Shown here piece by piece: positions 1 through 64,000 of a stretch of DNA of 64,000 nucleotides (positions within the stretch are counted from its first letter, which is position 1; the number at the start of each line of letters is the position of its first letter). The DNA comes from an uncultured Myxococcales bacterium (lineage in GTDB: Bacteria > Myxococcota_A > UBA9042): positions 62,001 to 126,000 of the forward strand of contig CAIMLR010000023.1 in NCBI GenBank assembly GCA_903842345.1, given 5' to 3'. Made by a program: the position numbers and the translations under genes. The notes beneath the pieces were generated by a model. That model was not told the origin of the DNA. It made no database searches and saw only the letters and a program-made list of their open reading frames with translations.

Positions 1-602
1 CTGCGCATCAGCGGGAGCGCGAAGAAGCCGACAAAGAGCAAATCGATGACGACGCTCGCGCGTGGGCTGATCGGCGCGACGCAAAACGCGATGAGGTAGA
101 GCGTCCCGCCAAAGCCGAAGCGGATGTTGGTGAGGCGGATGACTCGCGCGTCCACGACGTCGTGCAGCAGTTGGTGGTGCCACGCGTGCCGCCACAGCAG
201 ATTGAACGTCCCCGTGAGCGCTGCGAACACGCCGCTGTAGACCATCGCAGCGACTTCACCATCCTGGGCCTTGGCCAGATGTTGGGCGAGCACCACGGTG
301 GCAAAAGGCACCAGTGTGACCATCATGAGCAGCAGACCGTTCCACACCAGCAGCATGTGGTCGGCGTGGCTGATGTGGCGGAACAGCCGGTGGTGGTTGA
401 TCCAGATGATGTTGACGCTGACAAAACTGGTCACGAAGGCAAAATAGGAAGGCCAGCCCCGCGCCAGCACGTTTGCGAGGGGGCCGCCGTTGTGGACGGA
501 AGCCGTCAAGTCCAAGCCCAGAAGCGTCATGGCGATGGAGAACACCCCGTCGCTCAGGGCCTCAAGGCGGACGTTCGGCGATTGCCTATTGACGGTGAGC
601 AT
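1..602 (-). CDS. TMEM175/DUF1211-family integral membrane protein, C-terminus cut off by the window edge
   Basis: Minus strand reads MLTVNRQSPNVRLEALSDGVFSIAMTLLGLDLTASVHNGGPLANVLARGWPSYFAFVTSFVSVNIIWINHHRLFRHI... with no stop up to the edge. 'R.EALSDGVFSIAMTLLGLDL' matches the TMEM175 family. Absent from the ORF track because it has no stop in the window. Confidence 0.8.
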   Translation of the reverse strand, partial: MLTVNRQSPNVRLEALSDGVFSIAMTLLGLDLTASVHNGGPLANVLARGWPSYFAFVTSFVSVNIIWINHHRLFRHISHADHMLLVWNGLLLMMVTLVPFATVVLAQHLAKAQDGEVAAMVYSGVFAALTGTFNLLWRHAWHHQLLHDVVDARVIRLTNIRFGFGGTLYLIAFCVAPISPRASVVIDLLFVGFFALPLMR

Positions 603-769
603 GACGCACCCTCCCCATCCGCAGCTGCGAACGGAAGGTGCAAGATGCGCGCCAACTCGGGATCGAGCGGGCAAGTGCATGGAATGAGGCGCAAGCGTCG
701 GGAATGCGGTCAGCTTGGACCGTCGCAGACTGCGTGGAATCGCGCTCGGTCGGGCCAGGAATCCGCTGC

Positions 770-1888
770 CTACGCCTTGCCGGTCACCCGCGAAAACACC
801 GCCCGCGTGCCTGCCGCGGTCTTTTCCCAGGACAGCTCTGCGGCCCGCTTGCGTCCACGCGCCCGCAGGTCCGCGCGCAGCCCCGCGTCGGTGATCAGCC
901 GCGTCATGCCGTCGCCGATCTCATCCAGATTGAGCGGATCCACCGCCACCGCTGCGCCCGCCGCCACTTCATCCAGCGAACTGCCGCGGGACGTCAGCAC
1001 CGGCGCGCCGCACGCCATCGCTTCGACGACGGGAAGGCCAAAACCTTCGTACAGGGACGGATAGCAGAGCGCGATCGCCTCGTGGTACAGCACCTTCAGC
1101 GCATCCACGCTCACGTAGCCCACGGGATGAATGCGGTGCTTGAGCGGGCTGGCGTTGAGCGTGCGGGCGATGCCTTCGTCCTTCCAGCCGCGCCCGCCGG
1201 CCAGGACCAGATGCACGTCCGGATGGTGCGGCGCGATGTGCTCAAACGCCTCGATCAGGCGCACGAGGTTCTTGCGCGGCTCCAAGGTGCCGACCGCCAG
1301 CAGGAAGTGCTGGGGCAGCTGGAGGCTCTGGCGCTCGCGGGCGATCGTCGGTTCGTCGGGCGGCGTGTTGAAGCGGTCATCGGCGGCCAGCGGCACCGCG
1401 ATGACGTTCTCCGGCTTGACCGGCAGGATCCGCAGCACGTCCCGGCGCGTCGCCTCTGAAGGCGTCAGGATCGCGGCGGCTCCGCGCGCCAGCGTCGGCA
1501 ACAGCAAGCGCTGCAGGACGCGCTTCTTGAAGGTAAATGTCTCCGGATACAGGAAAATTGCCAGATCGTGCACCGTCACCACGTACGGGATATTCGGCAC
1601 ATGCGCGGCCAGGCTCAGCGGCGCCATGTAGTTCGGGAAAAACGCCGCGTCCGGGCGCAGTTTGACGGCCTGAACCGCCAGCGCGGTCTGCATCCACGCG
1701 GCGCGGATCGGCATGCGCGGGCCGATTTTCTGCACGTCGATGTCGGCGAATTCGCTGAAATCCTTGTTCGTCGCGAAGATCAGCTCGTCCTGGCCGTGGG
1801 CCAGCCACGACCGCAGCACGTGCTCCGTGTAGAGACCAACGCCCGTGCGACCGGGGCACCATGTCGTCACATCAACGAGGATCCTCAC
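770..1888 (-). CDS. Glycosyltransferase family 1/4 (GT-B)
   Basis: VRILVDVTTWCPGRTGVGLYTEHVLRSW...; VGTLEPRKNLVRLIEAF; CYPSLYEGFGLPVVEAMACGAPVLTS. GTG start overlaps the stop of the upstream gene. Confidence 0.9.
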   Translation of the reverse strand: MRILVDVTTWCPGRTGVGLYTEHVLRSWLAHGQDELIFATNKDFSEFADIDVQKIGPRMPIRAAWMQTALAVQAVKLRPDAAFFPNYMAPLSLAAHVPNIPYVVTVHDLAIFLYPETFTFKKRVLQRLLLPTLARGAAAILTPSEATRRDVLRILPVKPENVIAVPLAADDRFNTPPDEPTIARERQSLQLPQHFLLAVGTLEPRKNLVRLIEAFEHIAPHHPDVHLVLAGGRGWKDEGIARTLNASPLKHRIHPVGYVSVDALKVLYHEAIALCYPSLYEGFGLPVVEAMACGAPVLTSRGSSLDEVAAGAAVAVDPLNLDEIGDGMTRLITDAGLRADLRARGRKRAAELSWEKTAAGTRAVFSRVTGKA

Positions 1889-3000
1889 GCGGACTCCCCG
1901 GCGAAGGGCACGGTTTCCGCGAGGAAGTGGATGATGGGCGCGAAGACTTCTTCTGGAGCGCGCGGGCCGGTGACCATGTCCATGTGGCCGTAATCGGCGA
2001 CGTAGCCCTCTGATTTGGCCAACAGCACGTACTTCTTGGGCCCGCCCCACGCTGCAAAGGCGGCGTGCAGGGACTTGGGCGTGCCCAGCCGATCCGCCCC
2101 GCCGACCATGAACAGCGCCGGCACCGTCACTTCCTTCAACCGCGGCAGCACGGGCTCGTGGTCCATGCGCACTTTGCCGTCCTTGGCCGCCCACTGCACC
2201 ATGTTCATGGCCAGCGGACCGGGAATGTCAGCGGTCGCGTCGACCATGAACGTGTGCAGCAGCCCCGGCAGGCAGTTGTCGGGGTTGAGAAAAAGGTGCT
2301 GGATGGGCGACCGGATCACCTCCGCGACGAACGCGAACAGGCCGTTGAAGAAACGCGACGGCACGACCGGCTTCCAGAACTGGCCGATCAGCGCGGCAAA
2401 CCGCGTACCCGGGAGCACGGCGCCGACGAAGCCCGGCGAGCCCATGATGACGACGCGGCGGATGTCTGCCAAGGGCACCGTGTGGCCAATGCTGGCGTAG
2501 GCGAGCATGCCGCCCATGGAGAAGCCGAGATAGTCGATCTGCGCGGCGCCGGTGTTGGCGCGCACCATCTGGACGGCCTGCGGGATGTCGTGGTGCGCGA
2601 GATTGGCAAAGTCGATGTGGTGGCGCTCGCGGGCGGTCAGGTCCCAGCGGCCGGATCGCAGCGTCAGGAGCCAAACGTCGCGGCCGGTGTCGCGCATGGT
2701 GCGCGCGATCGACACGTCCGGGCGTGGGTCGAGGTTGCGGTGGTTGATGGCGATGCCGTGCACCATCATGACCGGCGGCAAATCAGACGGCGTCGTCGGC
2801 TTGAGTCGGCGCAGTTCGCACCAACTGCCATCGGGCAGCGGCACGCGGTGCTCTTCATCGTACGCAATCGGCGTGCTCAGCTTGCGGCGCCAAAACGCCA
2901 CGTGCGCCCACGTCGCCAGCAGCAGCGCCGCGAGCGCGCCCAGGGAATACAACCACGGCGTACACGCACAACTTACAGCTTCCGTCACCCGAGCCCCCAC
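1885..3000 (-). CDS. Alpha/beta hydrolase, membrane-anchored
   Basis: N-terminal TM segment; VMMVHGIAINHRNLD and nucleophile elbow GFSMGG. Confidence 0.8.
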   Translation of the reverse strand: MGARVTEAVSCACTPWLYSLGALAALLLATWAHVAFWRRKLSTPIAYDEEHRVPLPDGSWCELRRLKPTTPSDLPPVMMVHGIAINHRNLDPRPDVSIARTMRDTGRDVWLLTLRSGRWDLTARERHHIDFANLAHHDIPQAVQMVRANTGAAQIDYLGFSMGGMLAYASIGHTVPLADIRRVVIMGSPGFVGAVLPGTRFAALIGQFWKPVVPSRFFNGLFAFVAEVIRSPIQHLFLNPDNCLPGLLHTFMVDATADIPGPLAMNMVQWAAKDGKVRMDHEPVLPRLKEVTVPALFMVGGADRLGTPKSLHAAFAAWGGPKKYVLLAKSEGYVADYGHMDMVTGPRAPEEVFAPIIHFLAETVPFAGESA

Positions 3001-4142
3001 GCACCGGATCGCGGCCGCTTGGCGACGAGCAGCACTTCGTCATACAACTCTTCGTACTGCGCCGCGATCAGCTTGATGTCATGGCGCTTCTGCACATGAC
3101 GCAGCCCCGCATCGGCCAATTGCTGGCGGCGTTCATCGCTGCGCACCAGCTCAGACACGGCGACGGCCAGCGCCACCGGATTCATCGGCGGCACGCCCAT
3201 CACCACGCCCGCTTGCACAAGCTCCGTCAGCGGCGCCTTCTGCGCGACCACGGTCGCCAAGCCTTCGGCCATGCCTTCCAGCAGGACCATCGGCAGATCC
3301 ATCTTCTCGTGATGGCTGTCCGCCGGGAATACCTGCACGGCGGCAATGGCGAACAGCTCACGCAGGCTTGAGACTTCATTGAGGAAAGTGACGCGATGGG
3401 CGATGCCATCGGCTGAGATCGCTTCCTTGATCCGCGCTTCTTCTTCGCGGTCCTCGTCGTTGCGGATCCGGCACGCCAGGACAAAATGACAATCCGACTG
3501 GCGGAGGATGCGCGGCATCGCTGCGGCAAACGTGCGCGCGGCGTTGGAGTGGCGGTAATCGCCCGCGTACATGACCACGGGCTCATCCAGCGGAATGCGG
3601 TACTTGCGGCGGATGCCGGCCTTCTCACCATCGGGAATCGGTGGGTGCAGCGCGATGCCCGGCGGAATCCACAGCGTGTTCTGCACGCCCTCGGCGATCA
3701 GCCGGTGCTGGGTTTCCTGGGTCAGGCACACAACCGGCGAACCGGCCAGCGCTTGCTTGATGGCGACCGTCGTCCGCGGCGCGCGCACCAGCGTGTGGAT
3801 GACGGGCAGCCCGCGCATGCGCGCGGCGGTCCGCACAACATTGGCGACGATGAAGTCTGCGGGCCAGAACAGGTGGGCGATGGCCGTCTCGCGCTGGCCG
3901 ATCAGCTGGCCAAACAAGCCCAGGCGCTTGCCCAGCGGCGTATCGGCGGCCGTGCGCGGGCCCCAGGCGCCCTCGGTCTCCAGGTTCGGTTCGGCCAGCG
4001 TCACGCCCTCGTGGGTCAGGACGCAACCCCGGTAGCGCTGCAGGTTGGCCGCCACGCCGCGCACGAGGTTCTTGTCGGACCGCGTCCACGGCGGCTCGAC
4101 GGGCCCCGACAGGTACAGCACACGGCGGCCCGGCGGAATCAT
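2985..4142 (-). CDS. Glycosyltransferase family 4-like
   Basis: RRVLYLSGPVEPPWTRSDKNLVRGVA..., PVVMYAGDYRHSNAARTFAAAMPRIL, PMVLLEGMAEGLATVVAQKAPLTELV. Confidence 0.75.
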   Translation of the reverse strand: MIPPGRRVLYLSGPVEPPWTRSDKNLVRGVAANLQRYRGCVLTHEGVTLAEPNLETEGAWGPRTAADTPLGKRLGLFGQLIGQRETAIAHLFWPADFIVANVVRTAARMRGLPVIHTLVRAPRTTVAIKQALAGSPVVCLTQETQHRLIAEGVQNTLWIPPGIALHPPIPDGEKAGIRRKYRIPLDEPVVMYAGDYRHSNAARTFAAAMPRILRQSDCHFVLACRIRNDEDREEEARIKEAISADGIAHRVTFLNEVSSLRELFAIAAVQVFPADSHHEKMDLPMVLLEGMAEGLATVVAQKAPLTELVQAGVVMGVPPMNPVALAVAVSELVRSDERRQQLADAGLRHVQKRHDIKLIAAQYEELYDEVLLVAKRPRSGAWGLG

Positions 4143-6478
4143 GGGTTCACCCGTTTGAACAGGGGCACGCGCTCCAGCGCCCGCAGATCGAGCTCGGCAA
4201 CCACCGCCTGCGCCGGCTGATCGAGCTCAATGCGCACGCGCGGATGGAGCGCCGCGACAAAGCCGATGGTTTCACCCGTCGACGTCACCACGTCAAAGCC
4301 CAGCTTGCTGCGCCACGACGGCTGGCCATCGGGCGCGCCGGGGCTCGCCTGCGGACCGGTCGCCTGCAGCGTCAGCGCGTCCCTGCCCAGCCATTTCATC
4401 AGGTGCGCGAGCGCCGCGATCATTTGCTGCAGCAGCCGATGCGTCACTTCTGGCGCCGGGAACACCAGCTTGGACCCTTCCGCGCCGCCGCCCAGGCGTT
4501 CAGCAAACACGATTCCCAAGCGAATCGGCTGCAGCGGCAGCGGTTTGGTGCCCGCCCGCGCGTCCAGCACGCCGCGCAGCATCTCGCCTTCCATTCCCGC
4601 CGTGTACGCCGCCACTTCCGCTTCCGTGCCGTTCACAAGCACCGGCGGCAGCCCGCGGTCGTCGCTCTTTTCTGGCACAAACACGCGGCCAATCTCAAAG
4701 ATGCCGATGTTCAAGCCCTTGCGCGCCGGCTGGCCATCGTCGCCCTGGACGAGGCCCTTTTCAGCGACCGCCAAAAGATTGGGCAGCACGTTGCGGCGCA
4801 TGTGCGTGTGTTGCGAGGAGATGGGATTGCGCACGGCCACGCGCGGCGCGCCATCGGGCTCGCTGAGCAGCAGGCGCTTGCGCGTATCCTCGTCGTCAAA
4901 ACCGTACAGCACTTGCTCGGTCAGCCCGGCGTGCACAAGCGTGTTGCGGACCTGCCGTTCCAGCAGCTTGAGCGGCGGCGTGTGCGGCGGCCGCGCGGCG
5001 ACTTTGGGCGCCTCGCTGCGGATGTTGTCATAGCCGTAGTGGCGGCCCAGCTCTTCGACAAGATCCTCGGCGATCTTGATGTCCTTGGTGGCGCGGAAGC
5101 TCGGAATCGTCACGGCCAGCGCGTCGCCTGAGCGCGCCACGGCGAATTCCAGCTGCGTCAGGCAGGCATCCAGCCACGCGTCGGACAGCTCAGCGACCGT
5201 CACGCCCAGCCGCTCGCGCAGGTACGTGCCCGTCGTGCGGATGATGGACAGCGGCTTGGCCTCAGCGGTGAACGGGCCCATGTCGGCCAGCTGACTGACG
5301 ATCTGCGCCTGCGGTTGCCACGCCTGGCACAGCTTGAGGAACCGCCGCGCCGCGACTTCCGCCATTACCGGGTCCAGCGCCTTCTCAAAGCGCGCCGAGC
5401 TCTCCGACCGCATGCCCAGGCGCATCGCCGTCCGGCGAATGGTCGGCGCGTCAAAGTTGGCGGCTTCCAGCACGACTTCCGTTGTGTCCGGGCGAATCTC
5501 AGAATCCGCGCCGCCCATGATGCCGGCCAGCGCGATCGGGCCTTCCGCGTCGCAAATCACACAGTCGTGCGCTTGGAGCTGCCGCAGTTGGCCGTCGAGC
5601 GTCGTGAGCGTCTCGTGCGCGTGGGCGCGTCGCACCACGATGGCGTTGCCGCGCAGGGAGCGGGCGTCAAACGCATGCAGCGGATTGCCGGTTTCCAGCA
5701 TCACGAGGTTCGTCGCGTCGACAAGATTGGAGATCGGCCGCGTGCCGAGGCGCCGCAGCAGCAAGCGCGCATTCACCGGCGCCGGCGCCACCGCCACGTC
5801 CGTCAGCCGCGCGCACGTGTACCGCGGGCACGCATCGGGCGCGTCGACCTGAATCGCCAGCGGCATCGCCGTTCCCAGCTTCAGTTCGAGATCAAACGGC
5901 CGCAGCGGCTTGTCCAGCATCGCCGCCACTTCGCGCGCCACGCCGTAGAGGCCCCACAGGTCCGGCCGGTGGGTAATCGCCTTGTTGTCGACGTCGTACA
6001 GCACGTCTTCCAGCTCAATCGCCAGATGCAGCGGTGTTCCCGCCCGCGCCGTGCAGCCATCGAGCGCGAGCAATCCGGCGTTCTCATCGGACAGACCGAG
6101 GTCTTTTTCCGACGCCAACATGCCCGGACTCGCCACGCCGCGCACTTCACCATCGCGCACCGTGATACCCGACGGCAGCGTCACGCCCGGCGGCACGAAC
6201 GGCACGCGCATGCCCACGCGCAGATCCGGCGCGCCGCAGACGACTTGCACCGTGCGCCCACCCAAATCGACCGTCGCCAGCCGCAGCTTGTCGGCGTTGG
6301 GATGTGGCGCCATCGCCAGCACGTCCGCCACGAGGACGTCGCGCAGGCCAAAGCCCCATTGCACCACGTCGTCGATTTCCGCGACCGTCGTTGTGAATTT
6401 CTCGGCGAATTGCAGCGGGTCCACGCCCTGCGTATCGACGAACTGCGACAACCATCGCCAGGAGACCAGCACGGGCAA
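4139..6478 (-). CDS. pheT: Phenylalanyl-tRNA synthetase beta subunit
   Basis: Full-length 779 aa, tRNA-binding N-domain, B3/B4 and B5 domains; directly follows pheS. Confidence 0.97.
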   Translation of the reverse strand: MPVLVSWRWLSQFVDTQGVDPLQFAEKFTTTVAEIDDVVQWGFGLRDVLVADVLAMAPHPNADKLRLATVDLGGRTVQVVCGAPDLRVGMRVPFVPPGVTLPSGITVRDGEVRGVASPGMLASEKDLGLSDENAGLLALDGCTARAGTPLHLAIELEDVLYDVDNKAITHRPDLWGLYGVAREVAAMLDKPLRPFDLELKLGTAMPLAIQVDAPDACPRYTCARLTDVAVAPAPVNARLLLRRLGTRPISNLVDATNLVMLETGNPLHAFDARSLRGNAIVVRRAHAHETLTTLDGQLRQLQAHDCVICDAEGPIALAGIMGGADSEIRPDTTEVVLEAANFDAPTIRRTAMRLGMRSESSARFEKALDPVMAEVAARRFLKLCQAWQPQAQIVSQLADMGPFTAEAKPLSIIRTTGTYLRERLGVTVAELSDAWLDACLTQLEFAVARSGDALAVTIPSFRATKDIKIAEDLVEELGRHYGYDNIRSEAPKVAARPPHTPPLKLLERQVRNTLVHAGLTEQVLYGFDDEDTRKRLLLSEPDGAPRVAVRNPISSQHTHMRRNVLPNLLAVAEKGLVQGDDGQPARKGLNIGIFEIGRVFVPEKSDDRGLPPVLVNGTEAEVAAYTAGMEGEMLRGVLDARAGTKPLPLQPIRLGIVFAERLGGGAEGSKLVFPAPEVTHRLLQQMIAALAHLMKWLGRDALTLQATGPQASPGAPDGQPSWRSKLGFDVVTSTGETIGFVAALHPRVRIELDQPAQAVVAELDLRALERVPLFKRVNP

Positions 6479-6481
6479 CCC

Positions 6482-7519
6482 CTAAAATTGACTCAAAAAG
6501 CGCAGATCGCCGCCCATCAACAGCCGCACGTCCGGCACGCCGTAGCGCATCATGACCAAGCGCGACAGGCCGAGGCCAAACGCCCAGCCCTGCCACTCGT
6601 CCGGATCCAGACCGCCCGCGCGCAGCACATTCGGGTGCACGAGGCCACACGGCAGCAATTCCAGCCAACCGCGGCGCTTGCACGCCGAACAGCCCGCGCC
6701 GGCACACACCTGACAGCGGATGTCCAGCTCAAAGCCCGGCTCCACGAACGGAAAATAGCCAGGCCGCAGGCGGATTTCCACCTCGCGCTGGAGGATCGCG
6801 GAGAGCAGCGTGCGCATCGAATCCAGCAGGTGGCCGACCGTGACCTTGCGGTCGATCATCAGCCCTTCCACCTGATGGAACGTGTGCTCGTGGCTGGCGT
6901 CCGTCGATTCGTAGCGGAACACTTTGCCGGGGAAGATCGCCCGGAACGGCGCCTTGAACTCGTGCATCGCCCGCACTTGCCCCGACGAGGTGTGCGTGCG
7001 CAGCAGGTGGCCGCCTTCCAGCCAAAACGTGTCCTGCATCTCACGCGCCGGATGCCAGCCGGGAATATTGAGCGCTTCGAAGTTGTCGAATTCGCTCTCA
7101 ATTTCCGGATAGTCCAGCACGTGAAAGCCCATCGACGTGAAGATCGCCTCGATGTCAGCTTGCACGGTGCTCAGCGGATGCGGGTGCCCCACGCGCAGTG
7201 GCAGCGCGGCTTGCGTCGGGTCGAACGACGTATCGTTCAGCTCGGCGGCAATCAGCGTCTCCACGAGCGCCTGACGACGGACCTCAATGGCCGCGGCCAC
7301 CTTTGCCTGCAGCGCATTGACGGCCTGGCCAAAGCCCTTGCGATCCTGCGGCAGAATCTGCGGAATCCGCTTCATCAGCGCCGGGATTTCGCCCTGCTTG
7401 CCCAGCGCCTGCACTTCCAGCGAGCGCAACGCTTCCAGCGACTCAGCCGCGTTCACTTCCGCTTGCCAGCGGACCGCGCTTGCATCGATTTCAATTTGCC
7501 AATCAGGCAGTTCGCTCAT
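6482..7519 (-). CDS. pheS: Phenylalanyl-tRNA synthetase alpha subunit
   Basis: HPLSTVQADIEAIFTSMGFHVLDYPEIE; RTHTSSGQVRAM; CQVCAGAGCSACKRRGWLELLPCGLVHPNVL; GLGLSRLVMMRYGVPDVR. Confidence 0.97.
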   Translation of the reverse strand: MSELPDWQIEIDASAVRWQAEVNAAESLEALRSLEVQALGKQGEIPALMKRIPQILPQDRKGFGQAVNALQAKVAAAIEVRRQALVETLIAAELNDTSFDPTQAALPLRVGHPHPLSTVQADIEAIFTSMGFHVLDYPEIESEFDNFEALNIPGWHPAREMQDTFWLEGGHLLRTHTSSGQVRAMHEFKAPFRAIFPGKVFRYESTDASHEHTFHQVEGLMIDRKVTVGHLLDSMRTLLSAILQREVEIRLRPGYFPFVEPGFELDIRCQVCAGAGCSACKRRGWLELLPCGLVHPNVLRAGGLDPDEWQGWAFGLGLSRLVMMRYGVPDVRLLMGGDLRFLSQF

Positions 7520-7536
7520 GACGGAAACTGCCCCGG

Positions 7537-8529
7537 TTATTCAACGCGCTTGATGATGTGGTAGCCAAAGCTCGTCTCGACGATGTCGATTTGGCCCTTG
7601 CCCAGCGAGAGGCTCAGCTGCTTGAACGGCGGCACGAGCTGCGCGTTGGCGTCGACCGGGTACGTGCCCGGGCCGGGATCCTTGCTGTTGGCTTTCATCA
7701 ACACGCTGAAATCCGCGCCTTTCTTGCGCGCCTGGTGCGCCACTTCAATCGCCTTCTTCAGCGCCTCTTCGCGCGTCAGCGTGACGTTTTCGCCCGGCAA
7801 CGAGCCCTGGAAGCCGATGAGGATGTGGCTGACGGTCGTCTTCTCCGGCTTCGGCTTCTGCTCGGTCGGGCACGTCGTCGGATCTTCACCCGCCAGCGGG
7901 CACGCATCGGTCAGCAGCTTGACGAGGGGCTTGTCCGGTGCCTTGAAATCAAACGGCAAGCGCTTCATCACGTGGTAGCCAAAGCGCGTCGCGACGATGT
8001 CGACCTGCCCCTGACCCAGCGACAGCGCCATCGCGGTGAACTGCGGGACGTAGCGACCGCGCATCTGCGGCGTCACTTCGTACACGCCCGGACCGTTGTC
8101 GTCCGAATGCTTCCACACGAGGCCGATGAAGTCGTTGCCCGGCTTGCGCGCCTCGTGGGCGAGCTCCTTGGCGAGCTTGAGCGCTTCCTCTTTCGTGCGC
8201 TTGATCTGCTTGCCCGGAAGCGAGCCTTCCCAGCCGACCAGCACGTGCGCGACTTTGATGTTGTCGTCGACGGTCGCCGGCTTCGCCGGGCACGCAGCGG
8301 CATCTTCGCCGGGCATCGGGCAAGGATCCGTCAGAACGACTTCGTTGGCAGCGGCACCGGTCGGCGACGCAGGTGCGGGCGGCGGCACGGGCTTGGGCGC
8401 TTCAGCGGCGGGTGCCGGAGCAGGCGCAGCGGGTGCCGGCGGGGGCGCAGCAGGCGCTTCAGCGGGTTTGTTGCAAGCCGACGCGAGCAGCGCGCAACAG
8501 GCGAAGGGGACGAGCTTTTTGCCGAACAT
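7537..8529 (-). CDS. Lipoprotein with two tandem parvulin-type peptidyl-prolyl isomerase domains
   Basis: MFGKKLVPFACCALLASACNK signal/lipobox, Pro/Ala linker, then VAHVLVGWEGS...VDIVATRFGYHVMKR and VSHILIGFQGS...IDIVETSFGYHIIKR. Confidence 0.85.
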   Translation of the reverse strand: MFGKKLVPFACCALLASACNKPAEAPAAPPPAPAAPAPAPAAEAPKPVPPPAPASPTGAAANEVVLTDPCPMPGEDAAACPAKPATVDDNIKVAHVLVGWEGSLPGKQIKRTKEEALKLAKELAHEARKPGNDFIGLVWKHSDDNGPGVYEVTPQMRGRYVPQFTAMALSLGQGQVDIVATRFGYHVMKRLPFDFKAPDKPLVKLLTDACPLAGEDPTTCPTEQKPKPEKTTVSHILIGFQGSLPGENVTLTREEALKKAIEVAHQARKKGADFSVLMKANSKDPGPGTYPVDANAQLVPPFKQLSLSLGKGQIDIVETSFGYHIIKRVE

Positions 8530-8585
8530 CAGATCCTCACGAGGCAGAGCGGTGGGGCGCGCGAAAGGCGCACGGAGGCGGGATT

Positions 8586-8604
8586 GTGCGCTGCAATGGC
8601 GCAC
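8586..8604. other. Small inverted repeat (GTGCGC-7-GCGCAC) between two same-strand genes
   Basis: gtgcgctgcaatggcgcac; perfect 6-bp stem, no T-run. Confidence 0.3.
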
Positions 8605-8612
8605 GTGGCAAC

Positions 8613-10325
8613 TCAATCGCGGGGCGGGGCGCTCCAGCGCGCGATGTGACAGCCCGAGGAAATGTCCTGACCCGGCAGCCAAAGCGCGGCGAACGAGCCG
8701 TCGAGGCCTTGCAGCAGCTTCTCCGGATCGACCGCGGCAATGTAGACCTGCGGCGACGGCGGGTTGCCGGTGTGCAGGAAGCCGTAGTTGCGGCGGGACG
8801 AGAACGCCATCCAGTAGTATTGGCCTAGCACATTGCCGAACGTCGGCCACGAGTTGGTCAGTGGGTCGGTCGACTGGTTGGCATTGTTCAGGCGAATCGC
8901 CGTGCCGCCAATCGCGGGGATCATCCAGACTTCTGCGTTGCAGTTGTCATACGTCGTCGCGCCGCCGCCGCTGGACGGTCCGCCGCCGCCGCCGCTTGTC
9001 GGGCACGTCGGTCCGGCTGGGTCGGCGCGGTTGTAGACCACGTACTTGCCGTCCGGCGTGAACGACGGGTAGTAGTGGAAGATTCCCGGTTCATCGGCGC
9101 CCGCGACGGGCGTGGCGACGCCGCCCTTGCCGGTGTCCGCGCCGTCGCCAAACGGTACGGTGTAGAGCGCGGTTGCGACGCTGCCGGAGAAGCCGTTGCC
9201 GACGTCCTTGGCGGAAGCGTAGATGACGGTTTCGCCATTGGGCGACCACGTCGGGAAGGCCTGTTGGCCGAGGTCGCCGCTCTTGACCATCGCGTAGGAG
9301 GCGCCCGTCAGCAGGTTGACCGACCGCAGCTTGCCGGCGCTGGGCACGATGAGCCATTTGTCGTTGGTGCTGAAGTACGACGGCGAGAACGCCGCCGAGA
9401 TGGTGAACGAGCCCGCAAGCAGCGACGCCGCCTTGGGGCTGAGCCACGCGGGCGCGGTGCCGCTCTTGGCCGTGACGAGCGACATACCCATCGAGCCGCC
9501 CAAGCCAAAAAACGTGCTGACCGCGACCGTTGAGCCGTCCGGGCTGATGCTGTGGCAGCCGGCGCAGGCGAACATGCCGCCCATGCCCGGAATCGACGTG
9601 GGCGTGAGCTTGCCAGCCTCCAGGACCCGCACGGTCGCCAGCGTGGTGTTCCAGTAGTAGATCGCGCCGCCGACTTTCTGGTTCGTTACGTGGAAGCTGA
9701 CGGGCTTGGACGACCGCATCGTGCCGACCAATTTGTCGCCGACGATGTCCGCGGCGAGCACGCGAAGGGTCCAGTCGGGGTGATCGGGGTACTGAAAGAG
9801 CTCGGCCCAGATGTCCTTGGAAATCGTCACGTCGTAGCCTTGGCCCACGTCCCACTTGGCCGGATCGCCGATGACGTCGATCTCCGCTTCTTCATTCGCA
9901 AACCGCACGACGAACACGGTCGGCTGCGCGCCCGCCGCGGTCCATTGCACCGTAATCGGCGCAAAGTCGCGCGGCGCCATCGCGTTGTCCGGCGGGTACA
10001 CGAGGTCCAGATCCGCCGACAACTGCGCATTCTGGCCCACCGTCGCCGCAGCGCCCGTCGGATCGCTCGCGTCGTCGACGTTCGTGACGTAAGTAATCTC
10101 AATCGGCGGACCGACGTCCGGTGGCACGTCAGGCGCCGCCACATCGGGCGCGGCATCCGCGGCATCAGCGGCAACCACGTCGCCCGTCTCGGTCTGCGCA
10201 TCCGCCAGAAGCACCGTGTCGCCTGCCGTGACATCGGCGGGCTGCGCGTCGGTCTTGGGCGAACTGCACGCCGCGAACACCGCGGCCAACGCCAGCAGGG
10301 AGAGTTTTCGTGCGTCAAGCTTCAT
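8613..10325 (-). CDS. TolB-like beta-propeller lipoprotein with one CxxCH motif
   Basis: MKLDARKLSLLALAAVFAACSSPK lipobox; repeated PDGK/SPNGE strands (FTPDGKYVVYNRAD, PTWSPNGETVIYAS); ACAGCHSISPDGS. Confidence 0.75.
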   Translation of the reverse strand: MKLDARKLSLLALAAVFAACSSPKTDAQPADVTAGDTVLLADAQTETGDVVAADAADAAPDVAAPDVPPDVGPPIEITYVTNVDDASDPTGAAATVGQNAQLSADLDLVYPPDNAMAPRDFAPITVQWTAAGAQPTVFVVRFANEEAEIDVIGDPAKWDVGQGYDVTISKDIWAELFQYPDHPDWTLRVLAADIVGDKLVGTMRSSKPVSFHVTNQKVGGAIYYWNTTLATVRVLEAGKLTPTSIPGMGGMFACAGCHSISPDGSTVAVSTFFGLGGSMGMSLVTAKSGTAPAWLSPKAASLLAGSFTISAAFSPSYFSTNDKWLIVPSAGKLRSVNLLTGASYAMVKSGDLGQQAFPTWSPNGETVIYASAKDVGNGFSGSVATALYTVPFGDGADTGKGGVATPVAGADEPGIFHYYPSFTPDGKYVVYNRADPAGPTCPTSGGGGGPSSGGGATTYDNCNAEVWMIPAIGGTAIRLNNANQSTDPLTNSWPTFGNVLGQYYWMAFSSRRNYGFLHTGNPPSPQVYIAAVDPEKLLQGLDGSFAALWLPGQDISSGCHIARWSAPPRD

Positions 10326-10343
10326 CGTGCGTCCTCATTCCAG

Positions 10344-11237
10344 TCAGCGGGCGGCAAATGCCGCGATGGCGGCGCTCACTTCAGCCGGTTTTTCCTGCTG
10401 CAGCCAATGCCCCGCGTCGGCAAAAATCTGCGATTCAAAGGGCGCATCCACAACGCTGCGGCACGCCTCGATCAGTTCAGTTCCCAGCGCTGGATCCTGC
10501 GCGCCCCACAGGACGAGCGTCGGCGCCGTCACGGGCGCACGCAGGTCGTCCAACTGCGCAAAAAGACTCGGCAGCGCGCGGTAGTAGGCCAGCGCCCGCG
10601 GCAGCACGCGCGGATCCGCCATGGCGTCCACGTAGTGCTGGATTTCCGCGCGCGGAAACACATCCCGCTGCACCGCCGACCCACGCAACATCTTGGCCAT
10701 CATCGCGTAGGGATTGCGGCGAAACTGCCATTCGAACAGGCCGGGAATCTGGAACAGCGCGATGTACCACGACTTGGCCAGCTGGCCCGGGTGCACGCGC
10801 GCGCTCCGCAGGTACGCGAGCAGGTGCGGCGCGTCGATGGCGACAAGGCGCGTGATGCGCTCGGGATGCAGCGATGCGGTCGCCCACGCGATGACGCCGC
10901 CCCAATCGTGGCCGACAAGCGTGATCGGCCGCGGCGTCGTCTCGCCGGCGGTCAAGGCGGCGAGCAGCGCGTCGATATCCGCCGCCAGCGTGCCAATGTC
11001 ATAGCCCGAGTCCGGCTTCTCCGTGCCGCCATAGCCGCGCAAGTCCGGTGCCACGACGTGAAAATCTGCCGCCAGCGCGGTCAGCTGGTGCCGCCACGAA
11101 TACCAGAATTCCGGAAAGCCGTGCAGGAACACGACGAGCGGTGCGTGCGGATCGCCGGCTTCAACCAGGTGCATCGCGCCGAGCGTCGCAGTGGCGATGG
11201 TGCGTTCCCGGCAACCGGACGGAAGTGGTGCAGTCAT
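10344..11237 (-). CDS. Alpha/beta hydrolase, epoxide-hydrolase/haloalkane-dehalogenase-like
   Basis: VVFLHGFPEFWYSWRHQLTALA; DLRGYGGTEKP; VGHDWGGVIAW; FADAGHWLQQEKPAEV. Confidence 0.9.
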   Translation of the reverse strand: MTAPLPSGCRERTIATATLGAMHLVEAGDPHAPLVVFLHGFPEFWYSWRHQLTALAADFHVVAPDLRGYGGTEKPDSGYDIGTLAADIDALLAALTAGETTPRPITLVGHDWGGVIAWATASLHPERITRLVAIDAPHLLAYLRSARVHPGQLAKSWYIALFQIPGLFEWQFRRNPYAMMAKMLRGSAVQRDVFPRAEIQHYVDAMADPRVLPRALAYYRALPSLFAQLDDLRAPVTAPTLVLWGAQDPALGTELIEACRSVVDAPFESQIFADAGHWLQQEKPAEVSAAIAAFAAR

Positions 11238-11427
11238 GAACGTCCTGGACAGGCCGCGTCCCCACGCGCGGCTGGAAAGGCAATAGCGCAGGATTCAGCC
11301 GGGCGCAAGCAAGCTTGTTGTGTCGAACGGGGGCCGGCGGAGGGAGGGGCGACGAACGTGGGCGTGCGGAGTTGGGCGGACCGTGAGAACGTCGGTCAGC
11401 CGAGCTGTCCACAGAACGGCGCGGGAG

Positions 11428-13089
11428 CTACGGCACCGCGCTCGTCCGCGCGCACCCCAGCAGGATCTCCACCTTCGCCGTCGACACGCTCAGCGGCAGC
11501 GCGCAGCTCGTCGCGCACAGGAGGATTTTGGACGGCGTGACCGGATCGTCAAAATGCCAGCCGCCGGTCGTGCTGCTGCAGTCCTTGTCCGTCGGGACGT
11601 AGTTCAGCATCTGCGGCTTGCCAGCGCCCAGGGTGATTTGCACGTTCACTTTGGTCAGGTCCAGCGTCTTGCCATCGCTCGGCAGCGGAATCGCGTAGGA
11701 GCACGCCAGCGCTTGGCCCTGGATCGCCTTGAGCGCGGCGGCGAACTGCTGCTCCACGTTGCCCGCGACGTCCACGATGATCGCCGCCTTGGTGGCGCCG
11801 CCGACCGCGATCGCGTTGAGCGAGGCCGTCTCCGTGCCCACGCCGATGACGAACGTGCGGATGTTGGCGGCGCTCGTGACGCCGGCTGCGGCGATCTTGG
11901 CAACCGCGGGGATGGTGTCGAGCGGCGCGCACCCGGTCGGCACGCCGTCGGTTGCCAGGACGACCGCGATGGTGTGGCCGGCGTGGCTCTTGCCGTACGT
12001 CTGCGCGTAGCTGATCGCGCCGTCGAGCGCCGCGGCGGTGGGCGTCGACCCGTTGGGGCCGTGCTTGGCAATCGACGCCATGATGTTGGTCGCGTTGGCG
12101 GGCAAGTCCGCGATGGGCACTTCCGGCGTCGCGTATTCCGCGGAACTGCACGTCGCGAGTGGAAAATACTGGATGCCAACGGCGATGCCGACCGAGTTGG
12201 CGTCGTTGACGAAGGCCTTGATGGCCGCCGCGATCGCCGCCCATTTGGTGACGCCGGTGCCGGTCTTCAGGTCCATCGAGCCCGATTGGTCCATCATGAT
12301 GAAGAGGTCGAGCGGCGCGACGTTCGCCGTTTGCGTGCTCGATGCGCACGTGCACGTGCCCTGCGAGCAGCCGAGCTCCTTGCAGTCAAGCCCGCACGTG
12401 CCGCAGTGATGCGGGTCGTTGTTGGTATCGACCTCGCAGCCGTCCACGTCGTTCTGGTTGCAGTCGGCAAAGCCTGACGAGCAGTGGAACGTGCATTGAC
12501 CGCCCTCGCAGTGCGGCGCGGCGTTGATGTTGCCCGTGCACTGCGTCGTGCAATCGCCGCAGTGGTAGGGATCGCTGTCCGTGTGGGTCTCGCATTGTGC
12601 CGGGTTGTTCTGGCAGCTGCCCCAGCCCGGGTCGCACGAGGCGCGGCACAGGAAATCGACGCAGATGGGCGTGCCGTTGTTGATCATCCCGCAGCCGTTG
12701 GCGCAGCTGCCGCAGTGCGCGGGGTCGCTCTTGACGCTGATTTCGCAGCCGTCACTGGGTTTGCCGTTGCAGTCCAGGAAGTCGCCGCTGCACGCGTAGC
12801 CGCAGGTGCCCTCGGCGCAGGTCGGGTCGGCATGCGCCGGCGCGGGGCATGTGCTGCCGCAGGTGTTGTCGTCGCCGTAGATCGTGCCGCCGTTGGGCGG
12901 GAGGTGGCCGGCGTCGCTGTCCGAATCGCTGGCGTCTGACGCACCCGCGAGGGCTGGATAGACCGGATCGCACGCGCCCAGACACACGAGCGCGCCCGCG
13001 ATCGCGACCCAGCTGGCGAGCCTGTTGTTGTGTCGTATGGCCAAGTGACTGCGCTCCCGTTCGTGCAACACCCGGGCTGAACCGGGCAT
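11428..13089 (-). CDS. von Willebrand factor A-domain lipoprotein with N-terminal Cys-rich repeats
   Basis: MIDAS DQSGSM in LDLFIMMDQSGSMD; repeats of DGCE(I/V)...DP.HCG.C...C; ALVCLGACDP lipobox. Start is ambiguous (ATG 13089 or TTG 13044). Confidence 0.8.
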   Translation of the reverse strand: MPGSARVLHERERSHLAIRHNNRLASWVAIAGALVCLGACDPVYPALAGASDASDSDSDAGHLPPNGGTIYGDDNTCGSTCPAPAHADPTCAEGTCGYACSGDFLDCNGKPSDGCEISVKSDPAHCGSCANGCGMINNGTPICVDFLCRASCDPGWGSCQNNPAQCETHTDSDPYHCGDCTTQCTGNINAAPHCEGGQCTFHCSSGFADCNQNDVDGCEVDTNNDPHHCGTCGLDCKELGCSQGTCTCASSTQTANVAPLDLFIMMDQSGSMDLKTGTGVTKWAAIAAAIKAFVNDANSVGIAVGIQYFPLATCSSAEYATPEVPIADLPANATNIMASIAKHGPNGSTPTAAALDGAISYAQTYGKSHAGHTIAVVLATDGVPTGCAPLDTIPAVAKIAAAGVTSAANIRTFVIGVGTETASLNAIAVGGATKAAIIVDVAGNVEQQFAAALKAIQGQALACSYAIPLPSDGKTLDLTKVNVQITLGAGKPQMLNYVPTDKDCSSTTGGWHFDDPVTPSKILLCATSCALPLSVSTAKVEILLGCARTSAVP

Positions 13090-13239
13090 TCCGCGCCTCA
13101 CTCTGCGGTTGCTGGCCGCCGCGGTCAAGGGAAGCAGTGGATTGGGTCGCCGCGCCGCAGCCGCAATCTCCACGGTTTGCCGCAGATACCGCCCCAGCCG
13201 TTGCCCATCGGGCAGGCAACGCCTAAGCTCCGCGACCCG

Positions 13240-16200
13240 ATGGCCATTCCGCACCAGCCGCGCCGCTTTGACTTCGAGGGGCTCATCCTCTCGCTGGAAC
13301 ATCGCGCGCCGCTGCAGGTGCTCGCGACGGCGGAAGCGGGCGTGGTGCCGTTACTTTTGGCGGTCATCCGCGCGCGCGTCGAGCGGCCGCTGCTGATCGT
13401 TGTGCCGACGGTCCAGCGCATGGCGCAGATCGCGGAAGGCCTTGGCGCTTTTGAGGGCGAGCTGTGGCCAGGCCTCGCGCCGGTGCTGGGCTATGAGGCC
13501 AATGACGTCTCCCCGTACCACGACGTCTCGCCGCTCCGGCAGAACGTCCAGGGGCGCTTGGCGGCGGGCTACCGGCTGAACCTGGGGATTGGCGTCGGCG
13601 CGGTCGTTGTCACCGCGGAAGCGTTGCTGCACCGTACGCTGTCCTCGACGCAGTTTGACCGTTCGACGGCCATGGCGTCGGTCGGCGCCAACCTGGACAC
13701 CGTGGAGTTGGTCGAGCAGCTGCTCGCGGGCGGCTACGAGCAGGTGCCGGTGTGCGAGGACCAGGGCACGTTCACGCTGCGGGGCGACGGCATCGACGTC
13801 TGGAGCCCGCTGTACCTGGAGCCAACGCGCATCGACGTGACGCGCGACGACGTCGCCGCCATCCGGTTTTTTGATCCCGAGACGCAAGCCGCCACCGGCC
13901 ACAGCCTGCTGGACGTGATCCTGCCGCCGGTTCGGGAACTGCTGATTGACCCGGCGTCGCTGCCGCTGGCGGGCAAGAACCTGACGGATCTAGCGGATTT
14001 GCACGACGTCGGCAACGTGGAACTGCGGTCGATTCTGGACGAACTGCGGGCCGGCCACGTGGTGCCCGGGCTGGAAGCGCTGCGCGCAGGCATCACGCCG
14101 GATCAGGCGACGATCCTGCAGTTGGCGCCGCTGGTGGGCAGCGCGTCGCCGGTCGTGGTGATGGACCAGCCGGACGCGTGCTTTCAGGCGATGGAAGCGG
14201 CGTGGCAGCAGCTGCAGCTCCAGTACGGGGAGGCGCAGGCCGCGCACCGGCTGTGCTACCCGCCGGAGCAGTTGGCGGCCTCGCCGGCGGAAGTTCGGCT
14301 CCAGTTGCAGGCGCACACGCAGCTCTTTGTGCGGCCGTTCGCGATTTTTGAAGAAGGCCGCACCGTGCCGACGTTCCAGCTGGACGTGGGCAACAACCGC
14401 GACGTGACGCGCGAGCTGCACGAGGCCCGCGGTCGCGATGAAGGTCTGCGGCCGTTGGTGCAGCGGATTCGCCTCGCGCGCAAACTGCAGGAGCTGGTGG
14501 TGATCGCCGCGCACTCGGAAGGTGGCCGCGAGCGACTGGCCACGATCCTGCGGCACTACGGCATCGGCAGCGAGTTCCATCAGGGGCCGCTGCGCCCCGC
14601 GGACATGCCGACGCTGCGGCTGCGCAAGGATCTGGACGCGCTGCTCGTGCTCGGCGGGTCGGGCGAGGGCTATCACATCGAGGCGCTGAAGCTCGTCGTC
14701 ATCGACGAAGACGAGATCTTTGGCCACAAGACGCACAAGCCGGAGTCGCTGCGCAAGAAGCGGTCGGCGGGTCAATTCATCCGCGACATGGCGGAGCTCA
14801 ACGAGGGCGACTACATCGTCCACGTGGACCACGGCATCGGCCGGTACGTCGGTCTGCAGCGCATGGCGGCGGGCGGGATCGAGCAGGATTTCCTACTGAT
14901 CCTCTACAAGGAAGACCAGCGGCTGTATGTGCCGGTGACGAGCCTGGAGCGCGTGCAGAAGTTCGTGTCGGGCGAGGACGCGTCGCCGCACCTGGATCGG
15001 CTTGGTCACGATCGCTGGCTGAAGGCCAAAAAGCGCGCCAAGAAGGCGGTGGCGGAAGCGGCGCAGGAGCTCGTGCGGCTGTATGCGGAGCGCGCGGCGC
15101 GGCCGGGTCACGCGTTTTCGCCGCCGGATGAAGTGTACCGCGAATGGGAGGCGTCGTTCCCGTGGGAAGAGACGCCCGACCAGCAACGCGCAATCGACGA
15201 CCTGCTGATTGACCTCAGCCTGCCGCGGCCGATGGATCGGCTGGTCTGCGGCGACGTGGGCTACGGCAAAACGGAAGTGGCGATCCGCGGCGCGGTTAAA
15301 GTCGCGCTGGACGGCAAGCAGGTGGTGGTGCTCGCGCCGACGACGGTGCTCGCGGAACAGCATCGGCTGACGTTTGCGGAGCGCTGTCAGGGGCTGCCGA
15401 TCCGCGTGGCGTCGCTGTCGCGCTTCCTGAGTGCGGCGGAGCAGCGGGATACGATCGAGGCGCTGGGCAAGGGCGAAATCGACATCATCGTCGGCACGCA
15501 CCGGCTGCTGTCCAAGGACGTCCACTTCCGGGATTTGGGTCTGCTCATCATCGACGAGGAGCACCGCTTTGGCGTGACGCACAAGGAGGCCATCAAGAAA
15601 TGGCGGACCAACATCGACTGCATGACGATGTCCGCGACGCCGATTCCGCGCACGCTGCAACTGGCGACGCTGGGCTTGCGCGATCTGTCGCTCATCGCGA
15701 CGCCGCCGGAGAACCGCAAGTCCGTGCGCACGATCGTCTGCCGCGGCGCCGACGACGTGCTGCAGGAAGCGCTGGAACGCGAGCTGAACCGCGGTGGGCA
15801 GGCGTTCTACGTGTGCAACCGCATCGCGCGGCTGCCGGAGATCGCGGAGCATCTGAAGTCGCTGGTGCCGAGCGTCAAGCCGGTTGTCGCCCACGGCCAG
15901 ATGGACGAAGGCGAGCTGGAAGACGCGATGCTGCGGTTCATGCGCCGCGAGTGCAACGTGTTGATTTCCACGACGATCATTGAATCTGGCCTGGACATTC
16001 CCAACGCCAACACGATGTTCATCGAGCGCGCCGACACTTTTGGTCTCGCGCAGTTGTACCAGCTGCGCGGGCGCGTCGGGCGATCGAGCGTGCGCGCGTG
16101 GTGCTACCTGACCGTGCCGGAGCGCGAGCGCATGACGACCGACGGTGCGCGGCGCGTGGCGGTGCTGGAGCGGTTCTCTGAGCTGGGTTCGGGCGTGCAG

Positions 16201-16902
16201 ATCGCCAGCCATGACCTGGAGATCCGCGGCGCGGGCAACCTGCTGGGCGAAGAGCAGACCGGCCACATCGCGGAGATCGGCTACGAGCTGTACGTGAAGC
16301 TGCTGGAAGAGGCGGTCCAGGAAATCCGCGGCGAGGATCTGGGCGCGCCGGTGGATCCGGAGATCAAGGTGACGCTGACGGCGTTCCTGCCGGAGACCTA
16401 CGTGCCGGACCCGACGCAGCGGCTGGCGGCCTACAAGCGGCTGGCGGGCGTGCGCAACGAGGAAGAGCTGGATATGGCGATGCGCGGCGTTGTCGATCGC
16501 TACGGCCGTTTGCCGCCGCCCGCGTTGGCGCTGTTTGAGACGCTGGAGCTGCGCGTGTTGGCGATTGCGCTGGGCGTGCAGAAGGTGGAGCAAGGTCCGG
16601 CGGCGGTGGCGTTGACGCTGCACGAGCGCGGCAAGCTCCAGCCGGAGACGCTGCTGCCGCTGGTGAACGTGCGCGGGTCGTTGTACCGCCTGACGCCAGA
16701 CATGGTGCTGACCAAGGTGCTGACGCCGCGTGAACAGGAAGCGCCGGTGCAGGCGACAAAGGACCTGCTGCGGACCCTGCGCAAGTGGGCAGAGAACCCG
16801 GCGGACGTGGTGATCGACGTGATGCCGGAGCCCGACGCACCGCGGCAGTTGGCGGTTGATCCGCGCAATGCCGGCCGGCTGCGGATCGTGTCGCGGCGCT
16901 GA
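13240..16902 (+). CDS. mfd: Transcription-repair coupling factor
   Basis: DYIVHVDHGIGRYVGL; GDVGYGKTEVAIRGA; IIDEEHRFGV; TMSATPIPRTLQLATLGLRDLS; QLRGRVGRSS. An upstream in-frame TTG exists at 13177. Confidence 0.97.
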   Translation: MAIPHQPRRFDFEGLILSLEHRAPLQVLATAEAGVVPLLLAVIRARVERPLLIVVPTVQRMAQIAEGLGAFEGELWPGLAPVLGYEANDVSPYHDVSPLRQNVQGRLAAGYRLNLGIGVGAVVVTAEALLHRTLSSTQFDRSTAMASVGANLDTVELVEQLLAGGYEQVPVCEDQGTFTLRGDGIDVWSPLYLEPTRIDVTRDDVAAIRFFDPETQAATGHSLLDVILPPVRELLIDPASLPLAGKNLTDLADLHDVGNVELRSILDELRAGHVVPGLEALRAGITPDQATILQLAPLVGSASPVVVMDQPDACFQAMEAAWQQLQLQYGEAQAAHRLCYPPEQLAASPAEVRLQLQAHTQLFVRPFAIFEEGRTVPTFQLDVGNNRDVTRELHEARGRDEGLRPLVQRIRLARKLQELVVIAAHSEGGRERLATILRHYGIGSEFHQGPLRPADMPTLRLRKDLDALLVLGGSGEGYHIEALKLVVIDEDEIFGHKTHKPESLRKKRSAGQFIRDMAELNEGDYIVHVDHGIGRYVGLQRMAAGGIEQDFLLILYKEDQRLYVPVTSLERVQKFVSGEDASPHLDRLGHDRWLKAKKRAKKAVAEAAQELVRLYAERAARPGHAFSPPDEVYREWEASFPWEETPDQQRAIDDLLIDLSLPRPMDRLVCGDVGYGKTEVAIRGAVKVALDGKQVVVLAPTTVLAEQHRLTFAERCQGLPIRVASLSRFLSAAEQRDTIEALGKGEIDIIVGTHRLLSKDVHFRDLGLLIIDEEHRFGVTHKEAIKKWRTNIDCMTMSATPIPRTLQLATLGLRDLSLIATPPENRKSVRTIVCRGADDVLQEALERELNRGGQAFYVCNRIARLPEIAEHLKSLVPSVKPVVAHGQMDEGELEDAMLRFMRRECNVLISTTIIESGLDIPNANTMFIERADTFGLAQLYQLRGRVGRSSVRAWCYLTVPERERMTTDGARRVAVLERFSELGSGVQIASHDLEIRGAGNLLGEEQTGHIAEIGYELYVKLLEEAVQEIRGEDLGAPVDPEIKVTLTAFLPETYVPDPTQRLAAYKRLAGVRNEEELDMAMRGVVDRYGRLPPPALALFETLELRVLAIALGVQKVEQGPAAVALTLHERGKLQPETLLPLVNVRGSLYRLTPDMVLTKVLTPREQEAPVQATKDLLRTLRKWAENPADVVIDVMPEPDAPRQLAVDPRNAGRLRIVSRR

Positions 16903-17715
16903 TTACTGCGTCAGGTCGACGATCTTGCCCTGCGTGACAGCGTCCGCCGTGATTTCAACCACATCGCCGCCCTTGCTGACCGCCGTCCACATCTTGACCG
17001 GGTGGTCCGGCTGCGACGCGTAGGGAAAGCGCATTTCCAGCATCCCGCTGGCGTCCGCGCGCGTCTGGCAGTCGAAGACGAAGACCTGACCGGCGAACGA
17101 GCGGGTCGTCTCCACCCGCACCGGGATCCCGGGCACCAGCTTGGTCATCCGCAGCAGCGCGCCCGGCACGCGCCGGAACAGCAGCGCCGCGGGCAGGTGT
17201 CGGCCGCCAAAATCGTGGATCGCCGGAGACGCGGCGACCAACTGCAGGCGATTCACGCACGCCTGATCGCGCGTGCCCGTGCCATACAGCGTTTGCAGGT
17301 GCCGGAGCACGGACGGGACGAGCGTCGCCTTGTCGGTCGGCAGCGTCGGGGCATCGCGCAGGTCGGGTTCCGGCGTCAGCAGGTAGTGCAGGCCTTCCTG
17401 CTCCATGCCGGCCATCAGCGCCGTGACGTCGCGCGCCAGCAGCCAGGCCTGACCCTTGGCCTCCTGGAACGGCTCACCGCCCGCCTGGTGCACCGCGGCC
17501 GCGCCGCCATCGGACAGCGTCAGCACCCGCACCGGCGGCGGCGCCTTGGTTTCCTTGGGCGCGGCCTGGTAGGGATTGTCACGCAACCACTGCGCGATGG
17601 CGCTCAGTTCAGCGGGCACGGCGACGGGCTGGGGCTTCTGCCCACACGCGGTCAACGCGGCAAGCAGGAGCAACAGCAATGGACGGGAGAGGCGAGTCGG
17701 GCGTGGCATGGGCAT
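16903..17715 (-). CDS. Hypothetical lipoprotein, convergent with mfd
   Basis: MPMPRPTRLSRPLLLLLLAALTACGQ signal/lipobox; no family recognised. Confidence 0.65.
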   Translation of the reverse strand: MPMPRPTRLSRPLLLLLLAALTACGQKPQPVAVPAELSAIAQWLRDNPYQAAPKETKAPPPVRVLTLSDGGAAAVHQAGGEPFQEAKGQAWLLARDVTALMAGMEQEGLHYLLTPEPDLRDAPTLPTDKATLVPSVLRHLQTLYGTGTRDQACVNRLQLVAASPAIHDFGGRHLPAALLFRRVPGALLRMTKLVPGIPVRVETTRSFAGQVFVFDCQTRADASGMLEMRFPYASQPDHPVKMWTAVSKGGDVVEITADAVTQGKIVDLTQ

Positions 17716-17859
17716 CAGGCGGGCGACGGCCCGGGCGCGGTCAGGCTGGGCCGTGAGGCGAATCGTGTCAAGAGTTGCGCGCGGGCGCTGCGTCAGTTGT
17801 TGCGCCGCGCGCCCAAACCTGCCAAAACACACCCGCCGTCCCTTTGGGCGGAGGTTTGC

Positions 17860-18975
17860 ATGCGCTTTCACTTTGCCCTCTTGCCCGTTCTTCTCGTGTT
17901 TGTCGGTTGCGGCAAGCCGCCGCGGCCCAATCCGGCAGGGCCCGGCATCACCGACAAGGCGCTGCAGGCCACGGTTGAGCAGGTGCCCAAGGCCAAGATC
18001 TCGACGGACGATTCCCAGCTGACGCCGGAGCAGCGCGCGGTGGTCGTCGCCCGGATCGGCGAGCACACGATCACGCTGGGTGAGATTGAGGCGCGGCTGG
18101 CGCGCGAGCCCGCCGTGGTGCGCAGCCAGTTTGCAAGCCCGCAGAAGCGCAAAGAGTATCTGACAAGCTTGGTGCAGTTTGAGCTGCTGGCCGCGGAAGC
18201 GGCGCGGCGTGGCCTGGCCAGCGATCCGGAAGTGCTGGAAGCCGCCAAGCAGGCGATGATTCGCAAGTTCCTGGCCGACGCGGCCGTGGATGCGGTCAAG
18301 CCGGAATCGCTGACGGACGCGGATCTGAAGGCGTACTACGACGCGAATCCCGGGCTGTACCACAAGCCGGATCAGGTGGAAGTCAGCCACATTCTGGTCA
18401 AGGACGCGGCGACGGCGGAGCGGATCGCCAAGGAACTGCGGTCAGCGTCGGAAGGCGCGTCGGCCAAGCTCGTCGTGGCGTGGAACGATTACGTGGGACG
18501 GCTGTCTCTGGATCAGGCGACCATTCCGTATCTCGGCTCCCTCGGCCTGGTGTCCAAGGCGCCGCTGCAAGGCGCGACGCCCGCGGATCTGGAGCGCCTC
18601 GCGCGCGTGCCGGCGGAGGTGATTGAGGCCGCGATGAACCGGGAGATTTTCACCATCGGCACGCCGGTGCAGTCGCCCCAGGGCTGGCACGTGCTGATGG
18701 TGACGTCCAAGGTGCCAGCGGTCGACAAGGCCTTTGCTGACGTGAAAGACGCGATTCGCACGCGGCTGGTCAAGCGCGAGCGCGATCTCAAGCGCCAGAA
18801 GCTTGTGGATGACCTGCGCGCCGCGGCCAAGATTGAACTCAATGAAGACGCGCTGGGGCAGCTGCCGGTGACGCCGCTGCCGATCAAGGGCAAAGGCATG
18901 CCGGGGCAGGGCGATTTGCCGCCGGGCCTGTCGAACAACAAGCAACCGGCGGATCCGACGCCTTCTGAGCTGTAG
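17860..18975 (+). CDS. PpiC/parvulin-type peptidyl-prolyl isomerase lipoprotein
   Basis: MRFHFALLPVLLVFVGCGK lipobox; VEVSHILVKDAATAERIAKEL...TPVQSPQGWHVLMVTSK. Confidence 0.85.
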   Translation: MRFHFALLPVLLVFVGCGKPPRPNPAGPGITDKALQATVEQVPKAKISTDDSQLTPEQRAVVVARIGEHTITLGEIEARLAREPAVVRSQFASPQKRKEYLTSLVQFELLAAEAARRGLASDPEVLEAAKQAMIRKFLADAAVDAVKPESLTDADLKAYYDANPGLYHKPDQVEVSHILVKDAATAERIAKELRSASEGASAKLVVAWNDYVGRLSLDQATIPYLGSLGLVSKAPLQGATPADLERLARVPAEVIEAAMNREIFTIGTPVQSPQGWHVLMVTSKVPAVDKAFADVKDAIRTRLVKRERDLKRQKLVDDLRAAAKIELNEDALGQLPVTPLPIKGKGMPGQGDLPPGLSNNKQPADPTPSEL

Positions 18976-18978
18976 CTG

Positions 18979-20025
18979 ATGCTGAAACTGTTTTTCGTGC
19001 TGGCGCTGCTGGCCGTGCCGACCGGCGCGCTCGCGGCGGATCCTGCGCCCAAGCCGACTGAAGTGATTGTGCCGCCCAAGCCGGTCCTGGCGGCGCGGCG
19101 TGCGACGCTGCCGCAGGGGTACCACGAGGTTGACGGCGTGGTCGCAACGGTGGGCGACACGGCGATCCTGCAAAGTGAGCTGCGCCGCGCCATGGGCCAG
19201 ACGCGCGGCGGCAATGACCCGGTGCCGTCGGCTGAGCCGCGGAGTGCCGACGCGCTGCGCAAACAGACGCTGGATACGCTGATCGACAACGCGCTTGTGG
19301 CAAAAGCGGCAAAGGATCTCGGGCTCGTGGTCAGCGATGGCGAAGTTGACGGCCAGATCGACCAGACGCGCAAGCGGATGCACAAGTCCGCGGACGAGTT
19401 TGAGGACATCGTGCGCAACATGGGCTTTCCGACCACGGCGGCGTATCGCCAGCATGTCCGCACGGAGATGGTGCGCGTCCAGATGCTGCGCGCCAAGATC
19501 GCCGGCAAGCTGCGGGTCACCGACGACGAAGTGAACCGGATCATCGATCAGGAGTATGGCGGCGGGCAATTTGAGGACGAGGTGCACTCGCGGCACATGC
19601 TCATCGGCGTGCCGGACGACGCCAATCCGCAGCGCGTGACGGAGTTGCGCGACCGTGCGTGGCATTGCTACGACGACGTCGCGGTGCACAAGAAAGCGTG
19701 GGATGAAGTCGCGGAGGAGTGCAATGACGACTCGGCGACGTCCGAGGGCCACGGCGACCTGGGCTGGCAGAAGCGCTGGACGCTGGACCCGACCTTTGGC
19801 AACAAGCTGTGGTCGCTGCAGCCGGGCGAGATCTCCACGGTCGTGCAGACGCCGTACGGTTTCCACATCATCCAGTTCATCGAGCGGCGCCGCGTGCCGG
19901 TCAAGGACAAGCAAGTGCTGACGGACTACGTCCGCGCGCGGCTTCAGGAAGAGCAGTTCACCAAGCTGTACAAGTCGTGGCTCGAGGAGATGCGCGGGAG
20001 CGCGCACATCGACCTGCGGCTTTAG
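18979..20025 (+). CDS. SurA-like periplasmic peptidyl-prolyl isomerase
   Basis: MLKLFFVLALLAVPTGALAA signal peptide; VDGVVATVGDTAILQSEL; EVHSRHMLIGVPDD; VQTPYGFHIIQFIER. Confidence 0.88.
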   Translation: MLKLFFVLALLAVPTGALAADPAPKPTEVIVPPKPVLAARRATLPQGYHEVDGVVATVGDTAILQSELRRAMGQTRGGNDPVPSAEPRSADALRKQTLDTLIDNALVAKAAKDLGLVVSDGEVDGQIDQTRKRMHKSADEFEDIVRNMGFPTTAAYRQHVRTEMVRVQMLRAKIAGKLRVTDDEVNRIIDQEYGGGQFEDEVHSRHMLIGVPDDANPQRVTELRDRAWHCYDDVAVHKKAWDEVAEECNDDSATSEGHGDLGWQKRWTLDPTFGNKLWSLQPGEISTVVQTPYGFHIIQFIERRRVPVKDKQVLTDYVRARLQEEQFTKLYKSWLEEMRGSAHIDLRL

Positions 20026-20046
20026 CACCGATTCGCGAGGCGGCAC

Positions 20047-21588
20047 ATGACGACGATCCAGCGGTTGGGGCAGCGCGCGGCGCTGGTGATGGCGCTCGCG
20101 GTGCAGACGGCGTGCGGCGGCGGCAGTGAGCAGGTCGCGGGCGGTCCCCGGAGCGCGCAGGCCAACGCCTACGAGAAGAAGTGCAACTTCAACGCCGGCA
20201 AGCAGCGGTTTGAGCTGGCGCAGAACAACTACACGCCGCTCTCCCTGAGCGTGACGCAGTGGCCGGGCCATGCCGAGACTGTACTGACGGAAGCGCAGTT
20301 GGTGGCGGTGCTGGCCAAGGGCGACGTCAAACGCGCGTCGATTTTTGCCCGCGGCGGCCTGGGCAAGACCCGGCTGGCGGAGTCCCTGCGCGGTCAACTG
20401 TGCGGCAAGATGCCGGTCTTCCTCGTGGATGCCAAGGAAGTGGCCAAGCCGGGCGCGACGGGCAATCCGCTCCTGCGCGCGGTGCAGGCCGAGGCTGGGC
20501 CGGACGTGCCGGCGTTCGTCCAGGATGTGGCCAGCGGCCGCGCGCTGTTCCTGCTGGACGGCCTGGACGAGGTGGCGATTGCGCGGCGCAACGTCGTGCT
20601 GCTGGCGCTGCAAGACGCGGTCGTCCAGCTGCCCAACGCGCAATTTGTCCTGCTGGCGCGGCCACCGGTGCTCGATGCGGACTATGGCTTTACCCCGGTA
20701 GACGCGCGCTGGGCGATCCAGCCGCTGCAGTGTCCGGAAACGGACGCCTTCATCGCCCAGGCGGTGAAGGACGCCGCGGAGCGCGGGCAATTCCTGCAGT
20801 TCCTGCACCGCTACGGTCTGGACGCCAGGGCGACGGTGGGCGCAACGTGCGCGTATCCGTATTTGGCGAGCTTTGGCGACATCAAGACGCTCGTGGAGTT
20901 CCACAAGAAGACGCTGGACCCGAAATCCGATCTCATCGTCAGCCGTGCGCGTGTGCACGAAGCGCTCGTGGGCGCGCGCCTGACCAAGGAATTGCGCGAG
21001 TTGGGCTGGAGCGAGGAGCAGGCGCTGGGCCTTGTGGATCGCCTGGTGGCGGCGCAGCTGAAGCGCAAGGAAAGCGCGGCGATGCGGCTGGACATGGCCG
21101 ATTGCGAGGCGGTCGTCGATGCGGGCGCGAGCACGGCCGCGGAAGATCGCCAGCGGGTGTGTGAAAACGTCTTTCAGTCCGCGCTGTTTCAGCCAATTCC
21201 CGGCGACAACGCCGTGCAATTCGCCAGCGACGGCCTCGCCAACCTGTTTGTCGCCCGCTGGCTGAACAGCGAGCTCGCCGCGCAGAAGGCCCAGGGCTGC
21301 GGCGCGGCGCTCAATCGCGAGGCATTCATCCGCGATGACGACGTGTTCCGGTTCCTCATCGCCCAGCCCGCCGGCCTCAAGTGCGTGATGCCGCTCCTGG
21401 ATGACCGTTGCAGCCGCATCAAGAGCCTGAAGGCCGACCAGGTCGAGATCCTCGACGCGGGCCTGCCGATCGGCAAGGCGCGGCCGCAGATCATCCAGCA
21501 GATGCGCGCGGGCTACGAGGCGACGCACTGGAAGCTGTGCGTCAGGAATACGTTGACGTCGATGGAAGGGACGACGAGCATTCCCTGA
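20047..21588 (+). CDS. NACHT/STAND-like NTPase with N-terminal export or lipoprotein-like signal
   Basis: Walker A-like ASIFARGGLGKTRLAESL; Walker B ALFLLDGLDEV; sensor-like FVLLARPP; FASDGLANLFVARWLNSEL resembles the NACHT 'fxHxxxqEfxaAxyL' helix. N-terminus MTTIQRLGQRAALVMALAVQTACGGG looks exported. Confidence 0.65.
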   Translation: MTTIQRLGQRAALVMALAVQTACGGGSEQVAGGPRSAQANAYEKKCNFNAGKQRFELAQNNYTPLSLSVTQWPGHAETVLTEAQLVAVLAKGDVKRASIFARGGLGKTRLAESLRGQLCGKMPVFLVDAKEVAKPGATGNPLLRAVQAEAGPDVPAFVQDVASGRALFLLDGLDEVAIARRNVVLLALQDAVVQLPNAQFVLLARPPVLDADYGFTPVDARWAIQPLQCPETDAFIAQAVKDAAERGQFLQFLHRYGLDARATVGATCAYPYLASFGDIKTLVEFHKKTLDPKSDLIVSRARVHEALVGARLTKELRELGWSEEQALGLVDRLVAAQLKRKESAAMRLDMADCEAVVDAGASTAAEDRQRVCENVFQSALFQPIPGDNAVQFASDGLANLFVARWLNSELAAQKAQGCGAALNREAFIRDDDVFRFLIAQPAGLKCVMPLLDDRCSRIKSLKADQVEILDAGLPIGKARPQIIQQMRAGYEATHWKLCVRNTLTSMEGTTSIP

Positions 21589-21664
21589 CCGATGTCGCTT
21601 GCCAGACCCGCATCGCGGACTAGACTTGTCCTGTGATGCGGCGCAAAACCGTTGAGGTGAGCCG

Positions 21665-23461
21665 ATGTTGCCTGCACCCGTTCCCGATGATGAAGACGCC
21701 CGCCTCCGCGCTTTGGCGCGCTATCAGATCCTCGACACGGTTCCCGAGCGCGAGTTTGATGCGCTGACGGAAATCGCGGCGCATATTCTGGACGTGCCAA
21801 TTGTGCTGATCTCAATCGTCGCGGCCGACCGCCAGTGGTTCAAGGCGCGCCACGGTCTGGACGTTTCGGAGACGCCGCGCGACGTGTCGTTCTGTGGTCA
21901 TGCGGTGGCGGCGAAGGCGACGCTGATTGTGCCCGACGCGCTGGCGGATGCGCGTTTTGCCGACAATCCGCTGGTGACGGGTGACCCGCACGTGCGGTTC
22001 TATGCGGGCGTGCCGCTGGAGACGCCGGAAGGGCAGGCGCTGGGGACGCTGTGCGCCATCGACCGCCAGCCGCGGGAACTCACGGCCGAGCAAAAGCGGC
22101 TGCTGGAAATGCTCGCGCGCCAAGCCATTGCGCTGCTGGCGCTGCGGCGGCGGACTCTGGAGCTCGAGGCGGCGGAGTTGGAGCGCAAGCGGCTGACCCA
22201 CGAGATCGTCACCCTGCTGGACCACATGCCCGCGTTGATCGGCTATTGGGACAAGGATCTGCGCAACCGCCACGCCAACAAAGCGTACTTCCAATGGTTC
22301 GGCCTGCAGCCCGAGGTCATTCGCGGCATGCACATTCGCGACGTGATCGGCGAGGAGATGTACGCGCTGAACCTGCCGCGCATTGAGGCGGCGCTGCGCG
22401 GCGAAGCGCAGGTGTTCTACCGGGAACAGGTGGGGCCAGACGGGAAGCTGCGGTACTCACAAGCGACGTATATTCCGGATTTTGCCAACGGCGAAGTGCG
22501 CGGTTTCTTTGTGATGTTTACGGACATCACCGAGCGCCGCTTGATTGAGAATGCGCTCTTTGCCGAAAAGGAGACTGCGCGCACCACGCTTGGCGCCATT
22601 ACGGAGGCCGTGATCACGGCCGATGCGGCGGGCCGGGTTGGCTACTTGAATCCGGTCGCTGAGCAGTTGACGGGCTGGTCGCAAGCCGCGGCGCACGGGC
22701 AGCCCATCGCGGCGGTGCTGGCGCTGCGGGCTTTTTCCGGGCAGTCGGAGGCCGAGTTGCTGCGGGCGGCGATTGCCGGCACGGGGGCAGTCGCGGGCAA
22801 GCGCACCGCGTGGCTGCTGCGGCGCGATGGGTCGCAGCTGGCGGTGGAATACACGCTGTCGGCGCTGCATGGTCCGGAAGGCGAGCCGACGGGCGCGGTT
22901 GTTGTGGCGCATGACGTCAGCGAGGCGCGTGAGCAGGCGATTCGCATGACGCGGCTCGCTTATCACGATGCGCTGACGGGCCTGCCCAACCGGCTGCTGC
23001 TGCACGACCGGCTGGAGCAGGCGGTGGAAGATGCGCGCCGCGGCCACGCCCGTTTCGCGGTTGTGTTCATCGATCTGGATGAGTTCAAGGAGCTGAGCCT
23101 GGCGCTTGGCGAAGAGACCGCGGACGCCGTCCTGCGCGCGGTGGCGCAACGCCTGCGCGCGTCCGTGCGCGGGAGCGACACGGTGAGCCGTTTTGGCGGC
23201 GACGAGTTCGTGGTCCTGCTCTCCGCGGTGACCGACAAGGCGAGCGCCGTGGGGCAAGCGGCCAAGCTGCTGGACCTCATGCAGGAGCCGCTGCAGGTCG
23301 GCGAGCTGACCGTGCCGGCGTCGTACAGCGTCGGCGTGAGTGTGTACCCGGACGATGACACGGACGCAGCGACGCTGCTCACGCACGCGGAAGCGGCGAT
23401 GCAGGACGCCAAGCGCGCCGGGCGGAATTGTCTGCGGGTGTTTGCGGCAAGCGCGGCGTGA
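21665..23461 (+). CDS. GAF-PAS-PAS-GGDEF diguanylate cyclase
   Basis: N-terminal GAF (RYQILDTVPEREFDALTEIAAHIL), two PAS segments, YHDALTGLPNR and FGGDEF with RGSD I-site five residues upstream. Confidence 0.92.
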   Translation: MLPAPVPDDEDARLRALARYQILDTVPEREFDALTEIAAHILDVPIVLISIVAADRQWFKARHGLDVSETPRDVSFCGHAVAAKATLIVPDALADARFADNPLVTGDPHVRFYAGVPLETPEGQALGTLCAIDRQPRELTAEQKRLLEMLARQAIALLALRRRTLELEAAELERKRLTHEIVTLLDHMPALIGYWDKDLRNRHANKAYFQWFGLQPEVIRGMHIRDVIGEEMYALNLPRIEAALRGEAQVFYREQVGPDGKLRYSQATYIPDFANGEVRGFFVMFTDITERRLIENALFAEKETARTTLGAITEAVITADAAGRVGYLNPVAEQLTGWSQAAAHGQPIAAVLALRAFSGQSEAELLRAAIAGTGAVAGKRTAWLLRRDGSQLAVEYTLSALHGPEGEPTGAVVVAHDVSEAREQAIRMTRLAYHDALTGLPNRLLLHDRLEQAVEDARRGHARFAVVFIDLDEFKELSLALGEETADAVLRAVAQRLRASVRGSDTVSRFGGDEFVVLLSAVTDKASAVGQAAKLLDLMQEPLQVGELTVPASYSVGVSVYPDDDTDAATLLTHAEAAMQDAKRAGRNCLRVFAASAA

Positions 23462-23468
23462 TCGGTGT

Positions 23469-23502
23469 GAGGCGCTCGCGTGTTGGCGCGAACGGGCGCC
23501 TC
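23469..23502. terminator. Probable bidirectional hairpin between convergent genes
   Basis: GAGGCGC-TCGCG-TGTTGG-CGCGA-ACGG-GCGCCTC: nested perfect 7-bp and 5-bp stems between stop codons at 23461 and 23501. Confidence 0.6.
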
Positions 23503-26500
23503 AGGGCACGCATCCCGGCAGCGCGGTGTGCACGCACGCTTGGGTGAACGGATTGCACGTGTCCGCTGTGCACTTGTTGGCGTCATCGCACTGGGCATCG
23601 GTCGTGCACTGCGGATTCGGGTTGCACTGCGCCAGCTTCTGGTACAGGCAGTTGCCGGTGTACGGATTGCAGATGTCCTGCGTGCACGGGTCGCCATCGC
23701 TGCAGTCGCTGTCCGCCGTGCAGGACGCGCCGCAGCCGGCGATCTTCTGGTACGCACAGCCGCCGGACTGCTTGTCGCACGCGTCATTGGTGCACGGATT
23801 CTTGTCGTCGCAGAGCACCGTCGCGCCGCTGCACACGCCGGAGCTGCAGATGTCCGCGCTTGTGCACGCATTGCCGTCGTCGCAGCTGATGCCGCTGGTG
23901 GCGGTGTTCGCGCACGCGCCGCCCACGCACGCGTCCGTTGTGCACGCGTAGTTGTCGTTGCACTGCGCGTCGGACTTGCACTTCTTGCCGCACTTCGGGT
24001 CGACCTTGAACACGCACTGGCCGTCCTTCGGGTTGCAGGCGTCAATCGTGCACGGGTCGTTGTCATTGCAGACCGTGGCGGCGCCGCCGATGCACGTGGC
24101 CATGCCGCACGTGTCGCCGGTGGTGCAGGCGTTGCCGTCGTCGCACGCGACGCCGCTTGTGCCGGCCGCGTGGGTGCAGCCACCTGTCGTGGCGTCGCAG
24201 CTGTCCACGGTGCACGGGTTCTTGTCGTCGCATGCCGCGACGGAGCCCGCGGCGCAGAGGCCGAGCGCGCACTTGTCGCCCACGGTGCAGACGTTGCCGT
24301 CGTCGCACGCCGGGCCGCTGATGGCCGTCGCGGCGCACTTGTTCAGCGTGCACGTGTCGGTTGTGCAGACGTTGCCGTCGTTGCAGTCGCTCGCCACGGT
24401 GCACGGGCCGCCGCAGCCGTTGACCGCCGTGTGCGTGCACGCGCCAGTGACGGGATCGCAGGCGTCCAGCGTGCACGCGTTCTTGTCGTCGCAGGTGCCT
24501 GCGACCTTGCCCTGGCACACGCCGGTCTGGCAGACGTCCCCGCCGGTGCACAGGTTGCCGTCGTCGCAGAAGCTGCCGGTCAACGCCGGCGCGTTCTGGC
24601 ATTTGCCGCTGTTGGCGTTGCAGCCGTCCTTGGTGCACGGATTGTTGTCATTGCAGTTGAGCGCGGTGCCCTTGCAGATGCCGCCCACGCAGGCGTCGGT
24701 GCTCGTGCACGGGTTGTTGTCGTTGCACGTCGCGCCCGTCAGCGGCGCGTCCTGGCACTGTCCGGCGACGCACGACGTCTGGATGCACTGCGACTTGATT
24801 GTGCAATCCGCGGCCGTGGCGCAGTTGTTGCCGCATTTGGGAATCGGCGTGAAGAGGCACTTGCCGGTCGACGCCTGACAGTGGTCGAGCGTGCAGTCGT
24901 TGCTGTCATTGCACACGGTCGCGGCGCCGGTGCAACTGCCCGCGGCGCACGCGTCGCCGGTCGTGCATGCATTGCCGTCGTTGCAGCCGCTGCCGGTGGG
25001 TGCCGCGGTGTAGCTGCACGCGCCAAGCGCCGGGTCGCACGCGTCGACGGTGCACGGGTTGTTGTCGTTGCACGTGACGGGCTTGCCCGTTTGGCACGCA
25101 CCGTTCAGGCAGACGTCGCCCTGCGTGCAACTGTTGCCGTCGCTGCACGTCGTGCCGTCCGCGGGGCCGCTGTTGCAGTGGCCGGCCGAACAGCTCTCTG
25201 ACGTGCACACGTTCTTGTCATCGCAATCCGCGTCCACCTTGCACGCTGCGCCGCAGAGCGGAATCGCCGTGTGGAGGCATGCGCCGGTGCTCGCGTCGCA
25301 ACTGTCCGCGGTGCAGCTGTCGCCGTCGTCACACGGAAGTTGGGAAGTGCCGACGCATACGCCGGTCTTGCACGCGTCCCCGCTGGTGCAGAGATTGCCG
25401 TCGTTGCACGGCACGTTGTTGGGGCCGGGGCCGGTGAGGCAGCCGCCGGTCTGTGGATTGCACGCGTCCTTCGTACAGACGTTGCCGTCGTTGCAGATCG
25501 TGGCCACGCCCTGGCAGACGCCCTGGCCGTTGACGATGGCGCACACGTCCCCGCTCGTGCACGCGTTGCCGTCGCTGCACACGGTGCCGGCGGTCGGCGC
25601 CTGGACGCACTTGCCAGCGACGCAGCTGTCGGCCGTGCAGCCGTTCTTGTCGTTGCACTGGCCGTTCGTCGTGCAGGTCGCGCCGCAGTTGGCAATCGCA
25701 GTGTGGGTGCAGCCGCCGGTCTTGGGGTCGCACGCGTCGGTGGTGCACGCGTCGCCGTCGTCGCAGTTGGTCGCGGCGCCTTTGCAGACGCCCGCGGCGC
25801 ACGCGTCGCCCGTCGTGCACTGCTTGCCGTCGCTGCACGCGGTGCCGTCGACTTCCGCGGCGTGGCCGCAGCCGCCCGTCGCCTTGTCACACGTGTCGGT
25901 GGTGCACGGGTCGCCGTCGGTGCAGTTGGTCTTGACGCCGGGCGCGCAGACGCCGCCGGTGCATTGGTCGCCGAGCGTGCACGCGTTGCCGTCCTCGCAC
26001 GCCTTGCCGTTGTTGCCCGGGACAAATGCGCACTTGCCGGTGCCCGGCGCGCAGGTGTCAAACGTGCAGGGGTTCTTGTCGTCGCAGACTACCGGCTTGG
26101 CGGCGCACACGCCCGCGGCGCAGGCGTCGCCGGTCGTGCAGGCGTCCCCGTCGCTACACGTCTTGCCGTCGGCGACCGCGGCCTGCACGCAGGTGCCGCT
26201 GACGCAGCTCGCCGTGACGCAGCCGTTGGACGTCGTGCAATCCGTGTCGATCGTGCACTGCGATCCGCATCCGGCGATCGGCGCAAAGGCGCACGCGCCC
26301 GTTTGCAGCGCGCAACTGTCGGCGGTGCACGCGTTCTTGTCGTCGCACACAGTGGCGGCGCCGGTGCACGCGCCGTTGCTGCAGGTGTCGCCCGTTGTGC
26401 ACGGGTTGTTGTCGTCGCACGTGCCGCTCAACGGCGTCGGTTGGCAGAGTCCCGTCGCGGCGTCGCACGTGCTGCCCAGGCACGTCGAGGCGTTGCCGCA

Positions 26501-27778
26501 CACTTTGGCCGTGCCCGCGCACGTTCCGCTCACGCACGCGTCGTCGCTGGTGCACAGGCTGCCGTCGTCGCACGGCTTGCCGCTGCTCGGGGCGTGGCTG
26601 CAGGCGCCGGTAGCGGATTCGCACGCGTCGTCGGTGCAGGCGTTGCCGTCGTTGCAGTCCTTGGCCGTGCCGCCGCATGCGCCGCCCGCGCAGGTGTCGG
26701 CGGTTGTGCAGGCTTGGCCGTCGTCGCAGGTGCCGCCGTCGATGGCGGCAAAAGCGCACTTGCCCGCTGTGCACGCGTCGGTGGTGCACGGGTTCTTGTC
26801 GCTGCAGTCGCTCGCCACCTTGCAGGGCGCGCCGCAGCCGACAATCGCCGTGAACACGCACCCGCTGGCTTTGGCGTCGCAGGTGTCAGTGGTGCACGGG
26901 TTGCCGTCGTCGCACGCCGTCGCCTTGCCCACGCATTGGCCGGCCACGCAGGCATCGCCGGTGGTGCAGGAGATGCCGTCGTCGCAAACGCCGCCGTTGG
27001 CAATGGCGGTCGCGGTGCACTTGCCGCTCGCCGGATCGCAGGCATCGGCGGTGCACGCGTTGCCGTCACTGCATGCCACTGGCTGCCCGACGCAGAGGCC
27101 AGCGTCGCAGCTTTCGCCCGTTGTGCACTTGAGGCCGTCGTCGCACGGCGTCGCGTCCGCTTGCGGGGTGGAATGGCACGCGCCCGTGGCGACATCGCAC
27201 GTGTCCGAGGTGCAGCTGTTGCCGTCGTCGCAGTCCGCGGCGGTCTTGCACGCGGCGCCGGTGCACGTGGCGTTGGGCGTGAACACGCACGCGCTGTTCT
27301 TGGCGTCGCAGACGTCGTTGGTGCACAAGTCGCCGTCATCGCAGACCCGCGGGGTGCCGCCGCCGCAGACGCCCGCGGTGCACACCTCATCGATCTGGCA
27401 GAACCCGCTCACCCCGCACGCCGTGCCGTCCGCGACGGGGGCTTGCACGCATTCGCCGCCCACGCAGGCAGCTTTGGTGCACCAACTGCCCGTCGTGCTG
27501 CACTCCTCGTCGCTCGTGCAGGTTGGGATGGCGGTGTCGGGCGCATCGCCGTTGTCGCTCGCCGCATCCGTCTGGACCGCCAGATCGGCCTCAATCGACG
27601 TGTCGACGGCGACCTTGGCATCGGTCGTATCCGAATTGAATTGCACGTCGCCGTTCGCCGTCGTGTCCGGTGCTTCCTCGCCCGTGATCACGGCGGCCGT
27701 ATCAGAGCCGCAGCCCGCTGCGCCCAGCAGCGCCGTCAGAGCCACACACCACTGCACCACGTTCTTGCGTTGCCACAT
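23501..27778 (-). CDS. Giant Cys-rich CTDC-repeat surface lipoprotein (~1425 aa)
   Basis: MWQRKNVVQWCVALTALLGAAGCGSD lipobox, then about 44 units like CDDGNPCTTDTCD / CDDGNACTTGDAC, resembling the Dicty_CTDC family. Confidence 0.9.
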   Translation of the reverse strand: MWQRKNVVQWCVALTALLGAAGCGSDTAAVITGEEAPDTTANGDVQFNSDTTDAKVAVDTSIEADLAVQTDAASDNGDAPDTAIPTCTSDEECSTTGSWCTKAACVGGECVQAPVADGTACGVSGFCQIDEVCTAGVCGGGTPRVCDDGDLCTNDVCDAKNSACVFTPNATCTGAACKTAADCDDGNSCTSDTCDVATGACHSTPQADATPCDDGLKCTTGESCDAGLCVGQPVACSDGNACTADACDPASGKCTATAIANGGVCDDGISCTTGDACVAGQCVGKATACDDGNPCTTDTCDAKASGCVFTAIVGCGAPCKVASDCSDKNPCTTDACTAGKCAFAAIDGGTCDDGQACTTADTCAGGACGGTAKDCNDGNACTDDACESATGACSHAPSSGKPCDDGSLCTSDDACVSGTCAGTAKVCGNASTCLGSTCDAATGLCQPTPLSGTCDDNNPCTTGDTCSNGACTGAATVCDDKNACTADSCALQTGACAFAPIAGCGSQCTIDTDCTTSNGCVTASCVSGTCVQAAVADGKTCSDGDACTTGDACAAGVCAAKPVVCDDKNPCTFDTCAPGTGKCAFVPGNNGKACEDGNACTLGDQCTGGVCAPGVKTNCTDGDPCTTDTCDKATGGCGHAAEVDGTACSDGKQCTTGDACAAGVCKGAATNCDDGDACTTDACDPKTGGCTHTAIANCGATCTTNGQCNDKNGCTADSCVAGKCVQAPTAGTVCSDGNACTSGDVCAIVNGQGVCQGVATICNDGNVCTKDACNPQTGGCLTGPGPNNVPCNDGNLCTSGDACKTGVCVGTSQLPCDDGDSCTADSCDASTGACLHTAIPLCGAACKVDADCDDKNVCTSESCSAGHCNSGPADGTTCSDGNSCTQGDVCLNGACQTGKPVTCNDNNPCTVDACDPALGACSYTAAPTGSGCNDGNACTTGDACAAGSCTGAATVCNDSNDCTLDHCQASTGKCLFTPIPKCGNNCATAADCTIKSQCIQTSCVAGQCQDAPLTGATCNDNNPCTSTDACVGGICKGTALNCNDNNPCTKDGCNANSGKCQNAPALTGSFCDDGNLCTGGDVCQTGVCQGKVAGTCDDKNACTLDACDPVTGACTHTAVNGCGGPCTVASDCNDGNVCTTDTCTLNKCAATAISGPACDDGNVCTVGDKCALGLCAAGSVAACDDKNPCTVDSCDATTGGCTHAAGTSGVACDDGNACTTGDTCGMATCIGGAATVCNDNDPCTIDACNPKDGQCVFKVDPKCGKKCKSDAQCNDNYACTTDACVGGACANTATSGISCDDGNACTSADICSSGVCSGATVLCDDKNPCTNDACDKQSGGCAYQKIAGCGASCTADSDCSDGDPCTQDICNPYTGNCLYQKLAQCNPNPQCTTDAQCDDANKCTADTCNPFTQACVHTALPGCVP

Positions 27779-27899
27779 TCCCACTCCTGAACGCCGTCGC
27801 TTGTCCGCACGCCGCGCCGTCAGTATGGCGATGCACGGCCCTTGGCGCAACGACGCGATGGGATGGATTTTGCAGGGTTAGTCAGTCCTGTTGCGGCGC

Positions 27900-29414
27900 T
27901 CAGCGCGCGCCCGTCACGACCCACAGGCCATGCTCGCGCGCGGCTTCAACCGCCCGGCGCTCGCGCTCCGCCGGAATCTCGCCCAGCACTGCCTTCCAGG
28001 TCTGGAAACTGCCGCCCGCGCGCGCAGCCTGGATGATCGCCGGCGCCAGCTCCTGACCGCCGAGGCTCAGCCGGTACTCCAGCCACGCCCAGCGCGGCGA
28101 GTCAAAGCGCACGTCAACGCGTCCGCCCAGCCCCCGCTGGATGCGCTTGAGCTTGACCATCTGGGTCTGCGGGTCCTCAAACGGCGCTTCCGCCAGCGGC
28201 GTGTGCAGCTTGGGCACAAAGGGGGAGAGCGTGATCGTGGTCGACATCCGTTTGGAGAGCCGCTGGCCCAGATCGATGAGCTCCGCGATGTCGTCGTCGT
28301 TCTCGTCAGGCAGGCCGATGATGACGTACATCTTGAAGCTGCGCATGCCGACCCGCCGCGCCTGCTCCGCCGCGCCGACCAGATGCCGTTCGCGCAGGCC
28401 TTTCATCATCTTGCCGCGCATGCGCTGGCTGGGTGCGTCGGACGCGACCGTCATCGTGCGGTAGCCGCCCTGCCAGAGCAGGTCGACGAACTCGTTGTCC
28501 TCGTCCAGGCGATCCGCGCGCAGGCTGGAAATGCCGATTTGCTTGCCGCGTTCGATGGCGGCGCGCAACGCGTCCTTGATGGGCGCCCAATCGCTGACCG
28601 CGGCGCCGACGAAGCCGACGCGCGGCGCTTCCTGATACTCGGGCCGATCCAGCGCGGCGATCACCCGCTCCAGCGCCGGATCGCGCACGGGCGCCACGGG
28701 CGCGCGCACGACGCAGAATTTGCAGAAGCGGGGACAGCCGCGGCTTGTCTCCAGCAGCATCATGTTCTTGAACTCAGCCTGCGGACTGTGCCATTGGCCC
28801 AGCGACGGCAGGCAGTCCGCCGACACGCTCAGCTGGTTGGGCACCGCGTCGCCGTGAAAATCCGGCAGCCAGAAGCCGCGGACGTCCTGCGCGGCCTGCA
28901 GCATCGCCACCTTGTCCAGACCGCTTTCCATCCAATCCAGCAGCGTGAACACGGCCTCGTCGGCTTCACCCATCACGACCAGATCGGCAAAAGGCCCCAG
29001 CGGCAGCACGTTGGATGTCGTCAGCGGCCCGCCCACGATGATCGCCGGATACTGCGGTCCGCGATCGCGCGCCAACGGCGGAATCCCCGCGTCGTCGAGC
29101 AAGTGCACGAGGTTCACGAGGTCGAGTTCGTAGGCGATCGACACGAGGATCACGTCATAGTCGGCGAGCGCTTGGGCAAATTCCAGGCTGCGCGGCGGTT
29201 TTGGCCGCGAGTCTTCAAACACGGCGCGGTGGCAGGCGACGGTCTCGCGGCTGTTGAGCGCGCGGTAGATGACCTGGAAGCCGAGAGAGCTGCCGGCGAC
29301 GCGATAGGAATTGGGGTAGCACAGCACCACTTCGCGCGGGGCTCGGCGCATCAGCGTGCCGACCTCGTCGCGAATCAGCGGATTGACGTCATTGCGGGCC
29401 ATCGAGCGGGACAC
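27900..29414 (-). CDS. B12-binding-like radical SAM protein
   Basis: CPRFCKFC cluster motif preceded by a cobalamin-binding-like N-domain (VVLCYPNSYRVAGSSLGFQ...AIIVGGPLTTSN); VIIGLPDENDDDI. Confidence 0.88.
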   Translation of the reverse strand: MSRSMARNDVNPLIRDEVGTLMRRAPREVVLCYPNSYRVAGSSLGFQVIYRALNSRETVACHRAVFEDSRPKPPRSLEFAQALADYDVILVSIAYELDLVNLVHLLDDAGIPPLARDRGPQYPAIIVGGPLTTSNVLPLGPFADLVVMGEADEAVFTLLDWMESGLDKVAMLQAAQDVRGFWLPDFHGDAVPNQLSVSADCLPSLGQWHSPQAEFKNMMLLETSRGCPRFCKFCVVRAPVAPVRDPALERVIAALDRPEYQEAPRVGFVGAAVSDWAPIKDALRAAIERGKQIGISSLRADRLDEDNEFVDLLWQGGYRTMTVASDAPSQRMRGKMMKGLRERHLVGAAEQARRVGMRSFKMYVIIGLPDENDDDIAELIDLGQRLSKRMSTTITLSPFVPKLHTPLAEAPFEDPQTQMVKLKRIQRGLGGRVDVRFDSPRWAWLEYRLSLGGQELAPAIIQAARAGGSFQTWKAVLGEIPAERERRAVEAAREHGLWVVTGAR

Positions 29415-29510
29415 CTCGCGCAGCGTTCGCGCGGGCGGAGCCTACCAGACGTCGCTGCGGCTGTCGCAGGACTTGTCGGTTCCTGCGCCCCAGCACGCTG
29501 TTCCGCTGCG

Positions 29511-32054
29511 TCAGTGCGCCAGCGCGGACTTTTCGCGGCTGTAGAACCACGTCTTGATGCCCTGCGTCGCCAGCAGGTACACCGCGACGACGCCGCCGAG
29601 CGCCAGCAGGAACGGCCACGGCAGCGGCGTGAAGCCGACCCACGCGGCCATCGGCGTCAGCGGCAGGACAAAAGCCAGCAGCACGACGCTGAGCGACGCG
29701 CCGATGAGCGCGCGACTCGGCACCGACTGCCACGGCTTGCCGCGCGTGCGGATGACAAAGATCACGAGCACTTGTGTCGCCAGCGACTCGATGAACCAGC
29801 CGGTGTGGAACGCCTTCTCGTCGTCGCCGAACCACCACCACAGCAGGCCGAACGTGCCGATATCGAACAGCGACGACACCGGACCCAGCGTGAGCATGAA
29901 ATTGCGGATGAAGCGCATGTCCCAGCGGTGCGGGCGCTGGAGCCAATCGTCGTCGACGCGGTCGAGCGGAATCGGCATTTCCGACAGGTCGTAGAGGAAA
30001 TTGTTGAGCAGGACCTGGACCGGCAGCATCGGCAGGAACGGCAAGATGATCGCCGACGCCGCCATGCTGAACATGTTGCCGAAGTTGGAGCTCGTGGCCA
30101 TCATCACGTATTTCAAGATGTTGGCGAACGTCCGGCGGCCTTCCGCGATGCCGTCGTTCAACACTGCGAGATCCTGTTGCAGCAGGATCATGTCCGCCGC
30201 TTCCTTGGCGACATCCGCGCCGGAATCCACGGAAATACCGACATCGGCGGCGTGGAGCGGCGGCGCGTCGTTGATGCCGTCGCCCATGTAGCCGACGACG
30301 TGGCCCTGCGCGCGCAAGGCCTTGACGATGCGCTCTTTTTGCCGCGGGTTCATCCGGCAGAAGATCGTCGTCGCGGCCAGTTGGACCGCCAGCGCCGCGT
30401 CGTCGAGCGCCTCCAACTGCGCGCCAGTCATGTGGCCCGTCACCGCGAGGCCGACCTGCTGGCAGACATGCAGCGTCACCTGCTCGTTGTCGCCGCTGAT
30501 GACCTTGACCGTGACGCCGCGCGCCGCCAACGTCGCCAGCGCCGCCTTGGCCGACTCCTTGGGCGGATCTTCAAACGCGGCAAAACCGCAGAAGTTGAGC
30601 AACGTCTCGTCGTCGATGCGGGCGTGCTCCAGCTCCGGCGGCGCGACCTTCCACGCCACGCCGAGCACGCGAAACCCTTCGTCGCCCAGCCCGGCGAAAC
30701 GCGTCGCGATCTGCGCCTGCGCCGCGTCGTCCATTGGCCGCAAATCCGCCGGATTGTCGCCCTCCCAGTGCGACGAGAGCTGCGCGATGTCCTCCAGCGC
30801 GCCCTTGACCACGAGCAGCTTCGTGCCGTCCGCGTGCTGCACCAGCACCGAGACGCGGCGCCGCTCAAAATCGAACGGCACTTCATCGATCTTCTGCCAG
30901 CCCGTGATGTCGACTTCACCGTGGCGCAGGATCGCTTCATCCATCGGCGACTTCAGGCCTGACTCAAACGTGCTGTTCAGCAGCGCCAGCCAGAGCACGC
31001 GCGCAGAATCGCGGCCCTGGGCGTCGACGTGGCGCTCCAGGCGGATCTTCGCCTCGGTCAGCGTGCCGGTCTTGTCCGTGCACAGGATGTCCATGCTGCC
31101 GAGGTCGTGAATCGCGCCCAGGCGTTTGACGATGACCTGCTTTTTGGCCATGCGCAGCGCGCCGCGGGACAGCGTCACGGACACCACCATCGGCAGCAGC
31201 TCGGGCGTCAGACCCACCGCGAGCGCGGCGGAGAACAAGATGGCTTCCAGCAGTGGGCGGTGGCGGGCCAGGCACACCGCGAGCACAAACGTCACCATCA
31301 GCGCGGCCAGGCGGAGGATCATCAGGCCAAAACGCCGCGTACCGGCCTCAAAAGCCGTGGGCGGCGCCTCGGTCTCCAGCGTCTTGCCGATGCTGCCCAG
31401 CGCGGTCTGCGAACCGGTGCGCACGACCACCGCCGTCGCCGTGCCGGAAACGACAGTCGTGCCCATGAACAGCAGGTGCGTCGCTTCGCTCGGTTCGGCT
31501 GACGTCGGCGCGTCGTTGGGTTTCTTCTCAACGGGATAGGTCTCGCCGGTCAGCAGCGATTGATTGACGAAACAGTCGCGCGCCGTCACCACCCGCACGT
31601 CCGCCGGCACCAGCGTGCCCGCGGCGAGCGCGATCACGTCGCCAAGGACGAGCGATTCCGCCGGCTGCTCGCTCACCTGACCGTCGCGCCAGACCTGCAC
31701 GCGGTGCGCAACGGCGTCCCTGAGCTTCTCCGCCGCCTTGCCCGCGCGCCGCTCCTGGACAAAATCCAGCGTGATGGACAGCAGGATCATGACCATCGTG
31801 ATGATCGAGCTCGCGACGTCGCCCGTACTCGCGGACAGCCCGCTCGCGGCCAGGAGGAGCAGGACCAGCGGATTCCTGAAGCGCGCGAGAAACTGCAGGA
31901 TGACCGGCCGTTCCTTGTGCAGAACCAGCAGATTGGCGCCATTGGCGGTCAGCCGCCGTGCCGCTTCCGCGTGGCTCAGGCCGTTCGGCTGGGTGTCCAG
32001 ATCGTGGAGCGCCGCCGCCAAGGGCTGAAGGAGCGGTGAGATTTCATCAACCAT
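29511..32054 (-). CDS. mgtA: Mg2+-transporting P-type ATPase (type IIIB)
   Basis: DILCTDKTGTLTEAKI; GYMGDGINDAPPLHAADVGISVDSGADVAKEAADMILL; overall MgtA/MgtB-like length and topology. Confidence 0.9.
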   Translation of the reverse strand: MVDEISPLLQPLAAALHDLDTQPNGLSHAEAARRLTANGANLLVLHKERPVILQFLARFRNPLVLLLLAASGLSASTGDVASSIITMVMILLSITLDFVQERRAGKAAEKLRDAVAHRVQVWRDGQVSEQPAESLVLGDVIALAAGTLVPADVRVVTARDCFVNQSLLTGETYPVEKKPNDAPTSAEPSEATHLLFMGTTVVSGTATAVVVRTGSQTALGSIGKTLETEAPPTAFEAGTRRFGLMILRLAALMVTFVLAVCLARHRPLLEAILFSAALAVGLTPELLPMVVSVTLSRGALRMAKKQVIVKRLGAIHDLGSMDILCTDKTGTLTEAKIRLERHVDAQGRDSARVLWLALLNSTFESGLKSPMDEAILRHGEVDITGWQKIDEVPFDFERRRVSVLVQHADGTKLLVVKGALEDIAQLSSHWEGDNPADLRPMDDAAQAQIATRFAGLGDEGFRVLGVAWKVAPPELEHARIDDETLLNFCGFAAFEDPPKESAKAALATLAARGVTVKVISGDNEQVTLHVCQQVGLAVTGHMTGAQLEALDDAALAVQLAATTIFCRMNPRQKERIVKALRAQGHVVGYMGDGINDAPPLHAADVGISVDSGADVAKEAADMILLQQDLAVLNDGIAEGRRTFANILKYVMMATSSNFGNMFSMAASAIILPFLPMLPVQVLLNNFLYDLSEMPIPLDRVDDDWLQRPHRWDMRFIRNFMLTLGPVSSLFDIGTFGLLWWWFGDDEKAFHTGWFIESLATQVLVIFVIRTRGKPWQSVPSRALIGASLSVVLLAFVLPLTPMAAWVGFTPLPWPFLLALGGVVAVYLLATQGIKTWFYSREKSALAH

Positions 32055-32149
32055 GCAAGGACGATAGCACGGTCGCCCACGCGCGGCGATTGCCTCGCCC
32101 GCGCTGGCATGCCACGCTCCCGCAGCGCCCGTCTGGCGCAAGGTGGCCC

Positions 32150-33340
32150 ATGTCGTCGTTGTTCGCTCCGCTGTCCGCCGCTGAAATCGCCGACCTCGTG
32201 CACTGGCGGCGTTGCCTGCACCAGGAGCCGGAGCTGTCCCTGGAGGAACACGACACGCAGGCTTGGCTGCTGGCGACGCTGACCGCGATGGGCGCGCTGG
32301 ACGTGCGCAAGGTCGGCGGTACGGGGCTGGCGCTGCACTTTGGCCGCGGTGAAACGGATCGGACGCTGCTGCTGCGCGCGGACATGGATGCGCTGCCGAT
32401 CGAGGAGCAGACCGGGCTGGATTTTGCCTCGCGCCGGCCCGGGCACATGCACGCGTGCGGTCACGACGGCCACATGGCCTGCCTGCTGGCGGTGACGCGG
32501 CGGCTGATTGCCCATGGCCACGAGATTGCCGGTCACGTGGTCGTTGCGTTCCAGCCCGGCGAGGAAGGCGGGCGCGGCGCGGTGAAGATGATCGAGGACG
32601 GGCTGCTGGATGGCCGGTGGCTGGACGGTCGCGGGCCCAAGGTGGACGCGGCGTATGGCCTGCACCTGTGGAGTCCGCTGCCGGTCGGCGTCGTGAGTTG
32701 CGCGCCGGGGCCGACGATGGCGGCCGTCGACGATTTTACGGTCGTCGTGCGCGGCCGCGGTGGTCACGGCGCGCTGCCACACACGGCGGATGACGCGATT
32801 GTCGCGGCAGCCCACGTCGTTGTCGCGTTGCAGTCGATCGCTTCGCGGCGGGCGGATCCGCTGGAGCCGGTCGTCGTGACGGTTGGCAGCTTTCACGGCG
32901 GCAGCGCGTTCAACGTGATCGCGGAAGAAGTTGTCCTGCGCGGCACGGTTCGCAGCTACGGCAAGGCGGTCGGCGAGAGCCTGCCCAGGTGGCTGACGCA
33001 GATTGCCAAGTCCACCGCAGAAGCCCACGGCGCGACAGCCGAGGTCGAATACCAGCGCTATACCGTGGCGCTGCGCAACGATCCAGAAATGGCCGATCGC
33101 ATCGCGCGCGTGGCCAAGGCGACGCCGGGCGTCACGGGCGTGGATCGCACGCTGCGGATGATGGCGGGCGAGGACATGGCGTTCTTTCTCGAGGCCGTGC
33201 CGGGCTGTTTCTTCTTTGTCGGCTGTGGCGGGCCGCACGCGGAGCCGCACCATTCGCCGCGCTTCCTGGTGGACGAGGCTGCGCTCACCGTGGGCAGCGA
33301 CGTGATGCTCAACGCGGTGGCGGAATTCTTTGGCGGGTAG
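32150..33340 (+). CDS. M20D-family amidohydrolase / aminoacylase
   Basis: RRCLHQEPELSLEEHDTQ; MHACGHDGHMACLLA; FQPGEEGGRGA; GEDMAFFLEAVPGCFFFVG. Confidence 0.92.
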   Translation: MSSLFAPLSAAEIADLVHWRRCLHQEPELSLEEHDTQAWLLATLTAMGALDVRKVGGTGLALHFGRGETDRTLLLRADMDALPIEEQTGLDFASRRPGHMHACGHDGHMACLLAVTRRLIAHGHEIAGHVVVAFQPGEEGGRGAVKMIEDGLLDGRWLDGRGPKVDAAYGLHLWSPLPVGVVSCAPGPTMAAVDDFTVVVRGRGGHGALPHTADDAIVAAAHVVVALQSIASRRADPLEPVVVTVGSFHGGSAFNVIAEEVVLRGTVRSYGKAVGESLPRWLTQIAKSTAEAHGATAEVEYQRYTVALRNDPEMADRIARVAKATPGVTGVDRTLRMMAGEDMAFFLEAVPGCFFFVGCGGPHAEPHHSPRFLVDEAALTVGSDVMLNAVAEFFGG

Positions 33341-33364
33341 CCCGTTCGGCGCCGCCCGGCACGG

Positions 33365-34255
33365 CTAGGCCCCGTGAATTCGCGCGATCACCGCTTCCAC
33401 AACCGCTCGCTCGGGCAGGCCGGCGCGCACGGTCACCGCCAGCGCTTCGCCCAGCGCGCGGCCCGCGTCCTGCGCCCGATCCGCCAGCAGCAGCAACTGT
33501 CCCTGGATCAGCAGCCCCGCGCCCAAGCTGCGCTGATCGCCGGAGAGCCGCAGCAAATCAATGGATTCCGCGACGCCCGCCACCGCCGAGGGCACATCGC
33601 CAATCGCCACCAGCAGCCGCGCCCGCAGCAAACCAGCCTCGCCGCGCAGCAGGGGCGGCAGATTGGCCGGATCGCGCAGCACCTCCTGCATGTGGTGCAG
33701 CGTCGCGGGGCCGTCGTCGCGCGCCAACGCCAGCTGCGCGAGGTCCAAATGGCAGGCGGCAGCCTCAATCGGCAGCTCCAGCACCACCGCGTCCGCCGCG
33801 AGCGCCTCCAGCCGCGCCACTGCGCCGGTCGTGTCGCCCGCGCCTTGCATCAGGTTGGCCAGCCCGCGTTGCGCCCGCAGCGCGATCGGCCAGGCCTCCG
33901 CCAGCAGCGCCAGTTCCGCCGCCTGGCCCAGCCAGTAGCGCGTCCGCTCCGCATCCTCCTGGCGCGCCGTCACTTGGCCGACCGTCCACGCGGCCTGCGC
34001 CATCACCGTCAGGTCTTCCGCTTTTTGCGCCAACGGCCCCGCGCGTCGCGCCGCATCGTCCGCAGTCGCCACGTCGCCCGCCGCCAGCGCCAACTCGGCG
34101 CGCTCCAGCAGCAGGCTGGCCAGCGTCGCGGCATCTTCCGCGGTCATTTGCCCGATCGCCGCATCCAGCACGGTCACAGCCAGCGCCAGTTCGCCACGCG
34201 CGCGGGCGGCGCGGCAAAACTCCAGGGTTTCCATGCGCTGGGCGGTCACTGGCAT
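33365..34255 (-). CDS. TPR-like helical repeat protein
   Basis: Ala/Leu-rich ~40-aa repeats (LLERAELALAAGDVATADDAARRA..., ACHLDLAQLALARDDGPATLHHM). Confidence 0.6.
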   Translation of the reverse strand: MPVTAQRMETLEFCRAARARGELALAVTVLDAAIGQMTAEDAATLASLLLERAELALAAGDVATADDAARRAGPLAQKAEDLTVMAQAAWTVGQVTARQEDAERTRYWLGQAAELALLAEAWPIALRAQRGLANLMQGAGDTTGAVARLEALAADAVVLELPIEAAACHLDLAQLALARDDGPATLHHMQEVLRDPANLPPLLRGEAGLLRARLLVAIGDVPSAVAGVAESIDLLRLSGDQRSLGAGLLIQGQLLLLADRAQDAGRALGEALAVTVRAGLPERAVVEAVIARIHGA

Positions 34256-35277
34256 TACCTCTGGTATTCGGTAGCGCGGCGGTATTTGTCCAGGCGACCG
34301 GCCACGCTGGTCAGCACCTCCGCGAGGCCCTCATCCAGCGACACCTGCGCTTCAAAACCGAGCATCTCGCGCGCCAACGTCGGATTGCACAACAGCCGCA
34401 TGACCTCGCTGCCTGCCGGCCGCACGCGCGCGTCCTCCGTGACAATCGGCACGTTGCGACCGGACAGCGCCATCATGCGCTCCGCCAGTTCGCCAATCGT
34501 CACGCCTACGCCGGTGCCCACGTGGACGGTCTCGCCGTCGATGCCCTCAACCGTCCCAGCCAGCACAAACGCGCGCGCCGTGTCGCGGCAGAACAGCAAA
34601 TCGCGGACCGGGTCCAGGCTGCCCAAGCGGAGCTCCGGCTGGTTGGAAAGCAGCTGGCTGGCGATCGTCGGAATCACCGCGCGCGCTGACTGCCGCGGTC
34701 CGTACGTGTTGAACGGCCGCAGCGTCACGACCGGCGTCTGGAAGCTGAGAAAATAGCTCTCCGCCAGCTTGTCGGCGCCGATCTTGGACGCCGAATACGG
34801 CGACTGGCCCTGCAGCGGGTGCGCCTCGTCGATCGGCACGTAGCGTGCCGTCCCGTACACTTCGCTCGTCGAGGTGTGCACCATCCGCCGCGCGCCGCAA
34901 ATCCGCGCCGCTTCCAGCAGGTTCTGCGTCCCGACGACGTTGGTCATCACGTAGTTCTGCGGCGCCTCGTAGCTCCACGGAATCGCGATCAGCGCCGCCA
35001 GGTGGAAGATCGTGTCCTGGCCCTGGCAAAACCGCAGCATGTGGTGTGGGTCGCGGATGTCGCCGGCCACGACCTCAATTTCCTTGGCGATTTCCGCGGG
35101 AATCTCTTCCAGCATGCCGCGATCGCCGCGGCCGTTGTAGTGCACCAGCGCGCGGACTTTGGCGCCGCCCCGCACCAGCGCTTCGCACAGATGGCTGCCG
35201 ATGAAGCCGCCGGCGCCGGTAACGCAAACGGCGCGGCCTTGAAGGGAGACGGTCGGGGGATTGGCAGGCATGGTCAC
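34255..35277 (-). CDS. NAD-dependent epimerase/dehydratase (extended SDR)
   Basis: VCVTGAGGFIGSHLCEALV; HTSTSEVYGTA; YSASKIGADKLAESY; stop/start overlap with the TPR gene. Confidence 0.92.
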   Translation of the reverse strand: MTMPANPPTVSLQGRAVCVTGAGGFIGSHLCEALVRGGAKVRALVHYNGRGDRGMLEEIPAEIAKEIEVVAGDIRDPHHMLRFCQGQDTIFHLAALIAIPWSYEAPQNYVMTNVVGTQNLLEAARICGARRMVHTSTSEVYGTARYVPIDEAHPLQGQSPYSASKIGADKLAESYFLSFQTPVVTLRPFNTYGPRQSARAVIPTIASQLLSNQPELRLGSLDPVRDLLFCRDTARAFVLAGTVEGIDGETVHVGTGVGVTIGELAERMMALSGRNVPIVTEDARVRPAGSEVMRLLCNPTLAREMLGFEAQVSLDEGLAEVLTSVAGRLDKYRRATEYQR

Positions 35278-35323
35278 TCGTGTGGCGAGGCGGAGAGGGG
35301 AAGCGAGGCGGCGGGCGCTGCGG

Positions 35324-37339
35324 CTATTGCAGGTCGTCGATCAGGTCTTCCTTCTTCTTCTTGATTTCCTTTTTCTCTTCTTTGGGCTCGGCCTTGGGCG
35401 TTTCCGCCTTGGGCTCGACTTTGGGCGCTTCGACTTTGGGCGTCTCAACCTTGGGCGCGTCCACTTTCAGCGCCGGCGCGCCGGGGGCCGTCGCGGCTTT
35501 GGCCTTGGCCGGACCGGCGGGCGACAGTGGCACAGCGACAGGCGGCGCTGCTTCTTCAATCATCTGCGTGTGCTGCATGAAATTCTGTTTGAAATTCAGC
35601 GTCACTTCCACCGGCCTGTAGCCCTTCAGCAGCAACTGCACCACTTCTGGCGGCGCGTCCTTCTTGCGCGTCATCGTCAGATTGGTCAGGCCCAGGTTCT
35701 CCTGGCCGCGCAGCACGGTCGCCCCGGGCGGCTGGCTCGTCAGCGTCGCCGTGACTTCATCTTCCTTGAGCGGCTGCGCCGGCGGCGGAATCACCACGCC
35801 CGGCGGCGGTTCGGCGGGCTTGGCCGTCTCCTTCGCTTCCGGCTTCTGCGTCGCCACAACGGCGACCGCGGCAACCGTCGCCATGACCAGCCCGACGACA
35901 ATCGGCAGCAGCACGTTTGATTTGCGTTTGGGCGGCAGCGCGGCCGGGGCCGCCTGCTCCGGCGCCAAGTGCAGCGTCCGCGACGTCATGCTCATCGTGT
36001 GCATCGACGGCAGCCGCACGCCCAGATTGCCGGCCTCTGCTTCGCCCACGCGCGCGTCAAACGCGGTCGGCAGCGCGTCGGCCAGCTTCATGCATTCCTT
36101 GGACAGCTCCTCGGATGTCTGCACGCGGTCCGCCGGATTCTTCTCCAGCAGCGTCAGGATCAGCTCCTCGACCTCCGCCGGAATCACCTGCTTCAGCGGC
36201 GCGCCATCCTTGCCCGCCAGCTCCACGGTCGACGGCTGCGGCGGCGGCTCGTTCACGTGCGACAGCAGCAGCGTCAGCGGCTGGTCCGAGTTGAACGGCG
36301 GCACGCCCGTCACCATCTCAAACAGGATCACGCCGAGCGCGTACAGGTCGCTGCGGTGGTCCACCTGCTGCGCCGAGCACTGCTCCGGGCTCATGTAGCG
36401 CGGCGTGCCGAAGATGCTGCCCGCCTGGGTAAGCGTGCCTTTCTCGTCCTTGGAGTCGGCCATCTTGGCGACGCCAAAATCCAGCACTTTGACGAAGTCC
36501 GGGTTGCCGGACACGTCGATGAGGAAGATGTTCTCCGGCTTGAGGTCGCGGTGCACGATGCCCTTGCCGTGCGCCTCGCCCAGCGACGCAGCGACCTGCG
36601 CCATGATGCGCAACGCCCGGCGAATCGGCAGCGGCCGTTCCCGGCGCAGCACGTCGTGCAGCGTGGCACCTTCCAGCATCTCCATCGCGATGTACGGATT
36701 GCCCTGCGGCGTGGTGCCGTAGTCAAAAATCTGAATCGTATTGGGGTGCTTGAGGCGTGAAACCGCGAGCGCTTCCAGCGTAAACCGCCGCAGCACCGTA
36801 TCGTTTTCCGTCAGGTCGCCGAGCAGGACCTTGACCGCCACGTCGCGGTCCATGCCTTCTTGCCGCGCGCGGTACACGGCGCCCATGCCGCCCGCGCCGA
36901 TCTTCTTCAGCACCAGGAACCGGCCGCCGAGCAGCTCGCCCAGCAGCTTGTCCTTGCGCTCGCGCTTGTTGCCGTCGTCCAGGTGCGCGCGGATGCGGTC
37001 GCCCAACTCGTCCGCCCCGCTCTCCTCGTCCAGCCGCGTAGGCATCGTCGGCAGACCGGGGCGCGCGGTTGCTTCGCTCGTTCCCGCCAGCGTGTCGTCG
37101 CCGGTGATTGTCGCCTCGGCGGGCGTCGCGCGCGCGATGACCGCCGCATCCACGGTCTTCTGCGCGTTCACCGGCTTGGGCGGCGCGGTCCTGGGCATCT
37201 GCGTGACCGGCCGCATCTCGCCATAGACCGTCGGCGCGTCCGACACATCCGCGGGCGGGGCCTGCGGCGTCTCGCCGTCGCCAGCGGGGATGCCGGAGTA
37301 CGGCATCGTCGGCTGTTGCGGGGTCTTGGGGTCAGTCAT
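35324..37339 (-). CDS. Ser/Thr protein kinase with TM segment and C-terminal PEGA-like region
   Basis: VLKKIGAGGMGAVYRAR; GIVHRDLKPENIFL; VLDFGVAKMA; GTPRYMSPEQ; TATLTSQPPGATVLRGQENLG; Lys/Glu/Pro-rich tail. Confidence 0.93.
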   Translation of the reverse strand: MTDPKTPQQPTMPYSGIPAGDGETPQAPPADVSDAPTVYGEMRPVTQMPRTAPPKPVNAQKTVDAAVIARATPAEATITGDDTLAGTSEATARPGLPTMPTRLDEESGADELGDRIRAHLDDGNKRERKDKLLGELLGGRFLVLKKIGAGGMGAVYRARQEGMDRDVAVKVLLGDLTENDTVLRRFTLEALAVSRLKHPNTIQIFDYGTTPQGNPYIAMEMLEGATLHDVLRRERPLPIRRALRIMAQVAASLGEAHGKGIVHRDLKPENIFLIDVSGNPDFVKVLDFGVAKMADSKDEKGTLTQAGSIFGTPRYMSPEQCSAQQVDHRSDLYALGVILFEMVTGVPPFNSDQPLTLLLSHVNEPPPQPSTVELAGKDGAPLKQVIPAEVEELILTLLEKNPADRVQTSEELSKECMKLADALPTAFDARVGEAEAGNLGVRLPSMHTMSMTSRTLHLAPEQAAPAALPPKRKSNVLLPIVVGLVMATVAAVAVVATQKPEAKETAKPAEPPPGVVIPPPAQPLKEDEVTATLTSQPPGATVLRGQENLGLTNLTMTRKKDAPPEVVQLLLKGYRPVEVTLNFKQNFMQHTQMIEEAAPPVAVPLSPAGPAKAKAATAPGAPALKVDAPKVETPKVEAPKVEPKAETPKAEPKEEKKEIKKKKEDLIDDLQ

Positions 37340-38028
37340 CGCGACGCCTCATGGCCGGCTTGCGGGTCGCCCGCGCCGCTTTCCAGCGCGGCCTGCGCCC
37401 GTTCCTGCACAATCTGCAACACCGCAGAGAGGACATCATACGCGATCGCCTCGCGGCTGCGACTGGCATCCAGCACCAGACTTCGCCCGAGCCGCTCCGG
37501 CGCCTCGCGAAACACCTCGCGGTAGCGCGCCCGCACGTGCTCCAGCGTCTCCGCGACCTCAAAGCGCTCGCGCGGTTTGCCGCGGTGGTGGATGCGGGTC
37601 ATCGCGTCGGTGACCGGCAGATCCAGCAGAATCGTCAGGTCCGGCTTGAGCGCCTCCTTGTTGATCTCGCAGATCCACTTGGGCGTGATGCGGCCATCGC
37701 CATCCACGACCTGGAACGTCAGCGACGACGCGAGGTAGCGATCGCAAATCACCGCCTCATTGCGTGCCAACGCCGGCGCGATGATCCGCGCGCAGTGGTC
37801 CACGCGATCCGCGGCAAACAGCAGCGCCACGGCCGCCGGGTCCAGCGGGTGTTCCGTTCGCGCGCGCAGCACGTTGCGAATCATCACGCCGACGTCGCCG
37901 TCCGTGGGCTCCGCCGTGCGCAGGACCGTGCGGCCGGAACGCTTGAGCGCCGCGGTCAACAGGTCGCCCTGGGTCGTCGTTCCCGACCCGTCAGTACCTT
38001 CAAAAACGATGAAAAGTGGCTGATTCAC
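37336..38028 (-). CDS. tmk: Thymidylate kinase
   Basis: [25 protein letters not shown]-loop; ICDRYLASSLTFQ; GTG start overlapping the upstream stop. Confidence 0.93.
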   Translation of the reverse strand: MNQPLFIVFEGTDGSGTTTQGDLLTAALKRSGRTVLRTAEPTDGDVGVMIRNVLRARTEHPLDPAAVALLFAADRVDHCARIIAPALARNEAVICDRYLASSLTFQVVDGDGRITPKWICEINKEALKPDLTILLDLPVTDAMTRIHHRGKPRERFEVAETLEHVRARYREVFREAPERLGRSLVLDASRSREAIAYDVLSAVLQIVQERAQAALESGAGDPQAGHEASR

Positions 38029-38822
38029 GGGTTGTTTGGCCTGCTCCCGGTTGGCGGTGTCTCGTCCACGCACGGCATCTCTTGCCGCAGCATGCCATCG
38101 GGGCACGCCAGTGCAAAGGATTCAGCATCTGCAGGCAAGTCCAGATCAAAGGGTTTCTTTGCTGAGATGCTCACATCCACGTCCTTGGCTTTGTAGCGCA
38201 GCGTGTCCGGCATGCGGTCACCGCCGACGTACTCGATCGACGCGACCCGCTCCGCCTTGTCGAACAGCACAGTCCCCACGATACGGAAATCCTTGGGCGA
38301 AACGAAGATTTGCTGATGCGTGCCACCGTCCAGGCCCAGCGTGACGTTGTACAGGTCGCGCTTGCTGTCCCATTCCAGTCGCTTCTCGGGCAGATCGAGG
38401 ATCGGCGGCCGACCCAGCAACGCCGGGGTCAGCTGCTCGGGCGAGAGCGCGATCGGCACCAGCCGCGCCATGTTGCGCGGGCAGGCATCGCCAACCATGC
38501 ACTTGTCGCCGCCGCGTTCAAAGGAAACGAACCGCTTGCCGTCGGTGGCCATGACCGCGAGCATGTCCAGCGTGGGCGACACCGCCTGCATCTGCACGGC
38601 GTTGGGCATGGCCAGGATCACGATGAGATCGACCGACCGGCGCTCGCCCTTCAGGTAGGCGTCGAGCCGCGCCATGCCTTGCGCCGTCGTCGGCACGGGC
38701 CGGGACAGCGCCCGGTTCAGCACCTCGTCGGCGGTCTGCGGACCGTTGGCCGGGAGCTGGGTTTGCGCGCTGCTGCACGCGCTTGCGAGCAGGCAGAGGG
38801 TCAGGCAAAGAACACGGATCAT
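38025..38822 (-). CDS. Lipoprotein of unknown function (LolA/DUF4292-like impression)
   Basis: [20 protein letters not shown] lipobox; position in the lysC-tmk gene cluster. Confidence 0.6.
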
Positions 38823-40027
38823 GCCGCACCGCCGAGAAATGCTGCGTGCAAGGCGGCCACGGCGGCGTCAGCTTGTTCAGGCGGCAGGAGACAGGAAAGC
38901 GTCAGGCCGTGGGCCAGCACCGGCGTTTGCGGCGTGAGAAACGGCGCGAGCGCGTCGCGAAACGGCGACACAAGATCGCATTCGCGCCCGACGGCAGGAC
39001 CGACAATCGACACCAGCGTTCCTTCCAACAGCGACGGCGCGTCCTGCCGCGCGTCGGGCAGGGCGCGCAGACGGTCGACGAGGCGGGCAAAATGCGGGTC
39101 AACCGCATCCGCGACGTCGCGCCCCAGGAGCAGGAGCGTCTGGTCTGGCAAGCTCAAGCTGAAGATCGGCGGCACGGCTGACGCCTGCAACGCCGACGCC
39201 AGCTTCGGTACGTCGCTGCGCCAGTTCAACAGCGCGCAATGCGGCCGCTGCGTCACGGCGGCGATCCACGGTCGATCAGCGGGCGGATTGAGGCGCACGA
39301 CCGTCTCGCCGGGTCGGCCGTCGGACGCCCGCGCGTACAACGCGACGTCGTGCAAGCGCGCCCACGCGACCGCATCGGCCCCCAGTACTTTGGCTCCCGC
39401 GCGCGCCATCGCCAGCATCTCATCGTGCCCCAGGCTTTCCAGGCGCCGAGCATCCGGCACCTTGCGCGGGTCAGCGCTATAGACGCCGTCCACGTCGGAA
39501 TAGATCTCACACGCCTCCGCAGAAAGCGCCGCGGCCAGCGCCACCGCCGTCGTGTCTGAGCCACCGCGGCCGAGCGTCGTCACTTCTTTTTTCCACGACA
39601 CGCCTTGAAAGCCGGCGACGATGACGATCTGTCCGGCGTCCAGCGCGTCCTGCACGCGGAATGGCCGGACTTCCACGATCCGCGCGCCGCCCGGTGCGTC
39701 GTTGGTGATGATGCCGCACTGGCTGCCCGTCAAGGACGTCGCCGGCTCGCCAAGGTCGCGGATCGCCATGGCCAGGATCGCCATCGCGATGCGTTCGCCC
39801 GCCGTCAGCAGCATGTCGAGCTCGCGGCGATCCGGCGTCGGCGTCACTTCATGCGCGAGTTGCACCAGCGAATCCGTGGTCTTGCCCATTGCCGACACGA
39901 CGACGACGACGCGATGGCCGGCGCGGCGCGTGGCGACCACATGGGCGGCGACGCGGCGAATCCCGGCGACGTCAGCCACGGACGATCCGCCAAACTTTTG
40001 TACGATGATGGGGATTTGCGCGGACAT
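38819..40027 (-). CDS. lysC: Aspartate kinase
   Basis: [75 protein letters not shown]. Confidence 0.95.
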
Positions 40028-40105
40028 GGCACCCAGCAGCGGCCGCAGGCGGTCGGGGCGAAGAGTGTAGCACAGCGGACGCGCGGGTTACAGGGTGCGG
40101 GGCGC

Positions 40106-40522
40106 CTACAGGCCCTCATCTGGCGTCGTCGGGGCCTGCGTCTCCACCGGTTTCTGCTCGACCATCTGCCAATGGCGCTCGTTCCATTCCCAGGTCTGCT
40201 CCATCAGTTCCGTGCGCATGACCGGGTCATTCGGGCGGCTCCAGGTCGCCTGCACAAGCACCCGCGCGTGTTCACCCGTGGCGTCCGGTTCAACGGCGCG
40301 GATGTCGTACTCGTGGATCATCATGTTGGCCTGCGCCGACCGCTTCTGCGTGATGAAGGAGATCCGCCGCGCCGATGGCACAAGGTCGGCGGCCTTCTCG
40401 ATCATGCCCCAGCGCATGTAGCGGGCGAAATCCGCGACGTCGGTCTTGAGCGTGCTCGACTTTCCGGCGCCGCTGCACGCCGCGGTCATGAGCAGGAGCG
40501 CCGTCAGGCAAAATCGCTTCAC
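40106..40522 (-). CDS. Small lipoprotein of unknown function
   Basis: MKRFCLTALLLMTAACSGAGK lipobox; stop at 40106. Confidence 0.6.
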   Translation of the reverse strand: MKRFCLTALLLMTAACSGAGKSSTLKTDVADFARYMRWGMIEKAADLVPSARRISFITQKRSAQANMMIHEYDIRAVEPDATGEHARVLVQATWSRPNDPVMRTELMEQTWEWNERHWQMVEQKPVETQAPTTPDEGL

Positions 40523-40782
40523 GCGTCTCCTTGCAGCATGCGCGCCAGCTTGCCGGTGCGTTCCAGTTCCGCGACGTCCGTGTAGCCGCCGACGAACTTT
40601 TCACCGACGACGATCATCGGCACCGTCTGCCAGTTGAACTTGCGCGCGAGTTCATTGCGCAGCTCATGCTTGTCGTCGAGGTAGACTTCCGTATAAGCCA
40701 CTTTCAGGCGGTCAAACATGCGTTTGGCCATCACGCAGTAGGGGCAGATTTGGGTGCGATAGATCGTGACGGGGACTGGCAT
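40519..40782 (-). CDS. grxC: Glutaredoxin
   Basis: VTIYRTQICPYCVMAKRMFDRLKVAYTEVYLDD...QTVPMIVVGEKFVGGYTDVAEL. Confidence 0.92.
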   Translation of the reverse strand: MPVPVTIYRTQICPYCVMAKRMFDRLKVAYTEVYLDDKHELRNELARKFNWQTVPMIVVGEKFVGGYTDVAELERTGKLARMLQGDA

Positions 40783-40848
40783 GGTTCGGCTCCGGGACCG
40801 GCAGGATACAGCGCGGGGACGGCCGCGTCCACGCAAACACAGGGGAAG

Positions 40849-41286
40849 ATGCAGCGCAACGGCGTGTTTTTGGCGATTGATCTCGGTCGCGCCCGCATGG
40901 GCCTGGCGGTGAGCGAGGCGGGGACACCGCTGGCGCTGCCGCACAGCGTTGTTGCGCGGCTGGGGACGCGGCGGGACATCGCGCAGTTGCTGCCGTTGTG
41001 CGATCGGCTGAAAGTGCAGGCGCTCGTGGTGGGCCTGCCGATGGAGCAGGACGCGGAGGCGGGGTCAGCGCGGCTGTGTCGGCAGTTTGCCGTGGCGCTG
41101 GCGGCGGCGCAGGCCCGCCCGGTGTGGCTCGTGGATGAAGCGGACACGACGACGGTGGCGCACGCGGAGCTGCGGATGCTGGGCATGAAGGCGGCGAAGC
41201 GTCGGACGCAGGTGGACAAGTTCGCCGCGGCGGTCATTCTGCAGCGCTTTCTGGAAGGCGGCGATGCGGAAGCTGTGCTGCCATAA
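40849..41286 (+). CDS. ruvX: Putative Holliday junction resolvase / YqgF family
   Basis: FLAIDLGRARMGLAVSEAG; VVGLPMEQDAEAGSARL; VWLVDEADTTTVAHAEL; DKFAAAVILQRFL. Confidence 0.9.
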   Translation: MQRNGVFLAIDLGRARMGLAVSEAGTPLALPHSVVARLGTRRDIAQLLPLCDRLKVQALVVGLPMEQDAEAGSARLCRQFAVALAAAQARPVWLVDEADTTTVAHAELRMLGMKAAKRRTQVDKFAAAVILQRFLEGGDAEAVLP

Positions 41287-41337
41287 CCCGCTTTGCGGCT
41301 GGGCGTGGCGCGGCTATGCTTGGCCCCGGGAGATGCG

Positions 41338-41910
41338 ATGCGCCTGGATGTGACGTCAGCAAAGATGCGCAAGCGATTGGTCGCGGAGTTGTCCGCCCAA
41401 CACGCTGAACACGCCAAGGAGCCAGCGCCGCACGACGCGCCGGTGCATCCAGAGGCGATGCAGCCCAAGCCGCAGCACGATCCGCAACGGCTGGTGAAAT
41501 GGGCGCAAGCGGCGCTTTCCGTCGTGCTGGGCTTGCGCCTCCCGCTGGACGGCGTCCTGGGCGGCACGACGCAGATGGCGGTGCGGCGGTTCCAGACGCA
41601 GGCCGGGCTGCCGCAGACCGGCGCGTTGGACGAGACGACGGTGCTGGCGTTGGCCAAGGCCGTCGGCCATCCGGCGCCCGGCATGTCGCCCGAACACAAG
41701 TTGATGCCGCGCTGGTTCCGTCAGGAACGCCAACAGCCGCGCGGTCGGGCACACGCGATGGCGCAGAAAAAGTCCCAGAGTCCGGACGACGCGTGGTCGG
41801 CGGAGACGCCGCCGCAGCACGCGGAGTTGCCGAAGCCGGTGGCGCCGGAGAAGGCGGCACTTCCGGAACTGACGCCGCACAAGAAACCGCGACCGGAGGG
41901 ACTGCTGTGA
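41338..41910 (+). CDS. Peptidoglycan-binding domain 1 protein
   Basis: LVKWAQAALSVVLGLRLPLDGVLGGTTQMAVRRFQTQAGLPQTGALDETTVLALAKA. Confidence 0.8.
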   Translation: MRLDVTSAKMRKRLVAELSAQHAEHAKEPAPHDAPVHPEAMQPKPQHDPQRLVKWAQAALSVVLGLRLPLDGVLGGTTQMAVRRFQTQAGLPQTGALDETTVLALAKAVGHPAPGMSPEHKLMPRWFRQERQQPRGRAHAMAQKKSQSPDDAWSAETPPQHAELPKPVAPEKAALPELTPHKKPRPEGLL

Positions 41911-42578
41911 TGCGTTGGATGTGGACTGTGCTGATTGCTGCAGCCGCCTGCAGCCGTGCGCCGATTGCCGACGCGGTCGAACCTGTCACCGTGGGCGCGG
42001 ACGATGCAGCGGTGGGCGCGGGCGATCCGGATGCGCAAGGGAGTAACGACGTCGATGCCGCCAGTGCCACGGATGTCGCGGTTGCCAACGCCAATGCAGG
42101 CGGCGGCCTCTGGGTCATCGACGCGGCGGGCCAGCCGATCGGCGTGCTCGTCGGCCGCGGCCACCCGGCGCTTTCGGCCGCCGGCACCCTGGACATCCTG
42201 CGCGACGGCATCGTGGTTTACTCGCCCAAGGCTGGCGTGTTCTTCAGCCTGCAAATGTCCTCGGGCAAGGTCATCGCCCCGCGCATCGGCGTGACGGACA
42301 CCACCTGCACCGGCGTCGCCGTGGCGGGCTACTACGCGGGCACCGACGAGCCGATCAGCGGCCCGGACTACGCTTTTGTCTACCAGAATCAGTGGTACCG
42401 CATTGAAGCCTACAAGCCGGCGTCGCTCGTCAGCTGCGGCGGCACGGTCGCCGACGGCGTTGACGGCAAATGCGCGCCGCACGCCGGCACCTGCCGCGGT
42501 TTCCCGGTGCAAACGTTCGCCCCATCCCTTCCCACCGTCTTTCCCGCGCCCTTGGCGTTTTCCTGGTTGGCCAAATGA
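41910..42578 (+). CDS. Hypothetical lipoprotein
   Basis: MRWMWTVLIAAAACSRAP; start overlaps the preceding stop, coupled to the next gene by ATGA. Confidence 0.6.
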   Translation: MRWMWTVLIAAAACSRAPIADAVEPVTVGADDAAVGAGDPDAQGSNDVDAASATDVAVANANAGGGLWVIDAAGQPIGVLVGRGHPALSAAGTLDILRDGIVVYSPKAGVFFSLQMSSGKVIAPRIGVTDTTCTGVAVAGYYAGTDEPISGPDYAFVYQNQWYRIEAYKPASLVSCGGTVADGVDGKCAPHAGTCRGFPVQTFAPSLPTVFPAPLAFSWLAK

Positions 42579-43171
42579 GACTTTTTCACTTGCAGTTCAT
42601 CGCGCCGCTGCTGGCGCTGACCGCGTGCGCCAAGGGATGCGACGGCCCGCCGCCGCAGTTGCCGCCGGTCGCCATCGACGCGGGCACGGCCAAAGCCGAC
42701 GATCCGAACCGAATGCCGATCGAGCGGGCGCTCGACATCCAGCTCGCCGACCGCCGCGGTGGCACGATCCTGCCGGCCATGGAGATGCTGCCTTATCGCC
42801 GGCTGCCGGGCTTTGAAGCGGACAAGAACTTTGTCGCCCGGCTGGACGAACACGCGCTGAAGATCCTCGACCGCGAGGCGCGCGATGAACGCCTGGACTC
42901 CGACGACGCCATCACGACGACGCTGCGCATGGCGGCCCAGGACTACCGCGACCGCGCAGGGCTGGAGCCGAATCGGCTGGTGCTGGCGGTGGACGCGCGC
43001 GTGCCGGCTGAGCTGACGAGCCGCGTGCGCAAAGTGGCGCTGAAGGCCGGGCAATGGCGCGTTGTGGCGCTGGCCCGCGATGGCGAGCAGCTGGTGGAGT
43101 TGGCGCTGTCCCCGCCGCCGGAACGTCGGCCGCCGGACCCGGCAGCAACGCCGACGCCGACGGCCCCGTAG
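42575..43171 (+). CDS. Hypothetical lipoprotein
   Basis: MRLFHLQFIAPLLALTACAKGCDG; ATGA overlap with the previous CDS. Confidence 0.6.
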   Translation: MRLFHLQFIAPLLALTACAKGCDGPPPQLPPVAIDAGTAKADDPNRMPIERALDIQLADRRGGTILPAMEMLPYRRLPGFEADKNFVARLDEHALKILDREARDERLDSDDAITTTLRMAAQDYRDRAGLEPNRLVLAVDARVPAELTSRVRKVALKAGQWRVVALARDGEQLVELALSPPPERRPPDPAATPTPTAP

Positions 43172-43222
43172 ATCCGGGGCGCGCGCAGGGCGAAAATCAG
43201 GATTTGGGGAGAGCGGTCGGCG

Positions 43223-43924
43223 CTACTTGGCGCCCTTCTGGTCGATGCGCTGGAACTGATCAGGCGTTCCGTCGCCATTCGAATCCGTGCCGATCTTCAC
43301 GATGACGCCCTTGGTGTAGTACTCCCACACGTCGACCGCGCCGTCGCCGGTGGTGTCGCGGCGGCGTTCCACAAGGCGGTTGACCGGCTTGCCTTCTTCG
43401 TTCTGCGTGAGCTGGTAGTAGCTCCACGTGTCCGTCTTGCCGTCAAAGCCGAGGTCCAGCTCGATCAGCGTGACATTGCCGTCCTTGTAGTGGCGCGTTT
43501 CGTCGACACGGCCGTCAAAGTCCAGGTCGAACTCTTCCTTGACCTTCTGCTCTTTGCCCGGCTCGCCTTCGTAGAACTCCACGATGTCGATGCGCTGGTC
43601 AAAGTTCACGTCCAGTTCCTTGCGAACGAGCGCGCGCTTCACCGTCTTGGGCGCCGCGGGATCCGCGCCGGCGACTTCAACGTTGCGGTAGAACTTGAAG
43701 ACGTCCGGCTTGTGGTCGCCGTTCACGTCAATGCGTTCAATCGCGCCGTTGGCATCGGATTCCGTCTGGACCGGCTGGGCTGCGGCGTTGCGCTCCGCGT
43801 CCGTCGGTCCGGCGGAGGCCGACTCGGCCGCCTTGGTATCGGCATGCGATCCGCCACACGCCGCGAGAACCGCGACGCAGCTGAAGGCAAGGACAGGGGA
43901 AGTCAGAAAACGCAAAAAGGACAT
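43223..43924 (-). CDS. Lipoprotein with six DxDxDG-type (EF-hand/dockerin-like) repeats
   Basis: DVNGDHKPDVFKFY, DVNFDQRIDIVEFY, DLDFDGRVDETRHY, DLGFDGKTDTWSYY, DTTGDGAVDVWEYY, DSNGDGTPDQFQ. Confidence 0.75.
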   Translation of the reverse strand: MSFLRFLTSPVLAFSCVAVLAACGGSHADTKAAESASAGPTDAERNAAAQPVQTESDANGAIERIDVNGDHKPDVFKFYRNVEVAGADPAAPKTVKRALVRKELDVNFDQRIDIVEFYEGEPGKEQKVKEEFDLDFDGRVDETRHYKDGNVTLIELDLGFDGKTDTWSYYQLTQNEEGKPVNRLVERRRDTTGDGAVDVWEYYTKGVIVKIGTDSNGDGTPDQFQRIDQKGAK

Positions 43925-44061
43925 AGCGGGCCTCGTGGCTCTAGCGCAACTATCATGCGGCTGCGTTCCCTTGCGGTCAAGTCAGTCTGCGGATTTGCGC
44001 GACCCGCTGCGGGAACGGGAATAGCGACGGCGCGCGCGGCGTTGCAGCTCGGGTTGTTGCG

Positions 44062-44090
44062 TTGACAGCCGCGGCGGTTCGGTCGATAGT
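44062..44090 (+). promoter_or_regulatory. Sigma70-like promoter
   Basis: TTGACA - 17 nt - GATAGT upstream of the lipoprotein ATG at 44158. Confidence 0.5.
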
Positions 44091-44157
44091 GCCGCCGCCT
44101 GTCACAAGACTGGGCAAAATGCGCCCACCGCGCGCGACCAAACACCAACGGCTGAGC

Positions 44158-45102
44158 ATGGCAACTTTGCAGCGATTCCAGATTTCCAGCCCCTTGCTCG
44201 TCGCAGCGCGACTGGCCTTGGGCCTGTCCCTCGCGCTGGGCGGTGTGGCGGGCTGCAAGAAGTCGACGGACGCCGGCGCAGCGGCACCGGGCGCCAAGCC
44301 GCCGATCGTCAAGGCCAAGAAGCCGACCGATGGCAAAGCCAAGGATGCCGCTGCCAAGGATGCCGCTGCCAAACCGGCTGAAGGCGACAAAGCCGCAGCG
44401 CCCGGTGTGGTTTCCCAGCGCGCGCCCGCACCGCACCCCGCCGCGGCACCTGAGGCACCAACGCCGGCTGCGGCGCCGACCCCTGCCATCGTGCCGCCTG
44501 TCGCTGCTGCTCCTGCGCCCGTCGTGCCCGTGCCCGCTGGCCGTGGCAAGCCCGCGGAAGTGGTCGCCAAAGCTGAGGCTGCCAAGCCCGAAGCCGCCAA
44601 GCCGGAGCCGCCGAAGCCCGCAGCCAAGGCGGAAGAGCCGCCCTTGCCGGCCGGCGCCGTGATTGTGCACGCCGCGCCGACCGAGGCGCCGCTGGATGTC
44701 AACGGCTACATCATCGCTGCGGACCTGCCCAAAGTGCTCGGCACCAAGCAGAAATTCCACCGGACAGAGCTCGCGGGCATCACGCCGACGCCCAACTACA
44801 ACGCCATGTTCTACGCGACGGAAAAGGCCGACCTGTTTGGCGTCAGCGTGCAAGTTTGGCGCGATCCCAACCTGGCTGAGAGCCGCACGCGCTTCAACAC
44901 GATGAAGAACTCGTACTCCAACGTCACGCCGACCAACAAGATCACGGACATGGGCTTTCGCTCGTTCTACGGCAACGTCGTGACTTTGGTATTTGTTGAC
45001 CCGCGCCGGCCGCTGCTCGCCGCCGTGTCCTGCGCGGCCAAGGTCTGCACGGGCGACCAGATGATTGAACTCGCCCGCCGCGTGGCTGAGCGCCTCCACT
45101 AG
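44158..45102 (+). CDS. Lipoprotein with Ala/Pro/Lys-rich linker and globular C-domain
   Basis: ALGLSLALGGVAGCKKS lipobox; AKDAAAKDAAAKPAE linker; conserved-looking C-domain from VIVHAAPTEAPLDVNGYIIAADLP. ORF track start (44062) coincides with the -35 box, so 44158 is preferred. Confidence 0.65.
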   Translation: MATLQRFQISSPLLVAARLALGLSLALGGVAGCKKSTDAGAAAPGAKPPIVKAKKPTDGKAKDAAAKDAAAKPAEGDKAAAPGVVSQRAPAPHPAAAPEAPTPAAAPTPAIVPPVAAAPAPVVPVPAGRGKPAEVVAKAEAAKPEAAKPEPPKPAAKAEEPPLPAGAVIVHAAPTEAPLDVNGYIIAADLPKVLGTKQKFHRTELAGITPTPNYNAMFYATEKADLFGVSVQVWRDPNLAESRTRFNTMKNSYSNVTPTNKITDMGFRSFYGNVVTLVFVDPRRPLLAAVSCAAKVCTGDQMIELARRVAERLH

Positions 45103-45179
45103 ACAGGCTGACCTGAGTCCGACACCCAAGTGCGTCGGTCCGACCGGTTGCCTTCGACTGCCAAGCCGCCCGACGGACC

Positions 45180-46058
45180 CTACAGGTCGGCGAATGGATC
45201 CGCGTCTGCTTCCGGCGCCGGCTCCAGGTCGATCGTCGGCACGGGCTGCGTGCCCGGAAGGCCGCCCGACACGACAACGCGCGCGGACCGCAACAGCCGC
45301 CCGGCCAGCAGGTAGCCGCGCCCCACTTGGCGGATGACCTGACCCGGCGGCGCGTCCGATGGCGCTTGCGCGATATACTCGTGGAGGTGCGCGTCGTACG
45401 GTTGGCCCAGCGCGTCAAACGGCGTCACTTGCAGCACGCCAAACGCCCGCTGCCATTGGCCTTGCAGCATCGTCAGCGCCTCGCGGCCCTGTGTCGACAG
45501 GGTCTCGCGCGCCGCCAGATGGTCAAACACTTCCATCAGGTGATCCAGCGGCCCCAGCAGCGCGTTCAGGACGTTGCGCGCACCCTGATCGGGCAGGTCG
45601 AGCTCGGCGCGCTGCAGGCGCTTGCGCAGCTCATCGTGCTCCGCCCCGAGCTTGTGGTAGCGCTTGCGCGTCACGCTCAGGTCGGCCATCAACTGGTCCA
45701 GCTCTTTCTGGTCGCGCTCCTGACGATGGCGCGCGTCCATCAGCTTCAGCTTCAGGTCGCGGATTTGCTCGTCGCCGCCGGAAACCGGCATGCCGCGGAT
45801 CTCCGGCCGCGCCGGCAAGTCGCCTTGTGGCAGCGTCTCGGGCGCCGGCGGCTCCGCGGTCAACGCCTGATTCCGGGCGCTGATCTGCTCGGCTTCCACC
45901 GCTTCCACGGCAGCAAGCGCCTCCGCGAGCGCGTCGTCCAGGTCCAGCAGGCCGCCCGGTGGCAAATTCAGCGGCTCGGCCGACTCCGCAGCCTCGACGG
46001 GTGTCAGCGGCTCAGTGGCATCGGATATCGTCTCGGGCGCAGTGAAGTTCATGGGCAT
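45180..46058 (-). CDS. grpE: GrpE-like nucleotide exchange factor with long acidic N-terminal extension
   Basis: LLGPLDHLMEVFDHLA...FGVLQVTPFDALGQPYDAHLHEYIAQAPSDAPPGQVIRQVGRGYLLAGRLLRSARVVVS is a GrpE head pattern; preceded by a coiled-coil. Confidence 0.8.
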   Translation of the reverse strand: MPMNFTAPETISDATEPLTPVEAAESAEPLNLPPGGLLDLDDALAEALAAVEAVEAEQISARNQALTAEPPAPETLPQGDLPARPEIRGMPVSGGDEQIRDLKLKLMDARHRQERDQKELDQLMADLSVTRKRYHKLGAEHDELRKRLQRAELDLPDQGARNVLNALLGPLDHLMEVFDHLAARETLSTQGREALTMLQGQWQRAFGVLQVTPFDALGQPYDAHLHEYIAQAPSDAPPGQVIRQVGRGYLLAGRLLRSARVVVSGGLPGTQPVPTIDLEPAPEADADPFADL

Positions 46059-46186
46059 CTCTCCAGCGTGCACGGTACGGCTTTGGGAGACAAAGACAAG
46101 TATTGTGATTGCCTTGGTCGCCATCCGCACGGCCGATGCGCCGCGCCGCGTCCTGCAGGAAGGTGCGTGCGCGTCCTGCGGGCGAC

Positions 46187-47080
46187 CTAGCCGATGACGC
46201 GATTGCGGCCGTCGTGCTTGGCTTTGTACAGGTTCTCGTCGGCGCCCAGCAGCAGATCGTCCGGCCGACCCATCGTCTCGCTCAGCTCACTCACGCCAAA
46301 GCTCGCCGTCATCTTCAGCACATTCCCTTCAAATTCAAAGGAATGCTCTTCAATCTGGGCGCGGATCACTTCAGCAAACTTGGCTGCGGCGACCCGGTCC
46401 AGCTCTGGCAGCACCACGCAGAACTCCTCGCCGCCGTAGCGGGCAAAGAGCTCTTCGCGGCGGATGCGCGCGGCGACGAGGCGGGCGAATTCGCGGAGCA
46501 CAAAATCGCCCATCAAGTGGCCAAATCCGTCGTTGACGCGCTTGAAGTGGTCCAGATCGACCATGATGAGCGTCAGCGGCCGCTGATACCGCTTGGCGCG
46601 GGCGAACTCCTTCTCCAGGAAGTCGAGCAACGCCCGCTTGTTGGCAACCTGCGTCAGGCTGTCTTCAATCGTCAGCCGGTAGATTTCCTCGTGGTACGCG
46701 ACTTCGATGTTGTCGCCGGCGAGGTACTTGAAGATCGCATCGCCGGCTTGCACGTAGTCGCCGGTGACGAGCATTTCCTGGCCCTTGATCAGGACGTTGT
46801 TGCGGTACGTGCCGTTGGTCGATTGGTTGTCGACGACGCGGTGGCCGCCTTCCCACGGCTCGATGCGGGCATGCACGCGCGACACGCTGTCGCTCTTGAG
46901 CACGATGGTGTTGTCCGGATCGCGGCCGATCGTCACTTGGCGGTCGTTCAGGAGCAGGCGGCGGCCCAAATCCGGACCGCGCACTTGCACAAGGTACGCG
47001 TCACGCGTGACGTTCATCGCCAGGACATCGCGGACCGATGTGATGCGGGTTTGGGCGTCAAGCGGCGACGAACGGACCAT
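46187..47080 (-). CDS. FHA-GGDEF diguanylate cyclase
   Basis: FHA: VTIGRDPDNTIVLKSDSVSRVHARI...NQSTNGTYRNN; GGDEF variant YGGEEF. ATG 47080 preferred over GTG 47113. Confidence 0.92.
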   Translation of the reverse strand: MVRSSPLDAQTRITSVRDVLAMNVTRDAYLVQVRGPDLGRRLLLNDRQVTIGRDPDNTIVLKSDSVSRVHARIEPWEGGHRVVDNQSTNGTYRNNVLIKGQEMLVTGDYVQAGDAIFKYLAGDNIEVAYHEEIYRLTIEDSLTQVANKRALLDFLEKEFARAKRYQRPLTLIMVDLDHFKRVNDGFGHLMGDFVLREFARLVAARIRREELFARYGGEEFCVVLPELDRVAAAKFAEVIRAQIEEHSFEFEGNVLKMTASFGVSELSETMGRPDDLLLGADENLYKAKHDGRNRVIG

Positions 47081-47112
47081 GCGCTTTCTCGTGTGTATCG
47101 GCGTCGGGGTCA

Positions 47113-47128
47113 CGTTGAGATCTCAACG
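47113..47128. promoter_or_regulatory. 16-bp perfect palindrome, candidate operator
   Basis: CGTTGAGATCTCAACG, ~33 bp upstream of the FHA-GGDEF ATG. Confidence 0.5.
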
Positions 47129-47268
47129 CAAAAACCGCGGCGCAATGCGGAAAAGTCTTTCCACTTGGATGCGGTACGCCACCTCTGTGCGCACGGGGGA
47201 GGAGCAGCACAGGTACAAGACACACCGGTCAAGTTTCAGGGTACCATTGAGTCGGGCCGAGATCAACG

Positions 47269-48318
47269 TCAGGTGCGTTCCCGCACGTACCGCACGAGCG
47301 CCTCGACGTAGGACGGCGCGGCAGGGCATTCGATGCCGCTGGGGCCAAGCAGCGCCCGCGCCCGGCTGTTGTCGTAGTACACGTCGGTGTCAAACCAGTC
47401 GAGGAACGTGCGCTCGTTGCGGACAAAATCGCGCACCAACGGCAGGTTCAGGACCGCGCGGCTCAGGCCTTCCGGGAGAAAGATCGTCGGGCGCGGCTTG
47501 TTGGCGGCGTCAGCGACCGCATCGTAGAACTGCCGGGCCGTGAGCGGCTGCGGATCGGTGAGGTGGAACGTTCCGCCCAGCGCGTCGGGATGGCGGGTCA
47601 GGAACAGCGCGGCGCGCGCGGCGTAGTCAACCGGCACGAGGTGCAGCGGGTGCTGACCGCGACCGGGCAGCGGCACGGGCGTCTGCCCCGCGTGGACGAT
47701 GGCGTTGACCAGCAGGTAGGGGCCATCGAGGCGCGACACCGCGCCTGTCACCGAATCGCCAACCAGGATCGATGGCCGCACGATCGTGATCGGCAGCTTC
47801 GCCATCGCCGTGCGCGCCAGCCGTTCCGCCTCAGCCTTGGTCTCTTCATAGGCATTGCGAAAGTGCTGGCCGACGAACAGCTCATCCTCGCGCACAACGC
47901 CTTCGCGATCGCCGGCGACAAACGCGGTGGACCAGAGGCAAATCCGCTCCAGCTTGCGCATCCCCAGGCACACCTCCAGCACTTCCCGCAGCCCCTCGAC
48001 GTTGACCTCGCGCATGCGCGGCGCCTGGATGCCGAGGTAGGAGATCGCGGCCGCGTGGTGCACTTCCTGGACTTCCGCATGGAGCATGCGGATTTGCATG
48101 CCGCTCAGGCCCATGTCCAGCTCCAGGATGTCCCCCTGCAGCATCGCGATCTGGCCGGGCTCCCCGATGAGTTCCGCGGCGAACGCCTGCGCGTCCGGGA
48201 TGAACTTGGCGCGGACGAGCAGCAACACGCGGTCGCCGCCTTGCACCAGCATGCGAATCTGCTCGCGGGCAACGTCCGTCGGAAAGCCGGTTACCAGGAC
48301 GGTTTTGCTGCTGGCCAT
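47269..48318 (-). CDS. SDR-family NAD(P)-dependent reductase (thioester-reductase-like)
   Basis: VLVTGFPTDVAREQIRMLV; VHHAAAISYLGI; NAYEETKAEAERLAR; ITIVRPSILVGDSVTG. Confidence 0.82.
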   Translation of the reverse strand: MASSKTVLVTGFPTDVAREQIRMLVQGGDRVLLLVRAKFIPDAQAFAAELIGEPGQIAMLQGDILELDMGLSGMQIRMLHAEVQEVHHAAAISYLGIQAPRMREVNVEGLREVLEVCLGMRKLERICLWSTAFVAGDREGVVREDELFVGQHFRNAYEETKAEAERLARTAMAKLPITIVRPSILVGDSVTGAVSRLDGPYLLVNAIVHAGQTPVPLPGRGQHPLHLVPVDYAARAALFLTRHPDALGGTFHLTDPQPLTARQFYDAVADAANKPRPTIFLPEGLSRAVLNLPLVRDFVRNERTFLDWFDTDVYYDNSRARALLGPSGIECPAAPSYVEALVRYVRERT

Positions 48319-48351
48319 CAACTTGCCTTTCCTTTGCGCGCGGCGCCCGGG

Positions 48352-48945
48352 TTACTGCGGAAGCTGCTGCCAGAGCTGTGCGATGCGAGCGTGAAGCTCT
48401 GCCAGCGTGCCGTCGTTGTCAAGGACCGCCGTCGCCGCTGCTTTTCGCCGCGCGCCCGGCCACTGGGCGGCAATGCGCGCGCGCGCCTGGTCCGCGGTCA
48501 AGCCATTGCGCGCGACGATGCGCGCCACCTGCGTCTCAGGCGCGCACTCAACGGTCCACACCGCATCGCAGTCGCCGGCAAGCGCCATCTCCAGCAGCAG
48601 GGGCACGTCCAGCACGCACACGCGTACGCCATCCGCCCGCGCCCGCGCCACGTCCGCGCGCAGGCGCTGCAGGATCAGCGGGTGCAGCAGGGCGTTCAGG
48701 TCCAGCCGCGCCTGATCGTCGCTGAACACGAGTTGCCCAAGGCGCGGCCGGTCGAGCTGGCCGTCGGGCTGCAGCATCTCCGCGCCAAAGCGCTCCACGA
48801 CGCGCTGCAGACCCGATTGGCCGGGCTGCACGACGTCCCGGGCGACGCGATCGCCATCCAGGATGCGCGCGCCGAGCGTCGCCAGATAGCTGGAAACTGT
48901 GGATTTGCCGCAGCCGATGCCGCCTGTCAGACCGAGGACAAACAT
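48352..48945 (-). CDS. coaE: Dephospho-CoA kinase
   Basis: MFVLGLTGGIGCGKSTVSSYLATLGARILDGDRVARDVVQPG; LDVPLLLEMAL. Confidence 0.95.
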   Translation of the reverse strand: MFVLGLTGGIGCGKSTVSSYLATLGARILDGDRVARDVVQPGQSGLQRVVERFGAEMLQPDGQLDRPRLGQLVFSDDQARLDLNALLHPLILQRLRADVARARADGVRVCVLDVPLLLEMALAGDCDAVWTVECAPETQVARIVARNGLTADQARARIAAQWPGARRKAAATAVLDNDGTLAELHARIAQLWQQLPQ

Positions 48946-48975
48946 GCCGCCTCGTTGCAGGCTGTCGCCGTCAGC

Positions 48976-50766
48976 TCAGCTCTTGGTGAAGACGAAGGAT
49001 TGGTTGAACTGCTTGGGCGAGGGCAGGATGGGCAAGCCGCGGATCGACTTGAACTTGCTCTCGATGCAGTCCTTGAAGCCGCCCTCGGCGCCGGAGACCG
49101 TCACGTCCGTAATCGTGCCCGCGGTGCCGACGGTGAAGCTGACCTTCACCTTGCCGCTCACGTCCGGATTGTCGCGCAACGCCGCTTCATAGCAGGCTTT
49201 GACCGCCGCAGCGCGGCCAGCGACCTTCTTGGCGATGTTGTCCTTGCCGCTGCCATCGCCGCCGTCGTCGCCGTCGAGGCCGCCCAGCTTGACCGCGGCG
49301 ATCGGCTCTTTCTTGACCGGGGCATCGACCTTGGCCACGTCCGCTTTGCGCTCGCCAAAGCCGCCGCCTTTGCCTTTGACTTTTTCGATCGTGCCGCCGC
49401 CGCCGCCGCCGCCTTCCAGCTTCAGCCCGCCGCCGCCGGGACCGCCGGCCGCGTCATCGCCGCCACCGCCGCCGAACTTGGCCGTCACAGTGCCTTCGCC
49501 GTCGCCGCCATCGTCGGCAAACAGCTTGGTCGCCGCGCCGTTGGCGCCCACAAGCGCGCCCGCCACCGTATTCTTGACCACTGCCTCGCGCGCGTTGCGC
49601 TTCAGCGTTTCCGGATCCACGGTCTGGCCGGTCGACTGCGGCTTTTCCGCGGCCGGCTTCTTGTCCGGCACCTTGGCCTTCTCGATTTCCTTCTTTGTCT
49701 CTTCCTTGGCCTTGTCGGACATGATGTCCACGACCGGCTTCTCTTCGTCCTTGGGCTCTTCCTTCTCTTCGATCACGACCTCAAACGTCGTGTGCGCGAG
49801 TTCTTCTTCCGCCGAGGACTTGTCCAGGAACTTGCCCGTCGTCGCGTGGAAAAGCAGCGCCTGACCGACGATCGAGCCAATCAGCACGAAGGCGCCGAGG
49901 AAGGAGAGCGTCCACACCGAATCGGCGAGAAACGGCGCAGCAAGCTTGGAACCGAGGCTCTTGCGGGCAAAAGTCGGCACCGTCACCGACTGCTTCAGCA
50001 CCTGGAACAGCACCGTGTACGGCCCCATCGTGCAGCGACCGCGCGCTTTGAGCGGCACGTCAAACGTCACGAAATCGCCTTCCAGCTTGGCGAGGCCCTT
50101 TTGCGCCGCATCCTTGTTGTCGACGACCGGCTGGCCTTCGATCGCCAAACGGAAGACGGAGTCCTTGGGGATGCGCGCGCGGAACTTGTTGCTGCTCTTG
50201 TCGAACGTGAAGCCGGCGTCGCCGCCTTTGTAGTCGACGTCCGGCAGGGAAATCGTCTTGGTCGGACCGACGCCGATCAGCACCGGCTTGTGGCCGTGGA
50301 AGATCTCGTCGGACAGCAGCCGATCCTCGTGGACCAGGCCGATGCGCAGCACGGTCTCTTCGCGCGTCACGGTCGGAATCGCGTCGCCGCGGACGAACTG
50401 GAACATGACGACGAGGTCGCCCATCGAGACGGAGCCGCCGGTGAACGGTTCGATCGGGTAGATGCGCTGGCCGTTGACGGTCTTGACCTGGGTGCTGTCG
50501 ACGCCGTCGTTGCCCGCAGGCCCGCCGCGGAGCACCAGCTTGTGGGTCGGATCGGTCGGCAGAACGATGTGGTACGCGCCGTGATCGACAACGGCCAACG
50601 TGATGTGCGCGGGAAAGCCCGGGTAGTCCTTGGCGGTGACGGCGACTGTGCTGTCCGGTCGGCTGCCGACGCTCACGTCAAGGCGGCGGTCAAGCACGCG
50701 TTCAGCGACCACCTGGCTACGCCAGACTACGCCGACTCGCAATACCCGGCTCGTATCAACTGCCAT
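48976..50766 (-). CDS. GltG/PglI-like protein: FHA-like N-domain, one TM, Gly-rich linker, AgmX/PglI C-terminal domain
   Basis: VWTLSFLGAFVLIGSIVGQALLF TM; C-terminal VKACYEAALRDNPDVSGKVKVSFTVGTAGTITDVTVSG...FNQSFVF. Confidence 0.8.
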   Translation of the reverse strand: MAVDTSRVLRVGVVWRSQVVAERVLDRRLDVSVGSRPDSTVAVTAKDYPGFPAHITLAVVDHGAYHIVLPTDPTHKLVLRGGPAGNDGVDSTQVKTVNGQRIYPIEPFTGGSVSMGDLVVMFQFVRGDAIPTVTREETVLRIGLVHEDRLLSDEIFHGHKPVLIGVGPTKTISLPDVDYKGGDAGFTFDKSSNKFRARIPKDSVFRLAIEGQPVVDNKDAAQKGLAKLEGDFVTFDVPLKARGRCTMGPYTVLFQVLKQSVTVPTFARKSLGSKLAAPFLADSVWTLSFLGAFVLIGSIVGQALLFHATTGKFLDKSSAEEELAHTTFEVVIEEKEEPKDEEKPVVDIMSDKAKEETKKEIEKAKVPDKKPAAEKPQSTGQTVDPETLKRNAREAVVKNTVAGALVGANGAATKLFADDGGDGEGTVTAKFGGGGGDDAAGGPGGGGLKLEGGGGGGGTIEKVKGKGGGFGERKADVAKVDAPVKKEPIAAVKLGGLDGDDGGDGSGKDNIAKKVAGRAAAVKACYEAALRDNPDVSGKVKVSFTVGTAGTITDVTVSGAEGGFKDCIESKFKSIRGLPILPSPKQFNQSFVFTKS

Positions 50767-50777
50767 GCGCGCCTCAG

Positions 50778-50837
50778 TCTTCCAAATGCCAGCGGAATCT
50801 TCCGAATGCCAACAGAGTCTTCCAGGTGCCTGCAGAC
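50778..50837. repeat. Three tandem 20-bp repeats in the leader of the GltG-like gene
   Basis: TCTTCCAAATGCCAGCGGAA / TCTTCCGAATGCCAACAGAG / TCTTCCAGGTGCCTGCAGAC; exact 20-bp period. Confidence 0.8.
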
Positions 50838-50873
50838 GCTCAAGCCCAATGCCGAGGTCTGCGCGGCCGCCGA

Positions 50874-50902
50874 TGCTAACGGCCGTCGCTTACGCGTGTC
50901 AA
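50874..50902 (-). promoter_or_regulatory. Sigma70-like promoter for the 48976-50766 gene
   Basis: On minus strand TTGACA - 17 nt - TTAGCA. Confidence 0.5.
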
Positions 50903-50986
50903 ACAATCCGTGCGTTCGGCGGTGTCTTTCCTGCGACAGATTCGCATTCAACCTGCCGACGCGTCGCCCACGCGCGGCAACCTCGC

Positions 50987-52771
50987 CTAACTCTTTGTGA
51001 ACACGAACGACTGACTGAACTGCTTGGGCGCGGCGAGAATGGGCAACCCGCGGATCGCCTTGAATTTGCCTTCGATGCAGTCCTTGAAGCCGCCGTCCGC
51101 GCCGGAGACCGTGACGTCCGTCACCGTGCCAGCCGTTCCGACCGTGAAGCTGACCTTGACCTTGCCGCTGACGTCCGGATTGTCCCGCAAGGCCGCTTCA
51201 TAGCAGGCTTTTACCGCGCCGGCCTTGCTCGCGACTTTCTTGGCGATGTCGCCCTTGCTGCCGTCGCCGCCGTCGTCGCCGTCCAGGCCGCCGAGCTTGA
51301 CCGACGCCTGCGCTTCGACCTTCTTGGGCTCATCAACTTTCACAACGTCCGCTTTGCGTTCGCCGAAACCGCCGCCCTTGCCCTTCACTTTCTCGATCGT
51401 GCCGCCGCCCTTGCCGCCGCCTTCAATCTGCAGGCCGCCTTTGCCGGGGCCGCCCGTGTCGCCGTCGCCGGCCGCGCCGCCAAATTTCGCCGTCACAGTG
51501 CCTTCGCCGTCGCCGCCATCGTCGGCAAAGAGCTTGGTCGCCGCGCCATTGGCACCGACGAGCGCGCCCGCCACGGAGTTCTTGACAACCGCCTCGCGGG
51601 CGTTGCGCTTCGCCTCTTCCGGATCGACCGTCTGGCCCGTCGACACCGGCTTCTTGTCCGCGTCGCTGGCCTTGTCCGGCGCCTTGTCCGCGACCTTTTT
51701 CTCGTCTTTGGCAGGCTTTTTGTCAGACGGCGCCTGAATTGGCACCGCGTCGACAACCTTCTCGTCCGCCGGCTCTTCTTTCGGCGGCTCTTCCTTCTGC
51801 TCGATCTGGATTTCGATCGGCCCGCGGGCGATTTCATCCTCCGCCTTGGCCTTGTCCAAATACTTGCCCGTGGAGCTCTGGAACAGCAGCGCCTGACCGA
51901 CGATGGCGCCGACAAGCAGGAACGCGCCCAGAAACGAGATCGTCCACGTCGGCTCGACGATGAATGGCCCGATGATGCGCTGGCCCAGCGTCTTGGGCGG
52001 GAAAGCCGGGACCGTCACCGTCTGCTTGATCACCTGGAACAGCACGGTGTGCTGGCCCATGACGATGCGACCGCGCGTGCTCAAGGGCAGATGCACGATG
52101 ACGTCATTGCCGTCCTGCCGCGCCTTGGCCTTGGCCAGCAGTTCCTTGAGCTCCAGCGGTCCGCCATCCGTCGCGACGCGCATCCGCATGGTCGCGGGCG
52201 CCCGGAGGGTGAACGAACCGTCGCGGTTGTTCGTGAACTTGATCGCCGGGCCCTGGTAGTCCTCGTCCGGCAGCACGATCGACAGGTTCTTCTGATTGCC
52301 GATGGTGATCTGCTTGTCGTTGTCGAACACGCGATCGGAAATCAAGCGCTCGTCGTAGACAAGGCCGACGCGCAGCACGTTGCTTTCGCGCGTGATGGTC
52401 GGCGTGGAGTCCGCGCGGACAAACTGGAACATGATCGTGACGTCGCCGATGGACAGCGAGCCGCCGGCGGCGTTCTCAATCGCGATGGCGCGCTTGCCGC
52501 GGACCGTCATGGCCGCGCCCTTTTCGGTCGTGCCGCGCACGCTCACGCGCGCCGACGGATCGCTCGGCACCAGCAGGTAATACTGGTTGTTCTCGATCGC
52601 CAGCAACTCGATGGAATCGGGAAATTCCGGGTAATCTTTGGCGGGAATCTGGATGGTCGAGCCGGCGCGCAGGCCGACCGTGACGTCGATGCGGCGATCG
52701 AGCACTTCCTCGTGCACGATGCTGCCGCGGTAGACGACGCCCAATCGAACATTGCGGTTGGCAGTACTCAT
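50987..52771 (-). CDS. Second GltG/PglI-like paralog
   Basis: Same architecture; C-terminal region nearly identical to the neighbouring gene product, N-domain diverged. Confidence 0.8.
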   Translation of the reverse strand: MSTANRNVRLGVVYRGSIVHEEVLDRRIDVTVGLRAGSTIQIPAKDYPEFPDSIELLAIENNQYYLLVPSDPSARVSVRGTTEKGAAMTVRGKRAIAIENAAGGSLSIGDVTIMFQFVRADSTPTITRESNVLRVGLVYDERLISDRVFDNDKQITIGNQKNLSIVLPDEDYQGPAIKFTNNRDGSFTLRAPATMRMRVATDGGPLELKELLAKAKARQDGNDVIVHLPLSTRGRIVMGQHTVLFQVIKQTVTVPAFPPKTLGQRIIGPFIVEPTWTISFLGAFLLVGAIVGQALLFQSSTGKYLDKAKAEDEIARGPIEIQIEQKEEPPKEEPADEKVVDAVPIQAPSDKKPAKDEKKVADKAPDKASDADKKPVSTGQTVDPEEAKRNAREAVVKNSVAGALVGANGAATKLFADDGGDGEGTVTAKFGGAAGDGDTGGPGKGGLQIEGGGKGGGTIEKVKGKGGGFGERKADVVKVDEPKKVEAQASVKLGGLDGDDGGDGSKGDIAKKVASKAGAVKACYEAALRDNPDVSGKVKVSFTVGTAGTVTDVTVSGADGGFKDCIEGKFKAIRGLPILAAPKQFSQSFVFTKS

Positions 52772-52904
52772 GAAGCGCCCCGTCTCAGATCGTGCAGGTT
52801 TGTGTCCTTGCGAACAGTCGCCTGACCTTGGCCGTTTTCGGACCTGTGTGTCGCGGCCGAGCTTACCCACAAGGTTCGGCCAATCACACGTCGCTTGAAT
52901 AGAG

Positions 52905-52933
52905 ACACTAACCAGCCAATGGATTGCTGTCAA
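52905..52933 (-). promoter_or_regulatory. Sigma70-like promoter for the 50987-52771 gene
   Basis: On minus strand TTGACA - 17 nt - TAGTGT. Confidence 0.5.
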
Positions 52934-53089
52934 CGAACTGCGCCTGCCGCCACCCGAGCGCCGTTGTCCTTGAGACGCGCGGCGCGCGGATTCGATCTAT
53001 CGCCGGGCGCATCGGCTTGCTGTGTGCCCGCCGCCAGCGTAAGCTCCACGCCCCGCGTCGGCGCGCCCGGCATTTGAGGAGGCTCTTGC

Positions 53090-54871
53090 ATGAACATCGC
53101 GTCGTATTGCCTTCTCATGCTGTCCCGGCTCCTCACGCATTCGCGGCTCGTCGCCATTGCGCTCAGCTTGACGTTCGCGTGTGCGGCGTGTGGCACCACC
53201 GCTTCGCCCGGCGTCGGCGACACCCTGCAATTTCCGGTCCGGACGTCCCAAGGCGGGCTGACGCAGGACGCGTGGCAGGCCTTGCTCAAGACCGACGCGG
53301 CATTTGCCGCTGTGGCCGCCGCGCAAACGCAGCCGTGGCAAATGGCCGGGACGATAGGCGCAGCCGATGGCACGACGCTCACCTGGGCGGAGTTTGCGCC
53401 GAGCGCCGACGCGCCGCGCGAACAGGTCTCCGCCGTTTTTCGTTCGTGCCCCAAGGCCGATGGCGACACGCCGCCGGTTTGCACACATGGCACAGCCGCG
53501 TACACGGCGACGAGCGCGACGTTCACGGATGCTGCGGGCAAGGCCATCGCCGGCCACGTGCCCATGGGTGCCCCGCAGGCGTGGGAGTGGGAAACCTCGA
53601 CCAACCTCGACAACGACAATTCAACCATCGTCGCCGGGCTTTCTGGCGACGCCGCGCCGCTTGACGTGACGACCGTGCTCGCACAGTTCAACGCCATCCT
53701 CGCGCAGAAGCGGCGGTTCGTGCTGCTCTCGTCCTACGGCGCGCAGATGGGCGTGGATGTCCGCGACATCGCGCTTTCGGCACAGGCCAGCGGCCGGTTC
53801 GACAGCATCGAGACGATTGAGTACGTGCGCCGGGGCGACGTCGAGAAGCTGATGCCGACGCTGACCGCGCTGGATACGGTGGTGTGGGTCGGCGCGGGCG
53901 TGCAGCAGAAGCCGAGCAAGGCCAGCCCGCCGACCAAAGCGATCGGCATGAACGTGTCGCGCGGCGTCTTTGGCGATCAGGTCTACTACGGCAAGATCGC
54001 CGGTCCGCTGCTCGATACGCCGCCGTTGGGCGGTCCGGGGCTCATCGTGCTCGCGGGCCAGAACACCTTCCTCGGCGACGTCAGCGACAAAGCCAGCCTC
54101 GCGGCGAGCTGGTACGAGCCGGGCACGCGCCCCGTCGTCGGTTTTTCGCTGCCGCTCGGCACGCCCGGTCCGGACGGCTACCCGCGGATCGCGATGAGCG
54201 ACGTCATCAACACGACCGGCAGCTTCATCAAACGCCTCGGCGACGGCGCGACGCTCGACGCGGCGATGGCCGAGGCCAGCAGCGGCCAGCCGTTCACGCT
54301 CACCAGCCCGATGGCCAGCGACAACCGCAAGAAGTGGACGTGGACCGCGCCGAGCAGCGGCTTCTGGGCCAAGCAGCCGTCGACCGGCAAGCTGGCCATC
54401 AAGATGAACCTGACGAAGTTCGGGCATTGCGTGGAGGCGGTTGAGACCTGCGACATCGCGAGTTGGAAGAACGGCAAGCAGGCGACAGTGCAAAACGGCC
54501 GCATCGAGTTGGACTGCACCAATCCGACCTTCGTGGGCCCGTACTTCACCTGCCAGGACGGCGACACCAACCCGAAGGGCACCAAGTTCAGCGTCTCAGG
54601 CGTGATGCGCGGCACCTTCGCCAACGACCACCTGCTCTTCCTCGTCCAGGGCGCGGACGGTGGCCCGTTGGGCGGCGCGGTCATTGTTGCGGACGGCATC
54701 CTGACCGCGGATGGCAGCGATATTGGCGGCGGAACAACAACGTACTCCTTCTACGGCATGGCGGCGCTCTCGCCCTTCATCGACGCGGACGGCAATTGCT
54801 GCGTCGTGCAGCCCGCAACGCTGACCGGCGACAGCGCGAGCGACTTCAGCACGCTGCAACTTCACAACTAA
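53090..54871 (+). CDS. Large lipoprotein of unknown function
   Basis: LVAIALSLTFACAACGTT lipobox; 593 aa; no family recognised. Confidence 0.65.
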   Translation: MNIASYCLLMLSRLLTHSRLVAIALSLTFACAACGTTASPGVGDTLQFPVRTSQGGLTQDAWQALLKTDAAFAAVAAAQTQPWQMAGTIGAADGTTLTWAEFAPSADAPREQVSAVFRSCPKADGDTPPVCTHGTAAYTATSATFTDAAGKAIAGHVPMGAPQAWEWETSTNLDNDNSTIVAGLSGDAAPLDVTTVLAQFNAILAQKRRFVLLSSYGAQMGVDVRDIALSAQASGRFDSIETIEYVRRGDVEKLMPTLTALDTVVWVGAGVQQKPSKASPPTKAIGMNVSRGVFGDQVYYGKIAGPLLDTPPLGGPGLIVLAGQNTFLGDVSDKASLAASWYEPGTRPVVGFSLPLGTPGPDGYPRIAMSDVINTTGSFIKRLGDGATLDAAMAEASSGQPFTLTSPMASDNRKKWTWTAPSSGFWAKQPSTGKLAIKMNLTKFGHCVEAVETCDIASWKNGKQATVQNGRIELDCTNPTFVGPYFTCQDGDTNPKGTKFSVSGVMRGTFANDHLLFLVQGADGGPLGGAVIVADGILTADGSDIGGGTTTYSFYGMAALSPFIDADGNCCVVQPATLTGDSASDFSTLQLHN

Positions 54872-54889
54872 CGCAAGCAGGAACCGAAG

Positions 54890-55384
54890 ATGGCCAAGTC
54901 GACACGCGATCCGAAACAGCAGCCCAAAGGCGCTGGGATGCACTTTGCCATCGTGGCGGGGCGCTTCAACGCGCACATCACGGAGCCGCTGCTCAAGGGC
55001 GCGCTGGCGGCGTTCAAGAAAGCCGGCGTCGCCGAGCCGATTCCGGTCGTCTACGTGCCGGGCGCGTTTGAGATTCCGCTGGCGGCCAAGAAGTTCGCGG
55101 AGACCAAGAAGTACGACGGGATCCTGACGCTTGGCGCGGTGATTCGCGGCGACACGCCGCACTTTGACTTTGTTGCGGGCGAATGCGCGCGCGGCGTCAT
55201 GCAGGTCAGCCTGGTGACCGGCGTGCCCGTGCTGTTTGGCGTCCTGACGACGGACAATGACGCGCAGGCGATTGCGCGCGCGGGTGGCCCCAAGGGCGAT
55301 CTCGCGATTGACAACAAGGGCGCGGAATGCGCGTTCTCAGCGATTGAAACGGTTGAGGCGCTCCGCCTCGCTGGCCAGAAGTAA
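54890..55384 (+). CDS. ribH: 6,7-dimethyl-8-ribityllumazine synthase
   Basis: FAIVAGRFNAHITEPLLKGAL; VPGAFEIPLAAKKFA; LGAVIRGDTPHFDFV; PVLFGVLTTDNDAQA. Confidence 0.96.
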   Translation: MAKSTRDPKQQPKGAGMHFAIVAGRFNAHITEPLLKGALAAFKKAGVAEPIPVVYVPGAFEIPLAAKKFAETKKYDGILTLGAVIRGDTPHFDFVAGECARGVMQVSLVTGVPVLFGVLTTDNDAQAIARAGGPKGDLAIDNKGAECAFSAIETVEALRLAGQK

Positions 55385-55413
55385 GCGGGCAGACGTCACA
55401 AGGGGAAGCGCAG

Positions 55414-55950
55414 ATGGGTAGTCGGCGGCGGGCACGCGAATCAGCTCTTCAGATCCTGTTTGGCCTCGATTGGGTCACAGTGGATCTGCATGCGGCGATG
55501 AATGAGTATTGGACCAAGTTTGCTGGCGAGCGGCCCGCGTCCTACGAGGACGTGCGGCGGCATTGCACGGAGCTTGTGGAAGGCGTGGTGGAGCACCGCA
55601 CGATGCTGGATCAGCGGCTGCAGGCCGCGTCCCACCACTGGAAGCTCGATCGCATGAGCGCGGTGGACCGCAACATCCTGCGGCTCGGCGCGCTGGAGCT
55701 GCTGGTGCTGGGCGATCGCGTGCCGCGCAAGGTGGCGATCAACGAGGCGGTCGAGATCGCCAAGAAGTTCGGCAACGAGGACTCGAGCGCGTTCGTCAAC
55801 GGCATCCTCGATCGCGTGGCCAACGCCCTGGGCGTCGAGAAGAGCGCCACCGCCAAGATCGGCGGCGAGAAGGTCAAGCGCGGCGGCAAGGGCGGCAGTG
55901 CCACCGTTGCCGACCAGGAGACCCTCGACGATTCCGGAGAGACGCCGTGA
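55414..55950 (+). CDS. nusB: Transcription antitermination factor NusB
   Basis: GSRRRARESALQILFGLDW...SAVDRNILRLGALELL...VPRKVAINEAVEIAKKFGNEDSSAFVNGILDRVA. Confidence 0.95.
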   Translation: MGSRRRARESALQILFGLDWVTVDLHAAMNEYWTKFAGERPASYEDVRRHCTELVEGVVEHRTMLDQRLQAASHHWKLDRMSAVDRNILRLGALELLVLGDRVPRKVAINEAVEIAKKFGNEDSSAFVNGILDRVANALGVEKSATAKIGGEKVKRGGKGGSATVADQETLDDSGETP

Positions 55951-56516
55951 AATTGCGGCTTGCGCTGCCCAAACTGGACGCCGTGGACGAGCTCCCCGGC
56001 GGCGAGGATGCGTGCCTCGTGCTGACGAGCTTCGCCGACGATCGGCCGCTGCGGGGCCTGACCGGGCTTTGCGACTGGCGGCTCAACGGCCAGCTCTCGC
56101 GGCTGCTGCAGCGCGACTTCATCGACGGGCACTATCAGGACGCCATGCTGGTGCCGATCACCGGGCGCCTGCCGTTTGGCCGCGTGCTGCTCGTCGGTCT
56201 TGGAAAACGCAGCGATTTCAATGCCCAGCGCTTTGAGGACGTCTGCCGCTTCTGTTTTGCCAAATTGCTGGGCATGGGCACGCTGCACTTTGCGATGGCG
56301 CTGCCGGGGCGGATTGGCCTGGACGTCGGCGTGCGGCAAGCGCTCGCGGGATGGCGCCGGGCGGTGCACGAGTCATTTCCGCCGGAGACCCTCGCGGACC
56401 TCGATATTTCCTTGCTGGAAGCGGCGGAAGTGCAGCGCGAGCTCGTCGAGCCGATGCGCAACCTCGAGCGGGAACTCAACGAACTCGCGGCGCGCGTGCG
56501 GTCAACTGCGCCGTAG
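55947..56516 (+). CDS. Stand-alone peptidase M17 N-terminal-domain-like protein
   Basis: GTG start overlapping the nusB stop; VPITGRLPFGRVLLVGLGKRSDFNAQRFEDV resembles leucyl aminopeptidase N-domain; no catalytic M17 domain follows. Confidence 0.7.
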   Translation: MKLRLALPKLDAVDELPGGEDACLVLTSFADDRPLRGLTGLCDWRLNGQLSRLLQRDFIDGHYQDAMLVPITGRLPFGRVLLVGLGKRSDFNAQRFEDVCRFCFAKLLGMGTLHFAMALPGRIGLDVGVRQALAGWRRAVHESFPPETLADLDISLLEAAEVQRELVEPMRNLERELNELAARVRSTAP

Positions 56517-58520
56517 TCGCCGCAACGTCCACAGCGCCACGGCCGCCAGCGCCAGGAGCCAGCCCAACGCGTTTGGCGCGACACGCGCGCTGTTGCAGCC
56601 CGCCTGACCGGACGTTGTCAATGCGGGCGTTGCCGGCTTGAACTCCGCCACCGGCACGACCTGCGGCAGCATCACAACCCGCGCTGCCAGATTCACCGGC
56701 GTCGTCGGATGCGTGGGCGGGAGCGCGGTCGCCGTCGTGCCGCCGTCCATGCACGCGCCGCGCGCCGTCGTGCCAGTCAGCGCGATGCAGGCAAGGCCGA
56801 CGCCGCAGACCGGCGCCTTGGGGTCGCAGCTCCGGCTGCAGACTGCGTTGCCAGACGCTTGCGCGCACACCAGATCGCTCCGGCACGCGTGGGTCTCGTC
56901 GCAGATTTGGCTCTCCACGCCGCCGCCCGCGTCGCTCCGGCAGAGGCCGGCGGCAGTCGTCGCGTCGCCGTTCCACATGCACCAGCCGCCCTGGCACTCG
57001 CCGCTGTCGCCAAACGGATCGCAGGCGGTGGTGCACGTGCCCAATCCGGCGTAGGTGCGGCCAAAGTCGCAGTTCAGGCCCTTTCCGCAGGCGGCGGTCG
57101 ATGGGCACGGGCTGCCCAGGGTCAAGGCCGCGCCGGGGACGCAGACCTTGCCCTTGCTGGTTTGGCTGCAGCCCGTGCCGGCGGGGCAGTCCGCGGGGAC
57201 GTCGCAAGATTGGGTGCAGACCGCGTCGAATTTCAGGCCCGTGAGCGCGACGCAGGACCCGGTCGCGCAGTCGTACCCGCTGCTGCAGGGCCAGCCGATC
57301 GCGAGCGGTCCGCGGCAGACGTAGTCCGCGCTGCAGGCCGAACCGTCGGGGCAGGGCTTGCCGTTTTGGCAGGAGGGGCGGCACACGCCGTCGTCGCCGC
57401 ACACTTCGCCGCCGCTGCACGTGCCGCTGCAGCCGCGGGCGCATGAACCGCTGCGGAGGACTGAGCCCACGCACGTGCCGGAGGCGCAGTCGCCGGGTAC
57501 GCGGCACACGGCGCCATCGACGCCGACGCCGTGGTCGGTGCAATACGCGCCCGCGGAGCAGGTCGCGCCCGTGGCACAGTCAAAGCTGCTGTTGCAACCG
57601 GAAGTGCAGAAGCCCTGGCCGTTGGCGACGGGCATGCAGAGGTCAGAGCTGACGCAGGCAAAGTCGGACGCGCAGGCGTCCCCGGGCTGGTCGGTGGCGC
57701 GGTCGGCGTTGCAATGGCCGTCGTTGGGCAGGCAGGCGATGCCGCTGGCGTAGGCGCCGCAGCTCGTGCCGATGGGGCAGTCTTCATGGCTCTTGCACGG
57801 TGCGGCACAGTAGGCGAATCCGTCGGGCCACACGAGGCAGCGGCCTGTGCCGGCGCAATCGGCGTCGCTGCGGCAGGGATCGCAGGTCGTCGAGGCGGTC
57901 ACGTCGGTCGCGGGATAGACGAAGCGGAGGCTGCGGGCGTCGTCAGCGGTCAGGGTGCGGCCGGCGCGGTTGGTGCCCCAGAAGTACATCGTCGCGGTCG
58001 GAGCGTGGGTGTGCGTCAAGCCCAGCGCGTGGCCGAGCTGATGGGTCAGGACCGACTGCAGATCCGCGCCGGGGCGACCATCCGCCGCGGACGTCGTTGT
58101 GCCGGTAATCCACTGGAAATCGACGCCGTTGAGCGCGATCGTCACTTCCCGCAAGCCGCCGTCGGCGTCCCACTCCATCTCCGTGCGCGCCGTGCCGTCC
58201 GTGTTGGCCCACGAAAAACCGCGATCCAACCAGATGTACACGCCCAGATGCGGCGCCTGGCGCACGAGGCCGCCATAGCTCAGTTGCACCCGCGTATCGG
58301 CCACTGCGTTCCACGCGGCGATGGCCGCCAACGTCACGGATTGCAGCTTGCCCACGCTGATTTTGTCGACGGGATCAGCCTGCACGTACACCGGCCACGG
58401 CGTCCGCGGCGCGTGCACAACCCGCCCGCCGGCAGTCCGCAGCGCATCGAACGCCGACGCGGTCGTCGCCAGCAGAAGGACCAGCAGAAGGAACGGCAGA
58501 ACTCGCAGGTGCTTCTTCAC
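56502..58520 (-). CDS. Matrixin/metallopeptidase-like protein with altered active site, Cys-rich repeats and MYXO-CTERM-like tail
   Basis: Signal VKKHLRVLPFLLLVLLLATTASAF; LTHQLGHALGLTH; Cys-rich region; C-terminus GCNSARVAPNALGWLLALAAVALWTLRRLRRS. Confidence 0.8.
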   Translation of the reverse strand: MKKHLRVLPFLLLVLLLATTASAFDALRTAGGRVVHAPRTPWPVYVQADPVDKISVGKLQSVTLAAIAAWNAVADTRVQLSYGGLVRQAPHLGVYIWLDRGFSWANTDGTARTEMEWDADGGLREVTIALNGVDFQWITGTTTSAADGRPGADLQSVLTHQLGHALGLTHTHAPTATMYFWGTNRAGRTLTADDARSLRFVYPATDVTASTTCDPCRSDADCAGTGRCLVWPDGFAYCAAPCKSHEDCPIGTSCGAYASGIACLPNDGHCNADRATDQPGDACASDFACVSSDLCMPVANGQGFCTSGCNSSFDCATGATCSAGAYCTDHGVGVDGAVCRVPGDCASGTCVGSVLRSGSCARGCSGTCSGGEVCGDDGVCRPSCQNGKPCPDGSACSADYVCRGPLAIGWPCSSGYDCATGSCVALTGLKFDAVCTQSCDVPADCPAGTGCSQTSKGKVCVPGAALTLGSPCPSTAACGKGLNCDFGRTYAGLGTCTTACDPFGDSGECQGGWCMWNGDATTAAGLCRSDAGGGVESQICDETHACRSDLVCAQASGNAVCSRSCDPKAPVCGVGLACIALTGTTARGACMDGGTTATALPPTHPTTPVNLAARVVMLPQVVPVAEFKPATPALTTSGQAGCNSARVAPNALGWLLALAAVALWTLRRLRRS

Positions 58521-58626
58521 GTCGCCAAGCGTAGGACTTGCCGCTCCCAGAGTCCATGCACCGCGCCGCGATGGTTGTCGCAACAGGATCTAGTCGCTTG
58601 AAATTACGCAGCGAATCAATCTTCTC

Positions 58627-58654
58627 TTGACCCCCTATCCTCGGCGACTATGCT
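58627..58654 (+). promoter_or_regulatory. Sigma70-like promoter for the small ORF at 58778
   Basis: TTGACC - 16 nt - TATGCT. Confidence 0.5.
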
Positions 58655-58682
58655 CCGCCGCCGACAGCCGCCTGTGCCGTGT

Positions 58683-58759
58683 GCATCCCGCGAGGATGCC
58701 CATCACCGGTGGTCCCAACCTGACCTGCTCGACCCGCTTCCGGCGGACACAGCAGGTCA
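58683..58759 (+). promoter_or_regulatory. Structured 5' leader with two hairpins
   Basis: GCATCC-CGCGA-GGATGC (58683-58699) and TGACCTGCT-21-AGCAGGTCA (58721-58759, perfect 9-bp stem) with an inner CCG-CTTC-CGG. Confidence 0.5.
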
Positions 58760-58777
58760 ACATGACGAGGATCCCGC

Positions 58778-59059
58778 ATGAGCAACGCTCTTCCAGTCGT
58801 AGCCTTGGACGACAACAGCCGCCCGCGTCGCTTGAATGACGTATTCCGTTGCGGCCAGCGGTCTCGTAACCTGCTCCTCGCGACCTGTCTGGATGACTAC
58901 ATGAACGCCAACGCGCTCCGCGTCCGTTCGATGGTGTGTTTTGAGTGCACGCAGGGCGTGACGAACCGCGAGGCCTTTGCCGCCGATGCGGATACGGAAG
59001 GCCTGCTCGACTCCGAGATCTGGGCGCGCCTGATGCAGGACCTCAAGGACGAGAACTAG
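58778..59059 (+). CDS. Small protein of unknown function (93 aa)
   Basis: MSNALPVVALDDNSRPRRLNDVFRCGQRSRNLLLATCLDDYMNANALRVRSMVCFECTQ...; GAGG upstream of the ATG; promoter-like site upstream. Confidence 0.65.
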   Translation: MSNALPVVALDDNSRPRRLNDVFRCGQRSRNLLLATCLDDYMNANALRVRSMVCFECTQGVTNREAFAADADTEGLLDSEIWARLMQDLKDEN

Positions 59060-59267
59060 CCGAGGCGCCAGACGCGGGCCGCGGATCGGGTTGCGCGACT
59101 GCGGCACCTTGACCGCGGCTGCGCCCGGCGGACCGCAACTCACGGCAATCGCTTGGCTGGGCCGGTACTTTGACGCGCGGCAGTTGTTTGCCTCCGCCTG
59201 GACTGCGTGTTAGCCTGATTCAAAGCGGTGCGTTTGGCGTTTTCTACGCCCGCAGCGGGTCGGGAAT

Positions 59268-59327
59268 GAACTTCGCGCGGCGCCGGCTCGACAGTACGAA
59301 CTTCGCGCGCCGCGGGCTCGACAGGGA
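59268..59327. repeat. ~30-bp tandem direct repeat next to the kinase start codon
   Basis: GAACTTCGCGCGGCGCCGGCTCGACAGTAC / GAACTTCGCGCGCCGCGGGCTCGACAGGGAC. Confidence 0.85.
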
Positions 59328-59333
59328 CGTGTG

Positions 59334-61388
59334 ATGGCCTCGGCAAACGCCAATACTTTTCCGCAGGCCTTTGGCCGCTACATCCTGACCCAAAAGATTG
59401 CGATGGGCGGCATGGCGGAGATCTTCCGCGCCAAAAGCCTTGGCGCTGAAGGCTTTGAGAAAGTCGTCGTCATCAAGCGCATCCTGCCGCATTTCAGCGA
59501 GGATGAGGGCTTTGTCACGATGTTCAAGGACGAGGCGCGCGTTGCAGCGCACCTCTCGCACGCCAACGTCGTGCAGATCTTCGATTTCGACGAAGCCGAG
59601 GGCCTGTTCTACATCGCGATGGAGTACGTGGAAGGCCAGGACCTGAAGCGCGTGCTCGATCAAGGCGCCAAGAAAGCCCAGCCGCTGTCGATCGCCCAGG
59701 CCGTGCACATCATCATCGAAGCCGCGCTCGGCCTGCACTACGCCCACACGCGGGTGGTCGACGGCGCGCCGCTGAACATCGTGCATCGCGACGTCAGCCC
59801 GCACAACATCATGGTTTCCTTCAGCGGCGAAGTGAAAATCATGGACTTTGGCATCGCCAAGGCCGCCAGCCGCTCCACCAAGACCCGCGTCGGCACCGTC
59901 AAGGGCAAGTGCGCGTACATGAGCCCCGAGCAGGCGCGCGGCAAGCCGCTGGACGCCCGCAGCGATCTCTTCGCGCTGGGCGTGTGCCTCTGGGAAATGC
60001 TGACCGGCAAGCGGCTTTTTGTCGGCGAGTCGGACTTTGAGACGCTCAACAACGTGCTGAAAGCGGAAGTGCCGGCGCCGTCCGAGCTGAATCCTGACGT
60101 GCCAAAAGAACTCGACGCGATCGTGTTGAAGGCGTTGTCGCGCGAGCGCGAGGATCGCCAGGCGGACTGCGCGGCTTTTGCTGGTGAATTGCGGCGGTGG
60201 TACTACTCATCGGTCGCCGATCCGGATGCCGCGAGCCTCAAAGGCTACATGCACGAGCTGTTCGCGGACGACATCGCGCAGCTGCGCACCGACGTTGCGG
60301 CGGAAGTCGCGATGATGGAGCAGCTGCGCAGGAACGGCCTGCCCGCGCCGGGATCCAATTCGCAACAGCGGCGCATCGTCACGGGCTCACAGCCGGCTGC
60401 GCGCGGGATTCCGGATGAACGGACGATCGCGCTGGACTCCAGCCCGAACGAGCACACGTTGGCCCTGCCGGATGGCATCGCGTCAGCGTCCCACGTGCAG
60501 CGGGGGCAAACGAACAGCGCGCCGACGGCCAAGTCGCGCACGGGCTGGTATGTGGGCGTGGGTGTGGGCGCGGCCGTGCTTGCTGCCATTGCGGTCATTG
60601 CCGCGGGCGGTGGCAGCAAGCCAGCCTCGGGCGACGCGACCGGGACGACGAGCGCGGCAGTGGAAGGTGCGGTCGCGCCCAAGGCCCACAAGATCGGCAT
60701 CCGCATTCACGCGCCGGGCGCCCAGCAGATCCTTGTGGACGACAATCCGATCTGCACGGAGCCCGACTGCGACTTTGGCGGCGAGCAGGGCAAAACGGTC
60801 AAGATCCTCGCGCGCGCCGGCGAGCGGATGAAGATCGTCTACCACAAGCTGGATCAGGACGGCGCCACCGTCGAGGTCAAGATTCCGGAGCCGGCAACGC
60901 CGACCGCGCTTGCGGCTGCGACTGGCCCCGTGGTGATCGTCCACGTGGAACCGGCGAGCGCAACCGTCACCGTCAACGACCACGCGCTCGCGCTCAGCAA
61001 TTCCAACGCCAAAGTCGTCGACGCCAAGCTGGGCGACACGCTGCACGTCGAGGCCAAAGCGGAAGGCTACCGCAGCGAGCGCCAGGACTTCGTGGTCAAG
61101 AACCCGCAGATTGAGACGTTTGTGCTGTCGCTGGAGAAAGAGAAAGAAAAACGGACGGATAGCGCGCGCACTGCACCGGCGGAGCCCGGGAAGATCGTGG
61201 TGACTGCGCAGCCGTGGGCGAAAGTGTCGGCCAAAGGCAAGGACCTGGGCCTGACGCCGGTGAAGACCGAGTTGCCGGCGGGCAAGTATGCATTGACGCT
61301 AACCAAAGGCGACACGAAGAAGACGGTCAGCGTCGTCGTGAAGCCCGGTCAAACGGCGACGGTAAACGTGGATATGCGGACGGAATAG
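59334..61388 (+). CDS. Ser/Thr protein kinase with C-terminal PEGA-type repeats
   Basis: YILTQKIAMGGMAEIFRAK; NIVHRDVSPHNIMVSFSGEVKIMDFGIAKAA; TVKGKCAYMSPEQARGK; C-terminal PEGA-like GKIVVTAQPWAKVSAKGKDLGLTPVKTELPAGKY. Confidence 0.93.
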   Translation: MASANANTFPQAFGRYILTQKIAMGGMAEIFRAKSLGAEGFEKVVVIKRILPHFSEDEGFVTMFKDEARVAAHLSHANVVQIFDFDEAEGLFYIAMEYVEGQDLKRVLDQGAKKAQPLSIAQAVHIIIEAALGLHYAHTRVVDGAPLNIVHRDVSPHNIMVSFSGEVKIMDFGIAKAASRSTKTRVGTVKGKCAYMSPEQARGKPLDARSDLFALGVCLWEMLTGKRLFVGESDFETLNNVLKAEVPAPSELNPDVPKELDAIVLKALSREREDRQADCAAFAGELRRWYYSSVADPDAASLKGYMHELFADDIAQLRTDVAAEVAMMEQLRRNGLPAPGSNSQQRRIVTGSQPAARGIPDERTIALDSSPNEHTLALPDGIASASHVQRGQTNSAPTAKSRTGWYVGVGVGAAVLAAIAVIAAGGGSKPASGDATGTTSAAVEGAVAPKAHKIGIRIHAPGAQQILVDDNPICTEPDCDFGGEQGKTVKILARAGERMKIVYHKLDQDGATVEVKIPEPATPTALAAATGPVVIVHVEPASATVTVNDHALALSNSNAKVVDAKLGDTLHVEAKAEGYRSERQDFVVKNPQIETFVLSLEKEKEKRTDSARTAPAEPGKIVVTAQPWAKVSAKGKDLGLTPVKTELPAGKYALTLTKGDTKKTVSVVVKPGQTATVNVDMRTE

Positions 61389-61421
61389 CCGCCGTCGCGG
61401 CGCTGCTGTGCAGGCACACGC

Positions 61422-61449
61422 TTGACACAGGCTGTGATTCGGTTATCCT
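61422..61449 (+). promoter_or_regulatory. Sigma70-like promoter for tRNA-Gly
   Basis: TTGACA - 16 nt - TATCCT, ~41 bp upstream of the tRNA. Confidence 0.65.
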
Positions 61450-61490
61450 GCCACGCGCTTGTTCGGTTGGCTTCTGGCTGACAGGGCGAC

Positions 61491-61565
61491 GCGGGAATAG
61501 CTCAGCGGTAGAGCGCGACCTTGCCAAGGTCGATGTCGTGGGTTCAAATCCCATTTCCCGCTCCA
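61491..61565 (+). tRNA. tRNA-Gly (anticodon GCC), CCA encoded
   Basis: GCGGGAATAGCTCAGCGGTAGAGCGCGACCTTGCCAAGGTCGATGTCGTGGGTTCAAATCCCATTTCCCGCTCCA; acceptor GCGGGAA/TTCCCGC, anticodon loop CTTGCCAAG, T-loop GGTTCAAATCC. Confidence 0.97.
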
Positions 61566-62285
61566 AACACCACGTGTTTTGGATCTTACTGTCGCGGCGG
61601 ATTTTGCCAATGCGACATCGGCTCGGGTCGCACAAGCGACTGCTGGTCGCCGGACTGCTGTTTCAGCCTCCGGTCTCGCCGCGCCACGGCTCGATTTCCG
61701 CTCCAAATCCGGCTTTCATGCGCAATGGCGCGCGGCGATCGCCCCGTCGGCGCACGCAGCCATCGCCCAGGCGGTCGTCTTTTCGTCGCCTCGGATGTCG
61801 CCGCGGCCGGCAATTCGCGCGCTCGGCCGGCGCCGCGATCGTCGCCTCCAGCACGCGCCCAGGAATGCCGATCAGCCCCGCCGCCCGCGTCCACGGCAAA
61901 TCCGCCGCAAATCACGGGGCACGGCGGCGCGCCGACCATGAAACGAGTTGCGTTGTCGACTTTGCTTTGATAGCCTTGCAAACGGGAGGGTCCTGCGTTT
62001 CGGCACAGGCACCCCACGTGTTCGTGTACGCTGGGTCTGATCCACCTCGCCAAACGATCACGGTTCGCCTTGATGCTCAACCGCCCCTGTTGAGCGCAGA
62101 TGCAAGGCGACCACACGGTTCGCAGCTACGAGCTGCGCGCCGATGCTGTCTGCGGCCCCCCCGTCGTCGACAACAATCAGTGACTGTTTGCGACTTCACG
62201 GTCGCGAACAACAACCAGTGACGAGGTCTGGCGAACAACCGGGCAGTCTGGCGCAAGCTGGATGACCGAGAGTGCGCCGAACCGC

Positions 62286-62340
62286 TCAGTGCGGGCCAGA
62301 TTCAGTGCGAGCCGAAATCAGTGCGAGCCAGAACCAGTGC
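62286..62340. repeat. Short ~16-bp tandem repeats in intergenic DNA
   Basis: TCAGTGCGGGCCAGAT / TCAGTGCGAGCCGAAA / TCAGTGCGAGCCAGAAC / CAGTGC. Confidence 0.7.
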
Positions 62341-62579
62341 AAACTGGCCCTGGCGCAAAGCTGGAGGCGGAAAGAAGCTGGAGCGGGTGTGAACTGAGCA
62401 GCGTCAAATGGTCCGACTGCTGCGCCAAGGGGCATAGCGGTCAGACCAAATGAACCGTCCCTGTCTGCATGCGAACGTTGCGATCCCCTGCAACTCGTTG
62501 CACCGATTAGAAATCGGGCTGTCGTGGAATCGGGCTAACCGACAGCGGTCGTATGCCCATTCGGCCTAGGAGGATTGTA

Positions 62580-64000
62580 ATGCGAAATCAGCATGTTGGA
62601 CGTGCTCCGCGCGTCGCGCTGTTCGCGGTTTTGCTCGTGTCGCTCTCGATGTGGGCTTGCCAGGATCCCCAACAGGAAGCGCCAAAGGACGCGACCGGCG
62701 ACTTCGCACTCGGTGTCGACGGCGAATTCGGCGTCGAGACGTTTGCGTTGAGCGGCGGTAATCCGACGGCGACGTTCCTCCTGCCGACGACCACGGGCAA
62801 CATCTACTACCTGGGCACGGGTGGCACGAACACGATCCCGGGATCGCCCTGTCAAGCGGGTCTGTGCGCGACGACGGGCACCGCCTGCACGGTTGCGACC
62901 GACTGCTCGCCGTTCATCCAGCTCTCGGTCAGCAATTTCCCGCTGGGCGTAGGCCAGGGCGAGATCCACTGCCGCGTGAACGGCGGTGCGACCGTCTACA
63001 ACAGCAATCCGACCGCGCTGCCTGAGGCTTTCGTGCCCGGCAAGCCGGACATGGTGCTGATCTCCAACATCGGCTACACGCAGGGCCTCTACACCCTTGA
63101 GTGTGTCCTGGCCGATTCGACCGGCACCGAGCTGACCAATCCGGAAGCGCGCACGAAGCGTCCGGTTCAGCTGATCAGCGATCCGCTCGATCCGGGCAGC
63201 CCCAAGTGCAAGACGGACGCGGAGTGCGACGACGGCAACCTCTGCTCGGCTGAGATCTGCATCGCCGGCAAGTGCCAGTACCAGGCGATGGCCAACTGCT
63301 GCACGGACGACTGGTTCTGCGCGCCCGGCGAATCCTGCTTGAACCCGAACTCCCCGAATTCCAAGTGCTCGGCTTGCTTGGTCCAGGGCGACTGCGAAGA
63401 CGGCGTGAGCTGCACAGTTGACGCGTGCGATCTGACCGGCGCCAAGGGCAAGTGCACGCACACGCTCCCGACCGACACCTGCTGCGTCGGCTTTGCCAAG
63501 TGCGACGACGGCAAGCCCTGCACGATCGACAGCTGCGATCTCGCCTCCAGCACCTGCATCCACAACCAGCCCGCGGGTGCGTGCTGCCAGGACAGCGAAT
63601 GCCCCAGCACCGATCCGTGCAAGATCGGCGGTTGCATCGGCCTCCAGTGCCGCTTCGCCATCAACGGCGATCGCCAGGACTGCTGCTCGGACACGTACAA
63701 CAACTCCTGCGACGACAAGAACATCTGCACGATTGACTCCTGCGGCAACGCGCAGACGGGCGGTTGGACGCAGTGCAAGCACGACCCGAATCCCGCCTTC
63801 CCGCCGGGAACCTGCTGCCAGATCAACCCGGACTGCGCGGACGCCGATGGCTGCACCCAGGATATCTGCGTCAACAATCAGTGCCAGCACCCGCCGGTCA
63901 TTGAATGCTGCGCGTCGATCGCGGACTGCAACGACGGCAACATCTGCACCGTAGACACTTGCCCGCTCAACGCCGGCGAGACCAGCGGTTCCTGCGTGCA
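62580..64000 (+). CDS. CTDC-type Cys-rich repeat lipoprotein, C-terminus cut off by the window edge
   Basis: AGGAGG Shine-Dalgarno at 62568; MRNQHVGRAPRVALFAVLLVSLSMWACQDPQQ; CDDGNLCSAEIC, CEDGVSCTVDACD, CDDGKPCTIDSCD, CDDKNICTIDSCG, CNDGNICTVDTCP; open to the window end. Confidence 0.88.
   Translation, partial: MRNQHVGRAPRVALFAVLLVSLSMWACQDPQQEAPKDATGDFALGVDGEFGVETFALSGGNPTATFLLPTTTGNIYYLGTGGTNTIPGSPCQAGLCATTGTACTVATDCSPFIQLSVSNFPLGVGQGEIHCRVNGGATVYNSNPTALPEAFVPGKPDMVLISNIGYTQGLYTLECVLADSTGTELTNPEARTKRPVQLISDPLDPGSPKCKTDAECDDGNLCSAEICIAGKCQYQAMANCCTDDWFCAPGESCLNPNSPNSKCSACLVQGDCEDGVSCTVDACDLTGAKGKCTHTLPTDTCCVGFAKCDDGKPCTIDSCDLASSTCIHNQPAGACCQDSECPSTDPCKIGGCIGLQCRFAINGDRQDCCSDTYNNSCDDKNICTIDSCGNAQTGGWTQCKHDPNPAFPPGTCCQINPDCADADGCTQDICVNNQCQHPPVIECCASIADCNDGNICTVDTCPLNAGETSGSCV

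Follow-up and report, generated by a model that had tools for sequence, protein, structure and literature searches.

NACHT/STAND NTPases are regarded as ATP switches of the cytoplasm, and a gene that appears to join such a module to an export signal raises the question of how it could operate in a compartment where ATP is scarce. One such gene lies at 20047..21588 (+) of the window, that is, the whole stretch of 64,000 nucleotides of an uncultured Myxococcales genome analysed here. It opens with an ATG codon, encodes 513 amino acids followed by a stop codon, and is annotated as a putative exported NACHT lipoprotein gene on the basis of its open reading frame, its gene family and AlphaFold modelling. 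A preliminary description had read it as a NACHT-like NTPase that appears to be exported or lipidated, and every motif named there was found in the frame. Our analyses place the protein in a clade-specific family of predicted lipoproteins, whose predicted layout comprises a signal peptide, a lipidated cysteine and, beyond a short linker, an NLR-type NACHT module on its own (NBD-HD1-WHD-HD2).

The frame is a real gene on which purifying selection acts, the four genus orthologues showing 72-78% identity and pairwise dN/dS values of 0.15-0.25. The homologue set comprised 71 extracted sequences (19-78% identity), and later additions brought it to up to 92 sequences; paralogues, dN/dS and column conservation in these 71-92 relatives show that the motif and cysteine pattern of the window protein is not due to chance. 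Five family members, including this one, are present in the source genome (5.85 Mb, 50 contigs). Alongside them the genome encodes two NACHT proteins of the ordinary kind (L134 and L135), which look cytoplasmic and have the classical GDxGxGKT P-loop.

A class-wide search found members in 24 of 52 genomes: the 22 sampled from the same bacterial family were all positive, with 2-6 matches each, and the remaining two positive genomes belong to two further families of the class, one each. Across 284 genomes of the phylum, scores dropped abruptly from the NACHT lipoprotein family (E mostly 1e-50 or better, with a few fragments scoring more weakly) to ordinary NACHT proteins (E ~1e-11 or worse). Zero matches were obtained in a plasmid search, and the viral search matched one contig, over the NACHT core only and at 28% identity. 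The family tree resolves ancient paralogue groups. The named records with members are mostly 'uncultured Myxococcales' MAGs, and their isolate names suggest, in our reading, lake or other water samples; the family is predicted to be membrane-anchored and restricted to a clade of uncultured aquatic myxobacteria. Tandem pairs of different members occur in several genomes of the bacterial family (L019/L036, L020/L035, L022/L038, L023/L039, L026/L043 and L025/L049). One member, with its conserved neighbours, was found in a record titled as a Klebsiella pneumoniae MAG (L087, CAMDBH010000012.1), a title that is probably a mislabel.

Structure prediction makes a NACHT fold almost certain. The AlphaFold model of the mature window protein, built with 71 sequences, reached a pLDDT of 89.9 and a pTM of 0.88, and that of the most divergent paralogue of the source genome (L005) reached 89.3 and 0.88. 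The top PDB fold matches of both models were all NLR NACHT modules (NLRC4, NLRP3 and NOD2; E down to 5.8e-12) and both models displayed the NBD-HD1-WHD-HD2 fold, so that the NTPase fold supposed in the preliminary description is predicted with high confidence. The window model is closer to open, activated NLRC4/NAIP (TMq 0.57-0.59) than to closed structures (mostly 0.35-0.43), whereas the L005 model is closer to closed NOD2/NLRC4/NLRP3 (0.55-0.65) than to open structures (0.32-0.38). That the paralogues were modelled in different states of the NLR cycle suggests that the switch geometry has been kept, although the difference may also reflect AlphaFold sampling.

At the sequence level, the Pfam NACHT model (PF05729) scored the window protein at 15.8 bits (E 0.012), below its curated cut-off of 26.7, whereas 10 of the 71 members reached E 0.01 or better with it, the best at 1.9e-7. 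The family profile, however, matched five other Myxococcota proteins (L180-L184) at E ~1e-10 to 1e-12, four of which carry a full and the fifth a partial Pfam NACHT match (4e-7 to 8e-16); homology to NACHT is bridged because the profile finds proteins that Pfam itself calls NACHT. Searching the PDB with the window sequence alone gave no match, and the profile search gave weak P-loop matches only, e.g. ArsA and ADR2. Sub-threshold NCBIfam matches to holin and tail-anchor models were dismissed as chance. Neither an N-terminal effector nor a C-terminal repeat sensor was found, the mature protein being the NACHT module alone (~490 aa).

Export is predicted from the N-terminus. Residues 1-22 (MTTIQRLGQRAALVMALAVQTA; 20047..20112, +) form a putative signal peptide with a basic n-region and a hydrophobic segment, which ends in TA immediately before CGGG, the first residue of the latter being Cys23 (20113..20115, +), the predicted lipidation and cleavage site (+1). 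The preliminary description had singled out this signal-like segment ending in TACGGG, and both signal peptide and lipobox proved near-universal: an equivalent segment precedes the cysteine in nearly all homologues, which do not begin downstream of it. The lipobox cysteine is aligned in 70/71 sequences, position -1 is A, G or S in 68/71 and position +2 is Gly in 53/71, counts that carry some bias from the hand-chosen start codons of the 71 homologues. Under a strict rule (a type II signal peptide with [LVI][ASTVI][GAS]C), 56 of the 71 members passed; among the other genes called near the loci the figure was 46 of 414, and this background itself includes numerous genuine lipoproteins. A Gln at -3 keeps the window copy from passing, and its lipobox was rightly described beforehand as poor, yet the residue is peculiar to this copy and is Leu in all four genus orthologues. 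The signal sequence itself varies freely among orthologues and paralogues while good lipoboxes are retained. In a distant member from another bacterial family (L028), what looks like a plain signal peptide lacks the lipobox cysteine, as if the anchor had changed and export had been kept. The source genome encodes a lipoprotein signal peptidase (Lsp; PF01252, 3.7e-28). On these grounds we consider export and lipidation of the family very probable.

As for destination, in Myxococcus xanthus a Lys at +2 marks lipoproteins for inner-membrane retention and an Ala at +7 for the extracellular matrix (Bhat 2011, PMC3222651). Neither Lys nor Asp occurs at +2 in the family (Lys 0/69), and +7 Ala is found in 9/69 members and is absent from the window protein; with +2 Lys missing in all 69, the family may well be sorted to the outer membrane. 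A separate case is the family member L152 / L158 (G003 contig 262, from base 1), which keeps eight of the ten cysteines and has a transmembrane segment where the others have a lipobox. The N-terminus of L152 is cut by the contig end and could have held a cytoplasmic domain, e.g. a kinase; a receptor kinase was considered and rejected, since no kinase is visible in this gene cut at the contig start.

The cysteines agree with an extracytoplasmic location. About a dozen had been reported; there are 11, the lipobox cysteine plus ten that are conserved and probably paired rather than loose. Most mature family proteins have exactly ten cysteines after the lipobox, and the ten columns hold Cys in 84-89 of the 87-89 sequences covering them. 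All on the + strand, they are Cys46 on the NBD side (20182..20184; 89/89) and Cys119 in the NBD (20401..20403; 89/89); Cys229 (20731..20733; 85/89) and Cys268 (20848..20850; 84/88) in HD1; Cys353 (21103..21105; 88/88) and Cys372 (21160..21162; 88/88) in the WHD; and Cys418 (21298..21300; 87/87), Cys446 (21382..21384; 87/87), Cys455 (21409..21411; 86/87) and Cys498 (21538..21540; 87/87) in HD2. Four sequences (L064, L065, L152 and L157) lack both Cys229 and Cys268, and none lacks just one of them, as a disulfide pair predicts; the two are read as partners. The distribution over subdomains, assigned from the secondary structure of the model and the usual NLR layout, is two in NBD, two in HD1, two in WHD and four in HD2; such even numbers would fit bonds within rigid bodies, with the hinge left free. 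A VKOR-type oxidase was matched in the source genome, whereas a search for DsbB gave no homologue. Five disulfides are, from the conservation pattern, highly likely.

The motifs of the nucleotide site had likewise been recognized beforehand, and their columns are invariant or nearly so in the relatives. Walker A (ARGGLGKT, residues 101-108; 20347..20370, +) retains G104 and G106 in 89/89 and K107 in 88/89 sequences; Walker B (LFLLDGLDE, residues 167-175; 20545..20571, +) retains D171 in 91/91 and E175 in 89/91, with Asp in the other two; the sensor-1-like FVLLARPP (residues 200-207; 20644..20667, +) retains R205 in 89/90. Within the set of 71, the Walker A pattern GxxxxGK[ST] was found with G104, G106, K107 and S/T108 in 71/71, the Walker B pattern hhhhD[GAS]h[DE]E with S/G/A at 172 in 69/71 and D/E174 in 70/71, and the TSRP-like sensor-1 arginine with R205 in 71/71 and P206 in 70/71. 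G104, G106, K107, D171, E175 and R205 are thus invariant in the 71 homologues, down to ~19% identity, in an alignment whose mean column identity is 35%. The classical NACHT WHD motif is FxHxxxxEFxAA. Its counterpart here, FxxxxxxDLFxARW (FASDGLANLFVARWLN, residues 392-407; 21220..21267, +), keeps A403, R404 and W405 near-invariant, but a conserved histidine was not found in the family alignment: position 394 is mostly Asn or Asp (N38, D20, H16, S7) while the remaining motif is kept. As the histidine that contacts ADP is mostly replaced, the switch may be non-classical. Judged by these residues, nucleotide binding by the family is likely. Among the later additions, the Walker lysine is lost in L151 only (G012 contig 67), a degenerate sequence with Lys to Thr in Walker A, an altered Walker B and a missing C-terminus, which is a truncated and probably decaying gene copy.

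The most serious competitor is an exported, disulfide-bonded protein whose P-loop was repurposed, for another phosphate-bearing ligand of the envelope or as a structural or protein-binding site, and which is no ATP switch. The scarcity of ATP outside the cytoplasm would favour it, as would the unconserved WHD histidine and the first Walker A glycine, which is Ala in 81/89 sequences; the preliminary description had correctly seen this Ala, which is a family trait rather than a defect of the window copy. Nevertheless, six catalytic positions held invariant at 35% mean column identity are hard to reconcile with it, the Walker B glutamate and the sensor arginine would be superfluous in a site with a structural role only, and the sole lost Walker lysine belongs to the apparently decaying L151. 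We regard repurposing as unlikely. The premise that the periplasm lacks ATP was too strong, measurable ATP being cited in a review for the periplasm and outer-membrane vesicles of E. coli (PMC7432876).

Taken as a whole, the best explanation, and in our judgement a probable one, is an exported, probably outer-membrane, disulfide-stapled and nucleotide-gated NACHT switch that acts outside the cytoplasm. The protein would be exported unfolded by Sec, lipidated and cut by Lgt and Lsp, and, with no Lys at +2, sorted to the outer membrane. It would fold in the oxidising envelope, where five disulfides would hold every rigid subdomain together without restraining the hinge that joins NBD-HD1 to WHD-HD2, giving a membrane-tethered, nucleotide-gated switch. 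Most speculatively, it might respond to ATP or ADP at the envelope or surface, arising from leakage, vesicles, lysing kin or prey, and its signal might consist in opening and oligomerisation on the membrane or in binding to an envelope partner. An extracytoplasmic nucleotide-gated switch, sensing for example the ATP of lysing neighbours, is the most likely function we infer; that it senses extracellular nucleotide is nonetheless a tentative proposal, and the fuller version, in which NLR-type ATP switches work outside the cytoplasm as membrane-tethered, disulfide-stapled receptors of extracellular nucleotide, alternate between a NOD2-like closed form and an NLRC4-like open one, and assemble on the outer membrane, is somewhat more doubtful still. 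Lacking a sensor or effector domain and a common partner gene, the family offers nothing that points to a particular function. The combination of kept catalytic residues, a lipobox and conserved, probably paired cysteines implies one of two things: these bacteria have nucleotide at hand beyond the cytoplasm and make use of it, or an NLR fold took up a new job there. A bare, disulfide-stabilised NACHT module of ~490 residues, with neither effector nor sensor, would also be convenient for the study of the NLR switch.

Myxobacteria are social and often predatory, and a second alternative holds that the lipoprotein is passed to another cell, by outer-membrane exchange or into prey, and acts in the ATP-rich cytoplasm there. 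The SitA lipoprotein toxins of Myxococcus xanthus, also clade-restricted myxobacterial lipoproteins, are delivered in this way and act in the cytoplasm; they differ in having C-terminal nuclease toxins, immunity genes and no NACHT (PMC5562445). Transfer is improbable for the present family, given that ten cysteines, near-invariant and apparently paired, suit a protein that stays in oxidising surroundings, that a variable toxin domain and an immunity gene are absent, and that ancient paralogues sit in fixed chromosomal loci. Still less probable is a cytoplasmic NACHT protein that is not exported, its N-terminus being merely signal-like or an inward-facing anchor. The usual location of NACHT proteins and the poor lipobox of the window copy, which fails the strict rule, speak for it, but they are outweighed by the good lipoboxes retained in orthologues and paralogues beside a freely varying signal sequence, by ten conserved cysteines that suit an exported protein and by the switch of L028 to a non-lipidated signal sequence. 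Finally, folding and nucleotide loading in the cytoplasm followed by Tat export with trapped ATP or ADP would account for an intact site in an ATP-poor place and make outside ATP needless, but is scarcely credible, since the window protein and most signal peptides compared have no twin-arginine motif and disulfides normally form after export.

The exported switch favoured here is NACHT by its fold and catalytic residues, but it is novel in its compartment and in having no effector, sensor or WHD histidine; literature searches, with subscription papers outside their scope, returned no description of the family. Animal NLRs, which are immune receptors (NLRC4/NAIP, NOD2, NLRP3), provide the best PDB matches and share the NBD-HD1-WHD-HD2 order by fold, together with Walker A, a D[GAS]hDE-type Walker B and the sensor arginine. 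Unlike them, the family is predicted to be exported and lipidated, has ten disulfide-type cysteines and an unconserved WHD histidine, shows ~10-16% identity and has neither a CARD/PYD effector nor an LRR sensor. Ordinary bacterial NACHT proteins (PF05729; L180-L184) match the family profile over the NACHT core, but are open frames of 900-1567 aa with FGE-sulfatase, pentapeptide, metallophosphatase, SIR2 or TIR domains, whereas family members are of ~500 aa and have none of these. Avs/bNACHT anti-phage systems belong to the same STAND/NACHT NTPase class, and Avs3 appears low in the fold list of L005; the family differs in its predicted export and in having no C-terminal repeat sensor. PADLOC defence models gave no meaningful match among the 71 members, the best being 0.0019 to TRIP13 in 1/71, with none for the window protein. 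In contrast to the setting of Avs/bNACHT, the genes inspected beside the family copies of the source genome resemble housekeeping or envelope genes.

The eukaryotic ER has a supply of ATP. With that difference, TorsinA, an AAA+ P-loop ATPase of the ER and a glycoprotein, is a precedent for a P-loop ATPase working in a secretory-pathway compartment (PMC7567157, PMC4320221); it is AAA+ rather than NACHT and has no lipid anchor. A precedent in predicted location is the second target of DGR 3 of Thiohalocapsa PB-PSB1, which combines NACHT with a C-type lectin and is predicted to be periplasmic, so that its NACHT domain would also lie outside the cytoplasm (PMC10907252). It is a retroelement-diversified lectin fusion from another phylum, and the excerpted text of that report describes no family-wide lipobox or conserved-cysteine signature.

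Upstream of the NACHT gene lie a gene for a prolyl isomerase of the PpiC type, which also has a lipoprotein signal (MRFHFALLPVLLVFVGCGK; 17860..18975, +; Pfam Rotamase_2 5e-17), and one for a SurA-like periplasmic chaperone (18979..20025, +; Rotamase 1.5e-18, SurA_N_3 2.8e-17), whose stop codon precedes the NACHT gene by 21 nt. This synteny holds in 5/5 genus members. A functional partnership with SurA/PpiC was nevertheless set aside in favour of genus-level synteny, since the other paralogue groups have different neighbours; a partner gene common to all groups was sought and none was found, each group having its own conserved neighbours. Besides the window group, a second group has a LamB/YcsF-like gene, TldD/PmbA-like genes and a gene for a PPC-domain lipoprotein in its vicinity, and a third adjoins CysH-like, SRPBCC-like and ThiF/rhodanese-like genes. 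In a fourth, the genes downstream encode a probable outer-membrane protein and two lipoproteins unassigned to a family. Names given without a Pfam call are our reading of the sequence. A conserved three-gene set, a probable outer-membrane protein and two lipoproteins with a Pfam match for none, adjoins another exported NACHT paralogue at L129:10488-15904 and at L092, L094, L097, L100, L101 and L103. Directly 3' of the NACHT gene in the window, at 21665-23461 (+), lies a GAF-PAS-PAS-GGDEF diguanylate cyclase kept in most genus members. It is followed at 23501-27850 (-) by a very large Cys-rich protein, secreted or lipoprotein-like, with repeats such as DDGNACTTDTC, and similar genes occur near other family loci.
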